Source: Fibrobacter sp. UWB2
GTDB lineage: Bacteria; Fibrobacterota; Fibrobacteria; Fibrobacterales; Fibrobacteraceae
Reading direction: 5' to 3'
Length of the DNA: 64,000 bases
Assembly: GCF_002210425.1 (NCBI RefSeq)
Contig: NZ_MWQK01000001.1
Coordinates: 62,001-126,000, forward strand
Numbering within the stretch: the first letter of the stretch is position 1; each line of letters opens with the position of its first letter. Positions 1-64,000 of the stretch are shown one piece after another. The position numbers were made by a program, and so were the translations under genes. Under the pieces are notes generated by a model. It saw only the letters and a program-made list of their open reading frames with translations, was not told where the DNA came from and searched no databases.

Positions 1-2
1 AG

Positions 3-1673
3 GAAAACTTGGCGACCATGATTGATACGACCGCCGAAGCTCTTGGCTTTAGAATGAACATGAAAAAGATTTACCTTCTGGATTACGAAGCCGATGCTGC
101 AGGTCAAAAGCAGGAAGCTGCAAATGACTTCTTGAGCATTTTGAACCAGGGCGCCTTGATGACCATATTCTATGGGCATGGATCCAAGGTGGCTTGGGCT
201 TCCGAAGGTTTGCTGAAGCTTTCGTACCTTCCGAAGTTTACGAACAAGAATCGTTATACTGTGCTGAATTCGTACTCCTGTACGGTTGGCCGTTTTGATG
301 AAGGCGATACGAGATCGATGACCGAAGCTGTTGTGCTCTTGCCGCAGGCGGGCGCAATTGCAGCCGTAGGTGCCGCTCGCGAAACATACGCAAATCCCAA
401 TGAAATCTTTGCGAAGAACTTTGTGAGCCGCGCCTTGCTCAAGAATGGAAACTATCTGGGTGTGGCTTACATGCAGGCTAAGGACAACGTATTCCTGCAT
501 AAGAAATCGGAGCCTACCTATTCGAGCAATGTCTTTAATTCGGAACACTACGTGTTTATGGGCGAACCTGTGGTTCGCATGCCTCTTGCCGATTTGAAAA
601 TATCGCTTGACAGCCCGGTTGATTCAGTGAAGGCTTTGGACAAGATGAAGTTGTCTGGAAAGGTCTCTGGAATGTCGTCGGGGAGTATCGCCTTGACTCT
701 TAGGGAAGGGCGTTATACCAAGCGTCTCGATATGATTTCGACATCGCATTATGCCGATGTCAAGTACGATGGCCCGCTTATTTATTCCGAAATTGTCCCT
801 GTCGTGAACGGCCGCTTTGAAACGGAATTTGTGACTCCGAAAAAACTGAATATCGGGGATTCTCTTGCGGAACTGCGTGCCTGGGCTTATTCGTCAAAGG
901 ATGTTGCTATCGGTCGCTATTTCGAAAAGAATATCAGGATTACCGGCGTGTCGAACTATGCGGATTCGCTGAACGACAAGACCCCGCCGACGATTAAAAT
1001 CCAGTTGTGCAATTCGGGTGAAAAGACTTCGTTTGCCGACAATCAGCTAATCAAGCTCCAGACTCCGGCATGCTTGCAGGTTGTTGTCGAAGATGAAACC
1101 GCCTTGGATTACCGTGAACAGGCTGATGAAGGTATCTCGTTTGAAATGATTGGGCTTGAAAACCCGTATCATCCGGCTCCGTTCCTGGAACAGTCTTCAA
1201 AACGCGCTGTAGCCCGCAAGTCGTTGACAACGGAACTTTATCCGCCGGGAAGCTATATCTTCAGGGTCCGTGCCATGGACGTTCTCGGTAATGTTTCTAT
1301 AAAGACCGTGGTTGTCGATATTACGGAGAACATGCAAGCTGGCCTTGCCGATGTGTTCAACGTGCCAAACCCGATGGGCAAGAAGGGAACGACGTTCTAC
1401 TTCAAGAACCTCTCGTCTGATTTGGACCCCGATGTGAACATCTTCATTTACAACCAGCACGGTAGACTTGTCAAGGTTATCAAGAATGCGGTGTCTGGCG
1501 TAACGCACTGGGATGGCCGCGATAATTTCGGACGCTTGCTTGCTAACGGACTTTATCACTATGTTGTTCGCAGCAAGACGAAGATTTCGAACGATGATAA
1601 CTCTTCGGAAACCAAAACGAAGACTAAAACTCAAACTTGGACTAAAAAACAAAAACTGTTGATTTCGAGGTAA
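3..1673 (+). CDS. porU: Type IX secretion sortase PorU-like, 5' truncated by the window edge
   Basis: The frame is open to the left edge, so this is the C-terminal part (about 556 residues) of a longer protein. It looks like the gingipain-fold (peptidase C25) cysteine protease PorU, which in type IX secretion removes C-terminal sorting signals at the cell surface. The catalytic pair is visible: His in FYGHGS (codon 177-179) and Cys in NSYSCTVGRFD (codon 279-281). Beta-sandwich regions follow. The C-terminus resembles the FlgD-Ig-like end of PorU, with VPNPMGKKG, IYNQHGRLVK and THWDGRDNFGRLLANGLYHY. PorU is typically over 1000 residues, so about half is missing here. The next gene starts 4 bp downstream. 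A different C25 protease secreted as cargo by the same system is the main alternative. Confidence 0.75.
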   Translation, partial: ENLATMIDTTAEALGFRMNMKKIYLLDYEADAAGQKQEAANDFLSILNQGALMTIFYGHGSKVAWASEGLLKLSYLPKFTNKNRYTVLNSYSCTVGRFDEGDTRSMTEAVVLLPQAGAIAAVGAARETYANPNEIFAKNFVSRALLKNGNYLGVAYMQAKDNVFLHKKSEPTYSSNVFNSEHYVFMGEPVVRMPLADLKISLDSPVDSVKALDKMKLSGKVSGMSSGSIALTLREGRYTKRLDMISTSHYADVKYDGPLIYSEIVPVVNGRFETEFVTPKKLNIGDSLAELRAWAYSSKDVAIGRYFEKNIRITGVSNYADSLNDKTPPTIKIQLCNSGEKTSFADNQLIKLQTPACLQVVVEDETALDYREQADEGISFEMIGLENPYHPAPFLEQSSKRAVARKSLTTELYPPGSYIFRVRAMDVLGNVSIKTVVVDITENMQAGLADVFNVPNPMGKKGTTFYFKNLSSDLDPDVNIFIYNQHGRLVKVIKNAVSGVTHWDGRDNFGRLLANGLYHYVVRSKTKISNDDNSSETKTKTKTQTWTKKQKLLISR

Positions 1674-1677
1674 ATAA

Positions 1678-2547
1678 ATGGAATTACGTGAAAAACCGGG
1701 CAAAGTGCAAAAGCTTTTGGAACTTTCCCTCCGCTTTCGCCTGATTTTTGTGTTGTTGATGGTTGGCTTTTCTGTGGCGTTCCTCGCGACAGGCTGGCAA
1801 CAGATGGCATCGCTCCCGCTGGGGGCTTCTGAAGCGCTTGGCATGTGGATTGCAAAGTTCACAAATGTCATGTCGGCATGGAATTCTGCGCAGTACATTT
1901 TTGTAGCCGCGCTTTCTATGGTTGTGCTCTACTTTGTATTTGGCGGTGTGCGCGGCGGCTTTGGTGGCTTGCTTGCTCTTGCGGCGTTTGTGGGCTCGCT
2001 ATTTGCCTTGGGCGGTGACGAGGACATGCTTCTCATGTTCTTTGGCGTGTTTGCAGGCCTTGCCCTTTTGCTTGTGCTCTTTGCCAAGTGGAGTGTCGCC
2101 TGTGCTTTGTTCCCGTTTGCGCTTTCATGGCTCTTGCTCACGGGATTTGTAAGCTGGTTCCCGCTGATGATTGGCAAGGCTTGGCTCATGTGGGCGGTAC
2201 TTAGCGCTATTGCGTTCTCGGGCGTTGTTGCTAGCGCTTTGGTGGCAGGCAAGGAACTCGGTGAAGGAACGCCCTCTGCTGGCGCTCTCGTGAAAGCGGG
2301 CAAGAGAATGCTTGCTCCGGTCATGATTGCTTCGCTCTTGGCTCTCTCGGCACTTGTCATCGACATGAGTGTCGTTGTGGACTGGAAGAGGATTGGCTGT
2401 GCCGCACTTCTTTGGCTCTCGTTTAACGTGTGGTTCTTCGGTTTCACTTTCGGAACGATGTCCTTTGCTCCGTGGGAACGCATCCGCTCCGGCTCCCGCC
2501 GCGTCAAGATGAGTGACAAGAAAAAGAAATCCACAAAGAAAAAGTAA
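1678..2547 (+). CDS. Polytopic inner-membrane protein of unknown function
   Basis: This 289-residue protein has about seven or eight hydrophobic segments (for example near residues 22-42, 78-90, 95-110, 118-135, 140-160, 170-190, 218-235 and 240-260). It ends in a strongly basic Lys-rich tail (KKKKSTKKK) that should face the cytoplasm. A GAGG ribosome site sits 7 nt before the ATG. It starts 4 bp after porU, so the two are probably cotranscribed, and two hairpins follow. I recognise no family. A role near type IX secretion is only suggested by position. Confidence 0.7.
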   Translation: MELREKPGKVQKLLELSLRFRLIFVLLMVGFSVAFLATGWQQMASLPLGASEALGMWIAKFTNVMSAWNSAQYIFVAALSMVVLYFVFGGVRGGFGGLLALAAFVGSLFALGGDEDMLLMFFGVFAGLALLLVLFAKWSVACALFPFALSWLLLTGFVSWFPLMIGKAWLMWAVLSAIAFSGVVASALVAGKELGEGTPSAGALVKAGKRMLAPVMIASLLALSALVIDMSVVVDWKRIGCAALLWLSFNVWFFGFTFGTMSFAPWERIRSGSRRVKMSDKKKKSTKKK

Positions 2548-2552
2548 TAACC

Positions 2553-2586
2553 AAAAAGCGCCTCGGGCTATTTGCTCGGGGCGCTT
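2553..2586 (+). terminator. Hairpin after the membrane-protein gene
   Basis: A 13-bp stem with two G-U pairs (arms 2556-2568 and 2574-2586, loop TATTT) begins 9 bp after the stop codon. An A run precedes it, but the downstream flank is poor in T. It is therefore a weaker intrinsic terminator than the next hairpin. Confidence 0.55.
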
Positions 2587-2644
2587 GTTGTTGGAGTGTG
2601 GATGTTTTATTCTTTCTATTTATAAGTTAGATTGTTTTAACGAC

Positions 2645-2671
2645 AAAAGCCCTACGAAAGTAGGGCTTTTT
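2645..2671. terminator. Bidirectional intrinsic terminator
   Basis: A perfect hairpin, AAAAGCCCTAC-GAAA-GTAGGGCTTTTT, has an A run on the left and a T run on the right. It lies between convergent genes (ending at 2547 on plus and 2727 on minus) and can stop transcription in both directions. Confidence 0.9.
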
Positions 2672-2726
2672 ATGGATAAAAAATCCATGTTGAGAAATAG
2701 CGTTGAGAATTTCCGTGCGTGTTGGA

Positions 2727-3608
2727 CTATGCCACGTTCATGCTCTGTTCGCGGATGCACTCGATCTCGTTCTTGAGCTCGATGGCAAGTGCTGCGATTT
2801 CTGCATTCTGGCACTTGGTGCCAAGCGTGTTCGCTTCGCGGCCCATTTCCTGGAGGATGAACCCGAGGTTCTTGCCCTGGGCACCACCCTTGGCGAGCGC
2901 GTCGAGGAACAACTTGTTGTGGCTGCGGAAACGCGTGATTTCTTCGTGGATGTCGAGCTTGTCGGCCATGATGCAGGCTTCTTGCAACAGGCGGACATCG
3001 TCGATTTCGGAATCCTTCATGAGCGTATTGATGCGTTCGCGGAACTTGATCTTCCACGTTTCAATGCGTTGCGGATCGAGAACTTCGACCTTGTCGATGA
3101 CTTCGTTCAGGTGTATCACGCGGCGGGTAAGGTCTACGGCGAGGTTCGCGCCTTCCTTTTCGCGCATGGCGATGACGCCGTCCAAAGCCTTGTCGAGTTC
3201 AGCCTTCAAGTGCTTTTCCCAGACTTCGTTGTCGCCGTTGCCGTCCGTGAACTGCAAAACTTCAGGGATGGCAAGCACGTGTTCGAGCTTGATGTCGCCT
3301 GCAATGCCGTACTTTTTCTGCATCGCCTTCGTGATTTCTACGAACTTTTCCACGGCTGCTTCGTTGTAGCAAACAGGGATGTTCCCGGCGTTGCCAGCGC
3401 CAAGCGTAATCGAAAAGTTCACGGAACCGCGGACGAGCTTGTCCTTGATTTGTGCCTTGAAATCGTTTTCGAGGTAGGCGAAGTTCTTCGGAATCTTGCT
3501 CGAAATTTCGAGGAAACGGCTGTTCACGCTACGCACTTCGATAACGCACGTGATTCCTTGCAATGTGGATTCGCTCTTGCCGAATCCGGTCATGGAGATA
3601 ATAGACAT
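2727..3608 (-). CDS. yicC: YicC/YloC-family endoribonuclease
   Basis: This 293-residue protein matches the YicC/YloC family, a stress-related family now regarded as endoribonucleases. It has the family N-terminus MSIISMTGFGKSES and the family C-terminal signature GREANTLGTKCQNAEIAALA followed by a Lys/Glu-rich helix. Full length matches the usual size of about 290. It starts 1 bp downstream of the metX-metW fusion stop, so both are in one minus-strand transcript. The bidirectional terminator at 2645-2671 closes the unit. No link between methionine synthesis and RNA decay follows from the sequence alone. Confidence 0.9.
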   Translation of the reverse strand: MSIISMTGFGKSESTLQGITCVIEVRSVNSRFLEISSKIPKNFAYLENDFKAQIKDKLVRGSVNFSITLGAGNAGNIPVCYNEAAVEKFVEITKAMQKKYGIAGDIKLEHVLAIPEVLQFTDGNGDNEVWEKHLKAELDKALDGVIAMREKEGANLAVDLTRRVIHLNEVIDKVEVLDPQRIETWKIKFRERINTLMKDSEIDDVRLLQEACIMADKLDIHEEITRFRSHNKLFLDALAKGGAQGKNLGFILQEMGREANTLGTKCQNAEIAALAIELKNEIECIREQSMNVA

Positions 3609-3609
3609 T

Positions 3610-5412
3610 CTAAACCTTTTTCGAAATTGTCGCGATCACGTGTTCGGCGCCAAAGTTCGCGAGCCCAATGGCGGTCAGGAACTTGCTTATCTTGTGTTCA
3701 TTCTGGAAGTGCAAGTTTTCAATCTTGAAACCTTCCTTGTTGCACAACGTATAGAAGTCCTTGAGCGTAAGCACGCGGATGTTTGGCGTGTCGTACCATT
3801 CGTAGGGGAGTTCCTTCGAAATCGGCATACGGCCGTGGAGCATCAGGCTTCCGCGGGCAGACCAGTGGCCGAAATTCGGGAACGTCACGATGACCTGCTT
3901 GGCTACGCGCAAAAGCTCGTTCAAAAGGGCGACCGGGTCGCGAATTTCCTGAATCGTGCGGTTGATAATCGCATAGTCGAAACTGCCATCCTTGAGGTCG
4001 GCAATGCCGCTTTCGTCCAAGTCGCGCTGGATGACCGGCACGTCTTTTTCGAGGCAGCCCAAGATGCCCTTGATGTTCTTTTCGATGCCAAAGCCAGTGA
4101 CCTGCTTTGTCTTTCTCAAGTTGTCGATGAGGTCACCTTCGCCGCAACCGAGGTCGAGCACATGGCTCCCTTTCTTCACGAGCTTGCTGATGCGCTGGAA
4201 ATCGTTTTGGTCGTGGAATACGGGCACTGCCTGCGTTCCGTTCTGCGGGATAATCTTTGAATCGAGGAAACGGCCTACAGCCTTGCCGAGTTCGCCCACT
4301 TCAATCAAGAATCCGTCATGGCCAAATTGCGTGTCGAGTTCGAGGCTCGTCACGGTCTTGCCGGTGTTGAGGAGCGCGCTTGTAATGCGGCGGCTTTCGT
4401 GCGGCGGGAAAAGCCAGTCGGTCGAAAGGTTCACGTTCAGGACTTCAGCCTTGATGCCCTTGAATGCGTTTTCGATGCTGCCGTATTCCGTTTCGAGGTC
4501 GAATGCGTCGGTTGCATGTGCGATGTGCAAGTAGCTGTTCGCATCAAAGCGGTCGACGAACTTCGTTCCCTGATAACGTAAGTAGCTTTCAATCGGGAGG
4601 TTCAAGTCGTACGGCGTCGAATAAGTGACGGCGTGGCTTCTGTTTTCCTGGTCTTGGGCACGCTTGAACTTCTTCTCCATGCCAACGGCAGAGAGGTACG
4701 TGATGTGCGCGAGCTTGCGGGCGTTTGCAAGGCCGATGTCCGGTCTTGTCTTACCTTCTTCGTAGTAGTCGCCACCGTGGAAGTTTGGGTCTTGCGTGAT
4801 GACATCGCGGGCCACCACTTCAAAGCCTAGCGCCTGACTCGAGAATCTGGGAGAGCTTGCAATCACGATGATGCGCTTCACCTGTTCCGGGTAGTAAATT
4901 GCCCATTTCATCGCCTGGAATCCACCCATGGATCCGCCGATGACGCTGTAGAATTCCTTGATGCCAAGACCGTCTGCAAGTTCCTTCTGGGCGTGAACCA
5001 TGTCGCCTATCGTAATGGTAGGGAAGGTGCTGCCGTAGGGCTTGCCCGTGCGCGGGTTGATTGTTGCCGGGCCGGTAGAGCCCTTGCATCCGCCAAGGAT
5101 GTTGCTGCAAACTACAAAGAATCGGTCTGTATCGATAGCCTTGCCTGGTCCGATGAGTTCGTCCCACCAGCCGGGCTTCTTGTCATTTTCGGTGTACCAG
5201 CCGGCGGCGTGCGCATCGGCGGTCAACGGCGAACAAACCCACACGGCGTTATCGCCGGCGGCGTTCAATGTGCCGTACGTTTCGTAACGGATGGTCAGGG
5301 CCGGGAGCGTCTTGCCGCTTTCCAGCAAAAAGCCCTGTTCACCATAATCCTTGTTGAAATCCTTGGGGATTACGGGACCAAACGATTTATGCAAATATTC
5401 ACTCATATGCAT
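3610..5412 (-). CDS. metX: Homoserine O-acyltransferase MetX fused to MetW
   Basis: This is a 600-residue two-domain protein. Residues 1-385 are an alpha/beta-hydrolase MetX: the nucleophile Ser161 lies in GGSMGG, Asp332 in STDWLFPPHESR and His365 in QFGHDGF. MetX activates homoserine by O-acetylation (some relatives use succinyl-CoA) for methionine synthesis. Residues 400-600 are a MetW-type class I methyltransferase fold with SAM motif VLDLGCGEGD (418-427). MetW is normally a separate protein encoded next to metX and needed for its activity. No stop or frameshift separates the halves. No clear ribosome site precedes the start, and Met3 (5406) is an equally possible start. yicC follows after 1 bp. 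The upstream 420 bp show no riboswitch I could recognise. Confidence 0.92.
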   Translation of the reverse strand: MHMSEYLHKSFGPVIPKDFNKDYGEQGFLLESGKTLPALTIRYETYGTLNAAGDNAVWVCSPLTADAHAAGWYTENDKKPGWWDELIGPGKAIDTDRFFVVCSNILGGCKGSTGPATINPRTGKPYGSTFPTITIGDMVHAQKELADGLGIKEFYSVIGGSMGGFQAMKWAIYYPEQVKRIIVIASSPRFSSQALGFEVVARDVITQDPNFHGGDYYEEGKTRPDIGLANARKLAHITYLSAVGMEKKFKRAQDQENRSHAVTYSTPYDLNLPIESYLRYQGTKFVDRFDANSYLHIAHATDAFDLETEYGSIENAFKGIKAEVLNVNLSTDWLFPPHESRRITSALLNTGKTVTSLELDTQFGHDGFLIEVGELGKAVGRFLDSKIIPQNGTQAVPVFHDQNDFQRISKLVKKGSHVLDLGCGEGDLIDNLRKTKQVTGFGIEKNIKGILGCLEKDVPVIQRDLDESGIADLKDGSFDYAIINRTIQEIRDPVALLNELLRVAKQVIVTFPNFGHWSARGSLMLHGRMPISKELPYEWYDTPNIRVLTLKDFYTLCNKEGFKIENLHFQNEHKISKFLTAIGLANFGAEHVIATISKKV

Positions 5413-5523
5413 AAAAAATAGTAAAATGTTTGGTTCTTGGTCGTTCGTCTCGACCCATTAGTTAAATGTCTTTCGATGATAGCTTTGCGACAATAACATT
5501 TATCTATTGTTACTTATACCATT

Positions 5524-5561
5524 GACTAATGACCAATTACTATTGACCATGGACTAATGAC
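5524..5561. repeat. Degenerate GACTAATGAC direct repeat
   Basis: Two copies of GACTAATGAC (5524-5533 and 5552-5561) sit 28 bp apart, with related ATTGACCA fragments between them and a reverse-oriented CCATTAGT at 5456-5463. Simple degenerate arrays of this kind are noncoding. Their role is unknown. Confidence 0.6.
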
Positions 5562-5774
5562 GAACAACTCCTTTGTAAATTCTTTTCGTGCGATTCTAGT
5601 CACGATTTTCACGCCCTCATTTTTGTAACTTGTTGATTTGTATATAGTTACGGATCCTGATTGGCGAAAAATGGTCAAAAATTCGGATTTTACAATTGAT
5701 TTTGTCGGATACAGATGAGACGATTGTGTATGCTTTTTTGATGTTTTTCTTCAATCAAAGTAAGTTTTCGTTAT

Positions 5775-5781
5775 TATATTT
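5775..5781 (+). promoter_or_regulatory. Candidate -7/-10 element TATATTT
   Basis: TATATTT lies 52 bp before the ATG of the DsbA-like lipoprotein gene. The same 7-mer precedes at least seven other genes in the window. The leader would be about 45-50 nt and contains a ribosome site (AAAGGA). Confidence 0.45.
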
Positions 5782-5833
5782 CTCACACATCGTGGGCTGA
5801 TTGTGCCCTCAAGCTTTAACTTAAAGGACTAAA

Positions 5834-6568
5834 ATGAAACGTCTCTCTCTCTTTGCTATGGCTCTCGTAGTCTCCGGCCTCGTTGCTTGCAACCAAGCTT
5901 CCGCTGGCGGTTCGTTCAACCAGCAGGCTCGCCTCGACTCCCTTGAAAAGGATTTCAAGCAGGTCAAGGAAGAATTTGAAATCTTCAAGTACGCTCTCGA
6001 AAAGCGCGGCATCTCGCTCGAACAGGCACGTGCAGAAATGGAAGCCGACAACAAGGTTTGGGACATCCCGGACGAAGACAGCCCAGTCTTTGGCAACACC
6101 AAGAGCCCGAAGCTCACGATTGTCGAATTCACCGAATTCCAGTGCCCGTACTGCTCTCGCATCGCTCCGGCTATGCAGGAACTCAACAAGAAGTACCCGA
6201 ACGAAATCAAGTTCGTCTACAAGCACTTCCCGCTCAGCTTCCACTCCAATGCTAAGGCCGCTGCCGCTTCTTCTATCGCTGCTCAGAAGCAGGGCAAGTT
6301 CTGGGAATACCGCTATGCTCTCGCACCGCACTCCCGCGAACTCTCCGATTCCGTCTACCTCGCTGTAGCTAAGGAAGTCGGCCTCAACATCGAACAGTTC
6401 AAGAAGGACATGGTTCTCGATTCTGCTATGAACGCTCGCATCGACAAGGACTTCCAGTTGGGCGTCAAGGTCGGCGTTCAGGGTACTCCGAACTTCTACA
6501 TCAACGGCAAGCGTCAGGACCGCTTCAGCCCGGATCTCGTCGAAAAGATGTTGAAGGAAGCCAAGTAA
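5834..6568 (+). CDS. DsbA-like thioredoxin-fold lipoprotein
   Basis: This is a 244-residue exported lipoprotein. The signal peptide ends in LVAC (lipobox, Cys19 predicted to be lipidated). A charged coiled-coil-like helix follows (about residues 34-75). A DsbA/Thioredoxin_4 domain from about residue 88 carries the redox motif CPYC in EFQCPYCSRIAP and the cis-proline loop VQGTPNFYING. It probably catalyses disulfide formation or isomerisation in the periplasm, anchored to a membrane. The partner that reoxidises it is not in the window. An AAAGGA ribosome site precedes the ATG and a strong terminator follows. A suitable client would be the Cys-rich lipoprotein at 12903-14948, but that is inference. 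Codon use is strongly biased, as in highly expressed genes. Confidence 0.9.
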   Translation: MKRLSLFAMALVVSGLVACNQASAGGSFNQQARLDSLEKDFKQVKEEFEIFKYALEKRGISLEQARAEMEADNKVWDIPDEDSPVFGNTKSPKLTIVEFTEFQCPYCSRIAPAMQELNKKYPNEIKFVYKHFPLSFHSNAKAAAASSIAAQKQGKFWEYRYALAPHSRELSDSVYLAVAKEVGLNIEQFKKDMVLDSAMNARIDKDFQLGVKVGVQGTPNFYINGKRQDRFSPDLVEKMLKEAK

Positions 6569-6580
6569 TTACGTTTTCAG

Positions 6581-6616
6581 GCGTGCACGTTAAATCGATT
6601 GACGTGTGCGCTTTTT
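6581..6616 (+). terminator. Intrinsic terminator after the DsbA-like gene
   Basis: A stem of about 13 bp with G-U pairs (arms 6581-6593 and 6599-6611) is followed by T5. It isolates the lipoprotein gene from the cellulase gene. Confidence 0.85.
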
Positions 6617-6666
6617 AATTTCCAAGTTTGTAATTTAAAATCAAAAACAACAAAAGGATGCACATT

Positions 6667-9600
6667 ATGATTAAGCAATCATTGAAAGTTGCCTCGCTCG
6701 CCGTCCTCGGCTTGAGCGTTACAGCTGCAATGGCTCAGCCGAAACGTCCGCATCTGGCTGTGTACAAGTTCTTCGATGAACAGTACCGTCCGGGTGGATA
6801 CGATTACTCTTACGGCGGCACGAGCAAGGGTGTCACCATCACCAAGTCTGGTGGTTACAAGTCCAAGGCTGCCTTGAACATCAAGTTGGACCCGAAGGAA
6901 TACTCCGGTGCTTCCATCTGCCTTTACAACGAATTCTTCGACTTGAACAAGTACATGCTCGACTCCAAGGTCGAATTCATGATCAAGGGCAAGCATGGTG
7001 GCGAAGCCGTTAAGGTCGGCCTCCTCGACGAAGAAGTCTCTGACGGCAAGAAGACTCAGGTCGTGCTCCCGATGAACAAGTACATCGAAGGCGGCGCTGT
7101 GACGACGGATTGGAAGAAGGTTTCCATTCCTCTCGTGGACTTCCCGGACCGTGGTCTCTACTGGGACAACACCCGCAAGTCCGAATTCCCGTCTCGTATC
7201 GACTGGGACAAGATTGCTGAAATCCGCTTCTCCATTGACAAGAGCGCTGCAAGCGAATTCGAAGTCTGGGTAGATAACATCGAAATCGTGAAGGGCAACA
7301 AGAAGGCAGCCCCGAAGAAGCAGATGGTCTACTGGGATGAAAACAACGACATCATCGACGGTCCGAAGAATCCGGAAAAGCTCGATGGCAAGGCCAAGAC
7401 GCTCGCTACGTTCTATGACAACCAGGTCAAGGGCTTCTCTTACAGCTACGGTGGTCTCACCGCTCAGCGTGAAGCTCAGTCCAAGACTCCGGGCAACAAG
7501 AACGTGCTCGCCATGTACATCGATAACAACGACTGGTCTGGCGTGACCTACTCTCTCGGTGAAGGCAAGTTCATTGACCTCTCCAAGGTTCGCGACAAGG
7601 GCGGTCTCTACTTCTGGATCAAGGGTAAGCTCGGCGGCGAAAAGCTTTACGTCGGTATCCTCGACAACCAGGGCAACGACATCAAGAGCCAGACCAAGGT
7701 CGGCCTCAACGACTGGATCAAGGTCTCCAAGGATTGGCAGCTCGCCAAGATTCCTCTCAAGCGCTTCACCGACAAGGGTAAGGCTTGGGACGCTAACAAG
7801 TCCGCTGAAGTCGCTAAGGACATCAAGTGGGACAAGATTCAGGAAATCCGCTTCTCTGTTGGCAAGGGCGAAAACGCAGGCGAACCGGGCAAGCCGGCTC
7901 CTGTGACGGTCTTCGTGGACCAGATCACCTTCACGTCCAACATCGACTGGGTGGACCCGGATCTCAAGTGGGATTCCTTCAAGTCCAACGCTCCGGACTA
8001 CGTGATCTCCGACTTCGAAGGCAAGTTTGCCAAGGACAAGTGGGAACCGTCCACCGGTCCGAAGTCTCAGCTCAAGTTCAAGGTTGAAAACTGCGCCGAA
8101 TTCAAGAGCAACTGCTTGAATATCGAACACTACCTCCTTGCTGACTGGGTTGACGTCGTGCTCGACATGCAGAAGAATGGCCGTCCGGCTGCTGACCGTG
8201 ACTGGACCAAGCACTGGGGCCTCATGTTCGACGTGTACTCCGAGAAGGCTTGGCAGTCCATCACCGTTCAGGTTCAGGATGCTGGCAACGAAATCTTCGT
8301 TTCCAACGTCGGTGCTCCGAAGGGCAAAACCACAATCCTCGTTCCGTTCCGTACGTTCGGCAAGTTCCCGTACTATCAACCGCCTAACGCTGTTGAAAAC
8401 GGTCTCTTCGACCTCAAGGGTGTAACTGCTCTCGACTTCAAGCCGAGTGGTGAAGGTACTGCAGGTGGCTTCAAGGTTGACAACATTCGTTTGACCAACC
8501 AGCGCGAAGTCAAGGCTAAGGAACGTCCGGCTGTCATCAAGGTCTTGGTGAAGGGCGAAAAGGATGTCCTCAACCCGAATATCTCTGGTGGCTTGTTCGG
8601 TATCAACGCCGCTCTCTGGGACGGCGACATGCTCGACAACAAGAACTTCAAGGTTCAGACTCGCGAATTTGCAAAGCGCATCAACCACGGCATTATCCGT
8701 TATCCGGGTGGTCTCCGTGCTGATGACGACCACTGGAAGGAAATCCTCGACAACCACGACTGGATGGTCGATACCGACGAATTCCTCGAATGGTTGAAGA
8801 AGACTGGCTCTAACGCCATGTTCACTGTGAACTTCGGTTCTGGCACGGAACAGGAAGCCGCTGCTTGGGTCAAGCACACGAACATCGACAAGAAGGCCGG
8901 CATCCTCTACTGGGAAATCGGTAACGAAATCTACGGTAACTGGCATCCGTATTACGAAAAGTATGGTAAGGACGGCGGTACCATCTATGGTAAGCGCGCT
9001 CGTAAGTTCATCGAAGCCATGAAGAAAGTTGACCCGACCATCAAGGTGGCTGTGCTCGGCGTTCTCGAAGGCGACTGGAACGAAAAGGTCCTTGCTGAAA
9101 CGGGTGACATCGCTGACGGTCTTATCGTCCACCACTACCCGCAGCACTACGGTGAAGAAAACGACTTCGCTATGCTCTCTGCTCCGCAGACCCTCACTGC
9201 AATCTACGAACGTTTGCACAAGGTCGTCGACAAGTGGACTGCAAAGTTCAACAAGAGCAAGAAGATCGAACTCTGGCTCACCGAATGGAACTCTGTTGAC
9301 TTCAACCCGGGTCCACAGACCTTGTCTGTCGAAAACGGCTTGTTCGTCGCTGACTACCTCGGTATGCTCGCTACTGAAAACGTCGACAACGCTCAGTACT
9401 GGGATATCCACAACGACATCACTCCGGAAGGCGGTGACTACGGTTACTTGACCCGTTCTGGTGAAGAATGCATGAACTGCCCGCGCCCGAGCTACTGGGC
9501 ATTCCAGATGGCTTCCGACGCTCTCCGTGGCAAGCTCATGAAGACCACCATCAAGGGTGACGAAGACGCTCTCCTGACCGCTTACTGGACTGTAAACGGC

Positions 9601-9828
9601 AACAAGAAGCAGCTCCTCCTCGTGAACAAGAGCCCGTACAGCGAATTCGACATCAAGCTTGACATTCCGGGCTTCAAGGGCAAGGCCAAGGTCCAGACTT
9701 TGGACAAGACCTCCGAAAAGCTTAAGGAAGGCTGGGCAAATGACCCGTCCAAGAAGGCTAAGACTGTCGATATCTCTAAGGGTATCAAGGTCGGCAAGCG
9801 CACCCTTACTCTCATCACTTTGGAATAA
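6667..9828 (+). CDS. cel51A: Secreted GH51 endoglucanase with N-terminal carbohydrate-binding modules (CelF/Cel51A-like)
   Basis: This 1053-residue secreted protein has a signal peptide with predicted cleavage after AMA (residue 23). Two similar beta-sandwich modules (about residues 30-213 and 238-425) and a third (about 440-622, CBM11-like) precede a glycoside hydrolase clan A catalytic barrel (about 635-975) and a C-terminal beta domain. Predicted acid/base is Glu754 in WEIGNE and nucleophile Glu873 in WLTEWNS, the GH51 pattern. Size and modular order match endoglucanase F (Cel51A) of F. succinogenes, whose N-terminal module is, as I recall, the founding CBM30. It should cut beta-1,4-glucan outside the cell. 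ATG 6667 was chosen over 6658 because AAAGG lies 9 nt before it. Codon use is extremely biased (Lys nearly always AAG), suggesting very high expression. Confidence 0.88.
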   Translation: MIKQSLKVASLAVLGLSVTAAMAQPKRPHLAVYKFFDEQYRPGGYDYSYGGTSKGVTITKSGGYKSKAALNIKLDPKEYSGASICLYNEFFDLNKYMLDSKVEFMIKGKHGGEAVKVGLLDEEVSDGKKTQVVLPMNKYIEGGAVTTDWKKVSIPLVDFPDRGLYWDNTRKSEFPSRIDWDKIAEIRFSIDKSAASEFEVWVDNIEIVKGNKKAAPKKQMVYWDENNDIIDGPKNPEKLDGKAKTLATFYDNQVKGFSYSYGGLTAQREAQSKTPGNKNVLAMYIDNNDWSGVTYSLGEGKFIDLSKVRDKGGLYFWIKGKLGGEKLYVGILDNQGNDIKSQTKVGLNDWIKVSKDWQLAKIPLKRFTDKGKAWDANKSAEVAKDIKWDKIQEIRFSVGKGENAGEPGKPAPVTVFVDQITFTSNIDWVDPDLKWDSFKSNAPDYVISDFEGKFAKDKWEPSTGPKSQLKFKVENCAEFKSNCLNIEHYLLADWVDVVLDMQKNGRPAADRDWTKHWGLMFDVYSEKAWQSITVQVQDAGNEIFVSNVGAPKGKTTILVPFRTFGKFPYYQPPNAVENGLFDLKGVTALDFKPSGEGTAGGFKVDNIRLTNQREVKAKERPAVIKVLVKGEKDVLNPNISGGLFGINAALWDGDMLDNKNFKVQTREFAKRINHGIIRYPGGLRADDDHWKEILDNHDWMVDTDEFLEWLKKTGSNAMFTVNFGSGTEQEAAAWVKHTNIDKKAGILYWEIGNEIYGNWHPYYEKYGKDGGTIYGKRARKFIEAMKKVDPTIKVAVLGVLEGDWNEKVLAETGDIADGLIVHHYPQHYGEENDFAMLSAPQTLTAIYERLHKVVDKWTAKFNKSKKIELWLTEWNSVDFNPGPQTLSVENGLFVADYLGMLATENVDNAQYWDIHNDITPEGGDYGYLTRSGEECMNCPRPSYWAFQMASDALRGKLMKTTIKGDEDALLTAYWTVNGNKKQLLLVNKSPYSEFDIKLDIPGFKGKAKVQTLDKTSEKLKEGWANDPSKKAKTVDISKGIKVGKRTLTLITLE

Positions 9829-9875
9829 GGTGTTGAGCTAAGGCTCGCAAACTAGATTCTCGAAATCTTGAAAAG

Positions 9876-9903
9876 GACTCCGCATTCGTGCGGGGTCTTT
9901 TTT
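9876..9903 (+). terminator. Intrinsic terminator after cel51A
   Basis: GACTCCGCA-TTCG-TGCGGGGTC is followed by a T run. The 9-bp stem includes one G-U pair and a UUCG tetraloop. Confidence 0.93.
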
Positions 9904-9909
9904 ATATTT
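9903..9909 (+). promoter_or_regulatory. Candidate promoter element TATATTT of a leaderless gene
   Basis: TATATTT ends exactly 5 nt before ATG 9915 and directly follows the cellulase terminator. It resembles the -7 element TAnnTTTG of Bacteroidota promoters. This spacing would place the transcription start at or next to the ATG. No ribosome site is present. Confidence 0.5.
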
Positions 9910-9914
9910 AAATT

Positions 9915-11027
9915 ATGAGACTTTGTATAAACCATTTTGTTTGGATTGTTTTTTGTATTCTGCTTGTATCGCATAACGTTTTTGCGGCAGAAGATACCTT
10001 GTGGGCAACGGATTCGTTACGTGCTTATGTGCAAGATGAAAAAACTCGTGCCGAAAAACTCCGCTCTGAAATGCTGAAGGCAATTGTAGAAGACCGCAAT
10101 GAGGACATTAAGCAAATCGCTCGTGATATCGATGATTTTGATCAGTCGTCAATCGCTTATCCGGTATTCCTTACGAGAGAAAAATACCTGTTGAATTATT
10201 TCGTCCATAATTTCGATTTTTGGAGCAATGTTGATTCTGTCGATGTCTTGCGCAATATCGATTATGGTATCAAAGATACTTTGTTTGTGCTTTTGCGTTT
10301 CCATTATGAATCGGCGAAAATAGAGAAAACCCTTAAGAATGTTGAAAATAAAAGCGACCGTGCGTTTATCTATATCGTGCTGAATAGCCTGTTTGAAAAG
10401 CGCGACTTTGCAATGGATCTCTTGCTAAAAAAATACAAGTCGCATTTGACGAATCAAGAACAGCGGACTTATCTTGTTAATCGCTTTGAGATAAATGATC
10501 GTTCTGATGAGGATGTTGATGTGTCAAACACAATTTTTGTTGGTGCTGGAATTGTAAAACCAATGGGCGCTATTGCGGATACATTAAGCGTTATCGGCGT
10601 GGATATTAGCTGTGGGCAGGACTGGATCCGAAAAAATCTCATATATGAGTTGCTTGCCACTATACATTTTTTTAATACCAAGAAACCGCAGTCCTGGCGC
10701 TTTGTGGATTTGGGATTCGATTTTAACTTTGGCTATAAGTTCGTCAGTAAGAATAAATTCAATTTGTTTGGTGCTGCAAACGTAGGTATTGATTTTAATT
10801 ATCTTGGAGACTTAAAAGATGAAAGTGGCAAAAATGTGTCTCCGATTCAATTTTATCCGACTTTTGGCGCAAATTTGATTGGTGATTTATGGGCAAGTAG
10901 TCACTCGGGAGTACGCCTTAGGGTTGGGGTGAGCAATCTCTGGTCCGATAAGGTCGTGAAGTCTTCGGGGGTTCGGCTGTTTGCGACCATCGAGTGGCTA
11001 GTTGATCGAGATAAGGTTATTGAGTAG
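9915..11027 (+). CDS. Family A exported protein, copy 1
   Basis: This 370-residue protein has a signal peptide ending VFA-AED. A helical charged N-terminal half follows (about 30-190), with the family marks RSEMLKAIVEDR, WSNVDSVD and ENKSDRAF. The C-terminal half (about 205-365) has short alternating strands rich in Gly, Tyr and Phe and ends in the family pattern RLRVGVSNLW...SSGVRLFATIEW, which looks like a small outer-membrane barrel. Four copies lie in the window (9915, 11045, 15873, 18661). I do not recognise the family. The next copy starts 17 bp downstream. Codon use is AT-rich and unlike cel51A just upstream. No ribosome site is visible. Confidence 0.75.
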   Translation: MRLCINHFVWIVFCILLVSHNVFAAEDTLWATDSLRAYVQDEKTRAEKLRSEMLKAIVEDRNEDIKQIARDIDDFDQSSIAYPVFLTREKYLLNYFVHNFDFWSNVDSVDVLRNIDYGIKDTLFVLLRFHYESAKIEKTLKNVENKSDRAFIYIVLNSLFEKRDFAMDLLLKKYKSHLTNQEQRTYLVNRFEINDRSDEDVDVSNTIFVGAGIVKPMGAIADTLSVIGVDISCGQDWIRKNLIYELLATIHFFNTKKPQSWRFVDLGFDFNFGYKFVSKNKFNLFGAANVGIDFNYLGDLKDESGKNVSPIQFYPTFGANLIGDLWASSHSGVRLRVGVSNLWSDKVVKSSGVRLFATIEWLVDRDKVIE

Positions 11028-11044
11028 GGTTCGTGGTGTAAACG

Positions 11045-12193
11045 ATGTACAAGCTTTTCTTTTACTTTTTTTGCTTGATTCTGTTTTCTCACGGTGTGTG
11101 CGCTGCGGAAAGCGATTTCCGTAAATCCATGAAGCAGGAACAGGAAACGGTCGAGCTTTATCGAGCGCTGATGACGAAGGCTTTGGCCGAAGACCGTATA
11201 GACGACTTGAAATCAATTGTGAAAGAAGCGGAATCGTTTCAGAAAAATGCTAGGGCTTATCCGGTGTTTTATGATATGGAAAAAATGTTGCTCAGTTATT
11301 TCGTTAAGGACTATGAATTTTTGAGCAATGTGGATTCTGTAAAGGATTTTGTGAAACATGGATACTATTACGACCCCTTTCGGGACCTGTTGTATGCGAA
11401 GTTAAAAGCGCTGATAAATTCCGGAAAGCTCAAAGAAACTCTTAAAGATGTCGAAAACGAAAGTGACCGTGCTTTTATTTACCTCTTTCTGAGAGGTTGT
11501 TTCGAAAGCAAGGAAACGATGACGCCGCTGGTTGAAAAGTACAAGTTCCAAGTGACTAAGCGGAAACAGCTTACTTATCTAGTGCGTAGGTTCTGGTTCC
11601 GGAAGGAGTTTGATTTGGAACATTTCTTGGCTGCTTCTGTTGGGGGAGGCCTGGTTGTGCCCTTTGGGTCGTTATCAGACAAGGTCAATCTTGGGGGAGC
11701 GATGGATGTTGCGGTTGACTATATGAGCGATAAGCACTTTTACGAGGGGTTCCTTCTCATAAATGGAAGCGGTGTTGTTAATCCGGATTCCTTGCAGTTC
11801 TTTGATATAGGGTTGATTTTTAATTATGGTTATCGGTTTTTCAAAAAGAAATATCTGAACTTGTACGGTTATGGGAGTGTTGGTCTTGGATTTGATGGAC
11901 TGAACGCTTCTGAAGAAGAGATGAAAAACGGGAATCTCGATTTGCCTTCGCAAGTCTACCCGTCATTGGGTGCAGGGCTTATTGCGGATGTGTTTTTTAC
12001 GGAGGTGAAGAAGGATGGCAATGGTTCGCTTCATGGAATTCGTTTTAGGGCAGGCGTAAAGAACGTCTGGGCGCACAATGCTCTGAAGGCATCGGGGGCT
12101 CGGCTTTTTGTGTCTATAGAATGGATTGTTCACCAGCACTGCGAGGTCCCGGCCAAGTTCGATTACTCGTTTAGAGAAAATTGGACGGAATGA
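11045..12193 (+). CDS. Family A exported protein, copy 2
   Basis: This 382-residue paralogue of copy 1 has a signal peptide ending VCA-AES. The helical half carries RALMTKALAEDR, DYEFLSNVDSV and ENESDRAF. The predicted barrel half contains FDIGLIFNYGYRF, YGYGSVGLGFD and RFRAGVKNVW...KASGARLFVSIEW. It forms a two-gene unit with copy 1 and is followed by a bidirectional terminator shared with the tRNA-Lys genes. The function is unknown. The fold suggests a surface or outer-membrane component. Confidence 0.75.
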   Translation: MYKLFFYFFCLILFSHGVCAAESDFRKSMKQEQETVELYRALMTKALAEDRIDDLKSIVKEAESFQKNARAYPVFYDMEKMLLSYFVKDYEFLSNVDSVKDFVKHGYYYDPFRDLLYAKLKALINSGKLKETLKDVENESDRAFIYLFLRGCFESKETMTPLVEKYKFQVTKRKQLTYLVRRFWFRKEFDLEHFLAASVGGGLVVPFGSLSDKVNLGGAMDVAVDYMSDKHFYEGFLLINGSGVVNPDSLQFFDIGLIFNYGYRFFKKKYLNLYGYGSVGLGFDGLNASEEEMKNGNLDLPSQVYPSLGAGLIADVFFTEVKKDGNGSLHGIRFRAGVKNVWAHNALKASGARLFVSIEWIVHQHCEVPAKFDYSFRENWTE

Positions 12194-12194
12194 A

Positions 12195-12224
12195 AAAGAA
12201 CACCATCTCATTGAGATGGTGTTT
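12195..12224. terminator. Bidirectional terminator between family A genes and tRNA-Lys genes
   Basis: The hairpin ACACCATCTCA...TGAGATGGTGT is flanked by AAAAAGA on the left and TTTAG on the right. Read on the minus strand it ends the tRNA-Lys transcript with a good U run. On plus it ends the family A unit. A near-identical CCATCTCA/TGAGATGG stem occurs at 34815-34833. Confidence 0.85.
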
Positions 12225-12226
12225 AG

Positions 12227-12299
<73 letters not shown>

Positions 12300-12450
12300 A
12301 TGATTTGGTCGCCTTTCAGCAATGTCATTTTGCAAAAATCAAAAGCCGCAGTTTCAAAGTTCGTTAGATTCCGCTTTCGCTTTCAAAAACGCTTAGCTTT
12401 GTCTGACGCTTTTGTATTTGCAATACCTTGCCTTTCGGTTTGGTATTTAG

Positions 12451-12523
<73 letters not shown>

Positions 12524-12674
12524 ATGATTTGGTCGCCTTTCAGCAATGTCATTTTGCAAAAATCAAAAGCCGCAGTTTCAAAGTTCGTTAGATTCCGCTT
12601 TCGCTTTCAAAAACGCTTAGCTTTGTCTGACGCTTTTGTATTTGCAATACCTTGCCTTTCGGTTTGGTATTTAG

Positions 12675-12747
<73 letters not shown>

Positions 12748-12769
12748 ATAGTCGCTTAGGACGGGCTCA

Positions 12770-12798
12770 ATTTTAGAAATATTGAAAGCGATTGGCAA
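12770..12798 (-). promoter_or_regulatory. Sigma-70-type promoter of the tRNA-Lys array
   Basis: On the minus strand, TTGCCA (12798-12793) and TAAAAT (12775-12770) are separated by exactly 17 nt. The -10 box ends 22 bp before the tRNA 5' end, which gives a short leader. Confidence 0.7.
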
Positions 12799-12835
12799 GG
12801 GGAAAGTGCGAATTTTTTGAAAAAATTTAAGCACA

Positions 12836-12864
12836 TTGACATGCTAGGCTTTTCTAGTTAAATT
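12836..12864 (+). promoter_or_regulatory. Sigma-70-type promoter of the Cys-rich lipoprotein gene
   Basis: TTGACA (12836-12841) and TAAATT (12859-12864) are spaced by 17 nt, upstream of the ATG at 12903. It is divergent from the tRNA-Lys promoter in the same 155-bp gap. Confidence 0.6.
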
Positions 12865-12902
12865 TTCGTCAAAATTTCTTTATCCTGAACATCGGGGAAA
12901 TC

Positions 12903-14948
12903 ATGAAAAAAGCGTTTTCTGCCCTTTTATTCACGGTCTTGATGGCTGTGGGTACATTTGTTGCCTGTAGCAATGAATCTAGCGATGAGACTCTCCCAAG
13001 AGAAATCATTACGGAGGTCAACTCGATTTACGAACTTGGAATATGTGGTGATGAAAATGAAGGCGATACAGTTTATGCCAAAAAAGAAGATGCTGATTAC
13101 TATTGCCACAGCGAAAACTGGATTCCTGTTTCCAAGAAAGATTCTTTAAGTTCTGCAAAATCATCTAGTAGCAAGGCCAGTTCCTCGTCCAAGGGTAAGG
13201 ACGAACTCTCGAATTTTACGGAACTCTGTAAGGCTTCCGGTGGTACCGCAAAAGACGGGGCTTGCGTCTGTAACAAGGAACTCTGCGACGTCGGTGCAGT
13301 CTGTAACACAATCACGGGTGTCTGCGGAAACCGTAGCAAGCCCTCCGATATATCTTCGGATTCCAAAAAAAGTTCTTCTTCTGTAGCCGCTTCTTCTGAA
13401 TCTAAGTCTACCTCCTCCTCCTCGGCGTATGCCCCGACCTTTACCGACCTGTGCAAGGCTTCTGGTGGTTCTATGAAAGATGGCGCCTGCGTCTGTAAGG
13501 GTGATGTCTGTGACGAAGGTGCCGTTTGCAACACTGTCACGGGTGCTTGCGGAAACCAGGTCAAGCTCAGCTCATCCTCTGTAGCCGCCTCTTCTGAATC
13601 CAAGTCAAGCTCTTCCTCGGCATCTGCTCCGACCTTCGATGACTTGTGCAAGGCTTCTGGCGGTACCGCGAAAGACGGTGCTTGCGTCTGCAAGGAAACT
13701 GCTTGTGACGAGGGTGTTCTTTGCAATATTAAAAGCAAGGAATGTGCAAACAAAAATGCAATTGAAATTGAATGCAGCGATAGTTTCACGAACTCCTGCT
13801 CTAATAGCCCTGCAAATATCGGTATCGTAAAAGAATGTGTAAAAGGTGTTATTGTGAACCGCTCGTGTGGCTTGGTCTCCTGTAACGAAAAGGGCACGGA
13901 TTGCGGCGAATGCCTCGACAACGTGCAGACCTGCACCGAAGACAAAAACTTCAAGGCGACGGTCACCCGCTGCGAAAAGGGCACGAAGGTGACCGAGAGC
14001 TGTAACGGAAAATCCTGCGACCCGCGCGACAACGGTTGCGGCGAGTGCACGAACTACGAACACACCTGTACCAACGATGACGAAGGAAAGGGAACCGTCT
14101 ACGAGTGCGTCGCCGGCGAAGCTAAGAAAGCCGTTTCCATATGCGGCAACAAGTCGTGCCGTACCGACAAGGCCATCTGCGGCGAATGTCTTAACGGCGA
14201 ACTGAGGTGCGACAACGACATCAACAACAACGCCATCATGTACAGGTGCGTCGACGGGCAATGGGAAAGGCTCCATAACAAGTTCGACCCGCTCGACAAG
14301 GAGTATTACAAATGTCCCGTCGCTTGTAGAGAAGGCTACCCTATAGATAAGATGATAGACCAATGCAACACGGATCAATGTTCTGATTGCGATCCTTGCT
14401 GGGGACGTTCCGAAAGTGGATGGGACGATTTCAATCCCTGCTACAACGAAGAACGTTGCAAGCAAATTCTCAAGGACGAAGACCCCGACTATCCGCCGTT
14501 CAGAAGTTTCGAGACGAAACAGAAATGGAAGGAACTGATTCCTAGTAAAAAGATGGCCGCAAAAACCGTTCACGGGTACAACTGGATGAATCACAAACCA
14601 GTTTCCGATCCTAAAGAACGCGTGGAAAATTTCGAATTCGACCTTACTAACGAGACACGCCGCGTATCGTGCAACGCCCTGGGAACCTACTTCGGAGTTT
14701 GCCACAACTCCCTCCAGACCTGCATCAACACAAGTTATCACGAAGGCGGATTCATGGTGGTCTGCTCCAACGGGGAGCTTGTCGACACCGATGGCAACAA
14801 CGACGGAATCGCTTGCAATTGCGAAATAACGGAAAGCAACGCCAAAGGATGTTGCTACACCAGAAGTGCCTGCTTCAAGTCAACCAACTGGGCTACAGAC
14901 CGCTGCGCTAAGCCCTCAAAAAAAGACGAAGAAGACGTGCTAAAATGA
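12903..14948 (+). CDS. Cys-rich repeat lipoprotein with Ser-rich linkers
   Basis: This is a 681-residue lipoprotein (signal peptide ending FVAC). A Ser-rich linker leads into three near-identical modules of about 39 residues, each with LCKASGG, KDGACVCK and six Cys (about residues 102-140, 180-218 and 241-279), separated by more Ser-rich linkers. About four modules of 45 residues follow, each ending in CGEC or similar (about 285-465). A less regular Cys-rich C-terminal region completes it. Such linkers are typical of Fibrobacter surface proteins. The many paired Cys suggest disulfide-stabilised modules on the cell surface. I recognise no function; substrate binding is possible. The stop codon overlaps the next start by 4 bp (ATGA), so it is coupled to the recombinase. 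Confidence 0.85.
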   Translation: MKKAFSALLFTVLMAVGTFVACSNESSDETLPREIITEVNSIYELGICGDENEGDTVYAKKEDADYYCHSENWIPVSKKDSLSSAKSSSSKASSSSKGKDELSNFTELCKASGGTAKDGACVCNKELCDVGAVCNTITGVCGNRSKPSDISSDSKKSSSSVAASSESKSTSSSSAYAPTFTDLCKASGGSMKDGACVCKGDVCDEGAVCNTVTGACGNQVKLSSSSVAASSESKSSSSSASAPTFDDLCKASGGTAKDGACVCKETACDEGVLCNIKSKECANKNAIEIECSDSFTNSCSNSPANIGIVKECVKGVIVNRSCGLVSCNEKGTDCGECLDNVQTCTEDKNFKATVTRCEKGTKVTESCNGKSCDPRDNGCGECTNYEHTCTNDDEGKGTVYECVAGEAKKAVSICGNKSCRTDKAICGECLNGELRCDNDINNNAIMYRCVDGQWERLHNKFDPLDKEYYKCPVACREGYPIDKMIDQCNTDQCSDCDPCWGRSESGWDDFNPCYNEERCKQILKDEDPDYPPFRSFETKQKWKELIPSKKMAAKTVHGYNWMNHKPVSDPKERVENFEFDLTNETRRVSCNALGTYFGVCHNSLQTCINTSYHEGGFMVVCSNGELVDTDGNNDGIACNCEITESNAKGCCYTRSACFKSTNWATDRCAKPSKKDEEDVLK

Positions 14949-15838
14949 GCCTTAACTCCAACCGTCTAGACGCTTTTCTTTCGCACCTCGGGGTAGAACG
15001 GAATCTATCCCCGGTGACGATTCAAAGCTATCAGGAGGATTTGAGGCATTTTATCGCCTGGCTTGACGAGAACTGTATTGACCTTAAGGACCTGCAGCCC
15101 GAAAAGCTGGACGAATTCTTGACGCTTACGGCGGGGCAGGAGGAATATTCCCCGACATCTGTCGCAAGGCATTTTTCGAGCTTGCGCGGGTTCCTCAAGT
15201 ACATGCAGAACCAGGGCGAGTACGACTACAGCACGGAATCGATGCTTTCGACGCCTAAGCTTGGACATTACCTGCCTCAGTACCTGACTCGTGAAGAAAT
15301 CGACAGCGTTTTTGAGAGTGCAGCGAACGGTAAGAATCCGCTCCGTGATACGGCTTTGATTGAGCTCATGTACAGTGGCGGGCTTCGTATTTCGGAAGCG
15401 CTTGGCATCAAGCTTTCGCAAATTGACCTTGAAAATGAATGGCTCATGCCGATTGGCAAGGGCAATAAGCAGCGTCTTGTACCGCTTGGGAGCAAGGCAA
15501 AGGAAAATCTCCGAGCCTGGATTGAAGAAGGGCGCCCTTTAACGCATCCGACAACGGACAATATCATCCTGAATGCGCATGGTAAGCCGATGAGCCGTAT
15601 GGGCGCCTGGAAAATTGTGCAACTGCATACGATGCACTTGAGCAAACAGGTTTCGCCGCATACGTTCCGCCATAGCTTTGCGACGCACTGCCTGGAGGCG
15701 GGTATGGACTTGCGTGTATTGCAAGAACTGCTCGGCCATGCGGATATCAGCACTACGCAAATTTACACGCACGTCGATAAAGACTTTATCAAGCAAGAAC
15801 ACCGCAGTTTCCATCCGAGGGAGATGGGCGGGAAGTAG
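14945..15838 (+). CDS. Tyrosine recombinase of the XerC/XerD type
   Basis: This 297-residue protein has the two-domain Xer layout. The N-terminal SAM-like DNA-binding domain spans about 1-105 and the catalytic domain about 112-290. All catalytic residues are present: Arg148 in GGLRISE, Lys172, His239 and Arg242 in PHTFRHSFATH, His265 in LLGHADISTTQ and the nucleophile Tyr274. Length and motifs fit a housekeeping XerD/XerC, which resolves chromosome dimers at dif, rather than a phage integrase. It overlaps the upstream lipoprotein gene by 4 bp, an unusual partner. I cannot tell XerC from XerD, nor exclude a dedicated site-specific inversion enzyme. No dif-like site was found here. Confidence 0.88.
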   Translation: MSLNSNRLDAFLSHLGVERNLSPVTIQSYQEDLRHFIAWLDENCIDLKDLQPEKLDEFLTLTAGQEEYSPTSVARHFSSLRGFLKYMQNQGEYDYSTESMLSTPKLGHYLPQYLTREEIDSVFESAANGKNPLRDTALIELMYSGGLRISEALGIKLSQIDLENEWLMPIGKGNKQRLVPLGSKAKENLRAWIEEGRPLTHPTTDNIILNAHGKPMSRMGAWKIVQLHTMHLSKQVSPHTFRHSFATHCLEAGMDLRVLQELLGHADISTTQIYTHVDKDFIKQEHRSFHPREMGGK

Positions 15839-15860
15839 GCTACTTTTTACTAAAACTTTG

Positions 15861-15867
15861 TATATTT
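15861..15867 (+). promoter_or_regulatory. Candidate promoter element TATATTT of a leaderless gene
   Basis: TATATTT ends exactly 5 nt before ATG 15873, the same spacing as at 9903 and 41939. It starts the A-B-A-B operon. Confidence 0.5.
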
Positions 15868-15872
15868 ATCGT

Positions 15873-17102
15873 ATGCGAGTTTGTGTAAAATGTTTTGCTT
15901 TTTTGAGTGCTTTCACGCTGTTTTTTGTGTGTAATGTTTTTGCCGAGGCATCGACTTCGCGCGATTCAGTGATGAACTTGTTTGTTCATGATTATAGAGA
16001 GTCGAATTTCTTGGATTCGTTAAGCGATCTTGAAAAATATGACCCGTCCGAAATGGTAAGGCAAGATATTGACGATGTCAGGTCTTTGCGCATTTCGATG
16101 ATGAATGCGCTAGAACACGATGATATTGACAGCTTGAAAAAGCTAGTAGAGGCGGCCGAGGCTTTTGAAAAGTCATCATCAACGATTGTGATTCACGATG
16201 GCGAAAAGCTTTTGCTGAAATATTTTTTAGGTGACTTTGAATCTCTCTGTAATTTAGACTTTGTATCGCATTACAATAACTGGTATGAACATATTTATGG
16301 AGCGTTCCATCAGGCTCTTTACAATAAAATGCACGAAGAACTGAAGTCCGGAAAGCTTGAAGAAAAACTTGAAAGCATAAAAAACGAAAGCGATAGAAAT
16401 TTTGCTTTTATTGTGTTGAATGGCTACTTCTGTAATAAGGAAAAAACATCAGCGCTGATTGAAGAACGTAAGTACAAGCTGAAAAATCGCAAACAGCTGG
16501 AATACCTTGTGGATACGTATTGGCGAAAAGATGTTTTAGATTCGTCTCGTGCTGCTTCATATTCTGTTGGAGCTTCTTACACAGTTATGTTGGGGAATGT
16601 CTCGAAAAAAGTGGATAATGCTTTTGGCTTATACGCCGGCTCCGGTGCGATAATAGACAATTATTATCTTGAATTCTCGATAAATGGCCATGTGGGGGAT
16701 AACAGCGTTCGCGATTCTCTTTATTTTTTCAATGTCGGGATTGAAGCTAATTTTGGCTATGTATTCCTCAATCAAAAAGATACTCGCTTCAGTGGCTATT
16801 TAACAACTGGCGTAGGTGTAAATACATTTTCTTTCAAGGGCGATAATAGTAAAGAGAAAAAGAAAAGCGATTGGCCAACTCAAGTTTATCCATCGTTTGG
16901 TGGTGGCTTTGCTTTTGATTTTTTCCCCATTGGTTCGTTTGAAAAAAGGGCGGGACTCCGCTTTAGAGCTGGCGTAAAGAATATTTTTAGCGGTAAGACT
17001 GTTCACGCTTCTGGCGTTCGGCTTTATACATCTATTGAGTTTGTGGGGTCTTTGGGTATGCATAAATCGATAAAATTTGATTATCCCAATACGGAGCGTT
17101 AA
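15873..17102 (+). CDS. Family A exported protein, copy 3
   Basis: This 409-residue protein starts at ATG 15873. The frame extends 195 bp further into the recombinase gene, but only this start gives a signal peptide (ending VFA-EAS). Compared with copies 1 and 2 it has about 35 extra residues after the signal peptide, containing SRDSVMNLFV, shared with copy 4. Family marks are KNESDRNF, GVGVNTFSF and RFRAGVKNIFSG...HASGVRLYTSIEF. The stop overlaps the following family B start by one base (TAATG), indicating translational coupling. The predicted structure is a helical domain plus a beta-rich, barrel-like half. Confidence 0.75.
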   Translation: MRVCVKCFAFLSAFTLFFVCNVFAEASTSRDSVMNLFVHDYRESNFLDSLSDLEKYDPSEMVRQDIDDVRSLRISMMNALEHDDIDSLKKLVEAAEAFEKSSSTIVIHDGEKLLLKYFLGDFESLCNLDFVSHYNNWYEHIYGAFHQALYNKMHEELKSGKLEEKLESIKNESDRNFAFIVLNGYFCNKEKTSALIEERKYKLKNRKQLEYLVDTYWRKDVLDSSRAASYSVGASYTVMLGNVSKKVDNAFGLYAGSGAIIDNYYLEFSINGHVGDNSVRDSLYFFNVGIEANFGYVFLNQKDTRFSGYLTTGVGVNTFSFKGDNSKEKKKSDWPTQVYPSFGGGFAFDFFPIGSFEKRAGLRFRAGVKNIFSGKTVHASGVRLYTSIEFVGSLGMHKSIKFDYPNTER

Positions 17103-18658
17103 TGGTTATGATAAGGTTTTTATTTGCGATTTGCTTGATTCTCTTTTCGTACGGATTTTCTTACGACGATGTCATTGTTGATGCCGGATCTGTGGCGAAA
17201 AAGCTGGAAACCGCACCTGTAGCATACTATGGATCGCTGGTCAGTGATAATGGATTTAATCAAGATCAATTAATCAAAATAAATTTTGAAAAAGATTATC
17301 CGCAAGTCCATAAATCTTTTGTGGAATGGTCGGAACTAAAGACTGCCCGTATAAAGCGCGATTTAGCAGAAGCTCCTGAAATTGTCCGCAAGACTTTTAA
17401 TCTACTCTTGAAAAAAGAGTTTACTGGATTTTATATTATCCATAAAATCGTTCGTGTCGATAAAGTTTATAACAAGACTTCGAAGACTTGGGAAAATCCA
17501 AAACCTGAGGATAAGAAAAAAGTCCTAACGCAGTTTGCGTATATTGGCCCGGATATTGTAAGGGATTCCTCTTCGTTTAAATTGATAGAACGAGTGTTGA
17601 CGATCCCTTATATGGGTTCTGAAGATGTTCCGTTGAAACGTGTGTTTTTCATAGACGGCGTCTCGGCTCCGGTTGCTTTTTTAGAGGATCGTTATCTTGA
17701 AAATGTACAGTTTTTCCCATATCGCTTGAATTACACTGTTGAACCGAACTACGCTATTGAAATCCGTGAACGTATGGAAAAACTCGTGAGTGATGGGGCG
17801 TATAAGGCGGCTACACTTTTGGCCGATTCGGCGGACTTGTCTCTACATTCAAAAGCTCTTTTGAAGTTCTTGAGTGAGGATTATGATTTTATTGCAAATG
17901 AAGATTCTCTATCGGATTATTGGGTGACTCAAAATAGCTACAATTACGAGGATGGTTTGGATCATCTTTTAAAATGGGTTGGAAAAAGAATTTATCGTGA
18001 AAAATTCAGATGCGAAGATTTGCCAAAGTTCCCTGACCGTGATAATGAATTACTTTGCGTCACTATCGAAAATATTGCTTTAGGGAAGTATCCTGGGGAA
18101 ACTATCAAAAGAATAAACGGGGTTGGAATTGCTTTAGGTGGAGATTTGGGTATTCCATTCTTGGTGGGCGATTTCCCCGATTATAAACCATTCCTTTATT
18201 TTGATGTTGGCTTTGGGGTGCGCATATATGATGTTGTCGTAGCCTTTGAATTTACTAGCCGTGCCATGGATGCAAAATGCGATTCCTGTGGTAATTTTGA
18301 CTATGGAATCCAATCAAGACTTGGCTATCGCTTATTTGAAACTAAGTATTTTGAAGGCGTTGCATTTGTAAATGTTGGTGGCGCATTTTATGTTGTTCCC
18401 GATAAAGAAGATGAAAAGCGAAAGAATAAGCAGGAAGGCTATTTCCGCTATGGGGCGGGCGCGTATGTAGATTTGCTGGTCCCGAGTTTTGTCGGAAAAC
18501 AAATGCCTGAGGGAGACCCGCTTGCGGGGCGTGTCGCATTCCGCTTGAAGGCGGGATTTCATAATATGAAAGCGTCGAAATATGGCCATGCTGATGGAAT
18601 TTCTCCCTATATTTCGCTTGGCTTATGGATTCGCGGAGATTTTGTGGGTAGTCGTTAG
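17102..18658 (+). CDS. Family B exported protein, copy 1
   Basis: This 518-residue protein has a signal peptide ending near GFS-YDD. An N-terminal region of about 200 residues starts VAKKLETAPVAYYGS and is shared only with the gene at 19902. A middle segment (RERMEKLVSDGAYKAATLLADSADLS, then EDYDFIANEDS) resembles the helical core of family A. The C-terminal beta-rich part contains a CDSCG motif and ends in Gly-rich strands. A and B therefore appear to share a core, B carrying an extra N-terminal domain. The function is unknown. It is one base into the upstream stop and 2 bp from the next gene. ATG 17108 is an alternative start. Confidence 0.72.
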   Translation: MVMIRFLFAICLILFSYGFSYDDVIVDAGSVAKKLETAPVAYYGSLVSDNGFNQDQLIKINFEKDYPQVHKSFVEWSELKTARIKRDLAEAPEIVRKTFNLLLKKEFTGFYIIHKIVRVDKVYNKTSKTWENPKPEDKKKVLTQFAYIGPDIVRDSSSFKLIERVLTIPYMGSEDVPLKRVFFIDGVSAPVAFLEDRYLENVQFFPYRLNYTVEPNYAIEIRERMEKLVSDGAYKAATLLADSADLSLHSKALLKFLSEDYDFIANEDSLSDYWVTQNSYNYEDGLDHLLKWVGKRIYREKFRCEDLPKFPDRDNELLCVTIENIALGKYPGETIKRINGVGIALGGDLGIPFLVGDFPDYKPFLYFDVGFGVRIYDVVVAFEFTSRAMDAKCDSCGNFDYGIQSRLGYRLFETKYFEGVAFVNVGGAFYVVPDKEDEKRKNKQEGYFRYGAGAYVDLLVPSFVGKQMPEGDPLAGRVAFRLKAGFHNMKASKYGHADGISPYISLGLWIRGDFVGSR

Positions 18659-18660
18659 GG

Positions 18661-19884
18661 ATGAATTCAAAATTTTATATAGTTTTGAGTTTGCTTTGTG
18701 TGTTGCTTATGCCGTTCGGTATTTATGCTGCCGCGAACTCAGAAAAAACGGTTTCGCTAGATTCGGTAATGAATTTATTTGTTCAGAATACGGATGAATC
18801 GACTATAGAACCTGATTCTGCAGTACTGGCCCAAAGAGCGCTTTACCTGAAATTTTTGAAAGAAAAGGCCGAAGCCGATTCGCTTCGAAGTGCGATGCAA
18901 GTTACATTAGCCGAGAAACGCTATGGAGATTTCAAGAAGATTGTTGATGAGGCGGAAACCTTCGAACGGGCTTGCCCTCCGCATCAGGTGATTTGGAATA
19001 GTGAAAAACTTTGGGTAAAGTATTTTGCCAATGATTTTGCATTTTTAAGTAATATCGATTCGGTGGATTCTTATAAGCACACCACTTCTCGATATGGCTT
19101 TTACGCTGATTTGTTTCGTTCTGAGATTGAATTAGGAATGTTTGATAAAAGCCTTGAAGAAATCGAAAATGAAAGCGACCGAACTTTTATACGTCTTTTG
19201 CTTTTGAAAATGATAGATCCCAAGAGTAATATTTCAGATTTGATTTTAAAGAATAAGTCGAAAATTACAAAAACAGATCAAATGCATTATCTTGTTGAAA
19301 ATTATTGGGATATGACTGCTCTTGATGAACGTAGCTATTTTGGCATTTTTCTAGGTGTTCCTTATTCGCTGTATTTGGGCAATATTTCAAAACACGTTAA
19401 GTCTAGCTTTGGAACCAAATACGGCTTGAATGGCTCTTTAGGCTTTGATTTTGTCTTTGATAACTTTTTACATGAATTGAGTATAGACTTTAATTATGGT
19501 GGATATAAGGATGTAGATTCTTTATACTTTTATGATTCGAATGTTGATTATAATTTGGGCTATACATTCTTGAACATGGAATACTTGCGCTTATATGGCT
19601 TTATATCGATTGGCGTGGGTATAAATCAGTTGTTTTGTGAAAACTATGAAGACGATGCGTGCCCAGATAAAAAAGTGAACCATTATTTTTCGTATGGCGC
19701 TGGTGGTATGGCTGATGTACTTTTCACAAAAAGACGTCAAATCCAGTTTGGAGTTCGCCTAAGGACTGGGATCAACAATGTTTGGGCTGATGACCTTTTG
19801 AATGCTTCTGGACACAGATTTTACGCTTCTGTTGAATTCCTTTTTCTTTATTATAAAGAAAAGAAACTGAAATTTGAATATTGA
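18661..19884 (+). CDS. Family A exported protein, copy 4
   Basis: This 407-residue protein has a signal peptide ending IYA-AAN. Like copy 3 it has the SLDSVMNLFV insert after the signal peptide, so 3 and 4 form a subgroup distinct from 1 and 2. Family marks are FAFLSNIDSVDS, ENESDRTF, YGFISIGVGIN and RLRTGINNVW...NASGHRFYASVEF. It follows family B copy 1 by 2 bp and precedes family B copy 2 by 17 bp, completing an A-B-A-B order. The sequence is AT-rich. The function is unknown. Confidence 0.75.
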   Translation: MNSKFYIVLSLLCVLLMPFGIYAAANSEKTVSLDSVMNLFVQNTDESTIEPDSAVLAQRALYLKFLKEKAEADSLRSAMQVTLAEKRYGDFKKIVDEAETFERACPPHQVIWNSEKLWVKYFANDFAFLSNIDSVDSYKHTTSRYGFYADLFRSEIELGMFDKSLEEIENESDRTFIRLLLLKMIDPKSNISDLILKNKSKITKTDQMHYLVENYWDMTALDERSYFGIFLGVPYSLYLGNISKHVKSSFGTKYGLNGSLGFDFVFDNFLHELSIDFNYGGYKDVDSLYFYDSNVDYNLGYTFLNMEYLRLYGFISIGVGINQLFCENYEDDACPDKKVNHYFSYGAGGMADVLFTKRRQIQFGVRLRTGINNVWADDLLNASGHRFYASVEFLFLYYKEKKLKFEY

Positions 19885-19901
19885 AATGGTGAAATATTTG
19901 T

Positions 19902-21452
19902 ATGACCATGAGAAAAATAATTGTCTTATTGTTGTTGCTTTTGCTCCATAGCTATGCTGAAGAATCGGTTGCTCAGAAACTAGAAAAGGCTCCGATTGCC
20001 TATTATGGCGCGAACCTTGAAAGTGTTCTTTATTCGATAGATGACAAGCAGAAACTTGAATTGAAGTTGGCAAAGAATTACCCTGAAGTTTACAAGACTT
20101 TTATCGGTTGGGCCGATTACAAGCAAAAATTGTTGAACGAACGTTTGGATCAAGCTCCCGAAAAATACCGCCACGTATTTGAGAAAAGAAATGCGGCGAT
20201 GGAACAACATGGATTTTTCCTAGTACATAATTTAGTTCTTGTTGAAAAAATCTATGACAAGAACTCGAAAACATGGATTTCTCCAAAACCTGAAGAGGCT
20301 AGAAAAAGCCTGTTTTATATGGCTTATGTCGGTGTAGATATTTCGAAGGATTCTACTTGGAAAATTTCTCAAAGATTGATAAGTCTTTTGCCAAACGATG
20401 ATAATCAAATTCTTGGTAACGTGGGTAAAAAAAGAATATTTTTCCTTGATGGATTTTCTCAGGAGTGCGATGATTTGACGGAATCGTCAACCTTGGAAAA
20501 CCTGCATTATCATCCGGTTCGTTTAAAGTACGATGTCCCTGAAAATCCGGCTGTGAAAATCCGAGAAAAGATGCAGACGCTTGTAGAACAAGGTGATTAT
20601 GAGTCTGCAGCTGTTTTGGCGGATTCGGCAGATTTGTCGCCTCGCTCCAAAATTATCATTAAAATTTTAAATCGTGATTATGAATTTGTTGAGAATAAAG
20701 ATTCGACAATGTACTATTTGGATAACTATAATGATTTTTATTATGTCGATAAACTAGATTCTGTCTTGGATAGGGCTGTTTTTAGCATGTATGAAAAAGA
20801 TCCGTATTGCGATATTGTAGAAAAAGTTGCTTTGTATAAAAAGCCTGTGCCGATTTATACTAAAGAGGATAATGCTAATCTAAATAGCTCTATTGATATT
20901 GGACGGCCAACTTTGAAGGGTGATTTCCCGAATTATGATCCATTGCTTTATGTAGGAATCAATTTAAATTTTTCTATGGAACCGTGGGTTTTCGGGATTG
21001 AATGGACTTTTCACGTCTTAGAGTCTCGATGCGATTCTTGTGGGAAACTTGATATTGGAATTCAGGGATTATTGGGTTTTTTGTGGTTGAAATCTAAATA
21101 TATAGAAGGTGTTGTCTTTGGTAATTTGGGCTCTGCTAGCTTTGTATATGGGGATGCTTATATCCGCTATGGGGTTGGAACCTATTTTGATTTACTTTTT
21201 CCAAGCTATATAGGGAAACCAGTTTCATCAACCAAAGAAAAAAAACGTTATGGTGTACGGTTGAAATTAGGTTTGCTTAATATGAATAATACGAAGCGAG
21301 GGCGTGCCCAGGGTATTTTGCCTTATGTTTCTCTTGGCTTTACTTGGCGTTGGGTTTGGGGAATGGAATCGACATTTGAACCATCTTATAGACCGAGAAA
21401 GTATAATTTGACTGATCGCTCAACGGAACTGGATTATGTCGATATTGACTGA
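19902..21452 (+). CDS. Family B exported protein, copy 2
   Basis: This 516-residue paralogue of the gene at 17102 aligns along its whole length: VAQKLEKAPIAYYGA, a NSKTWISPKPEE stretch matching TSKTWENPKPED, REKMQTLVEQGDYESAAVLADSADLS, RDYEFVENKDS and a CDSCG motif in the beta-rich C-terminal half. The signal peptide is poly-Leu, ending SYA-EES. A charged tail (STELDYVDID) extends beyond the paralogue. No ribosome site is visible. It is probably cotranscribed with the copies upstream and the small barrel gene 27 bp downstream. Confidence 0.72.
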   Translation: MTMRKIIVLLLLLLLHSYAEESVAQKLEKAPIAYYGANLESVLYSIDDKQKLELKLAKNYPEVYKTFIGWADYKQKLLNERLDQAPEKYRHVFEKRNAAMEQHGFFLVHNLVLVEKIYDKNSKTWISPKPEEARKSLFYMAYVGVDISKDSTWKISQRLISLLPNDDNQILGNVGKKRIFFLDGFSQECDDLTESSTLENLHYHPVRLKYDVPENPAVKIREKMQTLVEQGDYESAAVLADSADLSPRSKIIIKILNRDYEFVENKDSTMYYLDNYNDFYYVDKLDSVLDRAVFSMYEKDPYCDIVEKVALYKKPVPIYTKEDNANLNSSIDIGRPTLKGDFPNYDPLLYVGINLNFSMEPWVFGIEWTFHVLESRCDSCGKLDIGIQGLLGFLWLKSKYIEGVVFGNLGSASFVYGDAYIRYGVGTYFDLLFPSYIGKPVSSTKEKKRYGVRLKLGLLNMNNTKRGRAQGILPYVSLGFTWRWVWGMESTFEPSYRPRKYNLTDRSTELDYVDID

Positions 21453-21479
21453 ATGGTGAATTTTCTAAATTAGTGGAAT

Positions 21480-22097
21480 ATGAAGCGCCTCCTCGTTTTA
21501 TTGATGCTTGCATTGTCAGTGGCTGTTTCGGCAACTTGGGCCGGACCGCTTTCTGCTCCGTTTACGCACGACGGGCTGTTTGCAAATGCGTCAATGGGAA
21601 TGGGGTATGCGTCTTTTGAAAATGCCGATGGTGAGGAATCCTTGACGGCAAATGGTTTCGGTGCAAGGATTCATGGAAAACTTGGTTTTTATGTCGTGCA
21701 GGATTTGGCGTTGCATGCGAATTTGGGATACGTGATGTATTCTAATTTCCAAGAGGCGCGCTATGGACTTCCGACTTATATGGATCACGATTTTTACGTG
21801 CTGAGTTCCGTTTATTTAGGCGTTGGCGCAACGTATTATGTACCCGGGTGGAACAATGTGTTTATTAGCGGGGCATTGGGCTTGACGGGTTATAACCTGA
21901 ATTGCCATAAATATTCTGGGAATACGGGGCTCAGTGCGCTTAGCTTTGATATTGAAGTGGGCAAGGACTGGTGGGTTGGTGAACATACCGCTATTGGGGT
22001 GTCGCTGGCCTATAATTCGGGTGAATACTGGTCCGATGACGATGGCGTATTCCGCTCGTCTTCCGTGATGCTTTTGTTCTCGGTGACGCTCAATTAA
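21480..22097 (+). CDS. Small outer-membrane beta-barrel protein
   Basis: This 205-residue protein has a signal peptide ending TWA-GPL. About eight alternating amphipathic strands rich in Gly, Tyr and Val follow (for example NASMGMGYASF, IHGKLGFYVV, SSVYLGVGATYYV, TAIGVSLAYNSGEYW), and the last strand VMLLFSVTLN ends at the stop. This is the size and pattern of an eight-stranded OmpA-like or OmpW-like barrel without a periplasmic domain. It is the last gene of the A-B-A-B unit. It may be the outer-membrane partner of those proteins, which is inference from position. Confidence 0.78.
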   Translation: MKRLLVLLMLALSVAVSATWAGPLSAPFTHDGLFANASMGMGYASFENADGEESLTANGFGARIHGKLGFYVVQDLALHANLGYVMYSNFQEARYGLPTYMDHDFYVLSSVYLGVGATYYVPGWNNVFISGALGLTGYNLNCHKYSGNTGLSALSFDIEVGKDWWVGEHTAIGVSLAYNSGEYWSDDDGVFRSSSVMLLFSVTLN

Positions 22098-22102
22098 AAA
22101 AT

Positions 22103-22120
22103 GCCGGCTTTACAGCCGGC
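22103..22120 (+). terminator. Hairpin after the island operon
   Basis: A 7-bp stem GCCGGCT/AGCCGGC with loop TTAC lies just after the stop codon. The following GCGTAATTTAAA is only moderately U-rich. It may be assisted by the adjacent repeat hairpin. Confidence 0.55.
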
Positions 22121-22133
22121 GCGTAATTTAAAT

Positions 22134-22163
22134 GGAGATTCCCGCTCGGAGGCGGGAATGACA
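22134..22163 (+). repeat. Dispersed 30-nt hairpin element, copy 1
   Basis: The element has the form GGAGATTCCCGC-TCGGAG-GCGGGAATGACA: an 8-bp perfect stem (ATTCCCGC/GCGGGAAT), GGAG before it and TGACA after it. Related copies are at 38106, 39881 and 49314 on plus, with reverse-oriented relatives at 24971 and 38038. Confidence 0.85.
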
Positions 22164-22187
22164 TCATTCCTAATTCCGAATTAGTCC

Positions 22188-24404
22188 TTATCTCTCGAGC
22201 TTGAAGTAGACTGCTGCAAGAGGCGGAAGCTTGATGTTCAAGCTCCACTGGCGATTCTGCCACGGAATGTCTTGCGTCCAGACTTCACCGAGATTGCCGA
22301 CGTTAGAGCCTCCGAACATGGCTGCATCGGTGTTGAAAATTTCTTTCCAAGCACCGCGAGCAGGTGCGCCCAAACGGTAATCGTTACGGACAACTGGCGT
22401 GAAGTTGAATACGCAGAGAATCATGTTGCCGTGGTCATCTTTACGGACGAAGCTTACGATGGAATTGTCGGCATCGTCGCACCAAATCCATTCAAAGCCG
22501 GTGTAGTAATGGTCGATTTCCCACAACGGAGCATTTTCCTTGTAGATGTGGTTCAAGACCTTCATCATTTCGAGGAGCTTGCCGTGGCTATCCCAGCTGA
22601 CCAAGTGCCAGTCAAGCGAACGCTTTTCGTTCCATTCGCGGAACTGACCGAATTCGTTGCCCATGAAGTTGAGCTTCTTGCCCGGGTGTGCGTACTGGAA
22701 TGCGTAGGTGAGGCGGAGGTTTGCAAACTTCTGCCAGTTGTCGCCAGGCATCTTGCCGAGCATGGAACCCTTGCCGTGCACCACTTCGTCATGGCTGAAA
22801 ACTTGTATGAAGTTTTCAGAATAAGCGTAGACCATGCTGAATGTAAGCTGGTTGTGGTGGTACTTGCGGTGGATTGGTTCGTGCTGGATGTAGGAGAGGA
22901 AGTCGTTCATCCAACCCATGTTCCACTTGTAGTGGAAGCCGAGACCGCCCTGCTCTGGCGGGCGAGTGATGCTCGGGAAGCTTGTCGATTCCTCGGCGAT
23001 GAGGATGGCATGCGGGGTCAAGCGACCCATGATGCTGTTCAAGTGCTTCAGGAATTCGAGCGTGTCGTAGTTGATGTTGCCGCCGTCCTTGTTCGGTACC
23101 CATTCGCCCGGGCCCTTACCGTAGTCGAGGTAAAGCATGGATGCAACAGCGTCGACGCGGAGACCGTCGCAGTGGAATTCCTTGAGCCAGTACATCGCGT
23201 TTGCGATGAGGAAGTTCTTGACTTCGTTACGGCCGAGGTTAAAGATGTATGTGCCCCAGTGCGGGTGTTCGCCCTGACGCGGGTCGGCGTGCTCGTAGCA
23301 GGCGGTGCCGTCGAAACGTCCGAGAGCGTGAGCATCCTTCGGGAAGTGGGCCGGAACCCAGTCCAAAATCACGCCAATTTCGTTCTGGTGGCAAAGGTCC
23401 ACAAAGTGGCGGAACTGGTCCGGCGTACCGTAGCGGCTCGTGGGGGAGTAGTAACCGGTAACCTGGTAGCCCCAGGATTCGTCGAGCGGGTGTTCGGCGA
23501 GCGGCAAGAATTCCACGTGCGTGTATCCCATTTCCTTGAGGTACGGGATGAGGCGTTCGGAGAGTTCATCCCAGTTGAGGAAACGGTCCGGATTAGCCGG
23601 GTCGCGACGCCAGGAACCGGCGTGGACTTCGTAAATGTTCATCGGAGCGCCAAAGACCTTTGTGGCCCAGTGCGTCTTCATGTAAAGATCATCGCCCCAT
23701 TCGTAACCGTCGAGGTGTGTTGTGATGGAGGCTGTTGCCGGGCGGACTTCGGCGAGCTTTGCAAGCGGGTCCACCTTCACATGGAGGTTCCCGTCGGCGC
23801 CGTGAATTTCAAAACGGTAGAGTTCGTTTTCACCAAGATTCGGAATGAAGATTTCCCAAATGCCCGAGGCACCGAGCATGCGCATCTGGTGACGGCGGCC
23901 GTCCCAGCTGTTGAAGTTGCCGACCACAGAAACGGCACGAGCGTTCGGAGCCCAAACGGCAAAGTGTACGCCCTTGAATCCCTGGTGCTCGATGAGGTTA
24001 GCGCCGAGCTTGCGGTAAAGTTCGTAGTGCGTGCCTGTTGCAATCAGGTGGCGGTCAAAGTCGCTGAGGACCGGCAAGAATGCATACGGATCGACGAGAG
24101 TGTATTCGATGCCGTCGCCCTGCTTGATGATGAGCTTGTAAAAGAACGGCTTGTATTCCAAGTCGAGGATTGCTTCGAAAAATCCAGTGTCGCCAAGCTT
24201 CACAAAATCAAATTCTTCAGTGCCGTCGCACGATTCACCGCGGATAAAGCTAGCCTGCGGCTGGTAGGTGCGGATGACGGTCTTGATCCCTCGATCGGTT
24301 TCGAGCGGGTGGATACCTAAAATTGAAAACGGGTCTTTAGTCTTGAAGTCCCAAATTGCCTGCATGTTTTCTGCGGTCAGGCTCGTGAAATCGTTCCATT
24401 CCAT
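22188..24404 (-). CDS. glgB: 1,4-alpha-glucan branching enzyme GlgB
   Basis: GlgB introduces alpha-1,6 branches during glycogen synthesis, consistent with the glycogen stores of Fibrobacter. The 738-residue protein has two N-terminal beta-sandwich regions (CBM48 type, to about residue 230) and a GH13 barrel. The catalytic Asp is in DGLRVDAVASMLY, Glu in AEESTSFP and the transition-state Asp in FSHDEVVHGKGSM. A C-terminal all-beta domain follows. Length is normal for the long GlgB class. The reading frame can begin at GTG 24416, but Met at 24404 (MEWNDFTS) is preferred. It stands alone, between the hairpin repeat and a divergent thioesterase gene. Confidence 0.96.
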   Translation of the reverse strand: MEWNDFTSLTAENMQAIWDFKTKDPFSILGIHPLETDRGIKTVIRTYQPQASFIRGESCDGTEEFDFVKLGDTGFFEAILDLEYKPFFYKLIIKQGDGIEYTLVDPYAFLPVLSDFDRHLIATGTHYELYRKLGANLIEHQGFKGVHFAVWAPNARAVSVVGNFNSWDGRRHQMRMLGASGIWEIFIPNLGENELYRFEIHGADGNLHVKVDPLAKLAEVRPATASITTHLDGYEWGDDLYMKTHWATKVFGAPMNIYEVHAGSWRRDPANPDRFLNWDELSERLIPYLKEMGYTHVEFLPLAEHPLDESWGYQVTGYYSPTSRYGTPDQFRHFVDLCHQNEIGVILDWVPAHFPKDAHALGRFDGTACYEHADPRQGEHPHWGTYIFNLGRNEVKNFLIANAMYWLKEFHCDGLRVDAVASMLYLDYGKGPGEWVPNKDGGNINYDTLEFLKHLNSIMGRLTPHAILIAEESTSFPSITRPPEQGGLGFHYKWNMGWMNDFLSYIQHEPIHRKYHHNQLTFSMVYAYSENFIQVFSHDEVVHGKGSMLGKMPGDNWQKFANLRLTYAFQYAHPGKKLNFMGNEFGQFREWNEKRSLDWHLVSWDSHGKLLEMMKVLNHIYKENAPLWEIDHYYTGFEWIWCDDADNSIVSFVRKDDHGNMILCVFNFTPVVRNDYRLGAPARGAWKEIFNTDAAMFGGSNVGNLGEVWTQDIPWQNRQWSLNIKLPPLAAVYFKLER

Positions 24405-24530
24405 AGATTTTCTCACTTAATGTTTTAACGCAAAGAAAAATAACATAAAATGGGAATGTTATGCGAATAATTGCAATAAAAACCGTAATATTTGGATTAT
24501 TATTACATTTGTATCGAATGGAGGCTTACA

Positions 24531-24962
24531 ATGGCTGTAGTGATGGAAGAAAATGCAAATCCGATGAAGTTTGAAAAGCTTTTTAAGGTGACGCCCGAGA
24601 TGATTGATGAAAACAAGCACATGAACAACGTTTGGGCGGTGCAGTGGGTCCAGGATATTTCGATTGCTCATTCGGATTCCGTTGGAGCAACGGATGTGAT
24701 GTACCAGTTCGGTTGCGGTTGGATGATTCATACGCAGTTTGTGGAATACAAGAATCAGGCGTTCTTGGGCGATGAAATCCGTGGTACGACTTGGGTCGCT
24801 GGCTACAGCAAGGTCGCGAGCGTACGCAAGTGCCGCTTTGAACGCGTTTCCGATGGCAAGGTCGTGTTTGAATCCGAAACGCAGTGGGTTCTCATGGATA
24901 TGAAAAAGGGAAGGCCGTTTGCCATCCCTCAAGAAATCAAAGACCGCTTTCAAGTGAAGTAA
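24531..24962 (+). CDS. Hotdog-fold acyl-CoA thioesterase (4HBT family)
   Basis: This 143-residue protein has the 4-hydroxybenzoyl-CoA thioesterase fold pattern MIDENKHMNNVWAVQWVQD, where the conserved Asp-x-Asn-x-His-(M)-Asn-N region surrounds the active site. A central helix and the strands FVEYKNQAFLGDEI and VVFESETQWVLMDM follow. It probably hydrolyses an acyl-CoA or acyl-ACP in the cytoplasm; the chain length cannot be predicted. The start at 24531 is set by a strong GGAGG six bases upstream. The open frame extends 39 bp earlier without support. Confidence 0.85.
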   Translation: MAVVMEENANPMKFEKLFKVTPEMIDENKHMNNVWAVQWVQDISIAHSDSVGATDVMYQFGCGWMIHTQFVEYKNQAFLGDEIRGTTWVAGYSKVASVRKCRFERVSDGKVVFESETQWVLMDMKKGRPFAIPQEIKDRFQVK

Positions 24963-24970
24963 GGTTGAAT

Positions 24971-25050
24971 GTCATGCCCGACTTGATCTCTTTGACTACT
25001 TGCAGCTTGCTGCTTAGTAGTCATGATCCGCGAATGGGGAGGGCATCTCC
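24971..25050 (-). repeat. Reverse-oriented hairpin element, expanded, with inner hairpin
   Basis: On the plus strand it begins GTCATGCCC and ends GGGCATCTCC, the reverse-complement ends of the dispersed element, but the interior is lengthened. An inner hairpin (24994-25022, GACTAC...GTAGTC with GCAGC/GCTGC) sits between the convergent genes and may act as a bidirectional terminator. Confidence 0.6.
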
Positions 25051-25051
25051 T

Positions 25052-26272
25052 TTATAACTTCGTCCCTTTCACAATGCGATAGAGCGTTTCGAGCTCTTTC
25101 GCATTTAATATTTTCGGCACGGGGTAAAGCGGGTTTGCTTCCTTGCTTGCCGACTTCGCGAGTCTTGGAATGTCCTCTGTTTGGATAAATTCTAAGTGCT
25201 CCTGAATGTCCATCGAACGGTTCAGCTCGCGAATTTGCATAATGAAGACTTTGGATGCTTCATGGTTGTCGAGCTCTGCCGGGACGGCTCCAATGGCTTT
25301 TGCAAAGAATCCGAGGCGCGTTTCGCAAGTTTCACCGTAGAACTCTAGAACGTGGGGGAGAATTACAGAGTTTGCAAGCCCGTGAGGTGTGTGGTACATA
25401 CCGCCAAGGCTATGTGCAATGGCGTGAACGTAGCCGACGTAAGCGCGAGTGAATGCGTACCCAGCGAGGTATGCCGCTTTCTGCAGGTTTTCACGAGCCT
25501 TGATGTTGTGACCGTCGCGATAGGCGTTCTGGATATTTTCGAGAATCAGGCGGCCAGCCAAGATGGCTGCTTCGGCACTTCCGTCGAAATTGCTGTTGCC
25601 AATGTAGGCTTCAATGGCGTGCGTGAGCGCATCCATGCCGGTGGTGGCTGTAAGATTTGGGGGTAAACCAAGCGTGATATTGGCATCGAGAATCGCAAGA
25701 CGCGGAATCAAGACGAAATCGTTAATCGGGTACTTCTCATGTGTCTGCGGATTAGAAATCACGGCGGCCACAGTCGCTTCGCTCCCTGTCCCCGCCGTTG
25801 TCGGGATGGCTACGAGATACGGGATCTTGCGAAGAACGCGTAGCGTCCCTCGCATAAACGAAATCGGTGTCCAACGTCTAACAATGCGGATGCCCACGCC
25901 CTTTGCGCAGTCAATGGCAGAACCGCCACCAAATGCGACGAGCCCTTTGCATTTGTTCTTGCGATAAATGCGTGCTGCATCGTTGATATTGTCGATGGTC
26001 GGGTTGGGGATGGTCTTGTCATAAATGGCGTACTTGATTCCCGCTTCTTCCAAGTATTTCTTGATGTTTTGGAAGTGCTCGCTCTTGGCCAAGAACTCAT
26101 CGGTAACGAGCAAAACGTTTTCGATGTCGTTTGCCTTGAGGTGCTTGGGAAGTTCGCTTAAAGTCCCTGCTCCGTGAATAAGTTGCGGCTCGCGCCATGG
26201 CATAAAGTGTACGCCAACAAAGAACGCTTTTTGGAATGCTCGGCAGGCGAATCTGTAAAGGAAAGATGCCAT
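25052..26272 (-). CDS. Iron-containing (group III) alcohol dehydrogenase
   Basis: This 406-residue enzyme has a NAD(P)-binding region with GGGSAIDCAKG. The metal ligands of the iron-dependent alcohol dehydrogenase family are Asp in LAILDANIT, His in GMDALTHAIEAY, His in VHAIAHSLGG and His in YHTPHGLANS. It interconverts an aldehyde and an alcohol in the cytosol. A GGAGG ribosome site lies 8 nt before the ATG and only 10 bp separate it from the aldehyde dehydrogenase gene upstream, so the two act on a common aldehyde intermediate. The N-terminal extension with aromatic and basic residues (MASFLYRFACRAFQ) could be membrane-associating. Substrate is unknown; a fatty or short-chain aldehyde is plausible. 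Confidence 0.92.
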   Translation of the reverse strand: MASFLYRFACRAFQKAFFVGVHFMPWREPQLIHGAGTLSELPKHLKANDIENVLLVTDEFLAKSEHFQNIKKYLEEAGIKYAIYDKTIPNPTIDNINDAARIYRKNKCKGLVAFGGGSAIDCAKGVGIRIVRRWTPISFMRGTLRVLRKIPYLVAIPTTAGTGSEATVAAVISNPQTHEKYPINDFVLIPRLAILDANITLGLPPNLTATTGMDALTHAIEAYIGNSNFDGSAEAAILAGRLILENIQNAYRDGHNIKARENLQKAAYLAGYAFTRAYVGYVHAIAHSLGGMYHTPHGLANSVILPHVLEFYGETCETRLGFFAKAIGAVPAELDNHEASKVFIMQIRELNRSMDIQEHLEFIQTEDIPRLAKSASKEANPLYPVPKILNAKELETLYRIVKGTKL

Positions 26273-26282
26273 AAGTGACCTC

Positions 26283-27734
26283 CTACATCGACTTTAAAAA
26301 GCGCAAAGCTTTTTCTGCAAAATTTTGAATTTTAGAACGCAAACAACCCGGAATAATTCCATAGGGCGGGTGGAAAAATGTCACCGCATCGAACCCTTTC
26401 TGCTCCATGATATTGCGTTCGTGGCTAAACGTCTTGAATCCGAAAAATCCGTGGTAATTGCCTGTACCGCTCATGCCCACGCCGCCAAAGGGAACTTCCA
26501 GATTCTCGATTTGGATAATGGTGTTGTTCACGCAGGTGGAACCTGATGTGGTATGGCTCAAAACGTAATTGATATCGCGTTTGTTTGTTCCAAAGATGTA
26601 CAGCGCAAGCGGTTTTGGACGGCTTTGCACAAAAGCAATCGCTTCGTCAAGATTCTTATAGGCGATAATCGGCATAATCGGTCCGAAAATTTCGGACTTC
26701 ATAATTTCCATGTCGGGCGTGACATTTGTCAGTACGGTGACTGGCGTGTAGCAATTTTCGATATCGCTCACTCCGCCGATGACTTGCTTAGCGCCTTTGG
26801 CAATTGCATCCTTGATGAGTGCGGCATGGCGCTCTGTGGCGCGCTTGTCGACGATGTGTACAAGGTCTTTGCTTTCGTGACGCTTGGCTTCGGTATCGCC
26901 GAATCTGCGTTTGATATCTTCGGCAAAAGCTTCTGCAAATTCCTGAACTTTGTCTTCGGGGCAAAGGGCATAATCAGGCGCAATGCAGGTTTGCCCGCCG
27001 TTCAAAGTCTTGCCCCAGGCAATTTGCTTGATATGCTTCTTGACGTTTATGCCGGGGAGCAAAATCGTGGGCGATTTTCCGCCAAGTTCAAGTGTAATGC
27101 TGGCGTGGTGCTTGGCCGCCATTTCTGCAATGTGTGCGCCGACCTTCGGACTCCCCGTAAAGAATACATGGTCAAACGGGAGTTCTAATAACTTGTCTCC
27201 AATTTCAGCCCCTTCACCTTCGATGAGTGCGATTTCATTTTCTGGGAAATTTTCTTTAAACATCTTCACGAGAACTGCGCTCACGTGCGGTGTCTTGTGC
27301 GATGGCTTTGCCATAATCACGTTGCCAGCCGCAATTGCCGAAATAATCGGGTTCACGAGCAACAAAAATGGATAGTTCCACGGCGCAAAAATCAGCACAC
27401 GACCTTTGGGCTCGTAGTGGAGGCGGCTTTTGGAGGTGGGCAAAAAGAACACGCGACTTGCACTTTTGTCCTTCATCCATTTTTTCAGATGGCTGATGGT
27501 GTGGTCGATTTCTTCAATCGTCGGAAAAATTTCGCTGAGCCAAGCTTCGAAACGGGGCTTATGGAAGTCCTGCCAAACTGCTTCGTAAAACTCTTCCTGA
27601 TGCTTCACGACGGCTTCGCGAAGCTTTTTCAGTTTTTGAATACGCTCTTTGGCACTCGTCTGGGCTATTTTCCAGCGATTTTCCCCTTGAGCATCAAAAA
27701 TCTTTTTGATATCTATCCCATGTATTTCGTTCAT
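26283..27734 (-). CDS. Aldehyde dehydrogenase, ALDH3-like
   Basis: This 483-residue aldehyde dehydrogenase has the general base Glu in LELGGKSP, the nucleophile Cys in NGGQTCIAPDY and the nucleotide-binding FTGSPKVG. The lack of an N-terminal extension and the hydrophobic C-terminal tail (FGFKTFSHERNIMEQKG...) resemble the ALDH3/fatty-aldehyde group. It oxidises an aldehyde to an acid, or works in reverse with the downstream alcohol dehydrogenase. Met at 27734 was chosen; a TTG two codons earlier is possible. The divergent promoter region to 27848 is shared with the carbonic-anhydrase-like gene. Confidence 0.92.
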   Translation of the reverse strand: MNEIHGIDIKKIFDAQGENRWKIAQTSAKERIQKLKKLREAVVKHQEEFYEAVWQDFHKPRFEAWLSEIFPTIEEIDHTISHLKKWMKDKSASRVFFLPTSKSRLHYEPKGRVLIFAPWNYPFLLLVNPIISAIAAGNVIMAKPSHKTPHVSAVLVKMFKENFPENEIALIEGEGAEIGDKLLELPFDHVFFTGSPKVGAHIAEMAAKHHASITLELGGKSPTILLPGINVKKHIKQIAWGKTLNGGQTCIAPDYALCPEDKVQEFAEAFAEDIKRRFGDTEAKRHESKDLVHIVDKRATERHAALIKDAIAKGAKQVIGGVSDIENCYTPVTVLTNVTPDMEIMKSEIFGPIMPIIAYKNLDEAIAFVQSRPKPLALYIFGTNKRDINYVLSHTTSGSTCVNNTIIQIENLEVPFGGVGMSGTGNYHGFFGFKTFSHERNIMEQKGFDAVTFFHPPYGIIPGCLRSKIQNFAEKALRFLKSM

Positions 27735-27827
27735 ACTCAATAAGATAGAACATATTGGGCAAAAAAGGCGTTTTAGGTGGCGAAAAACAAAGCTTTTTTA
27801 AAAATTTTTCTGTTTCATCTATTCATG

Positions 27828-27835
27828 TATTTTTG
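27828..27835 (+). promoter_or_regulatory. Candidate promoter element TATTTTTG
   Basis: This octamer fits TAnnTTTG and lies 12 bp before ATG 27848, the first gene of the lipid A/fatty acid run. Confidence 0.4.
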
Positions 27836-27847
27836 TAAATTGAAACT

Positions 27848-28363
27848 ATGGGTTCCATAATTAAGTATAAAGGCAAAGTCCCGCAGGTGGGCGAGCGCGT
27901 GTTTATCGCCGAAGGCGCATGCCTCGTGGGCGATGTGAGCATTGGCGATGATTCGTCCGTGTTTTACAATGCGGTGTTGCGTGCCGATTTGGCAGAAATC
28001 AAAATTGGCAAGCGTACAAATATCCAGGATAATGTGAGTGTCCATGTTTCGACGGGTGTCGGGGTAAGCATTGGCGACGAGGTGACTGTTGGTCATGGTG
28101 CGGTGCTTCACGGCTGTACAATCGAAGATAACGTTCTCGTAGGCATGGGTGCAATTATCATGGATGGAGCCCTTATCATGAAAAATTGCATCGTCGGTGC
28201 GGGTGCGCTTGTGACGGCAGGGAAAAATTTCCCTGAAAATTCCCTGATTGTGGGATCTCCGGCGCACATCGCTAGAACACTGACTGCAGAAGAAATTAAG
28301 AACGTAAAGATCGGCGTAGAACACTACTTGGACGCAAAGGATGAACTTCTAAAAGATGTATAA
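27848..28363 (+). CDS. Gamma-carbonic-anhydrase-like hexapeptide protein
   Basis: This 171-residue left-handed beta-helix protein has repeated hexapeptides (for example VGDVSIGDDSSVFYNAVLRAD, then IGKRTNIQDN, and VTVGHGAVLHGCTIEDN) and the three-His pattern of gamma-class carbonic anhydrases (His in NVSVHVS, GHGAVLHG). The family forms trimers. YrdA/PaaY members bind Zn, and many lack measured activity. The substrate is therefore uncertain. It overlaps the next start by 8 bp and heads a tightly packed run of envelope lipid genes. Confidence 0.87.
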   Translation: MGSIIKYKGKVPQVGERVFIAEGACLVGDVSIGDDSSVFYNAVLRADLAEIKIGKRTNIQDNVSVHVSTGVGVSIGDEVTVGHGAVLHGCTIEDNVLVGMGAIIMDGALIMKNCIVGAGALVTAGKNFPENSLIVGSPAHIARTLTAEEIKNVKIGVEHYLDAKDELLKDV

Positions 28364-29321
28364 GTTCTTTTTCCTAATAAATCCGGTGAGTGGAGGTGGA
28401 CAAGGAAAGGTTATCCATAAATTTCTTCCTGAAATTATGGAGTCTATGGATTTTAAGGCCGACGAATGGAAGGCTGAATTCACGCGCAAGGAAGGAATGG
28501 AAGAGCAAATTTTGACGGCTCTTTCTTCGACGGAAAAACTTGTTGCAGTGGGTGGCGACGGTACGGTTTCGTCGGTTCTTTCGATGATGCTTGTTTCGGC
28601 TCATGCTGATAAAGTTCAGATTGGGCTTATCCCGCTGGGCACAGGCAATGACTTGGCTCGCGTGCTTGGTTTGTACAAACCGTTTGCCGATAAGGGCCTC
28701 TTGTACTTGGTGCGTAGGCTCTTGATGGCGAAGTCGAGACCATTTGATATTTGGACGGTGAACGGCAAGTATGCACTAGCCAATTATTTCTCCGCAGGTA
28801 TTGATGCCCGTATTGCGCATGATTTTAACCATGACCGTGCTACGGGGGTTATTTCCTCGAATTCTGTGATTGCAAATAAATTGCATTACGTCAAGCGCTT
28901 TTTTGCAGACCGCGCCTATCACTTGAAAAGCGGAAAGATTTCGATGGTCGTCAATACGCCGGAACTCAATGAAACGGTGGATTTGACGGGCCATACGACG
29001 GTCATTGTTGGGAACATCCCGAGCTTTGCCAGTGGCGCGAATCCGTTCTTCCAGTCCGACATGGCGGATGGCTATTTGGAAGTGGTCTGCGTGCCGAACA
29101 TGATGAACTTCTTGCTTGCGATTGCAGTCGGGAACATCCCGGTCATTGGGTACTTCTTGAAAAAGAACTTACTCAAGTCGCGTAAAGTGCGCTCGCTGAC
29201 GCTTGAACTTGCGGATGACGAATACATCCAGCTCGATGGCGAAGATTTAAGCGGCAAGGTGGGCAACCGCGTTACCATTCAGTTTGCATGTCAAGTTCAC
29301 ATGCTCACGCTAGAGGAATAA
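28356..29321 (+). CDS. Diacylglycerol kinase family lipid kinase (DgkB/YegS-like)
   Basis: This 321-residue soluble protein of the DAGK catalytic family has NPVSGGGQG near the N-terminus, the nucleotide-binding GGDGT (about residues 67-71) and LIPLGTGNDLARVLG. A C-terminal all-beta domain includes ELADDEYIQLDGED. Such enzymes phosphorylate diacylglycerol or a related lipid with ATP to recycle it into phospholipid synthesis. It overlaps the upstream gene by 8 bp and the lpxD start by 1 base, so the three are translationally coupled. The exact lipid substrate is unknown. Confidence 0.9.
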   Translation: MYKFFFLINPVSGGGQGKVIHKFLPEIMESMDFKADEWKAEFTRKEGMEEQILTALSSTEKLVAVGGDGTVSSVLSMMLVSAHADKVQIGLIPLGTGNDLARVLGLYKPFADKGLLYLVRRLLMAKSRPFDIWTVNGKYALANYFSAGIDARIAHDFNHDRATGVISSNSVIANKLHYVKRFFADRAYHLKSGKISMVVNTPELNETVDLTGHTTVIVGNIPSFASGANPFFQSDMADGYLEVVCVPNMMNFLLAIAVGNIPVIGYFLKKNLLKSRKVRSLTLELADDEYIQLDGEDLSGKVGNRVTIQFACQVHMLTLEE

Positions 29322-30340
29322 TGTTTTCGGTTTCTTTATCTGAAATTCTTGAAACGATGAATCTTAAAATGCCTTCGAACGAGGGCGTTTTAAATTTTGA
29401 ACTGACTGGATTTTCTTCGCTCGATCAGGCGGGACCGCATGATGTCTCATTTTGGACGGGCGACGCCAAGACAGAAACGGGGCTTGCAGGGAATGCCGGT
29501 GGCGTGAGCACCAGTGCTTTTGCGGGCGTTACGGCAGGGCTCCTCTTTGTGCCGAGTTTGTACGAAAAGTATTGCGTAGATGGTCGTTCGGAACTCTTGC
29601 CGAATGTGCATTTTGTATGCCCGGTTGAAAGTCCGTACCATGCGATGGTGACTTTCATGAAGGAATTTGTGGAACGTCGTGAAGTTTTTGAAGAAACGAA
29701 AATTGCTGCTTCTGCACAAGTTCATGCTTCGGCAGTTGTCGAGGGTGTGGTAGGCGAGAACGCTATCATCGGCCCGAATTGCGTGGTGATGAAGGGCGCT
29801 ACGATTGGCGCAGGTACGATTCTTGAAGCAAATGTGACTGTTTACCCGCGTGTGACAATTGGCGAAGATTGCGTGTTCCAGGCAGGCGTTGTCGTGGGAC
29901 CTCGTGGTTTTGGATTTTACGAGTACGAAGGCAAGCGCCGTATGGTGCCGCATTTGGCGGGTGTCCGCATTGGGAACCGCTGTAGCTTTAGCGCTAATGA
30001 CGTGGTTGCGGCGGGCTTTGTCTCTCCGACGGTGATTGGCGATGATTGCCATTTCGATACGTTTGTGCAAGTGGCGCATAACTGCCGCCTTGGAAACAAC
30101 ATCATGATGGCTTCGCAGTCTGGCGTGGCGGGTTCCGTGATTATGGAAGATGACGTCGAATTCGCTGGTGGCGTGCAGTCGGCGGGGCATTTGACGATAG
30201 GCAAGGGAGTGAAAGTTGCCGCCAAGGCGGGCGTGACCAAGAGCCTCAAGGCGGGCAAGGTTTACGCGGGCTACCCGGCCGAAGAAATTGACGTTTGGCG
30301 CCGCTCCGTCGTGAAACTCCGAATGATGGGCAAGAAATAA
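29321..30340 (+). CDS. lpxD: UDP-3-O-acylglucosamine N-acyltransferase LpxD
   Basis: LpxD adds the second hydroxyacyl chain in lipid A synthesis, using acyl-ACP. The 339-residue protein has the N-terminal uridine-binding domain (about 1-105, with FLFVPSLYEKY-like strands) and a long left-handed beta-helix of hexapeptides. The catalytic His lies in QVAHNCRLGNN. The start at 29321 is fixed by the TAATG overlap with the preceding stop and by GAGGA upstream; earlier in-frame codons lie inside the kinase gene. lpxC, the previous pathway step, follows 23 bp downstream. Confidence 0.96.
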   Translation: MFSVSLSEILETMNLKMPSNEGVLNFELTGFSSLDQAGPHDVSFWTGDAKTETGLAGNAGGVSTSAFAGVTAGLLFVPSLYEKYCVDGRSELLPNVHFVCPVESPYHAMVTFMKEFVERREVFEETKIAASAQVHASAVVEGVVGENAIIGPNCVVMKGATIGAGTILEANVTVYPRVTIGEDCVFQAGVVVGPRGFGFYEYEGKRRMVPHLAGVRIGNRCSFSANDVVAAGFVSPTVIGDDCHFDTFVQVAHNCRLGNNIMMASQSGVAGSVIMEDDVEFAGGVQSAGHLTIGKGVKVAAKAGVTKSLKAGKVYAGYPAEEIDVWRRSVVKLRMMGKK

Positions 30341-30363
30341 TTTTATAAATTCCCGTTATCTAA

Positions 30364-31296
30364 ATGAAAAAAGATTCTCGTAAAAGCCCGCGTGAGTGGG
30401 AATTTAGTTCTGCGTCTTTGTCTTATGGCAAGGCGAACGTAAAAATTGAAGTCCAGGAGTACAATCCGCAACTGGAGCCTCGCGTCGAATGGCGTGTGGG
30501 CGGTCGTGCTTTTTACAGTACCGATTGCGCAAAGTGCTTCACGGATTTGAAGTTCAGCGTGGCCCGTACTGCAATTTATGAATCGGGCGAAGGCACTCAT
30601 GCGTTGACGCTTGCATCCCCGGAACACCTTGCACCAGTATTCTTGATGTGGCCGTCTCGCCGCTTTGTGGTGGATGTCGCCTGCAACGAAGAAGGTGACA
30701 AGGGTTGTGTTGCTGAAGTTCCGCTGATGGACGGCAGTGCGCTTCCGTTCTTTAGCGAATTTCGCAGAAATGTGGGTGCGCCCGAAGAACTCGCTTTTTA
30801 CGATGTCCCCGTACATGCGGCGTGGGACTTGTTCCGTACAGATGTTGCGGATTCCGCTCAAGCTCAAAAGCCTTACGGTTCCGTGAAAATCACGCCGAGC
30901 GAAGCGTTTGAGGTGGAATACATCCTGGAACGAAACGAAAACGGTCGCGTCTTTAAGTCGGCGGCGAATGTTTCCATTTACTCGGCAGAAGACTTGTACA
31001 ATGTCTTTGTGGCGAGAACTTTTATTTTAAAAAACGAATTTGACGAAGCCCGCAAGGCAGGTTTGCTTGGCGGGGTGGATGAATCCTGTGGGCTCTTGCT
31101 CGACAATTCTCCGGAAGCTTCGGCTCTCGTGTTTAGAGTTGCCGATGAACCCGCTCGTCATAAAATCCTCGACCTGTTGGGAGACCTTTGCTTTGCAAAG
31201 CCCGCACTCCCGAAAGTTCGTCTGGAAATCATCAACGGTGGTCACTTGAGCCACAGAACAATCTTAGAAAAGGTGTTGCCCTATGCTTTACAATGA
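30364..31296 (+). CDS. lpxC: UDP-3-O-acyl-N-acetylglucosamine deacetylase LpxC
   Basis: LpxC is the zinc deacetylase for the committed step of lipid A synthesis. The 310-residue protein is divergent but keeps the key signatures: Glu-His in ASPEHLAPV, the zinc ligands in DEPARHKILDLLGDL, and the late His in INGGHLSHR. Usual length is about 300. The N-terminus is more basic than usual. It overlaps fabZ by 14 bp. In some bacteria LpxC is fused to FabZ; here they are separate but overlapping. Confidence 0.93.
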   Translation: MKKDSRKSPREWEFSSASLSYGKANVKIEVQEYNPQLEPRVEWRVGGRAFYSTDCAKCFTDLKFSVARTAIYESGEGTHALTLASPEHLAPVFLMWPSRRFVVDVACNEEGDKGCVAEVPLMDGSALPFFSEFRRNVGAPEELAFYDVPVHAAWDLFRTDVADSAQAQKPYGSVKITPSEAFEVEYILERNENGRVFKSAANVSIYSAEDLYNVFVARTFILKNEFDEARKAGLLGGVDESCGLLLDNSPEASALVFRVADEPARHKILDLLGDLCFAKPALPKVRLEIINGGHLSHRTILEKVLPYALQ

Positions 31297-31720
31297 AGAA
31301 CAAGTACATGCCCTCCTCCCTCAGAAGGCTCCGTTTGCTTTCGTGGACGAAATTCAGGAAATCACCGAAGGTGACCAGCCGTCTATCGTTGCTGTTTGGC
31401 ACGTGACGGGCAAGGAAAAGTTCTTTGACGGTCATTTCCCGAACAATCCGGTGCTCCCGGGCGTGATTCAAATCGAATCCATGGCTCAGGCCGCAACGCT
31501 CTTGACGATGATCGCGAAGAAGGCTGATGTCGAAGGCAAGCGCCCGGCATTCATGGGTGTCGAAAACTGCCGCTTCCGTGCTCCGGTGATTCCGCCGCAG
31601 GACTTGACGCTTAAGGCTACGCTCGTGATGGCTCGTCATGGCATTTACAAGTACACTGGCGAAATCTGGCAGGGCGAAACGCTTATCTGCAATGCCTCCT
31701 TTAGCGCTGCAATGGTCTAA
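31283..31720 (+). CDS. fabZ: 3-hydroxyacyl-ACP dehydratase FabZ
   Basis: FabZ dehydrates 3-hydroxyacyl-ACP in fatty acid elongation and so competes with LpxD for hydroxyacyl-ACP. The 145-residue hotdog protein contains the full signature GHFPNNPVLPGVIQIESMAQA with catalytic His and Glu. It overlaps lpxC by 14 bp. The three neighbouring genes therefore balance lipid A and phospholipid synthesis, as is known for the lpxC-fabZ pair in other Gram-negatives. Confidence 0.97.
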   Translation: MLYNEEQVHALLPQKAPFAFVDEIQEITEGDQPSIVAVWHVTGKEKFFDGHFPNNPVLPGVIQIESMAQAATLLTMIAKKADVEGKRPAFMGVENCRFRAPVIPPQDLTLKATLVMARHGIYKYTGEIWQGETLICNASFSAAMV

Positions 31721-31733
31721 TTTAGGCTGTGTT

Positions 31734-32594
31734 ATGACGCGAGCTAACGATAAATTGAACGTGTTGATTTTAGCGGCTGGGCTTGGCACAAGGCTGAGAC
31801 CTTTGACGTCGGAAATCCCGAAGCCGTTGGTTCGCGTTTATGACAAAAGCATTCTCGAAATCCAGATGGAGCGGGCGAAGTCGCTTGGCGATGTCCGCTT
31901 GCACGCGAATGCACATTACCTGGCCGACCAGATTGTAAGCGAAGGCGAACGTCTTGGCTTCGAAAAAGTCTGGGTCGAAACGCCAGAAATCCTCGGAACG
32001 GCAGGCCCCTTGCGCCGGATTTATGCGGCGGGGTATCGCGGTGGCCTCTTGATTATGAATGGCGACGCGTACTGCAATTTTGACTTGGGTGCTTTTGTGC
32101 GGAATGCACGAAATCGCTGTGAGGCCGCACTCCTGGCGGTCGATTTCCCGAAGGTAAACACGTTCCGCGTGGGTGCGGATGGTTGCCTTGCGGGTGTTGC
32201 CGGACGTTTCGGTGCCGACACGGGAACGGCTGCGACGTTCTCTGGAATTTCGTGGTACAGCGATGAAGCTTTGTCTCGAATTCCTGACGGCGAATTTGAT
32301 ATCCGTGAATTCTGGAAACAGGAAATTGCGGCTGGCCGTGCGCCGTTTGTCGATATGTCGCAGTTGCATGCCACGTGGATTGATATGGGATCGCCTGAAG
32401 GCCTCATGGCTGCTGTGGAAGCGCGTTTGTCGGAATGTGGTCGCGACAAGAATGAAGCTGTTGTGGAACCCGGCGTTGTCATTCCTGACGGTGTGAAAAT
32501 TGCGCATTCCGTGATTTTTAAAGGTGCCGAAATTCAACCCGGCGAGACCATCGAAAACGAGATCCGCGGTCGCGGTTTTGTTTGGAAAGTTTAA
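31734..32594 (+). CDS. Sugar-phosphate nucleotidyltransferase (MurU/RmlA-like)
   Basis: This 286-residue protein starts at ATG 31734, where the conserved nucleotidyltransferase N-terminus VLILAAGLGTRLRPLT follows. Other marks are IPKPLVRV, the metal-binding NGDAYC and WIDMGSPEGL near the end, with a short hexapeptide-like C-terminal tail (PGVVIPDGVKIAHSVIFKGAEI). It should couple a sugar-1-phosphate to UTP or GTP. The length is close to MurU (MurNAc-1-P uridylyltransferase) and mannose-1-P guanylyltransferases; I cannot decide between them. The gap to trmJ is 3 bp. Confidence 0.85.
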   Translation: MTRANDKLNVLILAAGLGTRLRPLTSEIPKPLVRVYDKSILEIQMERAKSLGDVRLHANAHYLADQIVSEGERLGFEKVWVETPEILGTAGPLRRIYAAGYRGGLLIMNGDAYCNFDLGAFVRNARNRCEAALLAVDFPKVNTFRVGADGCLAGVAGRFGADTGTAATFSGISWYSDEALSRIPDGEFDIREFWKQEIAAGRAPFVDMSQLHATWIDMGSPEGLMAAVEARLSECGRDKNEAVVEPGVVIPDGVKIAHSVIFKGAEIQPGETIENEIRGRGFVWKV

Positions 32595-32597
32595 ATT

Positions 32598-33407
32598 ATG
32601 AGAAAGTTTAGAGTAGTACTTGTTGAACCGGAACACCCGCACAATGTGGGTTTTGTCGCACGTGCCATGCATTGCTATGCATTGCCGGAACTTTATATTG
32701 TCTATCCGAAGCGCGACAAAGTCTTGGACAAATCTTACCATACGGCCGCCAATAGCCATGACATTCTGGATAACGCCAAGGTCGTCCACAAGTTTGAAGA
32801 TGCCATTGGCGATTGCTCTTGTGCTGTCGCATACAGCCGCCGCATTTTTGCAAGTTCCATCAAGCATACGATGGTGCAGAACTTGTCTGACATGCTCCCG
32901 GAAGACGGAACGATTGCGCTTGTGTTCGGTCGTGAATCTTGCGGGCTTGCGCTTGAAGAAGTGAACGCCTGTACGTACCAGTGCGAAATTCCGGTGCCGG
33001 GACTCATGAGCTTGAATCTTGGACAAGCGGTCTCGATTAGCTTGTACGAGCTTTGCCGTTCCGGGGCACTCGCGAACGGCGAGGGCCGCGCGAAGCGCAC
33101 AACGCGAGGCGTTGCCGAAACGGGCCCTGCAACCATTCAGCAGATTGACGGTTTCAAGAAGTTCCTCGACCGCTATCTCACGGGCCAGTATCACGATCAG
33201 GCTTGGCGCGATAGCTTCCTTAATACGCTTTTGCAGCGTTTGCACCCGACGCGCAACGAACTTTCGGCTCTGTTCGGTTTGCTCCGCAATTTAGCAGGCA
33301 AGCCCGCTCGTTTGGAACATGCCGCTGAAAAGGCTGCAAAGCAAGCGGCGCAGAGCGCTGAACAGGATGAAACGCCGAAAGCCGAAAACTCAAAGAAGTC
33401 CAAGTAG
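32598..33407 (+). CDS. trmJ: tRNA 2'-O-methyltransferase TrmJ-like (SPOUT family)
   Basis: This 269-residue SPOUT methyltransferase has VVLVEPEHPHNVGFVARAM at the N-terminus, FGRESCGL, and the knot segment IPVPGLMSLNLGQAVSISLYEL. TrmJ methylates position 32 (Cm/Um) in the tRNA anticodon loop as a dimer. A C-terminal helical extension (about 200-269) ends in an Ala/Lys/Glu-rich tail. It sits within the envelope gene run, apparently for transcription only. TrmL-like or other TrmH-family specificity cannot be excluded. Confidence 0.88.
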   Translation: MRKFRVVLVEPEHPHNVGFVARAMHCYALPELYIVYPKRDKVLDKSYHTAANSHDILDNAKVVHKFEDAIGDCSCAVAYSRRIFASSIKHTMVQNLSDMLPEDGTIALVFGRESCGLALEEVNACTYQCEIPVPGLMSLNLGQAVSISLYELCRSGALANGEGRAKRTTRGVAETGPATIQQIDGFKKFLDRYLTGQYHDQAWRDSFLNTLLQRLHPTRNELSALFGLLRNLAGKPARLEHAAEKAAKQAAQSAEQDETPKAENSKKSK

Positions 33408-33427
33408 CAACACCGCCGGAGATGGAC

Positions 33428-34384
33428 ATGTACGAAATCTTGCCCTACAGTCATGAACAGGAATTACGCTGGGATCGTTTCGTCATGGAAAACTCCATGA
33501 ACGGAACGTTCTTGCAGACGCGCCGGTTCTTGAACTACCATCCTGAAGGACGATTTGCAGATGCATCGTTCTTTGTGGAAAAAAGTGGTATTGTTGTTGC
33601 TGTTGTTCCTGGCTGTAGCATCGATGGCAGATTCGTGTCGCATCAGGGTTCGACTTTTGGTGGTCCCGTCATTTCCAAAGATTTTTATTCGGGCAACAAG
33701 ATTCTTGAAATCGTCAAGGCCATTGATGATTACATTGTCCAAAATTTCAAAAGTGTCAAGCTAAAACCGACCTCTCGCATTTTTGCAACAGTATCGACAG
33801 ATTTGTTGGATTATGCGCTTGAGCACTCTGGCTACAGTCGCCATACGGAACTCAGCTGCTACACGCCGCTTGTTAAAGGTGTTGATCCACTTGAAATTTG
33901 CAAGCGCGAATGTCGTCATAATTTTAGACAAGCTGAAAAATTGAATCTGACATACGGCGAAATTCCCGATAGCGAAATGGAAAAATTCTACGACTTCCTT
34001 GTGCTTTCAAAGGCTCGTTACAATACCAAACCAGTCCATTCTTTAGCGGAATTGCGCGACCTCAAACAGAGATTCCCAGAAGATGTTTTATTCCGCGGCG
34101 TTTGGCAGAACGGCGAATATTTGTCGGGGATGATGATTTTCAGTTTCAAACAAGCGAAGGCTTTCCATTTCCAGTACCTTGCACCCGATGATTCCAGGCG
34201 TGAAACGAATGCCTCAACAGCGCTATTTGTAAATGCGATGCGTGAGGCTGCTCAAGTTGGGTGTGAAAAGTTCTCGTGGGGAATTTCAACAGAAAATGGC
34301 GGCGCTTATTTGAACGAAAATCTTTACCGATTCAAGGAATCGTTCGGCGCAACCGCCTGTGTGAACGCTAGATACGAGAAGTAG
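33428..34384 (+). CDS. FemAB-like GNAT acyltransferase
   Basis: This 318-residue protein has a FemAB/GNAT-related double-GNAT layout (Acetyltransf_6 type). It contains QTRRFLNYHPEGRF near the N-terminus, the nucleotide-binding-like RECRHNFRQAEKLNL, and a C-terminal FSWGISTENGGAYLNENLYRFKESFG typical of this group. Members attach amino acids or other acyl groups to peptidoglycan or polysaccharide precursors. No specific substrate can be named. GGAG directly before ATG 33422 makes the second ATG, 33428, the better start. The 3' end overlaps the convergent cupin gene by 17 bp. Confidence 0.78.
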   Translation: MYEILPYSHEQELRWDRFVMENSMNGTFLQTRRFLNYHPEGRFADASFFVEKSGIVVAVVPGCSIDGRFVSHQGSTFGGPVISKDFYSGNKILEIVKAIDDYIVQNFKSVKLKPTSRIFATVSTDLLDYALEHSGYSRHTELSCYTPLVKGVDPLEICKRECRHNFRQAEKLNLTYGEIPDSEMEKFYDFLVLSKARYNTKPVHSLAELRDLKQRFPEDVLFRGVWQNGEYLSGMMIFSFKQAKAFHFQYLAPDDSRRETNASTALFVNAMREAAQVGCEKFSWGISTENGGAYLNENLYRFKESFGATACVNARYEK

Positions 34385-34796
34385 CTTCTTTCACAAAATC
34401 TTTGTACTCGTAAATGTAATCGGATTCGTCATAGTGTTCCGATGCGAGTACCATGCAAACAGCGCCCGAAGAGAAATTCTCGATTTCGCGCCAGTGCATT
34501 GTCGGAATGTAAAGCCCGTGATAGGAGCGGTTCAGGGAATATTTGGAACGCCTTTTGCCGTCGTCCAGAATCACGTCAAAGCTACCGCTTGCAGCGATAA
34601 TCAATTGACGTAGCTTGCGATGCGCATGGCCCCCGCGGGTTGTTCCGCCAGGAACGTCGTACAGGTAGTACAAGCGCTTGATATCAAACGGGATGAGTTC
34701 TCCGCCTTCGACAACGCTCAAGTTGCCACGTTGGTCGTGAGCAATCGGGATATCAATTAAACGCGGTTCTTTAAGCTGTTCTTCGTTCCATTCCAT
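34368..34796 (-). CDS. FdtA/QdtA-like sugar nucleotide cupin (WxcM family)
   Basis: This 142-residue cupin matches the dTDP-3,4-keto-6-deoxyhexose isomerase family (FdtA/QdtA; C-terminal half of WxcM). Signatures are DQRGNLSVVEGG, FDIKRLYYLYDVPGGTTRGGHAH, KLRQLIIAASGSFDVILDDG and GLYIPTMHWREIENFS. These enzymes make 3-amino-3,6-dideoxy sugars for O antigens and S-layers. No other deoxysugar genes are nearby, so it is an orphan here. ATG 34796 with AAGGG just upstream is the chosen start; an extension to 34880 is hydrophobic but unsupported. Confidence 0.85.
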   Translation of the reverse strand: MEWNEEQLKEPRLIDIPIAHDQRGNLSVVEGGELIPFDIKRLYYLYDVPGGTTRGGHAHRKLRQLIIAASGSFDVILDDGKRRSKYSLNRSYHGLYIPTMHWREIENFSSGAVCMVLASEHYDESDYIYEYKDFVKEATSRI

Positions 34797-34814
34797 GCCC
34801 TTAATATAACAAAA

Positions 34815-34833
34815 CCATCTCAAAATGAGATGG
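34815..34833. other. Hairpin in the leader of the cupin gene
   Basis: CCATCTCA-AAA-TGAGATGG, an 8-bp perfect stem, lies 18 bp upstream of the cupin start. The same stem sequence forms the tRNA-Lys terminator at 12195-12224. There is no T run on the minus side, so it is not a clear terminator and could be a regulatory hairpin. Confidence 0.5.
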
Positions 34834-34880
34834 CCTGCGTAAAAAAGAACCTGTAAGGTTGTTGTTTTCTGTAAAAACAA

Positions 34881-35181
34881 ATGTGAACTATTATAAATAA
34901 TAAAAATGTAACGAAATCTTTAATGAAAACGGACGTTTACGTTACATTCTGTTCCGATTTTTCATAGCCATTGCGCTATTTGAAGAACTTTTCGTTTTTT
35001 TGAATTTTTCGATATTTTTATGGTATATTCTTTATAGGAAATAAAAATTCATTTAACGTAAACATTATTCCAAGTTGGAATACTAGAAGTTGGAGTAAAT
35101 AAATCATTACTAAATTCTTGCGGGATGTTCCATTTTGAAATATTCGACTTATTTTAGGTGTAAATATAGGATTGGGTTGAC
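34881..35181. promoter_or_regulatory. AT-rich control region upstream of the EAL-domain gene, with inverted repeats
   Basis: This long noncoding region of about 385 bp counting from 34797 contains a perfect 9-bp inverted repeat (AATGTAACG at 34905-34913; CGTTACATT at 34940-34948). AACGTAAAC (35055-35063) is complementary to GTTTACGTT at 34935-34943, and TTCCAAGTTGGAA (35068-35080) is a perfect 13-nt palindrome. These look like protein-binding sites for the control of the c-di-GMP gene. No coding frame is supported. Confidence 0.5.
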
Positions 35182-37185
35182 ATGAGACTTTTCGATGAAC
35201 ATGTAGTCTTGCGCTTTGCGCTATTGTTAGCGTGTTTTCTGTTTGCAGAAACTATACCAGATATTCTGAACTTTACAGAACACGTCTATAACTTTATACC
35301 GTACTTTTTGGCGATAGTTTTTTTGGCGTATGTCGCCTTGTTCTATAAATTCCCGATGGATGGCCGGAAAATCCGTAATGATGTGGATATCCCGGAACCG
35401 AAGGTCGTCGAACCGATTCGCGACCTGAAAAAGGACCTCCTTGAAAAAGATGAAATGTTCCAGATGATGATCGATGTGTCGTCGGATGGATTTTGGACGT
35501 TCGATGTGGCGTCGGGGAAGGTTTATTGGTCCAATCGCGTTGCCAAGTTGCTTGCCACCGATAGCGCAAGCCTAGAAGATTCCTTTGAACCTTTGAAAAA
35601 GCGCGTGATTGAAAGCGACTGGAATGCCTTCCGTGAACAGCTGAATGCCGCTTTGCAGACTTTGGGAACTTTCTCATGCAACCTGACTCTGCTTGACGCC
35701 TCCAAGAAAAATGCAAAACTCGTGATTAGTGGGCGTGTTCAAAGTAACGACTCTGGCCGTCCGATTCGCGTGATTGGTTCTTTGACGGAACAGGTTGATA
35801 CCAAGTCTGCTGAACGCGAACGCTATAATTACGTTTACCAGGATGCGCTTACAGGCGTTTATAATCGCAAGTATTTCCTCGAAAAGCTAAAAACCGATGT
35901 CGATATCGCGGCAAAGCGCCCGGACTATGTTTTTGCGGTAGCTCTTTTGGATATCGATAGCTTTGGTGCCATCAACGCTTCGTACTCCATCAATATTGGC
36001 GATAATGTTCTCCGCACGATTGCAGACCGTTTAAAATCAATTGCACGCCCCGATGACTGCGTGGCTCGAATTGGTCCTGATGTGTTCGCCGTTATTTTGC
36101 ACAACATCCAGAGCCGTGACCCGAATGACGACTTGATTCCACTTGTCCGTAATATTCATAACAAAGTTAAGTCTCCGATTTCGCTGGAAGGCAAGGATTT
36201 GTACATCAGTGTTTCGATGTCGATTGTCGTGAACCAGGATGTCGATTGCGTCGAAGATATTCTCGCCAATGCAAATGCAAGCCTTCGCGATATGAAGAAG
36301 GGCATTAACCATGGCGGTATCCAGTTCTTTAGCGGCGGCATTCGCGAAAAGGCGATGAAGCTTTACAAGCTCGAATTCGAAATCCGCAGGGCTATCCAGG
36401 CACAAGAATTTGTGCTGATGTACCAGCCGATTGTCGATATTCAGGCGGGCAACAAGATTGTGGGCTTTGAAGCGCTTGTGCGCTGGAACCAGTCGGAACG
36501 AGGCATTATTTCGCCGGCTGAATTTATCCCGATTGCCGAAGAAACGGGCCTTATTGTGCCGATGGGTGCGCTCATCTTGCGCATGGCTTGTAAGCAGACC
36601 AAGCAATGGGTGGACATGGGCTATAAGGATATCCAGGTGGCGGTGAACTTCTCGGCAAAGCAGTTCTCGATGGATTCCATGGTCGACGATGTGCGCCGTG
36701 TGTTGACCGAAACGAACTTGAATCCGCGCAACTTGAAGCTCGAAATTACCGAATACACGGCCATGTGCGAAGCGGACAAGACGATTGAAATCATGCGTGC
36801 GCTTTCGAATATGGGCATCCAGATTTCGATTGATGACTTTGGAACGGGGTACAGTTCACTTTCGTACTTGAAGCGCTATCCAGTGCATACGCTCAAGATG
36901 GACAAGTACTTTGTGGATCACGTGGCGGATAACGAAGAAGATGCTTCGTTTGCCCGCATGGTGATTGGCATTGCGAAGTCCTTGAATTTGGATCTCATCG
37001 CCGAAGGCGTTGAAACGAAGGAACAACTCGACTTCTTGTACCGCGAAGGCTGCCACTTGATTCAGGGCTTCTACTTTAGCAGGCCGCTCAATACGGATAT
37101 GGCGCTAGAGTACATGAAGGAACATTACAATGTTCCGACGCAGGGATCCAGCTTCGAAACGGAACCGGAAGCCGTTAAAGCTTAA
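35182..37185 (+). CDS. Membrane-bound c-di-GMP phosphodiesterase: PAS, degenerate GGDEF, EAL
   Basis: This 667-residue protein has two N-terminal membrane segments (about 8-25 and 34-55) and a PAS-like sensor (about 90-205). A GGDEF domain follows (about 215-375) whose signature is G298-P-D-V-F302 instead of GGDEF, so cyclase activity is probably lost. The EAL domain (about 395-645) keeps the catalytic set: FEAL with Glu430, NFSAKQF, EITE, IDDFGTGYSSL, AEGVET and QGFYFSRPL. It should therefore degrade c-di-GMP, perhaps controlled by a signal at the PAS and by GTP at the inactive GGDEF. It ends 4 bp into the convergent TatD gene. The target of regulation is unknown; adhesion to fibre is a guess. 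Confidence 0.92.
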   Translation: MRLFDEHVVLRFALLLACFLFAETIPDILNFTEHVYNFIPYFLAIVFLAYVALFYKFPMDGRKIRNDVDIPEPKVVEPIRDLKKDLLEKDEMFQMMIDVSSDGFWTFDVASGKVYWSNRVAKLLATDSASLEDSFEPLKKRVIESDWNAFREQLNAALQTLGTFSCNLTLLDASKKNAKLVISGRVQSNDSGRPIRVIGSLTEQVDTKSAERERYNYVYQDALTGVYNRKYFLEKLKTDVDIAAKRPDYVFAVALLDIDSFGAINASYSINIGDNVLRTIADRLKSIARPDDCVARIGPDVFAVILHNIQSRDPNDDLIPLVRNIHNKVKSPISLEGKDLYISVSMSIVVNQDVDCVEDILANANASLRDMKKGINHGGIQFFSGGIREKAMKLYKLEFEIRRAIQAQEFVLMYQPIVDIQAGNKIVGFEALVRWNQSERGIISPAEFIPIAEETGLIVPMGALILRMACKQTKQWVDMGYKDIQVAVNFSAKQFSMDSMVDDVRRVLTETNLNPRNLKLEITEYTAMCEADKTIEIMRALSNMGIQISIDDFGTGYSSLSYLKRYPVHTLKMDKYFVDHVADNEEDASFARMVIGIAKSLNLDLIAEGVETKEQLDFLYREGCHLIQGFYFSRPLNTDMALEYMKEHYNVPTQGSSFETEPEAVKA

Positions 37186-38015
37186 ATTCCGTAACACGTT
37201 CTAGTGTTTTCGCGACAGTGATGGTAGAGTTCTTCTACGGGCACGTTTTTTATTTCGGCGAGTTTGTCGGCGATAAACGGGATGTAGCCAGAGTGGCAGG
37301 GCTTGCCGCGGAAGGGGACGGGCGCCATGTAAGGGGCGTCGGTCTCCAAAAGCATCTGGTCGAGCGATACGAGCGCTGCTGCGTCTCGGACATTTTGCGC
37401 GTTGTTGAACGTGACGATTCCCGTGAATCCGACGAAGATGTTTGCGTCTAGCTGAAGGAGTTGTTCGACGAATTCAGGCGTGCCTGTAAAGCAATGAACG
37501 TGAACGTTGCGGTCGTGTAAGTTCGCGGTGCGGAGCACGGCGAGGGCGTCATCATCGGCTTCGCGGAGGTGGAGTACTAGAGGCTTGCCGCTTTCGATAC
37601 CGAGCTGTAAATGACGCTCGAAAAGCTTGACTTGTGCAGCCTTAGTCTCGGCTCCGTAATGGTAATCGAGGCCGAATTCACCGCAGGCGACGCACTTGGG
37701 GTGCTTCAAGAATTCCATCATCCGGGCTTCGTCTTCGGTTGTTTCTGTTTCGACGTACTCGGGATGGATGCCGTAAGCGGAGTAGACGAAGGGATATTTT
37801 TCGCTGAGTTCGCGAGCGTGGTCGAAGTCTGCCGGGTCGCAGGCGACATGGATAAATGCTTCGGGCTGTGCAATTTTGGAGGCGGCTGCTTTTTCTTTGG
37901 CGGAACTGCGTTCGGTCGTGAAGTTGGCTGTGTGAAAGCGCTCTAAAAGCGCGTCAAAGGATTCGCCCGCATGGCGCTCGTAAGAATCAATATGACAATG
38001 AGTATCGATGAACAT
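37182..38015 (-). CDS. TatD-family metal-dependent DNase/hydrolase
   Basis: This 277-residue TIM-barrel hydrolase has the metal ligands in MFIDTHCHID, the Glu in CGEFGLDYH, His in VLHLREA, His in VHVHCFTG and Asp in LLETDAPY. TatD proteins are 3'-5' exonucleases and related hydrolases involved in DNA repair or RNA end processing. A loop of about 20 residues (TTERSSAKEKAAASKIA) is inserted early. Start Met at 38015 was chosen; an upstream in-frame ATG (38042) lies in a repeat element. It overlaps the convergent EAL gene by 4 bp. Confidence 0.9.
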   Translation of the reverse strand: MFIDTHCHIDSYERHAGESFDALLERFHTANFTTERSSAKEKAAASKIAQPEAFIHVACDPADFDHARELSEKYPFVYSAYGIHPEYVETETTEDEARMMEFLKHPKCVACGEFGLDYHYGAETKAAQVKLFERHLQLGIESGKPLVLHLREADDDALAVLRTANLHDRNVHVHCFTGTPEFVEQLLQLDANIFVGFTGIVTFNNAQNVRDAAALVSLDQMLLETDAPYMAPVPFRGKPCHSGYIPFIADKLAEIKNVPVEELYHHCRENTRTCYGI

Positions 38016-38037
38016 TTGGTGAATTCGGAGCGTGATT

Positions 38038-38088
38038 GTCATTCCCGCCCCGGAACAGAGTTCGGGATAAACTCCAGCGGGAATCTCC
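38038..38088 (-). repeat. Reverse-oriented hairpin element next to an opposite copy
   Basis: GTCATTCCCGC and GCGGGAATCTCC mark the ends of a reverse-oriented copy of the 30-nt element, expanded by about 21 nt in the loop. It forms a head-to-head pair with the copy at 38106, like a REP pair. Confidence 0.65.
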
Positions 38089-38105
38089 TTCTCTTTTAAT
38101 GAAAT

Positions 38106-38135
38106 GGAGGTGCCCGCTCGGTGGCGGGCATGACA
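38106..38135 (+). repeat. Dispersed 30-nt hairpin element, copy 2
   Basis: The element has the form GGAGGTGCCCGC-TCGGTG-GCGGGCATGACA. The stem TGCCCGC/GCGGGCA differs from the ATTCCCGC/GCGGGAAT stem of copy 1 by compensatory changes, while GGAG and ATGACA at the ends are kept. Confidence 0.85.
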
Positions 38136-38138
38136 TAT

Positions 38139-38606
38139 TTAGTAGTTAACCTCTAATATCTCGTAAACAATCTTTCCGCGGGGGGCTTGGACTTCGACGG
38201 TGTCGCCGGCTTTTTTGCCTTGCAAGGCTTCGCCGATGGGGGACTTCATGCTGATGCGGCCCTGGAGCGGGTCGATTTCCTTGTCTCCGACGATGCTGTA
38301 AACTTTTTCGCGCTTGGTCTTCTTGTCGACCATCTTGACAGTGGCGCCAAAGCGGATGGAACCGTCCTTGGTGGCGGCGTTTTCGACAATCTGTGCGCCA
38401 TCCAAAATGCGGTCGAGTTCACGCAAGCGGCGGTCAATTTCGCGCACGCGCATACGCCCGTAAGTGTAGGCGGCATTCTCACTACGGTCGCCTTCGGCAG
38501 CGGCGGCTTGCACCTGGTTGATCATTGCCGGGCGTTCGACATATTTGAGATGTTCCCATTCTGCCTTGAATTTTTCAAAGCCTTCTTTCGAAATCAAGTG
38601 TTTCAT
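38139..38606 (-). CDS. Transcription elongation factor of the GreA/GreB family
   Basis: This 155-residue protein starts at Met 38606 (MKHLISKEGFEKFK). It has the N-terminal coiled coil, whose tip bears the acidic pair in EGDRSENAAYTYGRMRVREIDRR, and a C-terminal FKBP-like domain with ISMKSPIGEALQGKKAGDTVEV. Gre factors rescue backtracked RNA polymerase by inserting the coiled coil into the secondary channel. The YGRMRVREIDRRLREL pattern is closer to GreB than to GreA. The upstream frame extension (MMLQTINSKF) has no support and was left out. Confidence 0.92.
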   Translation of the reverse strand: MKHLISKEGFEKFKAEWEHLKYVERPAMINQVQAAAAEGDRSENAAYTYGRMRVREIDRRLRELDRILDGAQIVENAATKDGSIRFGATVKMVDKKTKREKVYSIVGDKEIDPLQGRISMKSPIGEALQGKKAGDTVEVQAPRGKIVYEILEVNY

Positions 38607-38663
38607 GCGGTAAAAATTAAAAAATTTGCTGTTTATGGTTTGTAACATCAAAAAACTTTAATC

Positions 38664-38744
38664 GTCATTCTGAGGGGCTTGCCCCGAAGAATCCTGTTGC
38701 TTATCGGTAGCTTTACTGGATCCTTCGCTAGCGCTCAGGATGAC
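38664..38744. repeat. Inverted repeat of the GTCAT(T/C)CTGAG type
   Basis: The element begins GTCATTCTGAGGGGCTTG and ends with the inverted relative GGATCCTTCG...CTCAGGATGAC; the two ends can pair over most of 27 nt. A partial further copy (TTAGAATGACG) is at 38760-38770. This is a second intergenic repeat family, distinct from the 30-nt hairpins. Confidence 0.7.
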
Positions 38745-38805
38745 GCGTAAGCACATTGCTTAGAATGACGTAAGGATATGACTACTCTAATAGAATCAAA
38801 TAATC

Positions 38806-38812
38806 TATATTT
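38806..38812 (+). promoter_or_regulatory. Candidate promoter element TATATTT(G)
   Basis: TATATTTG matches the Bacteroidota-like TAnnTTTG form, 27 bp before the FISUMP lipoprotein ATG. The leader would contain a GAGAGAG purine run. Confidence 0.45.
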
Positions 38813-38839
38813 GAAAAAAACTTTGTTTGAGAGAGTCCT

Positions 38840-39799
38840 ATGATGTTGAAGAATTTATGGTGTGGAAAGATGTCTTTGCGTGGGTGCGTGGCTGTTGCGG
38901 CTGTTTCTGGTTTGCTTTTGCTTGCTGCTTGTGATGAAGATAGCGGTACTAGCGCTCCGATTAACAATGAGTCTGAATCCAGTAGCAGTACAGATTCGTT
39001 GAATTCATCTTCTAGCAGTAGCGAGGAATCCAGCAGTGGCGTTGAAGAAGTGTCCTCTAGCAGTCAGGACGGATCTTCGAGCAGTTTATCTGCTGCGCTG
39101 AATTGCTCAGTTCTTTTAGAGGGTGAGACCGGCTGGAGCTGGGACGTTCCCAAAGAATGTCGCTTCAACCCAAACATCACCTACGGCACCATGACCGACT
39201 CCCGCGATAATAAGGTTTACAAGACTGTGAAAATCGGGAACCAGGTGTGGATGGCTGAAAACTTGAACTATGCTGATAGTGTCAAAACTCCGAGCTTGTT
39301 GGAGCGCAGCTGCTGTTATGACAACAAGGCTGAAAATTGTGCCGTGACTGGTCGCCTTTATACTTGGGCGGCGGCGATAGACTCGGTGAAACTCGCGACC
39401 GACGCCGACAATCCGCAGGACTGCGGTTTCGACAAGAGCTGGAACTGTACGCTCCCGGCAAAGGTGCAGGGCATTTGTCCCGATGGCTGGCACTTGCCAA
39501 CGCAAGAGGAATGGATCACTCTGTTTGCCGAAGTAGGTGGGGAATTAGGGGCTGGTAAGATTCTCAAAGCTCAGACGGGATGGGATGGTACAGACAGCGT
39601 GGGATTTTCTGCCCTCCCTGCAGGAGGCCGGGGCAATGGTGGCCAATTTGGCGCTGATGGCAATTCCGCTTACTTCTGGTGCTCTAATTCTGCGGGTTCG
39701 TTCTACGCCTCTTACATGTCCTTGGACTACACCGTGTATGCAGGCCTAGAGCCTGGCCTCAAGGAGGCCGCCTTTTCAGTTCGTTGTCTGAAGGATTAG
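38840..39799 (+). CDS. Lipoprotein with Ser-rich linker and FISUMP domain
   Basis: This 319-residue lipoprotein (signal ending LLLAAC, Cys about 31) has a Ser/Glu-rich linker (about 40-88, several SSSS and ESSSS runs). A C-terminal domain of about 200 residues matches the Fibrobacter succinogenes major paralogous domain (FISUMP, TIGR02145). The hallmarks are YKTVKIGNQVWMAENLNY, GRLYTWAAA, CPDGWHLPTQEEW and SALPAGGRG followed by YFWCSN and SVRCLKD. Many copies of this domain occur in Fibrobacter genomes; it is exported, but its role is unknown. It resembles a surface or adhesion module. Confidence 0.93.
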   Translation: MMLKNLWCGKMSLRGCVAVAAVSGLLLLAACDEDSGTSAPINNESESSSSTDSLNSSSSSSEESSSGVEEVSSSSQDGSSSSLSAALNCSVLLEGETGWSWDVPKECRFNPNITYGTMTDSRDNKVYKTVKIGNQVWMAENLNYADSVKTPSLLERSCCYDNKAENCAVTGRLYTWAAAIDSVKLATDADNPQDCGFDKSWNCTLPAKVQGICPDGWHLPTQEEWITLFAEVGGELGAGKILKAQTGWDGTDSVGFSALPAGGRGNGGQFGADGNSAYFWCSNSAGSFYASYMSLDYTVYAGLEPGLKEAAFSVRCLKD

Positions 39800-39880
39800 C
39801 CGGGGCGTTACGGGGCTGGCGATTGAAGCCCCGTTCGAGGGGGTGATGGAAGACCCGGCGTTTTTATTGTAACAGGGATT

Positions 39881-39910
39881 GGCGACCCCGGCACGGTGGC
39901 CGGGGTGACA
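39881..39910 (+). repeat. Dispersed 30-nt hairpin element, copy 3
   Basis: The element has the form GGCGACCCCGGC-ACGGTG-GCCGGGGTGACA. The stem ACCCCGGC/GCCGGGGT is fully changed relative to copies 1 and 2 but still pairs perfectly, while the TGACA tail is kept. Confidence 0.85.
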
Positions 39911-39972
39911 ATGTAAGCCGGGGCTGCAATCAGGGGGAGGCTTCCCCCTTTTATAGTCTTTGGTCCTTCGTC

Positions 39973-39979
39973 TATATTT
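39973..39979 (+). promoter_or_regulatory. Candidate promoter element TATATTT
   Basis: TATATTT lies 32 bp before ATG 40012. An AAGAGGTG ribosome site is present in the leader. Confidence 0.45.
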
Positions 39980-40011
39980 ACTATCTTTGGCTCGGTTATT
40001 TAAGAGGTGAT

Positions 40012-41838
40012 ATGGTTAAATTGAGAAGGAACGAATCGAAGTACAAACGCTTAAGCCGTATTTATTACAATAGGATGTTTCCGAGGCGTCAGGATGCCAT
40101 GCGTGTGGCGTGGTCTGTGGCGGCGGGCGTCTTTATTGGTATTTGGCCGACGATTGGTGTTGCCATTATTTTGACGGTTGCGTTCTGTGCCTTGTTCCGC
40201 CTTCCGAAGGTTCCGGGGATTGTCTCGTCGTTTGTGGCAAACCCGCTGACTCAGTTCGGCTTTTTCTACCCGACGGGTTATATGCTCGGGTGTAAGATTG
40301 TCCATCCGGAGGCGATTAAGTTTGACTTTTTGGAAGAATTCCAGGGGCTTTCGTTCAAAAATTTCACGACGGTGATTGGGCATTTGTGGAATGATGCTGC
40401 AGACCACCTGTTGGCGTTCATGATTGGCATTACAATTGTCGCTGCTATTGGCGGCGCCATCTTCTTTTTTCTAGCTTATTTCATCGTAAGTTACAGGAAG
40501 AAAAAATGGATTGCGGCAAAGACGGGTTATATCCATAACTTGATTGCCGAAGACGAAGTTTTAATCAAAGAAGCACACAAAGGAAAGAAACCTATGATGC
40601 ACATCTATCCGTTCAAGGCTTTGCGTCCGGTGAACCCGGCTGAAGCTGAGACTATCTCTGCGCTCCCTTACGACGTGATGAATCGCGCCGAAGCCAAGGC
40701 TATGGCTGAGGGCCTTCCGCACTCCTACTTGCGCGTGACGCGTGCCGAACTCGAACTTCCGGATTCTGTCGACGCTTACGATCCGAAGGTTTATGCCCAC
40801 GCTCGTGAAAATCTCGACAAGATGATCGAAGACGGCGTGATCGCTTTCGACCCGAAGCCGTGCCTCTACGTTTATCGCCAGACGATGAACGGTCGCGAAC
40901 AGTACGGTCTTGTGTGCTGCGTTCCGGCTGCCGACTACTTCAACGGCACCATCAAAAAGCACGAACTTACCCGCGCTGACAAGGAAGAAGACCGTTTGCG
41001 CCATGTGCTCGCCACGAACGCCAATACGGGTCCGGTGTTCCTCACTTACCGCGACAACGGCCAATTCGATATCTTCGGTGCTGTGACCAAGCGCAAGCCT
41101 GTTTACGACTTCGTGAGCAAGGGCGACGGCTTTGGCCATACCGTTTGGATTATCGACGACGATGCCGAAATCGAAGCTATCCGCAAGTCCTTTGAATCTG
41201 TTCCGGTAAGCTACATCGCTGACGGTCACCACCGCAGTGCTGCTGGCGCTCGCGCTGCCAGCTACCGTGCTGAACAGAATCCGAAGAACACGGGCGACGA
41301 AGAATACAACCGTTACCTCGCTATCCTCTTCCCGAGCACCCAGCTCAAGATTTTGGACTACAACCGCGTGCTTAAGGACTTGAACGGCCGTACGCCGGAA
41401 CAGCTCATGGAAGAAATGAAGCTTGTGTTCGACATCGAAGAATTGCCGAGCATGCAGAGCCCGAGCAAGCAGAATCAGGTGAACTTCTACATGGGCGGCA
41501 AGTGGTACGCTTGCACGTTCAAGGACAAGTTCCTCAAGAATCTTGGCCCGGTCGACAGCCTTGACGTGGCTCTCCTCCAGAAGCTCATCTTGAAGCCGCT
41601 CTTCGACATCGACGATCCGCGTACTTCCAAGCGCATCGACTTTGTCGGTGGCATCCGCGGCCTCGGCGAACTTGTGAAGCGCGTCGATAGCGGTGAATGC
41701 GCCTGCGCATTTGCTATGTATCCGACCACGCTCGATCAGCTCATGAGCATTGCCGACGCTGGCGAAATCATGCCGCCGAAGAGCACTTGGTTCGAACCGA
41801 AGCTCCGTGACGGTCTCTTGGTCCACACGCTCGACTAA
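40012..41838 (+). CDS. DUF2062-DUF1015 fusion protein
   Basis: This 608-residue frame joins two families. Residues 1-190 are a DUF2062 membrane domain with hydrophobic segments near 35-60, 75-95 and 140-165 and the motif GVFIGIWPTIGVA. Residues 195-608 are DUF1015, starting MMHIYPFKALRPV and containing ADGHHRSAAGARAAS, a ParB/Srx-like motif resembling that of SbnI/SerK-type serine kinases. I infer a possible small-molecule kinase but cannot show it. AAAGGAAAG lies 7 nt before an internal ATG at 40594, exactly at the domain junction, and codon use becomes strongly biased after it. DUF1015 may thus also be made alone, and in greater amount. A terminator follows. Confidence 0.82.
   Translation: MVKLRRNESKYKRLSRIYYNRMFPRRQDAMRVAWSVAAGVFIGIWPTIGVAIILTVAFCALFRLPKVPGIVSSFVANPLTQFGFFYPTGYMLGCKIVHPEAIKFDFLEEFQGLSFKNFTTVIGHLWNDAADHLLAFMIGITIVAAIGGAIFFFLAYFIVSYRKKKWIAAKTGYIHNLIAEDEVLIKEAHKGKKPMMHIYPFKALRPVNPAEAETISALPYDVMNRAEAKAMAEGLPHSYLRVTRAELELPDSVDAYDPKVYAHARENLDKMIEDGVIAFDPKPCLYVYRQTMNGREQYGLVCCVPAADYFNGTIKKHELTRADKEEDRLRHVLATNANTGPVFLTYRDNGQFDIFGAVTKRKPVYDFVSKGDGFGHTVWIIDDDAEIEAIRKSFESVPVSYIADGHHRSAAGARAASYRAEQNPKNTGDEEYNRYLAILFPSTQLKILDYNRVLKDLNGRTPEQLMEEMKLVFDIEELPSMQSPSKQNQVNFYMGGKWYACTFKDKFLKNLGPVDSLDVALLQKLILKPLFDIDDPRTSKRIDFVGGIRGLGELVKRVDSGECACAFAMYPTTLDQLMSIADAGEIMPPKSTWFEPKLRDGLLVHTLD
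40582..40596 (+). promoter_or_regulatory. Internal ribosome binding site at the DUF1015 junction
   Basis: AGGAAAG precedes two adjacent in-frame ATGs (40594 and 40597). DUF1015 proteins normally begin at this point, so internal initiation would give a 414-residue stand-alone protein. Confidence 0.5.
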
Positions 41839-41886
41839 TTGCTAGTAAGCCGCGCCGAGATGCGCGGACTTTCTAAAGTGAAATTG

Positions 41887-41921
41887 GGAAATCCTCGAAT
41901 CAATCGGGGATTTCCTTTTTT
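41887..41921 (+). terminator. Strong intrinsic terminator
   Basis: An 11-bp stem (GGAAATCCTCG paired with CGGGGATTTCC, loop AATCAAT) is followed by six T. A weaker CCGCGC/GCGCGG hairpin lies just upstream. Confidence 0.93.
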
Positions 41922-41938
41922 GATTGAATGACTCTTTT

Positions 41939-41945
41939 TATATTT
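41939..41945 (+). promoter_or_regulatory. Candidate promoter element TATATTT of leaderless dut
   Basis: TATATTTG ends so that TATATTT is exactly 5 nt before ATG 41951, with TTTG about 16 nt upstream. The transcript would begin at or near the start codon. Confidence 0.5.
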
Positions 41946-41950
41946 GCGGC

Positions 41951-42385
41951 ATGGCATCACAGACGATTAAAATTCAGTATCTTGACGAATCGATTCCTAA
42001 GCTTACCTATGTTGGCGGCAAGTCCGACTGGATTGACCTTGCGGCGGCAGAAACTGTGACGCTCAAGGCGGGCGAGTTTCGCCTGATTCACTTGGGAGTT
42101 GCGATGAAGTTGCCCGAAGGCTACGAGGCGCATATCGCTCCGCGCAGTTCTACGTTCAAGAACTTCGGCATCTTGCAGGCGAATTCTGTGGGCGTTGTTG
42201 ATTCTAGCTACTGCGGCGCAAATGACTGGTGGAAAATGCCCGTGTACGCGACACGCGATGTCATCATTGAAAAAGGGAGCCGCATAGCGCAGTTCCGCAT
42301 TATGGAAATACAGCCAACGCTCACGTTCGTGGAAGGCGCGCTTGATGGCGCCGACCGCGGTGGCTTTGGCTCTACTGGAATTTAG
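41951..42385 (+). CDS. dut: dUTP diphosphatase
   Basis: This 144-residue trimeric-type dUTPase hydrolyses dUTP to dUMP and keeps uracil out of DNA. The five family motifs are present in order: the first Asp-containing motif, PRSSTFKNFGI, GVVDSSYCGANDWW, RIAQFRIMEI and the C-terminal DRGGFGSTG arm. The third motif is enlarged compared with E. coli Dut. Start at 41951; an earlier in-frame TTG lies within the terminator tail. The 3' end is 3 bp from the convergent outer-membrane gene, and no terminator separates them. Confidence 0.94.
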   Translation: MASQTIKIQYLDESIPKLTYVGGKSDWIDLAAAETVTLKAGEFRLIHLGVAMKLPEGYEAHIAPRSSTFKNFGILQANSVGVVDSSYCGANDWWKMPVYATRDVIIEKGSRIAQFRIMEIQPTLTFVEGALDGADRGGFGSTGI

Positions 42386-42388
42386 TTT

Positions 42389-43363
42389 TTAGAATGTGTG
42401 CTTCCACTGGAAGCCTAGGGCGTAGAAGTACCATTCTCGACCTGTCTTGGTCATGAAGGGTTCGTGCGCATCGTCTTTGTATTTTTCAAGGAAACTGCGA
42501 CGGCCCCTAAAGTCGGCTAGCACATACAAAATGTCCTTTTGGCTGAGCTTGATTTCGGCCATAGGCCAAATATCGATGGTCATAAAGTCGCCTTCGTAAT
42601 TGCGCGAGAAGTTGCCGTAATCGCTTGCTTGGTAATTGCCCCAAAGTGTTGTACCGACACCAACCGTTGAGACCTTGAGCGGCATCTGGTAGCCCAGGAA
42701 ATATTCCTGTTCGTACACCCATCCGCTAGCCTGGCCGTAGGTGTTTCTCCATGTCCAGACGGATGATTTTGTACCCGTCATTTTTTGGTAACCGACTTTG
42801 TATGAGGCTGTTGCGACGACGTGGTGCCAATCGCCTTCCCAAACAGCAGCCAAGTCGAACATAAAGCAACCGCTTGCCCAGGTATAAAAATACCAGTGGG
42901 CAAATGGGGTCAAGTTCTCGTATTTGGGCTTGGATTCGTCAAGCTTGGCGAGACCTTGTATGTCATCGGTGAGCCCCCAGCCTGTGCCTATGATTCCGCC
43001 GATAGCGAATTCGAGGAATGCAATCGGTGAAAATGTTACAGACGCTAAAGGTGCAACGGTGACAGGGGAGAGTTCTACCCCGAGGTTAAATGTTAAATGG
43101 TTGTCTGCAGTAAGTTCATCGGAACCCTTTAAAAAAGGCATGGTATAGGTGGCGTTAAATTCTGTGACGAGTTCGACGCCATCGTAAATACCGCTGAGCC
43201 CTGCAAAGTGCGAAGAACCCGTTTTGGGGGTTGTCTCTGGATAATATCCTAGCGATGTCAACAATGAATAATTTAATGGCGATTTCTCTTTTGACGATGT
43301 TTCTTCGGCAAAAAGTGCAGTACTGCAAACGGTCATTAATAAGATTGAAATAAACTTATTCAT
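42389..43363 (-). CDS. Outer-membrane beta-barrel protein, last gene of the RND operon
   Basis: This 324-residue protein has a signal peptide (ends LFA-EET) and a pattern of alternating aromatic and polar strands; the last residue is Phe after WKHTF, typical of outer-membrane barrels recognised by BamA. Tyr and Trp are abundant (for example HWYFYTWASG, WRNTYGQASGWVYEQEYFLGYQ). It follows the DUF1302-like gene after 56 bp containing a GC hairpin. Start at 43363 is supported by AAAGGA 8 nt upstream; an upstream ATG (43372) is weaker. Function and substrate are unknown. Confidence 0.78.
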   Translation of the reverse strand: MNKFISILLMTVCSTALFAEETSSKEKSPLNYSLLTSLGYYPETTPKTGSSHFAGLSGIYDGVELVTEFNATYTMPFLKGSDELTADNHLTFNLGVELSPVTVAPLASVTFSPIAFLEFAIGGIIGTGWGLTDDIQGLAKLDESKPKYENLTPFAHWYFYTWASGCFMFDLAAVWEGDWHHVVATASYKVGYQKMTGTKSSVWTWRNTYGQASGWVYEQEYFLGYQMPLKVSTVGVGTTLWGNYQASDYGNFSRNYEGDFMTIDIWPMAEIKLSQKDILYVLADFRGRRSFLEKYKDDAHEPFMTKTGREWYFYALGFQWKHTF

Positions 43364-43388
43364 ACAAAACATCCTTTAATCCAAATAG

Positions 43389-43408
43389 CCCCCCCCTTGC
43401 GGGGGTAA
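43389..43408 (-). other. Intercistronic hairpin with an eight-base C tract
   Basis: On plus, C8 (43389-43396) is followed by TTG and GGGGG; on minus, CCCCC-GCAA-GGGGG forms a stable stem 26 nt upstream of the downstream ATG. There is no T run. It could stabilise the upstream mRNA or slow transcription. The homopolymer may slip. Confidence 0.55.
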
Positions 43409-43419
43409 TAATAAATTAG

Positions 43420-44823
43420 TTAAAACGAAACTTTACCCTTGAAAGTCAAGCTGCTGAAGTCTCGGTATAGACCGTACGTGCCATCTCTGCCTTGGGTTCC
43501 TTTAATATAAATGTCGCCAATCATACTGAGCGTAATGGCGTCATTGAGCTGGTAATCCACTTCAACTTCGCCTGCTGCAGAGCAAGCGCAAAATTCAAGT
43601 GCACCAGAGCCAGAAACGGTAAGCGTTTCGTTCAAGAACGACTTTTCGACGCTGAGCGTTACCTGATGTTCGTATCGCTTGCGGTCCAAGTAGTTCTTGT
43701 AGTTGAAAACGTAGTCCGAAATATACTGTGCCGTAATGGTCAAGCTACCAATAATCGGGAAGGAGTAAGTCCAGTCGACACCGACAAGGCTTAAGAGCTG
43801 GTCCCTGCGCCTGCTTGTGTAGCTATGTTCTTCATTGAGGCTTTTTTCAATCTGGTAATCGGCAGATGTCTGGATATGGCGCTTAGGGAAGTAAGCTGTT
43901 TCCAAACGGAATACGAAGTCTCCAACGGGGATTGCCGCATCGGCACCGACCATAGCCATACGTCTGTATTTCCCTGAAACGGTGAATCCTTCAAGGTTTG
44001 GATCGTCATTGGCATCTTCGTACATCAGAGGGCTGTATTTGAAGAATGGCGTGTCGTCCCAACCGTAGAATCCGTACAGCGACAAGTCCATCACAGAAGT
44101 GTAGAGGCTTGCGCGGAGCGCGTATTCGCTGTTGGAAAGACGCTTCTTGGGTAGATCAAAATTGTCGTAGTAATACGGACTGTAAACATCAAGTCCATCT
44201 ACGTTACTCGGGAATACGCGCGAGCGGAGAGGGTTCTTCGATGCTATCGGGAGAATACTCGGTGTAAAGAACGGAATGTAATACGCATCGACTTGTGCTT
44301 TGTCTGTCAAAACAGACAGGCGGACTGCATCGACTCCGAGCTTGGATTCGTTGTAGTCATTTGCGACGACGCTTGATTCATCAAAGGGACTCACGACATC
44401 TGTAATCTGGATGTCGTCGGCTTTACCCCACGAGACAATCTGGCGACCGATACGGAGCGCAAATATTCCGGTTTTCCAGTCGATGTAGGCTTCTCTCAGC
44501 TTCAAGGCGAAGGAACCGTCATCGGCGACGAATCCGGACATTCCGTTTGATGCTTGGGTACTGATGGCGTCGTGGACAAATTGACCGTTCACGTAAACCA
44601 TCCCCTCGTCAAAGAACGTTTTTATGGTACCGTCGAAAATCGTCTGGCCAAGCACAAAATCGTGTTTTAAGTCGTTAGAGTTGGCAAGGGTTACGCCAGC
44701 TTTGGTCGTAAGGCTTCCGTTAAAAGTGGTTTCTTGCGCATAAAGCGAAGGTGCGGAAAAGTGGGTGATTGCCGCTAATGCAATAGCGGGGGTTATCGCC
44801 GTTAAAAAAGAATGCTTATTCAT
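43420..44823 (-). CDS. Outer-membrane protein (DUF1302-like), partner of the RND transporter
   Basis: This 467-residue protein starts at ATG 44823 with a GGAGGA ribosome site and a signal peptide ending LYA-QET. The rest is repeated amphipathic strands and ends in Phe (KGKVSF). Repeated features such as RIGRQIVSWGKADDIQITDVVSPFD resemble DUF1302/alginate-export-type barrels encoded with RND exporters. ATGA overlap with the transporter stop couples translation. It probably lets the transported lipid or hydrophobic compound reach or leave the outer membrane. The substrate is not evident. Confidence 0.78.
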   Translation of the reverse strand: MNKHSFLTAITPAIALAAITHFSAPSLYAQETTFNGSLTTKAGVTLANSNDLKHDFVLGQTIFDGTIKTFFDEGMVYVNGQFVHDAISTQASNGMSGFVADDGSFALKLREAYIDWKTGIFALRIGRQIVSWGKADDIQITDVVSPFDESSVVANDYNESKLGVDAVRLSVLTDKAQVDAYYIPFFTPSILPIASKNPLRSRVFPSNVDGLDVYSPYYYDNFDLPKKRLSNSEYALRASLYTSVMDLSLYGFYGWDDTPFFKYSPLMYEDANDDPNLEGFTVSGKYRRMAMVGADAAIPVGDFVFRLETAYFPKRHIQTSADYQIEKSLNEEHSYTSRRRDQLLSLVGVDWTYSFPIIGSLTITAQYISDYVFNYKNYLDRKRYEHQVTLSVEKSFLNETLTVSGSGALEFCACSAAGEVEVDYQLNDAITLSMIGDIYIKGTQGRDGTYGLYRDFSSLTFKGKVSF

Positions 44824-47219
44824 ACTTCCTCCTTTTCTTTGCCAAAGGGCTTTGCTACATGTAAAAGAGCGGGGGTGATCGTGTAGTCGGCAACCAAAGC
44901 ACTTGAAAGACCGACGATAATGAGAACTCCGAGAACCGCCAAGAAGTGCATGGGGCTGAACAGGTAAACGCTGAACATGGAGCACAGAATAACGGTTGTC
45001 AGGAACATGGTGGCTCCAATTTCGCGGAAGGTCGTTTCCATGGCCTTTTCGCTAGAACCCATTTGTTCATATTTCATTTTCAGGTGTGTTGTCAAATGGA
45101 TTGTATCGTCAACTGCAATACCTAAAATCATGGGCATCACGGTGATGGTGCTGAAGTCAAGGGCATAATTGAAATACCCCATGACGCCACCCACGAGAAT
45201 GACCGGAGCCACGTTCGGAATCATGCCGATAAGACCGAGCTTAAGGCTAGAGAAGGCGAAAACGAGCATAATGGCGATGATGACAAGTGAGAATCCGAAG
45301 GATTTCAGGCCGCCAAAGATAATGCGGTTGCTCATTTCGGAATAGCGGATCATGTCGCCAAGCAAGGTGCATTTGGCGCCAGGGAAAAGCTCGGTGAGTT
45401 TTGCCTTCAACGCTTCCATATTGGCAAGAGCTTCTTCTGTGGCGAACTGCGTCATGTCTACGCTGACAACGGTTGTCTTGAAATCGTCATCCATGACATC
45501 GCTGAAGTCGTTGTGCATTTCGATAGAAGAAAGTTCCATCAGCTGTGCAAGTACGTATTCATCTTCAGGGACGGTGTACATTGAATCCTTGCCCTCGTTG
45601 AGGGCGCGGTTCATTTCTTTCAGGATGCTTGTCGCCGAGGAAACACGTGCCTTTCCGCCCGACCATTTGGTGAGCGAGAGTGTGCCGAGATAATCTTCGA
45701 GCTGCACGAGCGCTTTCATGTTTTCGGGCTTCTTGAAAGCGCCTTCTTCATCGTAAGAAATCATCACCGTGTAACTGTACTGGTTGCCGAGTTTTTGTGC
45801 CAACATTTTTTTGACTTCTTGAATGTATGGCATCTTGTCGCCTGTGATGGTCAGGTAATCGAGCTGTGCCGTGATTTTGAACATCCCCGGAATGAATGCG
45901 GCGATAACCAATGCGCTAATGACAATGAATGATTTCTTTCTGTCGTGGACAAACTTAGACCATCTCGAAAAAGAGAGATCCAGTTTTGTAGCTCCGTTCA
46001 CTTGAGTAGCTCTGGGCGCGCGGTCCTTGCCGAACGAGAGCAGAATCGGGATGAGCACGGTAACGTAGATGTAAATTGCGAGCACGATAAAAGCGGATGT
46101 TTTACCCATCCATTCGAGAGGCTTCATGTTCACAAACAGGAAGCTGATAAACGAAGCCATGGTTGTAAGAACTGTGAACAGTACCGGCCATCCGCATTCC
46201 TCGACGCACTTGATGGCAGATTCCTTGCGCTTGCCCGTGCGTCTAAAATGCAATTTGAACATCTTGATGTAGTGTACGGAATAGCCGACTGCAAGAGCCA
46301 TGCCAAGGACAACCGGTAAAGTCACAAGAGCGGAGTCCGCTTTTTCTCCAAAAAACGACATTGCACCAAAGACTGTGGCGATAGCGCTGATCGTTGCCAC
46401 AGCCGGAACAATCACGCCAAACACGTTGCGCAGGCAAATTGCCAAGAACAAGAGCATCACGACAATGCTGCAGAGGACTCTTACACCATACTCGGGAACT
46501 TCGTAACGGTCTTCGTTGGCGCTGTCGTATGGCATACCACCACCGTAAAGCTTGAATCCTTTGTTCTGGAATTCTTCGCTTTCGATGATGTTCATCAGCT
46601 TGTAGCCGATGTCTGTTGAAACTTCGGTGTTGTCCCCACCGTACTTTTCTTCGAGCTCTTTTCCTTTGAACGGATGGAGCGAAAGGGAAATCCACGTTTC
46701 TTTGCCATCATCGCTGACAAGCGAATTGATGAGCGCATTCGTCTTTTCGCTTCCGCGCATCACGAGGTCGCGTGCTTTTGCAAGCCCCGCGGAATCCGAA
46801 GGAATACCGTTTTCATAGGGCTTTACAATCGAAAATCCTTCGTCATTGCCGACAGGAATATCGACTTCGACAATGGAGGTCAGGCGGTCTGCAAACGGAA
46901 TTTCATCACGCATGCGGTTGCCGATTTTTTCGATGACCTTCAGCATGTCTTCGCTAAAGACATCGCCTTCACCTTGCTTTACTACAAGAACGCCAATCCC
47001 GTTCAGGTTTCCGAAGGTTTCTTCATATTTCTTTGTGTTGATGGTGATTTCATCGGAGTTGCCGAACCAGCCTTCTTCGCCCAATGCGAGCGAAAAATTG
47101 CTCAAGCCTAAACAGCAAACGACTGTGACTATAAGCAATGCGGCAAGAATCTTCCAGCGGTTGCGAATTTGCGCCTGTCCGACCTTGCCGAAAAATTCGT
47201 TGAACTTTTCGACTTTCAT
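44820..47219 (-). CDS. RND/MMPL-family exporter
   Basis: This 799-residue transporter has the RND/MMPL plan: a first membrane helix (about 25-45), a periplasmic domain, six helices (about 230-405), a second periplasmic domain and a final helix bundle (about 630-790). Short motifs such as GMALAVGYSVHYIKMF and GIAVDDTIHLTTHLKMKY fit proton-driven RND/MMPL proteins, and the size matches predicted exporters related to HpnN. The partners are LolA-like (upstream, 20 bp gap) and outer-membrane barrels (downstream), so the operon likely moves a lipid or lipoprotein-like substrate across the envelope. Which one is inference. Confidence 0.86.
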   Translation of the reverse strand: MKVEKFNEFFGKVGQAQIRNRWKILAALLIVTVVCCLGLSNFSLALGEEGWFGNSDEITINTKKYEETFGNLNGIGVLVVKQGEGDVFSEDMLKVIEKIGNRMRDEIPFADRLTSIVEVDIPVGNDEGFSIVKPYENGIPSDSAGLAKARDLVMRGSEKTNALINSLVSDDGKETWISLSLHPFKGKELEEKYGGDNTEVSTDIGYKLMNIIESEEFQNKGFKLYGGGMPYDSANEDRYEVPEYGVRVLCSIVVMLLFLAICLRNVFGVIVPAVATISAIATVFGAMSFFGEKADSALVTLPVVLGMALAVGYSVHYIKMFKLHFRRTGKRKESAIKCVEECGWPVLFTVLTTMASFISFLFVNMKPLEWMGKTSAFIVLAIYIYVTVLIPILLSFGKDRAPRATQVNGATKLDLSFSRWSKFVHDRKKSFIVISALVIAAFIPGMFKITAQLDYLTITGDKMPYIQEVKKMLAQKLGNQYSYTVMISYDEEGAFKKPENMKALVQLEDYLGTLSLTKWSGGKARVSSATSILKEMNRALNEGKDSMYTVPEDEYVLAQLMELSSIEMHNDFSDVMDDDFKTTVVSVDMTQFATEEALANMEALKAKLTELFPGAKCTLLGDMIRYSEMSNRIIFGGLKSFGFSLVIIAIMLVFAFSSLKLGLIGMIPNVAPVILVGGVMGYFNYALDFSTITVMPMILGIAVDDTIHLTTHLKMKYEQMGSSEKAMETTFREIGATMFLTTVILCSMFSVYLFSPMHFLAVLGVLIIVGLSSALVADYTITPALLHVAKPFGKEKEEV

Positions 47220-47239
47220 AATTAGCCGTCCTTTTCTAT

Positions 47240-48028
47240 CTACTTAATCTGTTCACGTTCAAGAGCGCTTACAGTGAAGTAGCTTTCGTTGACCTTTTCA
47301 TCGTATTTGAGGTTCTTGACTTCGTAGATGGTCTTGTGGTTTGTCTGGACGTTAGTCATTGTCTGCTTGAGCGTGGTCCAGTAGCCGTTCACCTGTTTGA
47401 TATCGTCTGCGGTAAGCGTTTTCTGCAAGCGGTTCTGCTTGTCGAAGTATTCGCCCTTCATTACGACGTAGGTCTTCTTGTTCACCCAGGAGACGCGGCG
47501 GCTGACTTTAGCCTTCGGGTCTTTGGCCTTGGCTTCCAAAATCCAGCAGTCGATGCCGTTCACTTTTTCTTCGCCAAGGAGGGCAAAGTTGTCCTTGGAG
47601 AGGCTGCGGGTGCCGAGATCGTCGTACGTGAAGTCGGTTCCCTGGAAATCGTCGTCCTTGTTGGAGCCAGAAACGCGGCGTACCTTTTTCATGGCTGGGA
47701 TATAAATCCAGCTGTCGCTGTCGACGGTGGAGCCGTCGGCCTTATCTGGATAGTCGTAGGTGAGGTAGCTGATGCCAGCCACGTCGCGCGGCGTTTTGAA
47801 CATGAGAACGGTCTTGTCGGTTGTGCCGTCTTTCATGGTGTAAGAGACTAATTCGCGGTTACGTGTCTTGCCGTTTTTATCAATCAAAGTTACAGATACA
47901 AGTCCGGAAGATGTTTTCCCGGAAGGTAAGTCATGGACTTTTTTGGCGATTTCATTTGCAGTCTGTGCAAAGCTAGTTGTGAAAAGCAGAAAACTTACGC
48001 TAAGAGCGCTCAAGAAAAGATTTTTCAT
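47240..48028 (-). CDS. LolA-like outer-membrane lipoprotein-sorting protein
   Basis: This 262-residue periplasmic protein has a signal peptide ending SFA-QTA and a half-open beta-barrel of the LolA/LolB fold: repeated strands such as NRELVSYTMKDGTTDKTVLMF, WIYIPAMKKVRRVSGSNK and WWTL-like turns, with GEEKVNGIDCWILEAKAK. Such proteins carry lipids or lipoproteins, and this subfamily is commonly encoded with RND exporters. It is the first gene of the minus-strand operon. ATG 48028 is set by AAGGAG 8 nt upstream. Its cargo is unknown. Confidence 0.85.
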   Translation of the reverse strand: MKNLFLSALSVSFLLFTTSFAQTANEIAKKVHDLPSGKTSSGLVSVTLIDKNGKTRNRELVSYTMKDGTTDKTVLMFKTPRDVAGISYLTYDYPDKADGSTVDSDSWIYIPAMKKVRRVSGSNKDDDFQGTDFTYDDLGTRSLSKDNFALLGEEKVNGIDCWILEAKAKDPKAKVSRRVSWVNKKTYVVMKGEYFDKQNRLQKTLTADDIKQVNGYWTTLKQTMTNVQTNHKTIYEVKNLKYDEKVNESYFTVSALEREQIK

Positions 48029-48248
48029 ATTTTTCTCCTTCAAAAAATGAAAGGCGGTTTTATAAGAATCGCCTTACTTCTTTGTAAGAAAAATATATCA
48101 ATTTGTGCAGTCGAGGAACATTTTCTGTAAAAATATAGTCCGAATTGTATTATATGGGCGCTTTTTGTGTTCTAGAGCACGTTTTTCATACCTACTAATT
48201 TTACATGAATTTCACTGTTTACTTCCTACTTCCTACTTTCGACTTTCC

Positions 48249-48255
48249 TATATTT
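48249..48255 (+). promoter_or_regulatory. Candidate promoter element TATATTT of ddh
   Basis: TATATTT lies 32 bp before ATG 48288, and AAGGA lies 7 nt before the ATG. Short TACTTCC tandem repeats (48220-48240) precede it. Confidence 0.45.
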
Positions 48256-48287
48256 TCCACGCAAAAATTTTTAACAAGGATTATTTT

Positions 48288-49271
48288 ATGGCAAAGATTG
48301 CTATTCTCGGTTACGGTAACCTCGGTCGCGGTGTGGAATGTGCTGTGAAGCAGGCTCCGGATATGGAACTCGTGGCTGTTTTCACTCGTCGCGATCCGTC
48401 GACGGTGAAGATCCAGACGGCTGGCGTTCCGGTGTTGAACGTCTCTGAAATGGAAGCATGGAAGGACAAGGTTGACGTGCTCATCATTTGCGGTGGCTCT
48501 GCTACGGACCTGCCGGTGCTCACCCCGAAGTATGCTTCTATGTTCAACGTGATTGACTCCTTCGACACGCACGCCAAGATTCCGCAGCACTTCGCTGCTG
48601 TTGACGCTGCTGCCAAGGGCGCAAACAAGATTGCTATGATCTCTGTCGGTTGGGACCCGGGTATGTTCAGCTTGAACCGCGTGTATGCTCAGTCTATCCT
48701 TCCGGAAGGCAAGGACTACACGTTCTGGGGCAAGGGCGTTTCTCAGGGCCACAGCGACGCTGTCCGCCGCATCAAGGGTGTGAAGAATGCTAAGCAGTAC
48801 ACCTGCCCGGTGGAATCTGCTCTCGAAGCTGTCCGTAGCGGTTCCATGCCGGAACTCACCACTCGCCAAAAGCACACCCGTCTCGTTTACGTGGTTGCCG
48901 AAGAAGGTGCTGACAAGGCATACATCGAAAATGCCATCAAGACGATGCCGAACTACTTCGATGAATACGATACGACCGTCAACTTCATCAGCGAAGAAGA
49001 ATTCAACAAGAACCACAGCGGCCTCGCTCATGGTGGTTTCGTGATCCGTACCGGCAAGACCGGCATGAACAAGGAACACACGCACGTGATCGAATACAGC
49101 CTCAAGCTCGATTCCAACCCGGAATTCACGACGAGCGTTCTCGTGGCTTACGCACGCGCTGCTCTCCGCATGAAGGCTAACGGCCAGACTGGTTGCAAGA
49201 CTGTTCTCGACGTTCCGCCTGCATACCTCAGCTCCTTGAGCGACGAAGAATTGCGCGCTCATTGCTTGTAG
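48288..49271 (+). CDS. ddh: meso-Diaminopimelate D-dehydrogenase
   Basis: This 327-residue NADP-dependent enzyme has the Rossmann start AKIAILGYGNLGRGVE, ICGGSATDLP and SVGWDPGMFSLNR, a hallmark of DAP dehydrogenase. It converts tetrahydrodipicolinate and ammonia directly to meso-diaminopimelate, a one-step route to lysine and peptidoglycan cross-links. Start at 48288 is supported by AAGGA and the conserved N-terminus; upstream in-frame sequence is noncoding. Codon use is strongly biased, suggesting high expression. A hairpin element and a bidirectional terminator follow. Confidence 0.96.
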   Translation: MAKIAILGYGNLGRGVECAVKQAPDMELVAVFTRRDPSTVKIQTAGVPVLNVSEMEAWKDKVDVLIICGGSATDLPVLTPKYASMFNVIDSFDTHAKIPQHFAAVDAAAKGANKIAMISVGWDPGMFSLNRVYAQSILPEGKDYTFWGKGVSQGHSDAVRRIKGVKNAKQYTCPVESALEAVRSGSMPELTTRQKHTRLVYVVAEEGADKAYIENAIKTMPNYFDEYDTTVNFISEEEFNKNHSGLAHGGFVIRTGKTGMNKEHTHVIEYSLKLDSNPEFTTSVLVAYARAALRMKANGQTGCKTVLDVPPAYLSSLSDEELRAHCL

Positions 49272-49313
49272 TCGCCTACGGCTCACGGCTTGTAATAAGA
49301 CTGTGTATGCCGA

Positions 49314-49343
49314 CCCCGTCCCGGCACAGAGGCCGGGATGACA
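49314..49343 (+). repeat. Dispersed 30-nt hairpin element, copy 4
   Basis: Stem TCCCGGC/GCCGGGA with loop ACAGAG and the conserved ATGACA tail; the 5' flank here is CCCCG instead of GGAGA. Confidence 0.8.
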
Positions 49344-49370
49344 ATTTGGGGTGACATTGCAAAAGAAATT

Positions 49371-49396
49371 GCCTCGGGTTTAACCCGAGGCTTTTT
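49371..49396. terminator. Bidirectional terminator between ddh and dnaA
   Basis: GCCTCGGGT-TTA-ACCCGAGGC is followed by T5; the preceding AAAAGAAATT gives a U-rich tail on the minus strand. It lies between convergent genes. Confidence 0.9.
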
Positions 49397-49433
49397 GTAT
49401 AAAGGATACGCTGATAACTGCGCCGAAGGCGTA

Positions 49434-50759
49434 TTAATCGTGAATGGTGTTCTTGAGGCTTTCGATCAAGCGGGCAAAGCTCGGGTCGGTTTCCATTTCT
49501 TTCTTGACGCTCTTGATGGCGTGCACGACGGTGGAGTGGTCCTTGCCACCAAAACGGGAGCCGATGCTCTGCAAGCTGATGGGGGAGAGTTCGCGCATGA
49601 GGAACATGGCGACTTGGCGAGCCTTCGAGATTTCCTTGGTGCCGCGGCCCGGTTCGATGAGCTTGGTTTCGGGAACTTCGTAGTGCTGCGACACGGCGTG
49701 GAGTACGGCGTCAAGGCTTACGCGACGACGCAGCGTCGGGGCGATTTCGGTGACGACTTTCTGTGCGATGTTCATGTCGATGTCGTGGCTCATAAGGCTC
49801 GACTGGAGCGTGAGCTTGATGATGGCGCTTTCGAGGCAACGCACGTTGCTTGCAATATTTTCAGCAAGGTAACGGATGACTTCGTCGCTGATTTCGAGGT
49901 GGCGTTCTTCGGCCTTCTTGTGGAGAATGGCTTCGCGCGTTTCGACGTCAGGCGGCTGGATGTCAACGGTTAAGCCCCAGGAGAAGCGGCTCACAAGGCG
50001 GTCGGAGAGGTTCTTGACTTCGGCAGCGGGAGCGTCAGACGTAAGCACGATCTGCTTGCCTGCCTGGTGCAGTGCGTTAAAGATCAAGAAAAATTCGTTT
50101 TGCGTTTCGTACTTGCCCGTCCAGTTCTGGATGTCATCGATCAAGAGAATGTCTACTTCGTTGCGGTAGAAGTCCGACATTTCGGTGATGCGCTTTTCTT
50201 GCAGGCACTTCATGTACTGCTGCGAGAAATCTTCGGATGTGAGGTAAATCACACGCTTGGTCGGGTCTTCTTCGAGAATGTAGTTACCGATGGACTGGAG
50301 CAAGTGCGTCTTGCCAAGACCGGAAGAACCATAAATAAATAGCGGGTTGTACTGCGTTCCATCCGGATTCCTGGCGACGGCGAGGGCGGCGTTGAAGGCG
50401 AGCTGGGCCTTGTCACCCGGGACGAAGTTTTCGAAACGGAAGCTGCCAGAAAGCGGAACGCTCGGCTTGATAAATTCGCGGAAAGAGTTGTCGGAGGAGC
50501 TTGCTTGCGGCTGGTAAACGTCTTGCGGCTGGAATTCAAATTCTACCGGAGCATCGTCGTGGGAGACGTCTTTCCAGGCGAGGCGGATTAGGTCCTTGTA
50601 AGCGGCATAGACTTTGACATCAAGTCCGGGGGGCACTGCGATAACGGCGTGTCCAGGGGTTTGGCTTACAAGCTTGGTCTGTGCAAAATATGTCTTGAAT
50701 ACCGTATCCGACAGCATTCCGTGGAGGTAGTTCAAGCATCTTTCCCATTCAACCTGCAT
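49434..50759 (-). CDS. dnaA: Chromosomal replication initiator DnaA
   Basis: This 441-residue DnaA has domain I (about 1-80), a short linker, and an AAA+ domain with Walker A GSSGLGKTH and Walker B LLIDDIQ. The C-terminal HTH carries the DnaA signature GGKDHSTVVHAI. Start at ATG 50759, preceded by GAGGA with 6 nt spacing; a TTG two codons earlier was not used. dnaN, recF, gyrB and rpmH, the usual neighbours, are absent; it sits between ddh and a membrane protein gene. The promoter region holds a 12-bp inverted repeat that may autoregulate it. Confidence 0.97.
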   Translation of the reverse strand: MQVEWERCLNYLHGMLSDTVFKTYFAQTKLVSQTPGHAVIAVPPGLDVKVYAAYKDLIRLAWKDVSHDDAPVEFEFQPQDVYQPQASSSDNSFREFIKPSVPLSGSFRFENFVPGDKAQLAFNAALAVARNPDGTQYNPLFIYGSSGLGKTHLLQSIGNYILEEDPTKRVIYLTSEDFSQQYMKCLQEKRITEMSDFYRNEVDILLIDDIQNWTGKYETQNEFFLIFNALHQAGKQIVLTSDAPAAEVKNLSDRLVSRFSWGLTVDIQPPDVETREAILHKKAEERHLEISDEVIRYLAENIASNVRCLESAIIKLTLQSSLMSHDIDMNIAQKVVTEIAPTLRRRVSLDAVLHAVSQHYEVPETKLIEPGRGTKEISKARQVAMFLMRELSPISLQSIGSRFGGKDHSTVVHAIKSVKKEMETDPSFARLIESLKNTIHD

Positions 50760-50781
50760 CTTCAATCCTCATCCGATTAAT

Positions 50782-50838
50782 AATCTATCAACAACTAGGC
50801 GTTATAATTTAGCTAATTCTTTGGGATGTTGATAGATT
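50782..50838. promoter_or_regulatory. Inverted repeat in the dnaA promoter region
   Basis: AATCTATCAACA (50782-50793) and TGTTGATAGATT (50827-50838) form a perfect 12-bp inverted repeat 33 bp apart, flanking an AT-rich tract with TATAAT (50803-50808). Both arms contain CTATCAACA, two mismatches from the DnaA box TTATCCACA. Candidate DnaA autoregulatory sites. Confidence 0.5.
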
Positions 50839-50958
50839 GGGAGTGAAATAAACCTAAAAAATTTCTTACTTCTTTGTAAATGAAAATTAACGTGCGCGTT
50901 TGGGCCTCCGTGCGTTGGCGAGAATCGCTTAAATTTTGCAAATTTTCTAATTTTTGCT

Positions 50959-51537
50959 ATGATGGTAATAAATACGCTTGTGGAATACAGTTTTTGGACG
51001 CCCGTTTTGCTCTGGGTCGGTCTCCATTTTTGGTTTAGGAATGTCTCGTACGTCGTTTTTTTGAAAAAACAGCTCGATCGGGGCGAAAAATGGGCTTACG
51101 TGTTGAGCGGATTTGTGAAACACCCGGGGCACGTGAGTTTCTTGCGTTTATGCGATTATCTGTTTACGCTAGTGACGTCGTTTGCTACAGCATCGGCTAT
51201 TGTATGGACTCTCCAAAAGATTGGGCTTGGTGCTAATGCTTATTATGGATTTATCTCCGTGATTGTTTTTATATGGGTTGCTCATTTGATGAAGCGCAGG
51301 ACGGAACTCAAGCTTACAGACTTGTTCCAGTCGGCTTTTTATCTGGAGTACCGTTGGGTGAATTATGGGATCCAGCGCAAGGGTATTGCGATGTCGGATG
51401 AAAACGTGCGTGACCGTGCGGGATTGAGTTATGCGCATAAGCTCCGCAACGCCGAAGACCATGGCCGTTTTTGGAAGTACGTAAAGTCGATGGCTGCGTC
51501 TAAAAAGGTGCCGCCGGAAATGTTTGAGGTGTACTAG
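50959..51537 (+). CDS. Membrane protein of unknown function next to squalene/phytoene synthase
   Basis: This 192-residue protein has hydrophobic segments near residues 12-28, 63-82 and 92-108, and a basic C-terminal part (KRRTELKLTDLFQ, RDRAGLSYAHKLRNAE). It starts the plus-strand run divergent from dnaA and lies 5 bp before the squalene/phytoene synthase gene, so it may be part of the same pathway. No family recognised. The start has two adjacent ATGs. Confidence 0.65.
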   Translation: MMVINTLVEYSFWTPVLLWVGLHFWFRNVSYVVFLKKQLDRGEKWAYVLSGFVKHPGHVSFLRLCDYLFTLVTSFATASAIVWTLQKIGLGANAYYGFISVIVFIWVAHLMKRRTELKLTDLFQSAFYLEYRWVNYGIQRKGIAMSDENVRDRAGLSYAHKLRNAEDHGRFWKYVKSMAASKKVPPEMFEVY

Positions 51538-51542
51538 CTCAT

Positions 51543-52625
51543 ATGATTGATAAATTGGATTCTTTAGATGTGGGCGAGAAGGTGCTCGAAGGCAAGGCGG
51601 CGTGGAAGTACGCCGAAGATATCTTGCAGTTGGTGTCGCGTACGTTTGCGCTGAACATCCAGGTTTTGCGTGGCAAGTTGCACCGCAGTATTTTGCTTGC
51701 GTACCTTTATTTGCGCATTGCCGATACGGTCGAAGATGACCCGGACATGAAGGCGACCGAAAAGGACCGCGTGCTTGCGCTGTTTGCTGATGTGTTCAAG
51801 ACGGGCGAACTTGAGACCGAGAAAATTCGTACGTTCGTAGCTGCACTCCCGGAATCTTGGCATGGCTCTGAAGACCCGAACAAGGATCTTTGCTCGAAGT
51901 CCGAAGTCGTGGTGCCGCTTTTGAAGTCGCTTCCTAAGAACTACCAGAAGCCGGTTTGCGACGTGGTGATTGAAATGTGCGGTGGCATGGCGAAGTTTGC
52001 ACTCCGTCAGGAAGCTGCGCTTTCGGCGGGCTGGTTTACGCTTGCGAACGTGGGCGAACTCGATGAATACTGCTACTATGTGGCAGGCATTGTCGGCAAG
52101 CTCTTGACCAAGTTATTCTCGGCGGACACGTGCTTTATCAATGCAGAACGCGAGGCGGAACTTTCGAAGCTGGACGTGAGCTTTGGGCTTGCCTTGCAGG
52201 TCGTGAACATCGTGAAGGACTGCGTCGAGGATTCTGGACGCCGCGTGTGCTTTATCCCTGAAGAGATTTGCAAACGTCATGGTTTTGCGCATCCGAGCGA
52301 ACTTTTTGCTGCAGGAGCTGATGCTCAAAAATGCGGCGCAGTGCTTTCGGAACTTGTCGAGAAGGCTTGGCATCATTTGGACGATGCGATTGCCTATACG
52401 AAGCTCATCCCGAACATCAAGATGCGCACGAGGCTCTTCTGCCTCTGGCCGCTCTTTATGGCGGCGGAGAACTTGAGCTTGATCGGGAATGGCGTGTCGG
52501 TGTTCACTTCGGACAAGAAGGTGAAAATCACGCGCGATACCGTGAAGCGAATTGTCAAGGAAACGTCGATGCACTTCTATTCGGACAAGTGGATTGATGA
52601 AGCTTATAAGAAAATCAAAGGATAA
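51543..52625 (+). CDS. Squalene/phytoene synthase family protein
   Basis: This 360-residue all-helical trans-isoprenyl diphosphate synthase has the two Asp-rich motifs LRIADTVEDDP and NIVKDCVEDSGR that bind Mg-diphosphate, plus YCYYVAGIVGKLLT. The RIADTVEDD and YYVAGIVG forms look closer to squalene synthases than to typical CrtB phytoene synthases. It would join two farnesyl or geranylgeranyl diphosphates head to head. No desaturase, cyclase or hopanoid gene is in the window, so the product cannot be named. The next gene (lspA) begins 1 bp after the stop. Confidence 0.85.
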   Translation: MIDKLDSLDVGEKVLEGKAAWKYAEDILQLVSRTFALNIQVLRGKLHRSILLAYLYLRIADTVEDDPDMKATEKDRVLALFADVFKTGELETEKIRTFVAALPESWHGSEDPNKDLCSKSEVVVPLLKSLPKNYQKPVCDVVIEMCGGMAKFALRQEAALSAGWFTLANVGELDEYCYYVAGIVGKLLTKLFSADTCFINAEREAELSKLDVSFGLALQVVNIVKDCVEDSGRRVCFIPEEICKRHGFAHPSELFAAGADAQKCGAVLSELVEKAWHHLDDAIAYTKLIPNIKMRTRLFCLWPLFMAAENLSLIGNGVSVFTSDKKVKITRDTVKRIVKETSMHFYSDKWIDEAYKKIKG

Positions 52626-52626
52626 T

Positions 52627-53211
52627 ATGGAAAAGTTTTATAATAAGTGGCCGTTCCATGTGGCGGTGATTGTTTTTAGCATTATTTCTGACCAGTTGAC
52701 GAAGCTGTGGGCGGTGTCGCGTTTTACCGACGAAGCTGGGAATTTTACGTACGAGAAAATTCCTGTGATTGGTGAACTAGTGCGCTTCCAGCTTGTGTAC
52801 AACAAGGGCGCTGCGTTCAGTAGCCGTCCGCAAGACTTGATGCCGTTCTTGCCGCCTTGGGTGTTCTTTTTGTTGATTTCGATTGTCGCCGCTTTTGCAC
52901 TCGCTTGGTTCTATAAGTCCATCGACAAGCGTGATTACTTGAGCCGCTTGGGCGTTGTGATGATTCTCGGCGGTGCTGTCGGAAACTTCATCGACCGCAT
53001 GCGTATGCAGATGGTTGTGGACTTTATCGACTGCGATTTCCCGGACTTTATCATGACTCGATTCCCGACGTTTAACGTGGCGGACTCGTTCGTGACTGTT
53101 GGCGTTGCTCTTGTGATTCTGTCTCCCGTGATCTTGCGTAAGCTGCATAAGCAAATTAAGGAAGAAAAAGACGCGGAAAAAAGTGCTAAAGAAAACCCGC
53201 CAAACCCCTAA
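52627..53211 (+). CDS. lspA: Signal peptidase II (lipoprotein signal peptidase)
   Basis: This 194-residue enzyme has four predicted membrane helices. The two catalytic Asp lie in GNFIDRM and NVADSFVTVG, and the family NKGAAFS motif is present. It cleaves the signal peptides of lipoproteins after diacylglyceryl transfer, and so matures proteins such as the lipoproteins at 5834, 12903 and 38840. The charged C-terminal tail (KEEKDAEKSAKENPPNP) is longer than usual. It starts 1 bp after the synthase stop and 15 bp before rluD. Confidence 0.96.
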   Translation: MEKFYNKWPFHVAVIVFSIISDQLTKLWAVSRFTDEAGNFTYEKIPVIGELVRFQLVYNKGAAFSSRPQDLMPFLPPWVFFLLISIVAAFALAWFYKSIDKRDYLSRLGVVMILGGAVGNFIDRMRMQMVVDFIDCDFPDFIMTRFPTFNVADSFVTVGVALVILSPVILRKLHKQIKEEKDAEKSAKENPPNP

Positions 53212-53226
53212 ATCCTAATACAAAAA

Positions 53227-54501
53227 ATGAATTATATCGTAGAAGAAAAACATAATGGTGAACGTATCGACAAGTTCCTTGTCGGCGTTATGGAAAATGT
53301 CTCCCGCACAGACGTGCAGAAGCTGATTGAAGCAGGCGAAGTCAAGGTCGGCGGTGGCAAAGTATCCAAGAACTTCCGCGTAGAAACGGGGATGGCGGTT
53401 GTCGTTGAAAAGATGATCGAGAAGGAATCTTCGACGCTTGAACCCGAAGATATTCCGCTGAACATCGTTTATGAAGATGACGATATCGTGGTTATCAACA
53501 AGCCGCGCAATTTGGTGGTGCATCCGGGTAATGGCGTGAGCAAGGGAACGCTTGCTGCAGCACTCTTGTACCATTTCAAGGAAAATCTTTCGACCGTGAA
53601 CGGTCCGCTTCGTCCGGGTATTGTCCACCGTCTGGACAAGGATACGCCGGGGCTTATGGTGGTCGCAAAAAACGATGCCGCTCATAGGCATTTGGCGCAC
53701 CAGCTCGAAACTCGCACGCTCCATCGCACGTACAATGCGCTTGTATGGGGTTGCCCGCGTGACCTCGAAGGAACGATTGACGCTCCGATTGGCCGCAACC
53801 CGAAGAACCGTCTCAAGATGGCGGTGGTGAAGGGCGGTAAGGAAAGCCGTACGCATTACGTTGCCAAACAGTTCTTTGCGATTGCAACGCTTTTGGAATT
53901 GCAGTTGGAATCTGGCCGTACGCACCAGATTCGTGTGCATAGCCGTTACACGGGCCATCCGGTCGTTGGCGATCCACTTTACGATGGTCGTGACGAAAGT
54001 TTGAACCGCGTGCCGCCTCTGATGAAGCCGGTGGCGGAGAAGGTTCTTGAAATTGCTCCGGCGCAGCTTTTGCAGGCCGTGAAGATTGAACTCATCCATC
54101 CGCGCACGAACAAGAAGCTTACGTTCAAGGTCCCGATGGAAGAGCCGTTTGCAAATGTGCTCAAGCTCTTGAAGAAGGAATGCCCGGCATCGGCGCCTGT
54201 GTATGACGAAGAAGAAGGTTTCCGCGATTTCGATGCGCAGATTCGCTTTGACGAAGATGATGAATTTGACGAATACGCAGAACCGCTGGAAATCTCGCCG
54301 GATGAAGCCGCTCCTGTGAAGGAACGCAAGACGCGTGCCCAGCGCCTCGCCGAGAAAAAGGCGACTGCCGCCAAGCGCCGTGCCGTTGCCGCTGAACGCA
54401 AGCTCATCAAGCAGATGAAGGCCGCTCGTCGCAAGGGAATTGCCCCGGAAGACTTTGTGGAACCAGGTTACGAACCCACAATCGATCCGGAATTGCTTTA
54501 A
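53227..54501 (+). CDS. rluD: Ribosomal large subunit pseudouridine synthase RluD with C-terminal extension
   Basis: This 424-residue protein has an N-terminal S4 domain (RIDKFLVGVMENVSRTDVQKLIEAGEVKVGG region). The catalytic core has the active-site Asp in IVHRLDKDTPGLMVVAKN and the Gly-Arg motif GRTHQIRVH. After about residue 310 comes an extension absent from typical RluD (about 325 residues): an acidic stretch (DEDDEFDEYAEP) and then an Arg/Lys/Ala-rich helix (RAQRLAEKKATAAKRRAVAAERK). It probably modifies 23S rRNA; the tail could add RNA contacts. Neighbour lspA is common in other bacteria too. Confidence 0.93.
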   Translation: MNYIVEEKHNGERIDKFLVGVMENVSRTDVQKLIEAGEVKVGGGKVSKNFRVETGMAVVVEKMIEKESSTLEPEDIPLNIVYEDDDIVVINKPRNLVVHPGNGVSKGTLAAALLYHFKENLSTVNGPLRPGIVHRLDKDTPGLMVVAKNDAAHRHLAHQLETRTLHRTYNALVWGCPRDLEGTIDAPIGRNPKNRLKMAVVKGGKESRTHYVAKQFFAIATLLELQLESGRTHQIRVHSRYTGHPVVGDPLYDGRDESLNRVPPLMKPVAEKVLEIAPAQLLQAVKIELIHPRTNKKLTFKVPMEEPFANVLKLLKKECPASAPVYDEEEGFRDFDAQIRFDEDDEFDEYAEPLEISPDEAAPVKERKTRAQRLAEKKATAAKRRAVAAERKLIKQMKAARRKGIAPEDFVEPGYEPTIDPELL

Positions 54502-54522
54502 TCTAAAACTTACAAGCTAACA

Positions 54523-55950
54523 ATGACTAATTCTTACTTCTTTATCGGTGTTGCTGGCGTGGGCATGAGTGCTATCGCGCAGTATTTGGTGGGCAAGGGC
54601 GTTGCCGTGAGTGGTAGCGACCGTCAGTTTGGCGAGTTCCTGAACGGGAATGCCGAGAAGCCGCTTGTCATGAGTCAACTCGAAGATTGCGGAATCAAGT
54701 GCTTTGCGCAGGATGGTTCCGGAGTTGTCGAAGGTCTTACCGCCGTCGTGGTGAGCACCGCGATTGAAGATACGAATCCGGATTTGAAGCGCGCGAAGGA
54801 ACTTGGCGTCCCGGTGATGCACCGCAGCGAAATGCTCGCAAAGATTTCCAAGGAAGCACGCACGATTGCGATTAGCGGTACGAGCGGAAAGTCGACGGTG
54901 ACCGCGATGGTTTACCACATTCTCGAATATGCGGGACTCCAGCCGTCTGTGATGACGGGGGCTGGCCTCGTGAACTTGCAGGCTCAGGGCAAGATTGGAA
55001 ATGCTGTGAGTGGCAAGGGCGAATGGCTCGTTGCCGAAGTCGATGAAAGCGATGGAACGCTTGTTCGCTATGAACCGGAAATCGGCGTCATTTTGAACAT
55101 CGACAAAGACCACAAGGAAATCTCCGAGCTCGAACAAATTTTCTTGAAGTTTAGCCAGAACGTTTTGAGCGCAGGTCACATCTTGATTGTGAACGATGCG
55201 CACCCGCTCGCAAAGAAGTTTAGCGCCGGTCGTGAATTTGACTTTGGCTATGAAAGCTATGTAAGCGTCCAGGGAATTGATTTTAAGTCGGTCGGGACTC
55301 ACATCCAGTTCCGCGTGCGTCATAGCAATGAACTTGTGAAGTTCGAAATTCCGCTGCCGGGCAAGCACAATATGGAAAATGCTTTGGCCGCCACAGCCGC
55401 CGCACTTCGCGCGGGCGTTTCGCTCCACACATGTGCCGATGCGCTTTCGTCTTTCCCGGGCGTGTTCCGCCGTCACCAGATTCTCGGGACATTCAACGGC
55501 GTGACGCTTGTCGATGACTTTGCTCACAATCCGGCGAAAATTGCCGCAAGCATCAAAAGCGCCCAGGACTTTACTGAAGGCCGCGTGATTGCTTGGTTCC
55601 AGCCACATGGCTTTGGTCCGACGCGATTCTTGCGCAAGGACTTGGTGGACTTTATCGCCAAGACGCTCCGCCCGATGGACATGGATTTTGACCGCAAGAA
55701 CGATGTGATGTTCTTCAGTGAAATCTATTACGCTGGCGGAACGGTCACGCGTGACATTAGCGCAGGCGACCTTGCGGACGACTTGATTCTCAAGGGTTGT
55801 GAGGCTATTTACATTGCTGACCGCAACGAGTGTGCTAAGAAAATGCTAGAATATGCAGAGCCGGGTGACACGATTTTGCTGATGGGCGCGAGAGATCCTA
55901 GCTTGCAAGAGTTCGCTCGCTCGGTAAAGCAACTTTTGGAAAATCGTTAA
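54523..55950 (+). CDS. Mur ligase family protein, MurC-like
   Basis: This 475-residue protein has the three Mur ligase domains: N-terminal UDP-sugar-binding fold (FIGVAGVGMSAIAQYL), central ATPase domain with the loop GTSGKST, and C-terminal domain with DDFAHNPAKI. FQPHGFGPTRF resembles the FQPH motif of MurC, and VAEVDESDG is typical. MurC adds L-alanine to UDP-MurNAc in the cytoplasm. The P-loop (GTSGKST rather than GTHGKTT) and AHNP rather than GHHP differ from typical MurC, so Mpl or another Mur-like ligase are alternatives. No other dcw genes are near. Confidence 0.75.
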   Translation: MTNSYFFIGVAGVGMSAIAQYLVGKGVAVSGSDRQFGEFLNGNAEKPLVMSQLEDCGIKCFAQDGSGVVEGLTAVVVSTAIEDTNPDLKRAKELGVPVMHRSEMLAKISKEARTIAISGTSGKSTVTAMVYHILEYAGLQPSVMTGAGLVNLQAQGKIGNAVSGKGEWLVAEVDESDGTLVRYEPEIGVILNIDKDHKEISELEQIFLKFSQNVLSAGHILIVNDAHPLAKKFSAGREFDFGYESYVSVQGIDFKSVGTHIQFRVRHSNELVKFEIPLPGKHNMENALAATAAALRAGVSLHTCADALSSFPGVFRRHQILGTFNGVTLVDDFAHNPAKIAASIKSAQDFTEGRVIAWFQPHGFGPTRFLRKDLVDFIAKTLRPMDMDFDRKNDVMFFSEIYYAGGTVTRDISAGDLADDLILKGCEAIYIADRNECAKKMLEYAEPGDTILLMGARDPSLQEFARSVKQLLENR

Positions 55951-56015
55951 GCGCATCAGGATCGCGCGGTCGTGTTAGACTCGTGTGGTCTTGTCAAAAA
56001 TAGGGGAAAATTGCA

Positions 56016-57272
56016 ATGGACAAAAAGATTGTTCTAAAAAATGTGTTTTTTGATGGCGCAAAGCGCGACATCTTGATCGTCGGTAATCTCTTTGAAAAGG
56101 TCACGCGTCTGCTGGAACCGTCTGATTACGATGGCGCCGAAATTGTCGATTGTTCGCATTTCGCAATTATGCCCGCGTTTTACAATGGCCATACGCATGC
56201 GGCGATGAGCTTATTGCGCGGCTATGCCGACGACATGGAACTTGGCAAATGGCTCAACGATTACATCTGGCCGATGGAAGCTAAGTTCACGGATGACGAT
56301 ATCCGCGCGGGGAGTCGATTGGCGATTCTTGAAATGATCAAGTCGGGAACGGTATTCTTTGCCGATATGTATTGGCATCGCGAACAAACGGTCCGTGTTG
56401 TCGAAGAAATGGGAATCCGTGCGGCTATTGGCGTTACCATGGCCGAAAATTTGTTGACTCCTGAGGGCTGGGCGAGAAATATAGACTTCATGAGAAAGCA
56501 CAAGTGCGAATCGGAACGTGTGCAGCTTGTGGTGATGCCGCACGCCGTTTATACGGTGGGTGAGGAGAAAACCGCAGAACTCATAGAACTTGCCCACGAA
56601 GAAAATTACAAGATTCACACGCATTTATCCGAAACGATGACTGAAATTAAGAATTGCATGGAACAGTTCGGCTGTACGCCTGTGGAATTCTGGAAACGTT
56701 TGGGCGGTTTGAATTCGAATTTCTCGGCGGCGCACTGCACGCATTTCACGGCGTCTGACCGCAAGATTTTTGCGGAATCGGGTGCAACCGCAATTCTGAA
56801 CCCGTGCTCCAACATGAAGCTGAACAGCGGCATTCCGCAGGTTGCCGAAATGCTCAAGGACGGCATGAAGCTTGGTCTTGGCACGGATGGCGATTCGTCG
56901 AATAATAATCTCGACATGCAAGAAGAAATGAAGACGATTGCGCTTTTGGCGAAGTATCTCGGAACCGCAGAAACGCTCCCAGCAGAAGAAACTCTCAAGA
57001 TGGCTACATGCAATGTTGCGCAGTTCTTTGGAATCAATGCCGGCCGCATTGCAGAAGGCTATCTCGCAGATTGCTTGCTGATTGACTTGAACAATGAACG
57101 CATGGTGCCGTGCTACAACATCTATAGCAACTGGGTCTATTCCGCAAATTCTAGCGCAATCGATTCTGTGATGTGCAACGGCAAGTTCGTGATGCGTGGC
57201 CGCCACGTCGATGGGGAAGAAGAAATTCTCCGCGATGCTCGCGAATGCGCTGCACGTCTCGCTTCGAAATAA
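56016..57272 (+). CDS. Amidohydrolase, adenosine/methylthioadenosine deaminase type
   Basis: This 418-residue TIM-barrel amidohydrolase carries the HxH in YNGHTHAAMSLLRG, further His residues in HTHLSE and the metal Asp in GTDGDSSNNNLDMQEEM. It is close in pattern to MtaD/DadD-type S-adenosylhomocysteine or methylthioadenosine deaminases and to SsnA/guanine deaminase relatives. It should deaminate a purine nucleoside, perhaps as part of salvage of SAM-derived waste. The exact substrate is not shown. The gap from the MurC-like gene is 65 bp with no clear promoter. Confidence 0.87.
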   Translation: MDKKIVLKNVFFDGAKRDILIVGNLFEKVTRLLEPSDYDGAEIVDCSHFAIMPAFYNGHTHAAMSLLRGYADDMELGKWLNDYIWPMEAKFTDDDIRAGSRLAILEMIKSGTVFFADMYWHREQTVRVVEEMGIRAAIGVTMAENLLTPEGWARNIDFMRKHKCESERVQLVVMPHAVYTVGEEKTAELIELAHEENYKIHTHLSETMTEIKNCMEQFGCTPVEFWKRLGGLNSNFSAAHCTHFTASDRKIFAESGATAILNPCSNMKLNSGIPQVAEMLKDGMKLGLGTDGDSSNNNLDMQEEMKTIALLAKYLGTAETLPAEETLKMATCNVAQFFGINAGRIAEGYLADCLLIDLNNERMVPCYNIYSNWVYSANSSAIDSVMCNGKFVMRGRHVDGEEEILRDARECAARLASK

Positions 57273-57303
57273 AGAGGCGACTTTCAGACGCCTCTCGTTT
57301 TCT
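57273..57303 (+). terminator. Terminator after the amidohydrolase
   Basis: AGAGGCG...CGCCTCT, a 7-bp stem with a 9-nt loop, is followed by CGTTTTCTTG. It overlaps the stop codon region. Confidence 0.75.
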
Positions 57304-57318
57304 TGCCTCTGTTTTGTC

Positions 57319-57346
57319 AAGCCCGCTTTTGCGGGCTTTCTCTTTT
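57319..57346. terminator. Second terminator between convergent genes
   Basis: AGCCCGC-TTTT-GCGGGCT is followed by TTCTCTTTTT on plus. The convergent cvpA gene ends at 57351. Confidence 0.85.
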
Positions 57347-57350
57347 TCAG

Positions 57351-58085
57351 TTACTTTTTAGCAGAGCTTGAAGACGAAGCGGAATCGCTCGAGGTCCCGT
57401 TTTCGAACGTTTTTAATGCGGCGTCCTTAGCGGCAATAGCGGCGTCTTTTGCCTTCTCGGCTGTTTCGCTAACTTTGTTTGAAAGGCTATCAGCGGCGTT
57501 CTTGACGGCTGCCTTTGCGCTATCGGCTGCTTCTTCTGTCGAACCTTTAGCTTTGTCTGTAATTGTCTTTGTAAGTTCGCTTGCCTTTTCTTTTGCCATC
57601 TTGCGGAGATTTACTTCGTCAGAAGAATATCCCATGGCTTCAAGTGAAGACTTGTATATGCTATAGAATACCGCATCGTTCCTCGTGTTCTTGAGGTTCC
57701 CTTCGACGGGGAGCAAATGCAGAATTGTGAGAAATAAGAAGCAGATAAGCGAAGCTTTGATAACGCCGAAAAGCAATCCCAGAATGCGGTTTGTCTTTCC
57801 GACGATGGTGTTCTTGATGGAATCGCCGACCAGGTGCCCGATGAACGAGAACAGAAGGAACGGCACCAAAAAGCCGATGCACGTGCAAATGAGGTGCGCG
57901 GCAAAGTCTCCAAAAGCAAAATTGCGTATAAAGAAACCACACAAAAGGTCTTGGGCGAAATACGCACCAAGAATCGCTGAAATCCACGCACAGAGCCTAA
58001 ACACGCTGCTCAGAAGTCCGCGCCACAACCCAAGGACGCTAAAAACGAGCAGGCAAGCTGCGCACGCAATATCTATCCAATTCAT
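57351..58085 (-). CDS. cvpA: CvpA family membrane protein with long C-terminal tail
   Basis: This 244-residue protein has an N-terminal CvpA domain of about 165 residues with four hydrophobic helices (about 5-22, 28-45, 65-85 and 103-123). A long Ala/Lys/Glu-rich, coiled-coil-like segment (about 165-230) and a Ser-rich end (SSDSASSSSSAKK) follow. CvpA proteins are needed for colicin V production and envelope stress resistance in E. coli; here their role is unclear. It is the last gene of the nadB-kinase-cvpA operon, 12 bp after the kinase. Confidence 0.85.
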   Translation of the reverse strand: MNWIDIACAACLLVFSVLGLWRGLLSSVFRLCAWISAILGAYFAQDLLCGFFIRNFAFGDFAAHLICTCIGFLVPFLLFSFIGHLVGDSIKNTIVGKTNRILGLLFGVIKASLICFLFLTILHLLPVEGNLKNTRNDAVFYSIYKSSLEAMGYSSDEVNLRKMAKEKASELTKTITDKAKGSTEEAADSAKAAVKNAADSLSNKVSETAEKAKDAAIAAKDAALKTFENGTSSDSASSSSSAKK

Positions 58086-58097
58086 TGGACAAATCCT

Positions 58098-59147
58098 CTA
58101 GATAGCTAGGTGAATAGCGACGGACGCTATTGCAGTGACTATCACTCCTAGTAAAAAGCCTATACCGTACTTAAATGTAGTTTTTTGTGGCTTGGGAGAG
58201 ATGACCGTGTCGACCGGTTGGTCTTCGTTTACCGTGTCAGCCCATTCGGCGATGTAGGGGGTCATGTCGCGCGGGTATTCTCTCATGAGGTCGGCAAGCT
58301 CGTTTGCGGCATCGCATGCCGAAGACGGGCGCTTGCTCGCGCGCTTGTTGAGTAGTTTCAATACGAACTTGCGGAGAGGCTTGGGGACATCATCCGGGAA
58401 AACTTCGAGCTTGAATTTCATCTTGAGGATGTTTTCGCGCGTTTCTTCGAAGTCCTTGCCGCGGAAAAGGTTCTCGCCAATGAGCATTTCGCTCGCGATG
58501 ATGCCTATGCTAAAGAGGTCGCTTGCGTAGTTGACCTTTTCGCCCATGATTTGCTCGGGGCTCATGTAGGCGGCGGTGCCGATGATGCAACCGGTCTGCG
58601 TGAGTTCCTTGCCGATTTCAAGCGGGGTATCCGTGTGGGCGATGCCAAAGTCCAGGAGGCGAACACGGCCGTCCTTGTCAATCATCATGTTTGCGGGCTT
58701 TAAGTCGCGGTGGGTCACGCCGTTGCGGTGGGCATGGCTCAATGCACTCAAAAGTTCGTACAAAATGGTCTCGACAACCCAGACAGGCGGTCGCTTGTTT
58801 CTCAGGAGCAAATCCTTGAGGCTCGAGCCCTGCACGTATTCCATCGACATCGTGTAGTTGCCATCGCTATCTTTCCAGAGGGCATACGGCTGAATGATGC
58901 TTGGATGGTTAAGGTGGGCGAGGATACTCCCTTCTTGCAGGAATCTCTTGATGTAGATGTCCTGCTGGTTCAAGTTTGTATTGAGTCTCTTGGCAACGAC
59001 AAGTCTGTCGAGAGACGGGTCCCGACAAAGCCACAGGCTACCCATGGCTCCGCTGTTCAGAGCTTGTATTGGTTTGTATCCGCCGATTTTAGACGGGAGC
59101 TGATCTTTGACTTTCTTTCTGGACTGTGTTGCCTTGACCTCTTCCAT
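58098..59147 (-). CDS. Hanks-type Ser/Thr protein kinase
   Basis: This 349-residue kinase has the Gly-rich loop NSGAMGSLWL, catalytic Lys in VVAKRL, HRDLKPANMM, the DFG Asp in LLDFGIAHT and the SPE (APE-like) motif GTAAYMSPEQI. All key residues are present, so activity is likely. A membrane helix lies at the extreme C-terminus (about 326-346, FKYGIGFLLGVIVTAIASVAI) with almost nothing beyond it, so there is no outside sensor domain. It is in an operon with nadB (22 bp before) and cvpA (after). Its substrates are unknown. Confidence 0.94.
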   Translation of the reverse strand: MEEVKATQSRKKVKDQLPSKIGGYKPIQALNSGAMGSLWLCRDPSLDRLVVAKRLNTNLNQQDIYIKRFLQEGSILAHLNHPSIIQPYALWKDSDGNYTMSMEYVQGSSLKDLLLRNKRPPVWVVETILYELLSALSHAHRNGVTHRDLKPANMMIDKDGRVRLLDFGIAHTDTPLEIGKELTQTGCIIGTAAYMSPEQIMGEKVNYASDLFSIGIIASEMLIGENLFRGKDFEETRENILKMKFKLEVFPDDVPKPLRKFVLKLLNKRASKRPSSACDAANELADLMREYPRDMTPYIAEWADTVNEDQPVDTVISPKPQKTTFKYGIGFLLGVIVTAIASVAIHLAI

Positions 59148-59169
59148 GCTGCCCTATATAGAAAAAGAT

Positions 59170-60753
59170 TTATTTCTTGTCGCTCAGGTAAATGCTCTGG
59201 TGCTTTGTCTTCGGGTCCTGATTGGGGTAATCGAGGATGTAGTGGAGACCGCGAGATTCCTTGCGACGGAGGGCGGCAATGAGAATCATCTTGGAAACCT
59301 GAAGGGCGTTCAGGAATTCAAGGTAGTGCAAGTTTTCAGTTTCTTTGTTCTTGATGGCGGTATCGACATCCTTCTGGAGTTCTTCGATGACCTTGAGACC
59401 TTGGTTGAGGCCAGCGACGGTACGGACAATGCCGCAGTGCGTCCACATCATGTCTTGGAGCATCTTCTTGCGCTTGCGCCAGTAGGCGGCCTTTGCGAAG
59501 CTGACTGATTCCTTGGCGGAGGACTTGCTTGGAATTATCTTGTCTTTAACGATGCCGCTCTTTTCGATATCATCGACAGCGCGGATGGCAAATACGACGC
59601 TTTCCAAAAGCGAGTTAGATGCAAGACGGTTTGCGCCATGGACGCCCGTTGCAGCAACTTCGCCGCAAGCATAGAGTCCCTTGATTTCGGTGCGGGACCA
59701 TGTGTCGACGAGAACGCCACCGCACATGTAGTGGGCAGCCGGGACGACCGGAATCCATTCCTTGGTGATATCGATGCCTGCATCCATGCACTTAGAATAA
59801 ATGTGCGGGAAGTGGCTCTTGATGTCCTTCGGGGTGCGGCCAGAGAGGTCGATAAACATGTGGTCCTTGCCGAGACGCTGCATTTCGCTGTGGATGGCGC
59901 GAGCGACAATGTCGCGCGGGGCGAGGGAGTGCAGCGGGTGCACCTGGTTCATGAATTCTTCGCCCTTGTCGTTCTTGAGGATGCCGCCAAAACCGCGCAC
60001 CGCTTCGGAAATGAGGAACGGCTTCTTGAACTTCGGTGCGTACAAACTTGTCGGGTGGAACTGCATGAACTCGATATCCTGGAGGGCGGCGCCAGCGCGT
60101 GCTGCAATTGCCATGCCATCGCCACAGCTATCGGGCGGGCAGACGGTGTACTGCCAAATGCGGCCTGCACCACCAGTCGAAAGAATGGTAGCCTTTGCGT
60201 AGATGCGTTCGACTTCGCCAGACTTCTGGTGAATAATCTTTGCACCGATGCAACGCTTGTTCTTGCCTTCGCCTTCGCAAATCAAATCCTTGATGTAGCA
60301 GTTCTCGAGGTAGTCGATGTTCTTTTGCTTGTGAAGTTCGCAAAGGAGGGCGCGCATAATCTCTTTACCGGTGAGGTCTGCGGCGTGCAAAATGCGGTGG
60401 TGACTGTGTCCGCCTTCGAGGTGGAGGTCAAATTGAGTCTTGTCTTCGGGCGACGGTGTGAACTGGACGCCCCACTTGACGAGCTGCTTGATAGTCGTGG
60501 GACCGTTCTTCACGAGAATTTTCACGGAGTCCTTTTTGCAAAGACCTGCACCTGCTTCGAGGGTGTCTGCCACATGGAATTCAAATTTGTCTGTTTTTTC
60601 GGTGACAGAGCAGATACCGCCTTGAGCGTAGTTCGATGAGCCGTCCGGCTTTGCACCTTTGGTTAAAATGACAACGTGGAACCCTTTTTCTGCCGCGTGG
60701 AGGGCGGCGCTCAATCCAGAAATGCCGGCACCCAGAACCAAAATATCGTACAT
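59170..60753 (-). CDS. nadB: L-aspartate oxidase NadB
   Basis: This 527-residue flavoprotein has the FAD-binding DILVLGAGISGLSAALHA start, SNYAQGG, HSHHRILHAADLTGKEI and the C-terminal helical region. It oxidises L-aspartate to iminoaspartate, the first step of de novo NAD synthesis. Start at Met 60753 is set by GGAG 8 nt upstream and the conserved N-terminus; the frame runs 39 bp further upstream. It heads the minus-strand operon, divergent from the foldase gene. nadA and nadC are not in the window. Confidence 0.95.
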   Translation of the reverse strand: MYDILVLGAGISGLSAALHAAEKGFHVVILTKGAKPDGSSNYAQGGICSVTEKTDKFEFHVADTLEAGAGLCKKDSVKILVKNGPTTIKQLVKWGVQFTPSPEDKTQFDLHLEGGHSHHRILHAADLTGKEIMRALLCELHKQKNIDYLENCYIKDLICEGEGKNKRCIGAKIIHQKSGEVERIYAKATILSTGGAGRIWQYTVCPPDSCGDGMAIAARAGAALQDIEFMQFHPTSLYAPKFKKPFLISEAVRGFGGILKNDKGEEFMNQVHPLHSLAPRDIVARAIHSEMQRLGKDHMFIDLSGRTPKDIKSHFPHIYSKCMDAGIDITKEWIPVVPAAHYMCGGVLVDTWSRTEIKGLYACGEVAATGVHGANRLASNSLLESVVFAIRAVDDIEKSGIVKDKIIPSKSSAKESVSFAKAAYWRKRKKMLQDMMWTHCGIVRTVAGLNQGLKVIEELQKDVDTAIKNKETENLHYLEFLNALQVSKMILIAALRRKESRGLHYILDYPNQDPKTKHQSIYLSDKK

Positions 60754-60820
60754 GAGATACTCCAAAGGAATTGTTGTATTTTTATATCCCATAAATAGAA
60801 AAAATAGGGCTTTTCGGCAT

Positions 60821-60827
60821 TATATTT
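60821..60827 (+). promoter_or_regulatory. Candidate promoter element TATATTT(G)
   Basis: TATATTTG lies 83 bp before the start of the foldase gene, in the gap between divergent nadB and this gene. The leader would be long and AT-rich. Confidence 0.4.
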
Positions 60828-60909
60828 GGCTTGTAATTTCGATAAAATAAAATGCAAACATTTTTTTTTGCTATTTTTCGAGCGACAAAATTTTAATGGA
60901 GTTGTCTCT

Positions 60910-62841
60910 ATGTTAACGTGGATTAATGAAAAAGCCAAGTGGGTAATTGTGATCTTTGCCGCCGGTATCGCTATCGGTCTTCTCGCCATGGACCGTGTTC
61001 CGGACCAGGGCCGCAGCTATCCTATTGGTGTTGTCAACGATACCAAGATTTCCTATGCGGACTTCGATTCTCGCGTGAAGATGATCGTGCAGAACCAGTA
61101 TCAGAACCAGCACTTGGATGACGAACAGTATTCTCAGCTCCGTGCCCAGGTGTTCTCGAGCTTCGTTCGCCAGGCTCTCTTTGCCGAACAGTACGAAACG
61201 GCCGAACTTAGCGCCTCGGTTGCTGAACTCAAGAACGAATTCAAGCGCAATTCCGACGCCGTTCGCGCACGCTTGGTCCAGGAAGCTCAGGCTCGCCTCT
61301 ATGCCATCCAGCAGCAGGCTTCTTCTCAGGAAGACTTGATGCAGCGCACTCAGGCCTACATCTCTTCTCTCCCGAAGTTCCTCACCGACACGACTTTCAA
61401 CAAGGCTGACTATGACGCTTGGATTGAAACTCCGGCCGCTTACCGCTGGAGTGCCATGCTCATGCTCGAAGACGAAATGAAGAACAATACCATTCCGGCT
61501 CGTCAGCTTCAGACCTTGGTCGGCGCTTCTGTCCATCCGACTTCTCTCGAAGCCAAGTGGGCTGTTGAACGCCGCATGACGGACTACGAACTGCAGGTGG
61601 CGGTCGCCCCGAGCGCATCCTTTGTTGTGGATAGCAACGCCGTTGATAGCGTCATGGTCGCTGGCTATTTCAACGCTCACATGGATAGCTTCTTTGTGCA
61701 GAAGGACGTGGCTCAGTTCCAGTACGTCTCTCTCCCGGTTGAAGCTACTGCCGGTGATGATGCTAGCATCCGCGAATACGCAATGACCCTTTACTACCAG
61801 CTCACGGATTCTTCTTCTACGACGACGTTCGAAGACATGGCTCGCGTTTCTTCTGAAGATCCGGGCAGCGCAGAAAAGGGGGGCGTCCTGAGTGAAGATT
61901 TCGTCGGTCGTGGCACTTACGTCAAGCCGTTCGAAGATGCTGCTTTCGCTCTTGATTCTGGCAAGATTTCTGAACCGGTCCGCTCTCAGTTCGGTTACCA
62001 CATCATCAAGTCCTACGGCAACGTGAAGAATGCTAAGGGCGAAGTTGAAAAGGTCAAGGTCGGTCACATCCTCCTCACCGTGACGGCTTCTTCCAATACT
62101 ATTGATAGCCTCGAAAAGATTCTCACCAACATCAAGAAGGATGTTGATGCTGGTTCTGACTTGCTGACCGAAGCTCAGGCTCGTGGTCTCGAAGTCAAGA
62201 CTTCTGAATGGGTTTCTAACGATGGCAACATTGCAGCTTTCGGTTACCTCAAGGGTCTCGCTTCTTTCGCTTGGCCGAACGAAAACCTCCCGAAGGAAGA
62301 AAGCGAAATTTCTGGCGTGCTCAGAAACAACAAGTGGGTTGTTATCGCCAAGAAGATTGGTTCTTACAAGGCTGGCGAACGTAGCCTTCCGCTTTACTAC
62401 AACGATATCAAGGCAACGCTTATCAAGCAGAAGTCTGCCAAGGCTGCTGAAAGCTACTTGAACTCTGTTGCCGCCCAGGTCAAGGCTTGGAATCCGGCTG
62501 ATACCGCTACCAAGATTGAAAAGGTTGAACTCGAAACCAAGAACGCTTCTGTCGACGGCTTTGTTCCGGGCTTCGGCTACGGCAATGCTCAGATTGCACG
62601 CGTTGTGGGCAAGGCTACTGTTGGTGAATGGACCGCTCCGGTTGTTGCCGAAAATGGCGCCGTGATGCTCAAGGTCGTTTCCAAGAAGACTCCGAAGCTC
62701 GAAGAAGTAGAAGAAGCCATCAAGCAGGATGTGGACAACTCCTACCGCTTTGGCGTGATGACTGCTTTCAACGACTACGTCACTTCTCTCGAAGCTTCTA
62801 CGCCGGTCAAGAGCAACCTCGACCTCTTCTACAGAGACTAA
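60910..62841 (+). CDS. PpiD-like membrane-anchored foldase with parvulin domains
   Basis: This 643-residue protein has an uncleaved N-terminal membrane helix (about 10-28, [17 protein letters not shown]). A helical SurA/PpiD-type chaperone region (about 40-200) follows. A PpiC/parvulin domain (about 280-385) shows [22 protein letters not shown] and [15 protein letters not shown], and a second parvulin-like segment starts at [10 protein letters not shown]. It helps fold exported and outer-membrane proteins. Start at 60910 is fixed by GGAG 8 nt upstream; the frame opens 84 bp earlier without support. Codon use is highly biased, indicating strong expression. Confidence 0.9.
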
Positions 62842-62911
62842 GGGCTTTTGCGAGAGCTTGACTCTCGTGAGCGTGCACAAAAATCCGTCAGCAAATAAAC
62901 TCAATTATTGG

Positions 62912-62940
62912 TTGACGGAATTTGCTTAATTTGCTATAAT
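62912..62940 (+). promoter_or_regulatory. Sigma-70-type promoter of tRNA-Glu
   Basis: TTGACG (62912-62917) and TATAAT (62935-62940) are separated by 17 nt and lie 12 nt before the tRNA 5' end. It is an almost perfect consensus promoter, unlike the TATATTT sites of protein genes here. Confidence 0.85.
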
Positions 62941-62951
62941 GTGCCGCACTC

Positions 62952-63024
62952 GCCCCCATCGTCTAGTGGCCCAGGACTCGGGATTCTCATTCCCGCAACA
63001 GCGGTTCGAGTCCGCTTGGGGGTA
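62952..63024 (+). tRNA. tRNA-Glu (CTC)
   Basis: This 73-nt cloverleaf has acceptor GCCCCCA/TGGGGGT (G-U at the first pair), anticodon stem CGGGA/TCCCG around loop TTCTCAT, giving anticodon CTC, and T arm AGCGG-TTCGAGT-CCGCT. CCA is not encoded. It decodes GAG. Confidence 0.95.
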
Positions 63025-63026
63025 CT

Positions 63027-63058
63027 AAAAACGACCAACGAAAAGTTGGTCGTTTTTA
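63027..63058 (+). terminator. Terminator of tRNA-Glu
   Basis: AAAAACGACCAAC and GTTGGTCGTTTTT form a 13-bp stem around loop GAAAA, starting 2 nt after the tRNA, followed by T-rich sequence. Confidence 0.93.
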
Positions 63059-63077
63059 TTTTCCGCCCCAGGGGTAT

Positions 63078-63111
63078 AAAAAAGTCTAACCGAAAAGGTT
63101 AGGCTTTTTTT
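63078..63111 (+). terminator. Second hairpin terminator
   Basis: AAAAAAGTCTAACC and GGTTAGGCTTTTTT pair (one T-G pair) around loop GAAAA, with T7 at the end. No gene is recognisable between the two terminators. Confidence 0.85.
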
Positions 63112-63252
63112 GTAATATGAAAGTCTTGCGGGCGGGGCCCCAGCTCGGAGTTGACGCCTACGGCGTCAGCGGCTTCACTCGGTCATGTGCGCCTGCAAGC
63201 AGTCGCCCGCGACTCTCGTTTTGCACGCTACTGCGAAGGATTCTGTAAAACT
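63112..63252. other. GC-rich structured stretch without a recognised gene
   Basis: This patch is unlike the AT-rich flanks. It contains GACGCC-TAC-GGCGTC (63153-63167), AGTCG-CCCG-CGACT (63201-63214), and complementary GCGGGCG (63128-63134) and CGCCCGC (63204-63210), so it could fold into a compact RNA or be a degenerate repeat. No supported coding frame. Confidence 0.4.
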
Positions 63253-63283
63253 AAAAAAGCCTGGGTGTTTTACCCTGGCTTTT
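63253..63283 (-). terminator. Terminator of the right-edge outer-membrane gene
   Basis: On minus, AAAAGCCAGGGT pairs with ACCCAGGCTTTT (one mismatch), followed by a T run. It lies 59 bp after the stop of the gene ending at 63342. Confidence 0.75.
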
Positions 63284-63341
63284 CAAATGCTTTAGCGAGC
63301 TTCGCGCAGTTTAGTTAATACCCGCGCATTTTAGCTTTCAA

Positions 63342-64000
63342 TTACTTGATGGTGCTTGTGAGGCGGAAGGCAAAACCAACGTCGCTGATTTCGTTACCGC
63401 TGTAGACGCTGAACTGGAGCTTGGACTTGCCGACCTTCTTGGCCCATGCAACGGTCCATGCCCAATCGTCGATGTTCTTGCCATCGGTGAGGTCTGCGCG
63501 GTCATTGATGTGTTCCCATTCCACGTAGAGGCTGCTCATGAGTGTGTTCAAGAAACCGGACTTCGGAGCAAATTCAGCACCAATGTAGAACGGATGGTAA
63601 GAAGCAGACTTCAGGTACTTATATTCCGGAGCGACATAGTTCGACACTTTTTCGTTGATGCCATCTTCTTGCGTGAAAATGAAACCGTATTCACCGTAGA
63701 GGCGGAAGAATTCCACCGGGTTGAAGCTCAAGTAGGTAGCAAGGCGGTGGGTGACGTATGCGGTGTTTTGGATCAGGTCAAGGGCGTTCACGCGGTAGGC
63801 AAACTTTGCTTCGAGCGGGAAGTCGAACTTGAGGTCTTCTTCAATGCGAACGTAGCCGGTGTTGGCCTTGTTGTCTCTTGTGGCAATCATGGCGTTGAAG
63901 TTGGAGTAACCTGTCTTCCAGCCAAGTTCAATGGCGTTGTGGCTGTAGTCGCGCATCCAGAGGCCGCGAGCCGTGAGGTCCTTATCGATGTAAGTACCGA
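63342..64000 (-). CDS. Outer-membrane beta-barrel protein, 5' part outside the window
   Basis: The frame is open to the right edge; only the C-terminal 218 residues are seen. The protein is built of alternating strands with aromatic ends (for example FRLYGEYGFIFTQED, YHPFYIGAEFAPKSG, SSLYVEWEHIND, AWTVAWAKKVGKSKLQFSVYSG) and ends VGFAFRLTSTIK, consistent with an outer-membrane barrel. The stretch SLYVEWEHINDRADL and the large loop composition hint at a porin-like or glucan-binding surface protein, but no family is recognised. The Met near 63956 is probably not the true start. A hairpin terminator follows. Confidence 0.65.
   Translation of the reverse strand, partial: GTYIDKDLTARGLWMRDYSHNAIELGWKTGYSNFNAMIATRDNKANTGYVRIEEDLKFDFPLEAKFAYRVNALDLIQNTAYVTHRLATYLSFNPVEFFRLYGEYGFIFTQEDGINEKVSNYVAPEYKYLKSASYHPFYIGAEFAPKSGFLNTLMSSLYVEWEHINDRADLTDGKNIDDWAWTVAWAKKVGKSKLQFSVYSGNEISDVGFAFRLTSTIK

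Follow-up and report, generated by a model that had tools for sequence, protein, structure and literature searches.

In herbivore guts, Fibrobacter is among the principal degraders of cellulose, and the way in which its outer membrane binds and handles this substrate is still debated. In the stretch of DNA analysed here, 64,000 nucleotides of a contig of Fibrobacter sp. UWB2 (the window; positions are counted from its first letter), a cel51A-type cellulase gene has among its neighbours a run of exported proteins of two kinds, A and B, in the order A-B-A-B, followed by a small barrel protein. The initial annotation saw in them two unrelated-looking but locally similar families, perhaps arisen as a duplicated cassette, strictly coupled and possibly acting with the barrel on the cell surface. 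The question is what A and B are, whether they belong together, and how they came to stand at this place.

Organization of the locus

The five exported ORFs lie where the initial annotation had placed them (Table 1), and an ORF check reproduced both their order and their spacing exactly: a 1-base overlap between A1 and B1, followed by gaps of 2, 17 and 27 bp. The marks by which the proteins had been described, namely NESDR, SGxR(L/F), CDSCG and a segment D-Y/F-x-F..N.DS, are each present in the sequences. Two A paralogues upstream, A3 and A4, had been overlooked; they stand back to back and lack a B. When the window's own genome was searched, A3 and A4 were the additional A genes that came up, and no B appeared beyond B1 and B2. 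The whole neighbourhood reads: a DsbA-type gene, the cel51A-type cellulase gene, A3, A4, three tRNA-Lys genes, a gene for a Ser-/Cys-rich exported protein, a XerC/D-type recombinase gene, A1, B1, A2, B2, the small barrel gene and, on the opposite strand, glgB. Between cel51A and A3 lies a hairpin followed by a T-run (9869-9904).

Table 1. Features of the locus in the window.
Feature	Position	Strand	Description
cel51A-type cellulase gene	6658-9828	+	conserved left flank; Pfam: CBM30, CBM30, CBM11, GH51-like
A3	9915-11027	+	A-family gene without B; from the search of the window's own genome
A4	11045-12193	+	A-family gene, no B; clusters with A3 and type III A genes
Promoter-like element TTTGTATATTTATCGT	15857-15872	+	TATATT ends 6 nt upstream of the A1 start
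A1 (type I)	15873-17102	+	409 aa; signal peptide, disordered linker, helical module 58-216, barrel 220-399
B1 (type I)	17102-18658	+	518 aa; signal peptide, N-domain 31-213, helical module 218-327, barrel 337-516
A2 (type II)	18661-19884	+	407 aa; 65% identity to A of genome G128
B2 (type II)	19902-21452	+	516 aa; 68% identity to B of genome G128
Small barrel protein	21480-22097	+	205 aa; OMP_b-brl-like, under the Pfam cut-off
glgB-type branching enzyme gene	22188-24416	-	conserved right flank; named from sequence; 94-100% identity among relatives

The three tRNA-Lys (CTT) genes (12226-12747, minus strand) are embedded in a 224-bp tandem repeat, of which the small ORFs at 12300-12485 and 12524-12709 are antisense by-products. 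The product of the ORF at 12903-14948 is exported and rich in Ser, contains the pattern LCKASGG..DGACVC..C three times and is 82-88% identical in three other genomes. This ORF overlaps by 4 bp the XerC/D-type gene (14945-15838), which scores highest among the Xer-type recombinases of the genome (292 bits), the second one (244 bits) lying on contig C4.

The counterpart of the cel51A-type gene in strain S85 is Fisuc_3111/FSU_0382, and the adjoining DsbA gene is Fisuc_3112/FSU_0383. Both products, the former with CBM30, CBM11 and GH51 and the latter a DsbA, are listed for the S85 cell envelope (PMC4619616), and Fisuc_3111 is reported to have the highest mean expression of the CAZyme genes in that strain (PMC6204037). 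For the neighbouring S85 tags FSU_0379-0381/Fisuc_3108-3110 no mention was found in the open-licence literature, nor any proteomic or expression link to A or B.

Upstream of A1, the position of the promoter-like element TTTGTATATTTATCGT (Table 1) may leave the transcript nearly leaderless. The motif TTTGTATATT occurs 27 times in the 39 fetched loci and the window, and heads 14 A genes (A1 and 13 others). Since the internal genes A2 and A4 have no TTTGTATATT, the pattern fits a single transcript starting at A1. As a dedicated A promoter the motif is a weakened candidate, because it is found before other genes too, including a lipoprotein-like gene of the island that has an identical leader and no detectable homology to A. 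Exported proteins of about 240 aa, likewise with no detectable A homology (L082:5884-6708, L084:13006-13821, L089:6521-7246 and L091:9987-10715), have the promoter-like motif and first codons nearly those of some A genes, as if the two kinds of gene had come to have common 5′ ends through recombination.

A and B belong to one superfamily

Within each kind, the local copies are related far above chance (A1 and A2, 33% identity, E 2e-56; B1 and B2, 38%, E 2e-105). A and B had seemed to be two families without relationship, and this view did not hold. A1 matches the end of B1 already in BLAST (E 1e-5), the A profile detects B and vice versa, and comparison by hhalign of the two profiles, built from 27 A and 24 B sequences, gave a probability of 98.9% and an E-value of 1.2e-17 over 296 columns spanning the helical module and the barrel, the same two parts that AlphaFold predicts in both. 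The two are separate branches of a single superfamily.

That the proteins are unrecognised was confirmed, as searches of Pfam, NCBIfam, PADLOC and PDB sequences gave no family covering A or B. Known anti-phage defence proteins were considered and rejected, since none of A1-A4, B1, B2, the small barrel and the ORF at 12903 matched a PADLOC model at E 0.01. Strong matches were confined to the window's genus among the 168 genomes of the phylum that were searched. An alignment-based contig scan returned 13 loci, all from Fibrobacter; the scan with B2 as lone query gave no match. The superfamily takes other forms as well. A short B variant of about 440 aa does not have the helical module, and elsewhere in the genus, proteins of about 600 aa combine the two kinds of region, several having a relative of some 365 aa encoded after them. 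Such long-short pairs (L104:9134-12023, L099:7551-10472 and L101:7051-9880), with the long protein first and so in reverse order, adjoin a carboxylase-domain protein. A 428-aa protein at L095:8734-10020 matches the N-domain and helical part of B only, with no barrel match.

Predicted architecture and comparison with known barrels

AlphaFold models were made from alignments of the window and the fetched Fibrobacter contigs, which were shallow (16 sequences for A1 and 15 for B1). The A1 model (mean pLDDT 80.6) has a disordered linker, helices and then eight strands, and the B1 model (pLDDT 79.4) an alpha/beta domain, helices and eight strands, at the residues given in Table 1; the pTM of 0.62 and 0.50, respectively, leaves the arrangement of the domains unsure. 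A is thus predicted to consist of a helical module and a barrel, and B of an N-domain, a helical module and a barrel. Both models have the eight-stranded outer-membrane barrel fold, with Z 15-18 to OmpA, NspA and OmpW. These three are the best structural matches of the barrels: for A with Z 17-18 and 3.1-3.5 Å over 153-166 residues, and for B with Z 17.6 and 2.3 Å over 151 residues of NspA. All structural matches reported for A1 and B1 concern the barrel region, and the periplasmic modules may yet have a known fold. In an even-stranded barrel both termini are expected in the periplasm, and the N-terminal parts of A and B would therefore face this compartment. Short extracellular loops are predicted, and those of B are no more variable than the remainder: in type I B the loops are 82% conserved and the barrel strands 73%. 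Across all B, the best-conserved large part is the N-domain (52%). A CDSC pair in a predicted extracellular loop, which is the CDSCG of B1, is kept in 21 of the 24 B sequences; of the 16 full-length ones, 15 also retain another Cys pair, located in the helical module.

Like OmpA and OprF, A and B join an eight-stranded barrel of the same type to a periplasmic domain, but the order is reversed, with the periplasmic part first and the barrel last; moreover, Pfam detects in A or B no C-terminal peptidoglycan-binding domain of the OmpA family. NspA, OmpX/Ail, OmpW and the small barrels of PF13505 have the barrel fold in common with A and B but not the large N-terminal periplasmic modules, and no A or B member comes near the PF13505 cut-off (best E 0.0096, in one A member). 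BcsC-like exporters, with a periplasmic helical part ahead of a C-terminal barrel, follow the same general layout, and Foldseek lists BcsC among the matches of B, though a weak one (TM 0.14); their barrels, however, are 16-stranded pores, in contrast to the eight strands of A and B.

Pairing and co-inheritance of A and B

In the 26 fetched loci and the window, 27 A, 16 full-length B and 8 short B genes were counted. The expectation that A and B always occur in pairs stood for one side only: every full-length B (16/16) lies directly 3′ of an A, whereas nine of the 27 A genes, including A3 and A4, have no B, and six of the eight short B genes have no A. Since these nine and six stand alone, neither A nor B strictly needs the other, and the coupling, which had been called strict, is one-sided. 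Eighteen A genes are followed by a B or a short B, and the junctions are eight ATGA overlaps, two TAATG, five 2-nt gaps and three gaps of 8-19 bp; in the five 2-nt cases the start codon lies 2 nt past the stop, and the -29 of the ORF caller corresponds to an upstream start.

Where both are present, A and B are inherited as a unit. Their distances correlate with r 0.946 over 18 pairs; in ten genomes A and B reach r 0.97, whereas B with the small barrel gives 0.45 and Cel51A with either A or B gives 0.61-0.69. For directly consecutive genes alone, r is 0.99 for A and B and 0.65 for B and the barrel. The A and B trees recover the same main cassette types (I, II, III and some more). In type I, A1 and B1 group with five other genomes (support 95/94 for A and 100/100 for B), and in type II, A2 and B2 group with G128 (100/99 and 100/100), G067 and G137 being nearby. 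Type III has a short or a long B, and A3 and A4 stand beside its A genes. A recent duplication of an A-B cassette, as first suggested, is contradicted by these trees because each local pair groups with orthologues of other genomes and the two pairs are not each other's closest relatives; as far as the trees indicate, they represent two old lineages.

The small barrel, which had been proposed as a possible partner, behaves differently. It matches PF13505 (OMP_b-brl) with E 4e-4 and a score of 21, under the cut-off of 28.7. It occurs without A in five genomes (G104, G105, G130, G063 and G111), and three genomes with A-B (G067, G137 and G102) have no close homologue of it. Together with the correlations above, this suggests a neighbour rather than a co-inherited partner.

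Divergence of the cassettes between conserved flanks

The stretch between cel51A and glgB was compared with eight genomes in which Cel51A is 94-99% identical to that of the window and A and B are present. In the closest relatives, Cel51A and GlgB are 94-100% identical and A1 and B1 only 34-63%; over the eight genomes, identity to the best local match is 34-46% for A1 and 39-62% for B1. For one genome pair, dS is 0.09 for Cel51A versus 1.63 for A1 and 1.75 for B1; overall the cassette values are 1.6-2.0 versus 0.09-0.18 for Cel51A, and as values above about 1 are saturated, the contrast alone is usable. The XerC/D-type gene reaches 0.38-0.81 to the relatives. A reverse mosaic is seen between G101 and G066, with dS 0.09 for A1, 0.15 for B1 and 0.60 for XerD. 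GC content is 36-40% from A1 to B2 versus 52-55% in XerD, Cel51A and GlgB. Omega of A and B is 0.13-0.28, and positive selection as the cause of their divergence was rejected on this ground. Exchange of whole cassettes by recombination in the conserved flanks appears to be the best explanation, judging from these comparisons, and the divergence may also reflect differential retention of old copies. Cel51A itself is independent of the cassettes, since it is present in 73 of the 80 genomes of the genus. At L070:13824 (minus strand), an A-type leader TTGTATATTGGTCCTATGCTCCGTTGC has no A gene called behind it and is possibly the remnant of a lost cassette.

Discussion

The explanation that we favour, and hold to be somewhat more probable than its negation, is that A and B are an exchangeable pair of outer-membrane proteins, Sec-exported and held by C-terminal barrels, with their working parts in the periplasm and a role as anchor or receptor. 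Prediction and comparison supply the architecture, the homology, the pairing statistics, the purifying selection and the exchange-like divergence, and from these we infer the topology, the complex and the anchor or receptor role with cassette-specific partners. After Sec export, each protein would insert through its eight-stranded barrel, leaving the helical module of A, and the alpha/beta domain and helical module of B, in the periplasm. As A and B would usually be translated in a coupled manner and are passed on together as matched partners, the most likely arrangement is a hetero-oligomer embedded in the outer membrane, with the working parts toward the periplasm. The cel51A-glgB stretch would serve as an exchange site, at which recombination in the conserved genes on either side lets Fibrobacter species swap the old cassette lineages (types I, II, III and others), B being at times shortened or lost. 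The more specific proposal, that matched A-B heterodimers whose periplasmic domains recognise cassette-specific partners are shuffled between species beside cel51A, in a previously undescribed system, is put forward only tentatively.

A and B could instead be nothing more than paralogues that diverge within a barrel family of this genus, set side by side by tandem duplication and forming no complex, with a paired inheritance that merely results from neighbours being transferred together. They are homologous, A stands alone nine times and a short B six times, A3 and A4 are consecutive in the window, and conserved adjacency also results from the co-transfer of neighbours. Against this, full-length B is always found with A, coupling by codon overlap is kept across deep divergence, and the nearby small barrel tracks B far less well, so that we regard this reading as rather doubtful. 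Strong divergence and exchange beside highly conserved flanks, a situation familiar from surface loci of other bacteria, might also point to a variable surface, in which cassettes are exchanged as an antigen-like escape because phages, grazers or competitors recognise the exposed parts. This was not chosen because the predicted outer loops, short as they are, are not hypervariable, and with omega low throughout it seems improbable.

The initial annotation had proposed a three-part complex in which A, B and the small barrel act jointly on the cell surface. The A-B-barrel order indeed recurs in seven other genomes (L070, L071, L074, L076, L077, L081 and L082), but the barrel and the A-B pair each occur without the other, the barrel distances correlate weakly and the bulk of A and B outside the barrels is predicted to be periplasmic, which makes joint action of the three less probable still. 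Least credible, with hardly any chance of being right, is that B acts in the outer membrane as a PagL-type enzyme, removing acyl chains from lipid A. One of the 24 B members touches Pfam PagL (E 0.0056), and PagL is among the structural matches of the barrel (Z 14.4), but many small barrels match at a similar level. For the catalytic His-Ser pair of PagL, the B alignment has no conserved His-x-Ser, nor a conserved His-x-Ser-Asn motif, and the nearest His, in the GHAxGxSP stretch close to the last strands, is replaced by Arg in B2.

A paired, genus-specific outer-membrane family beside cel51A thus provides concrete and testable envelope proteins, which standard annotation leaves unnamed. Most of the small barrels known so far work as single proteins, so matched pairs of them that are shuffled between species would be an unusual design.
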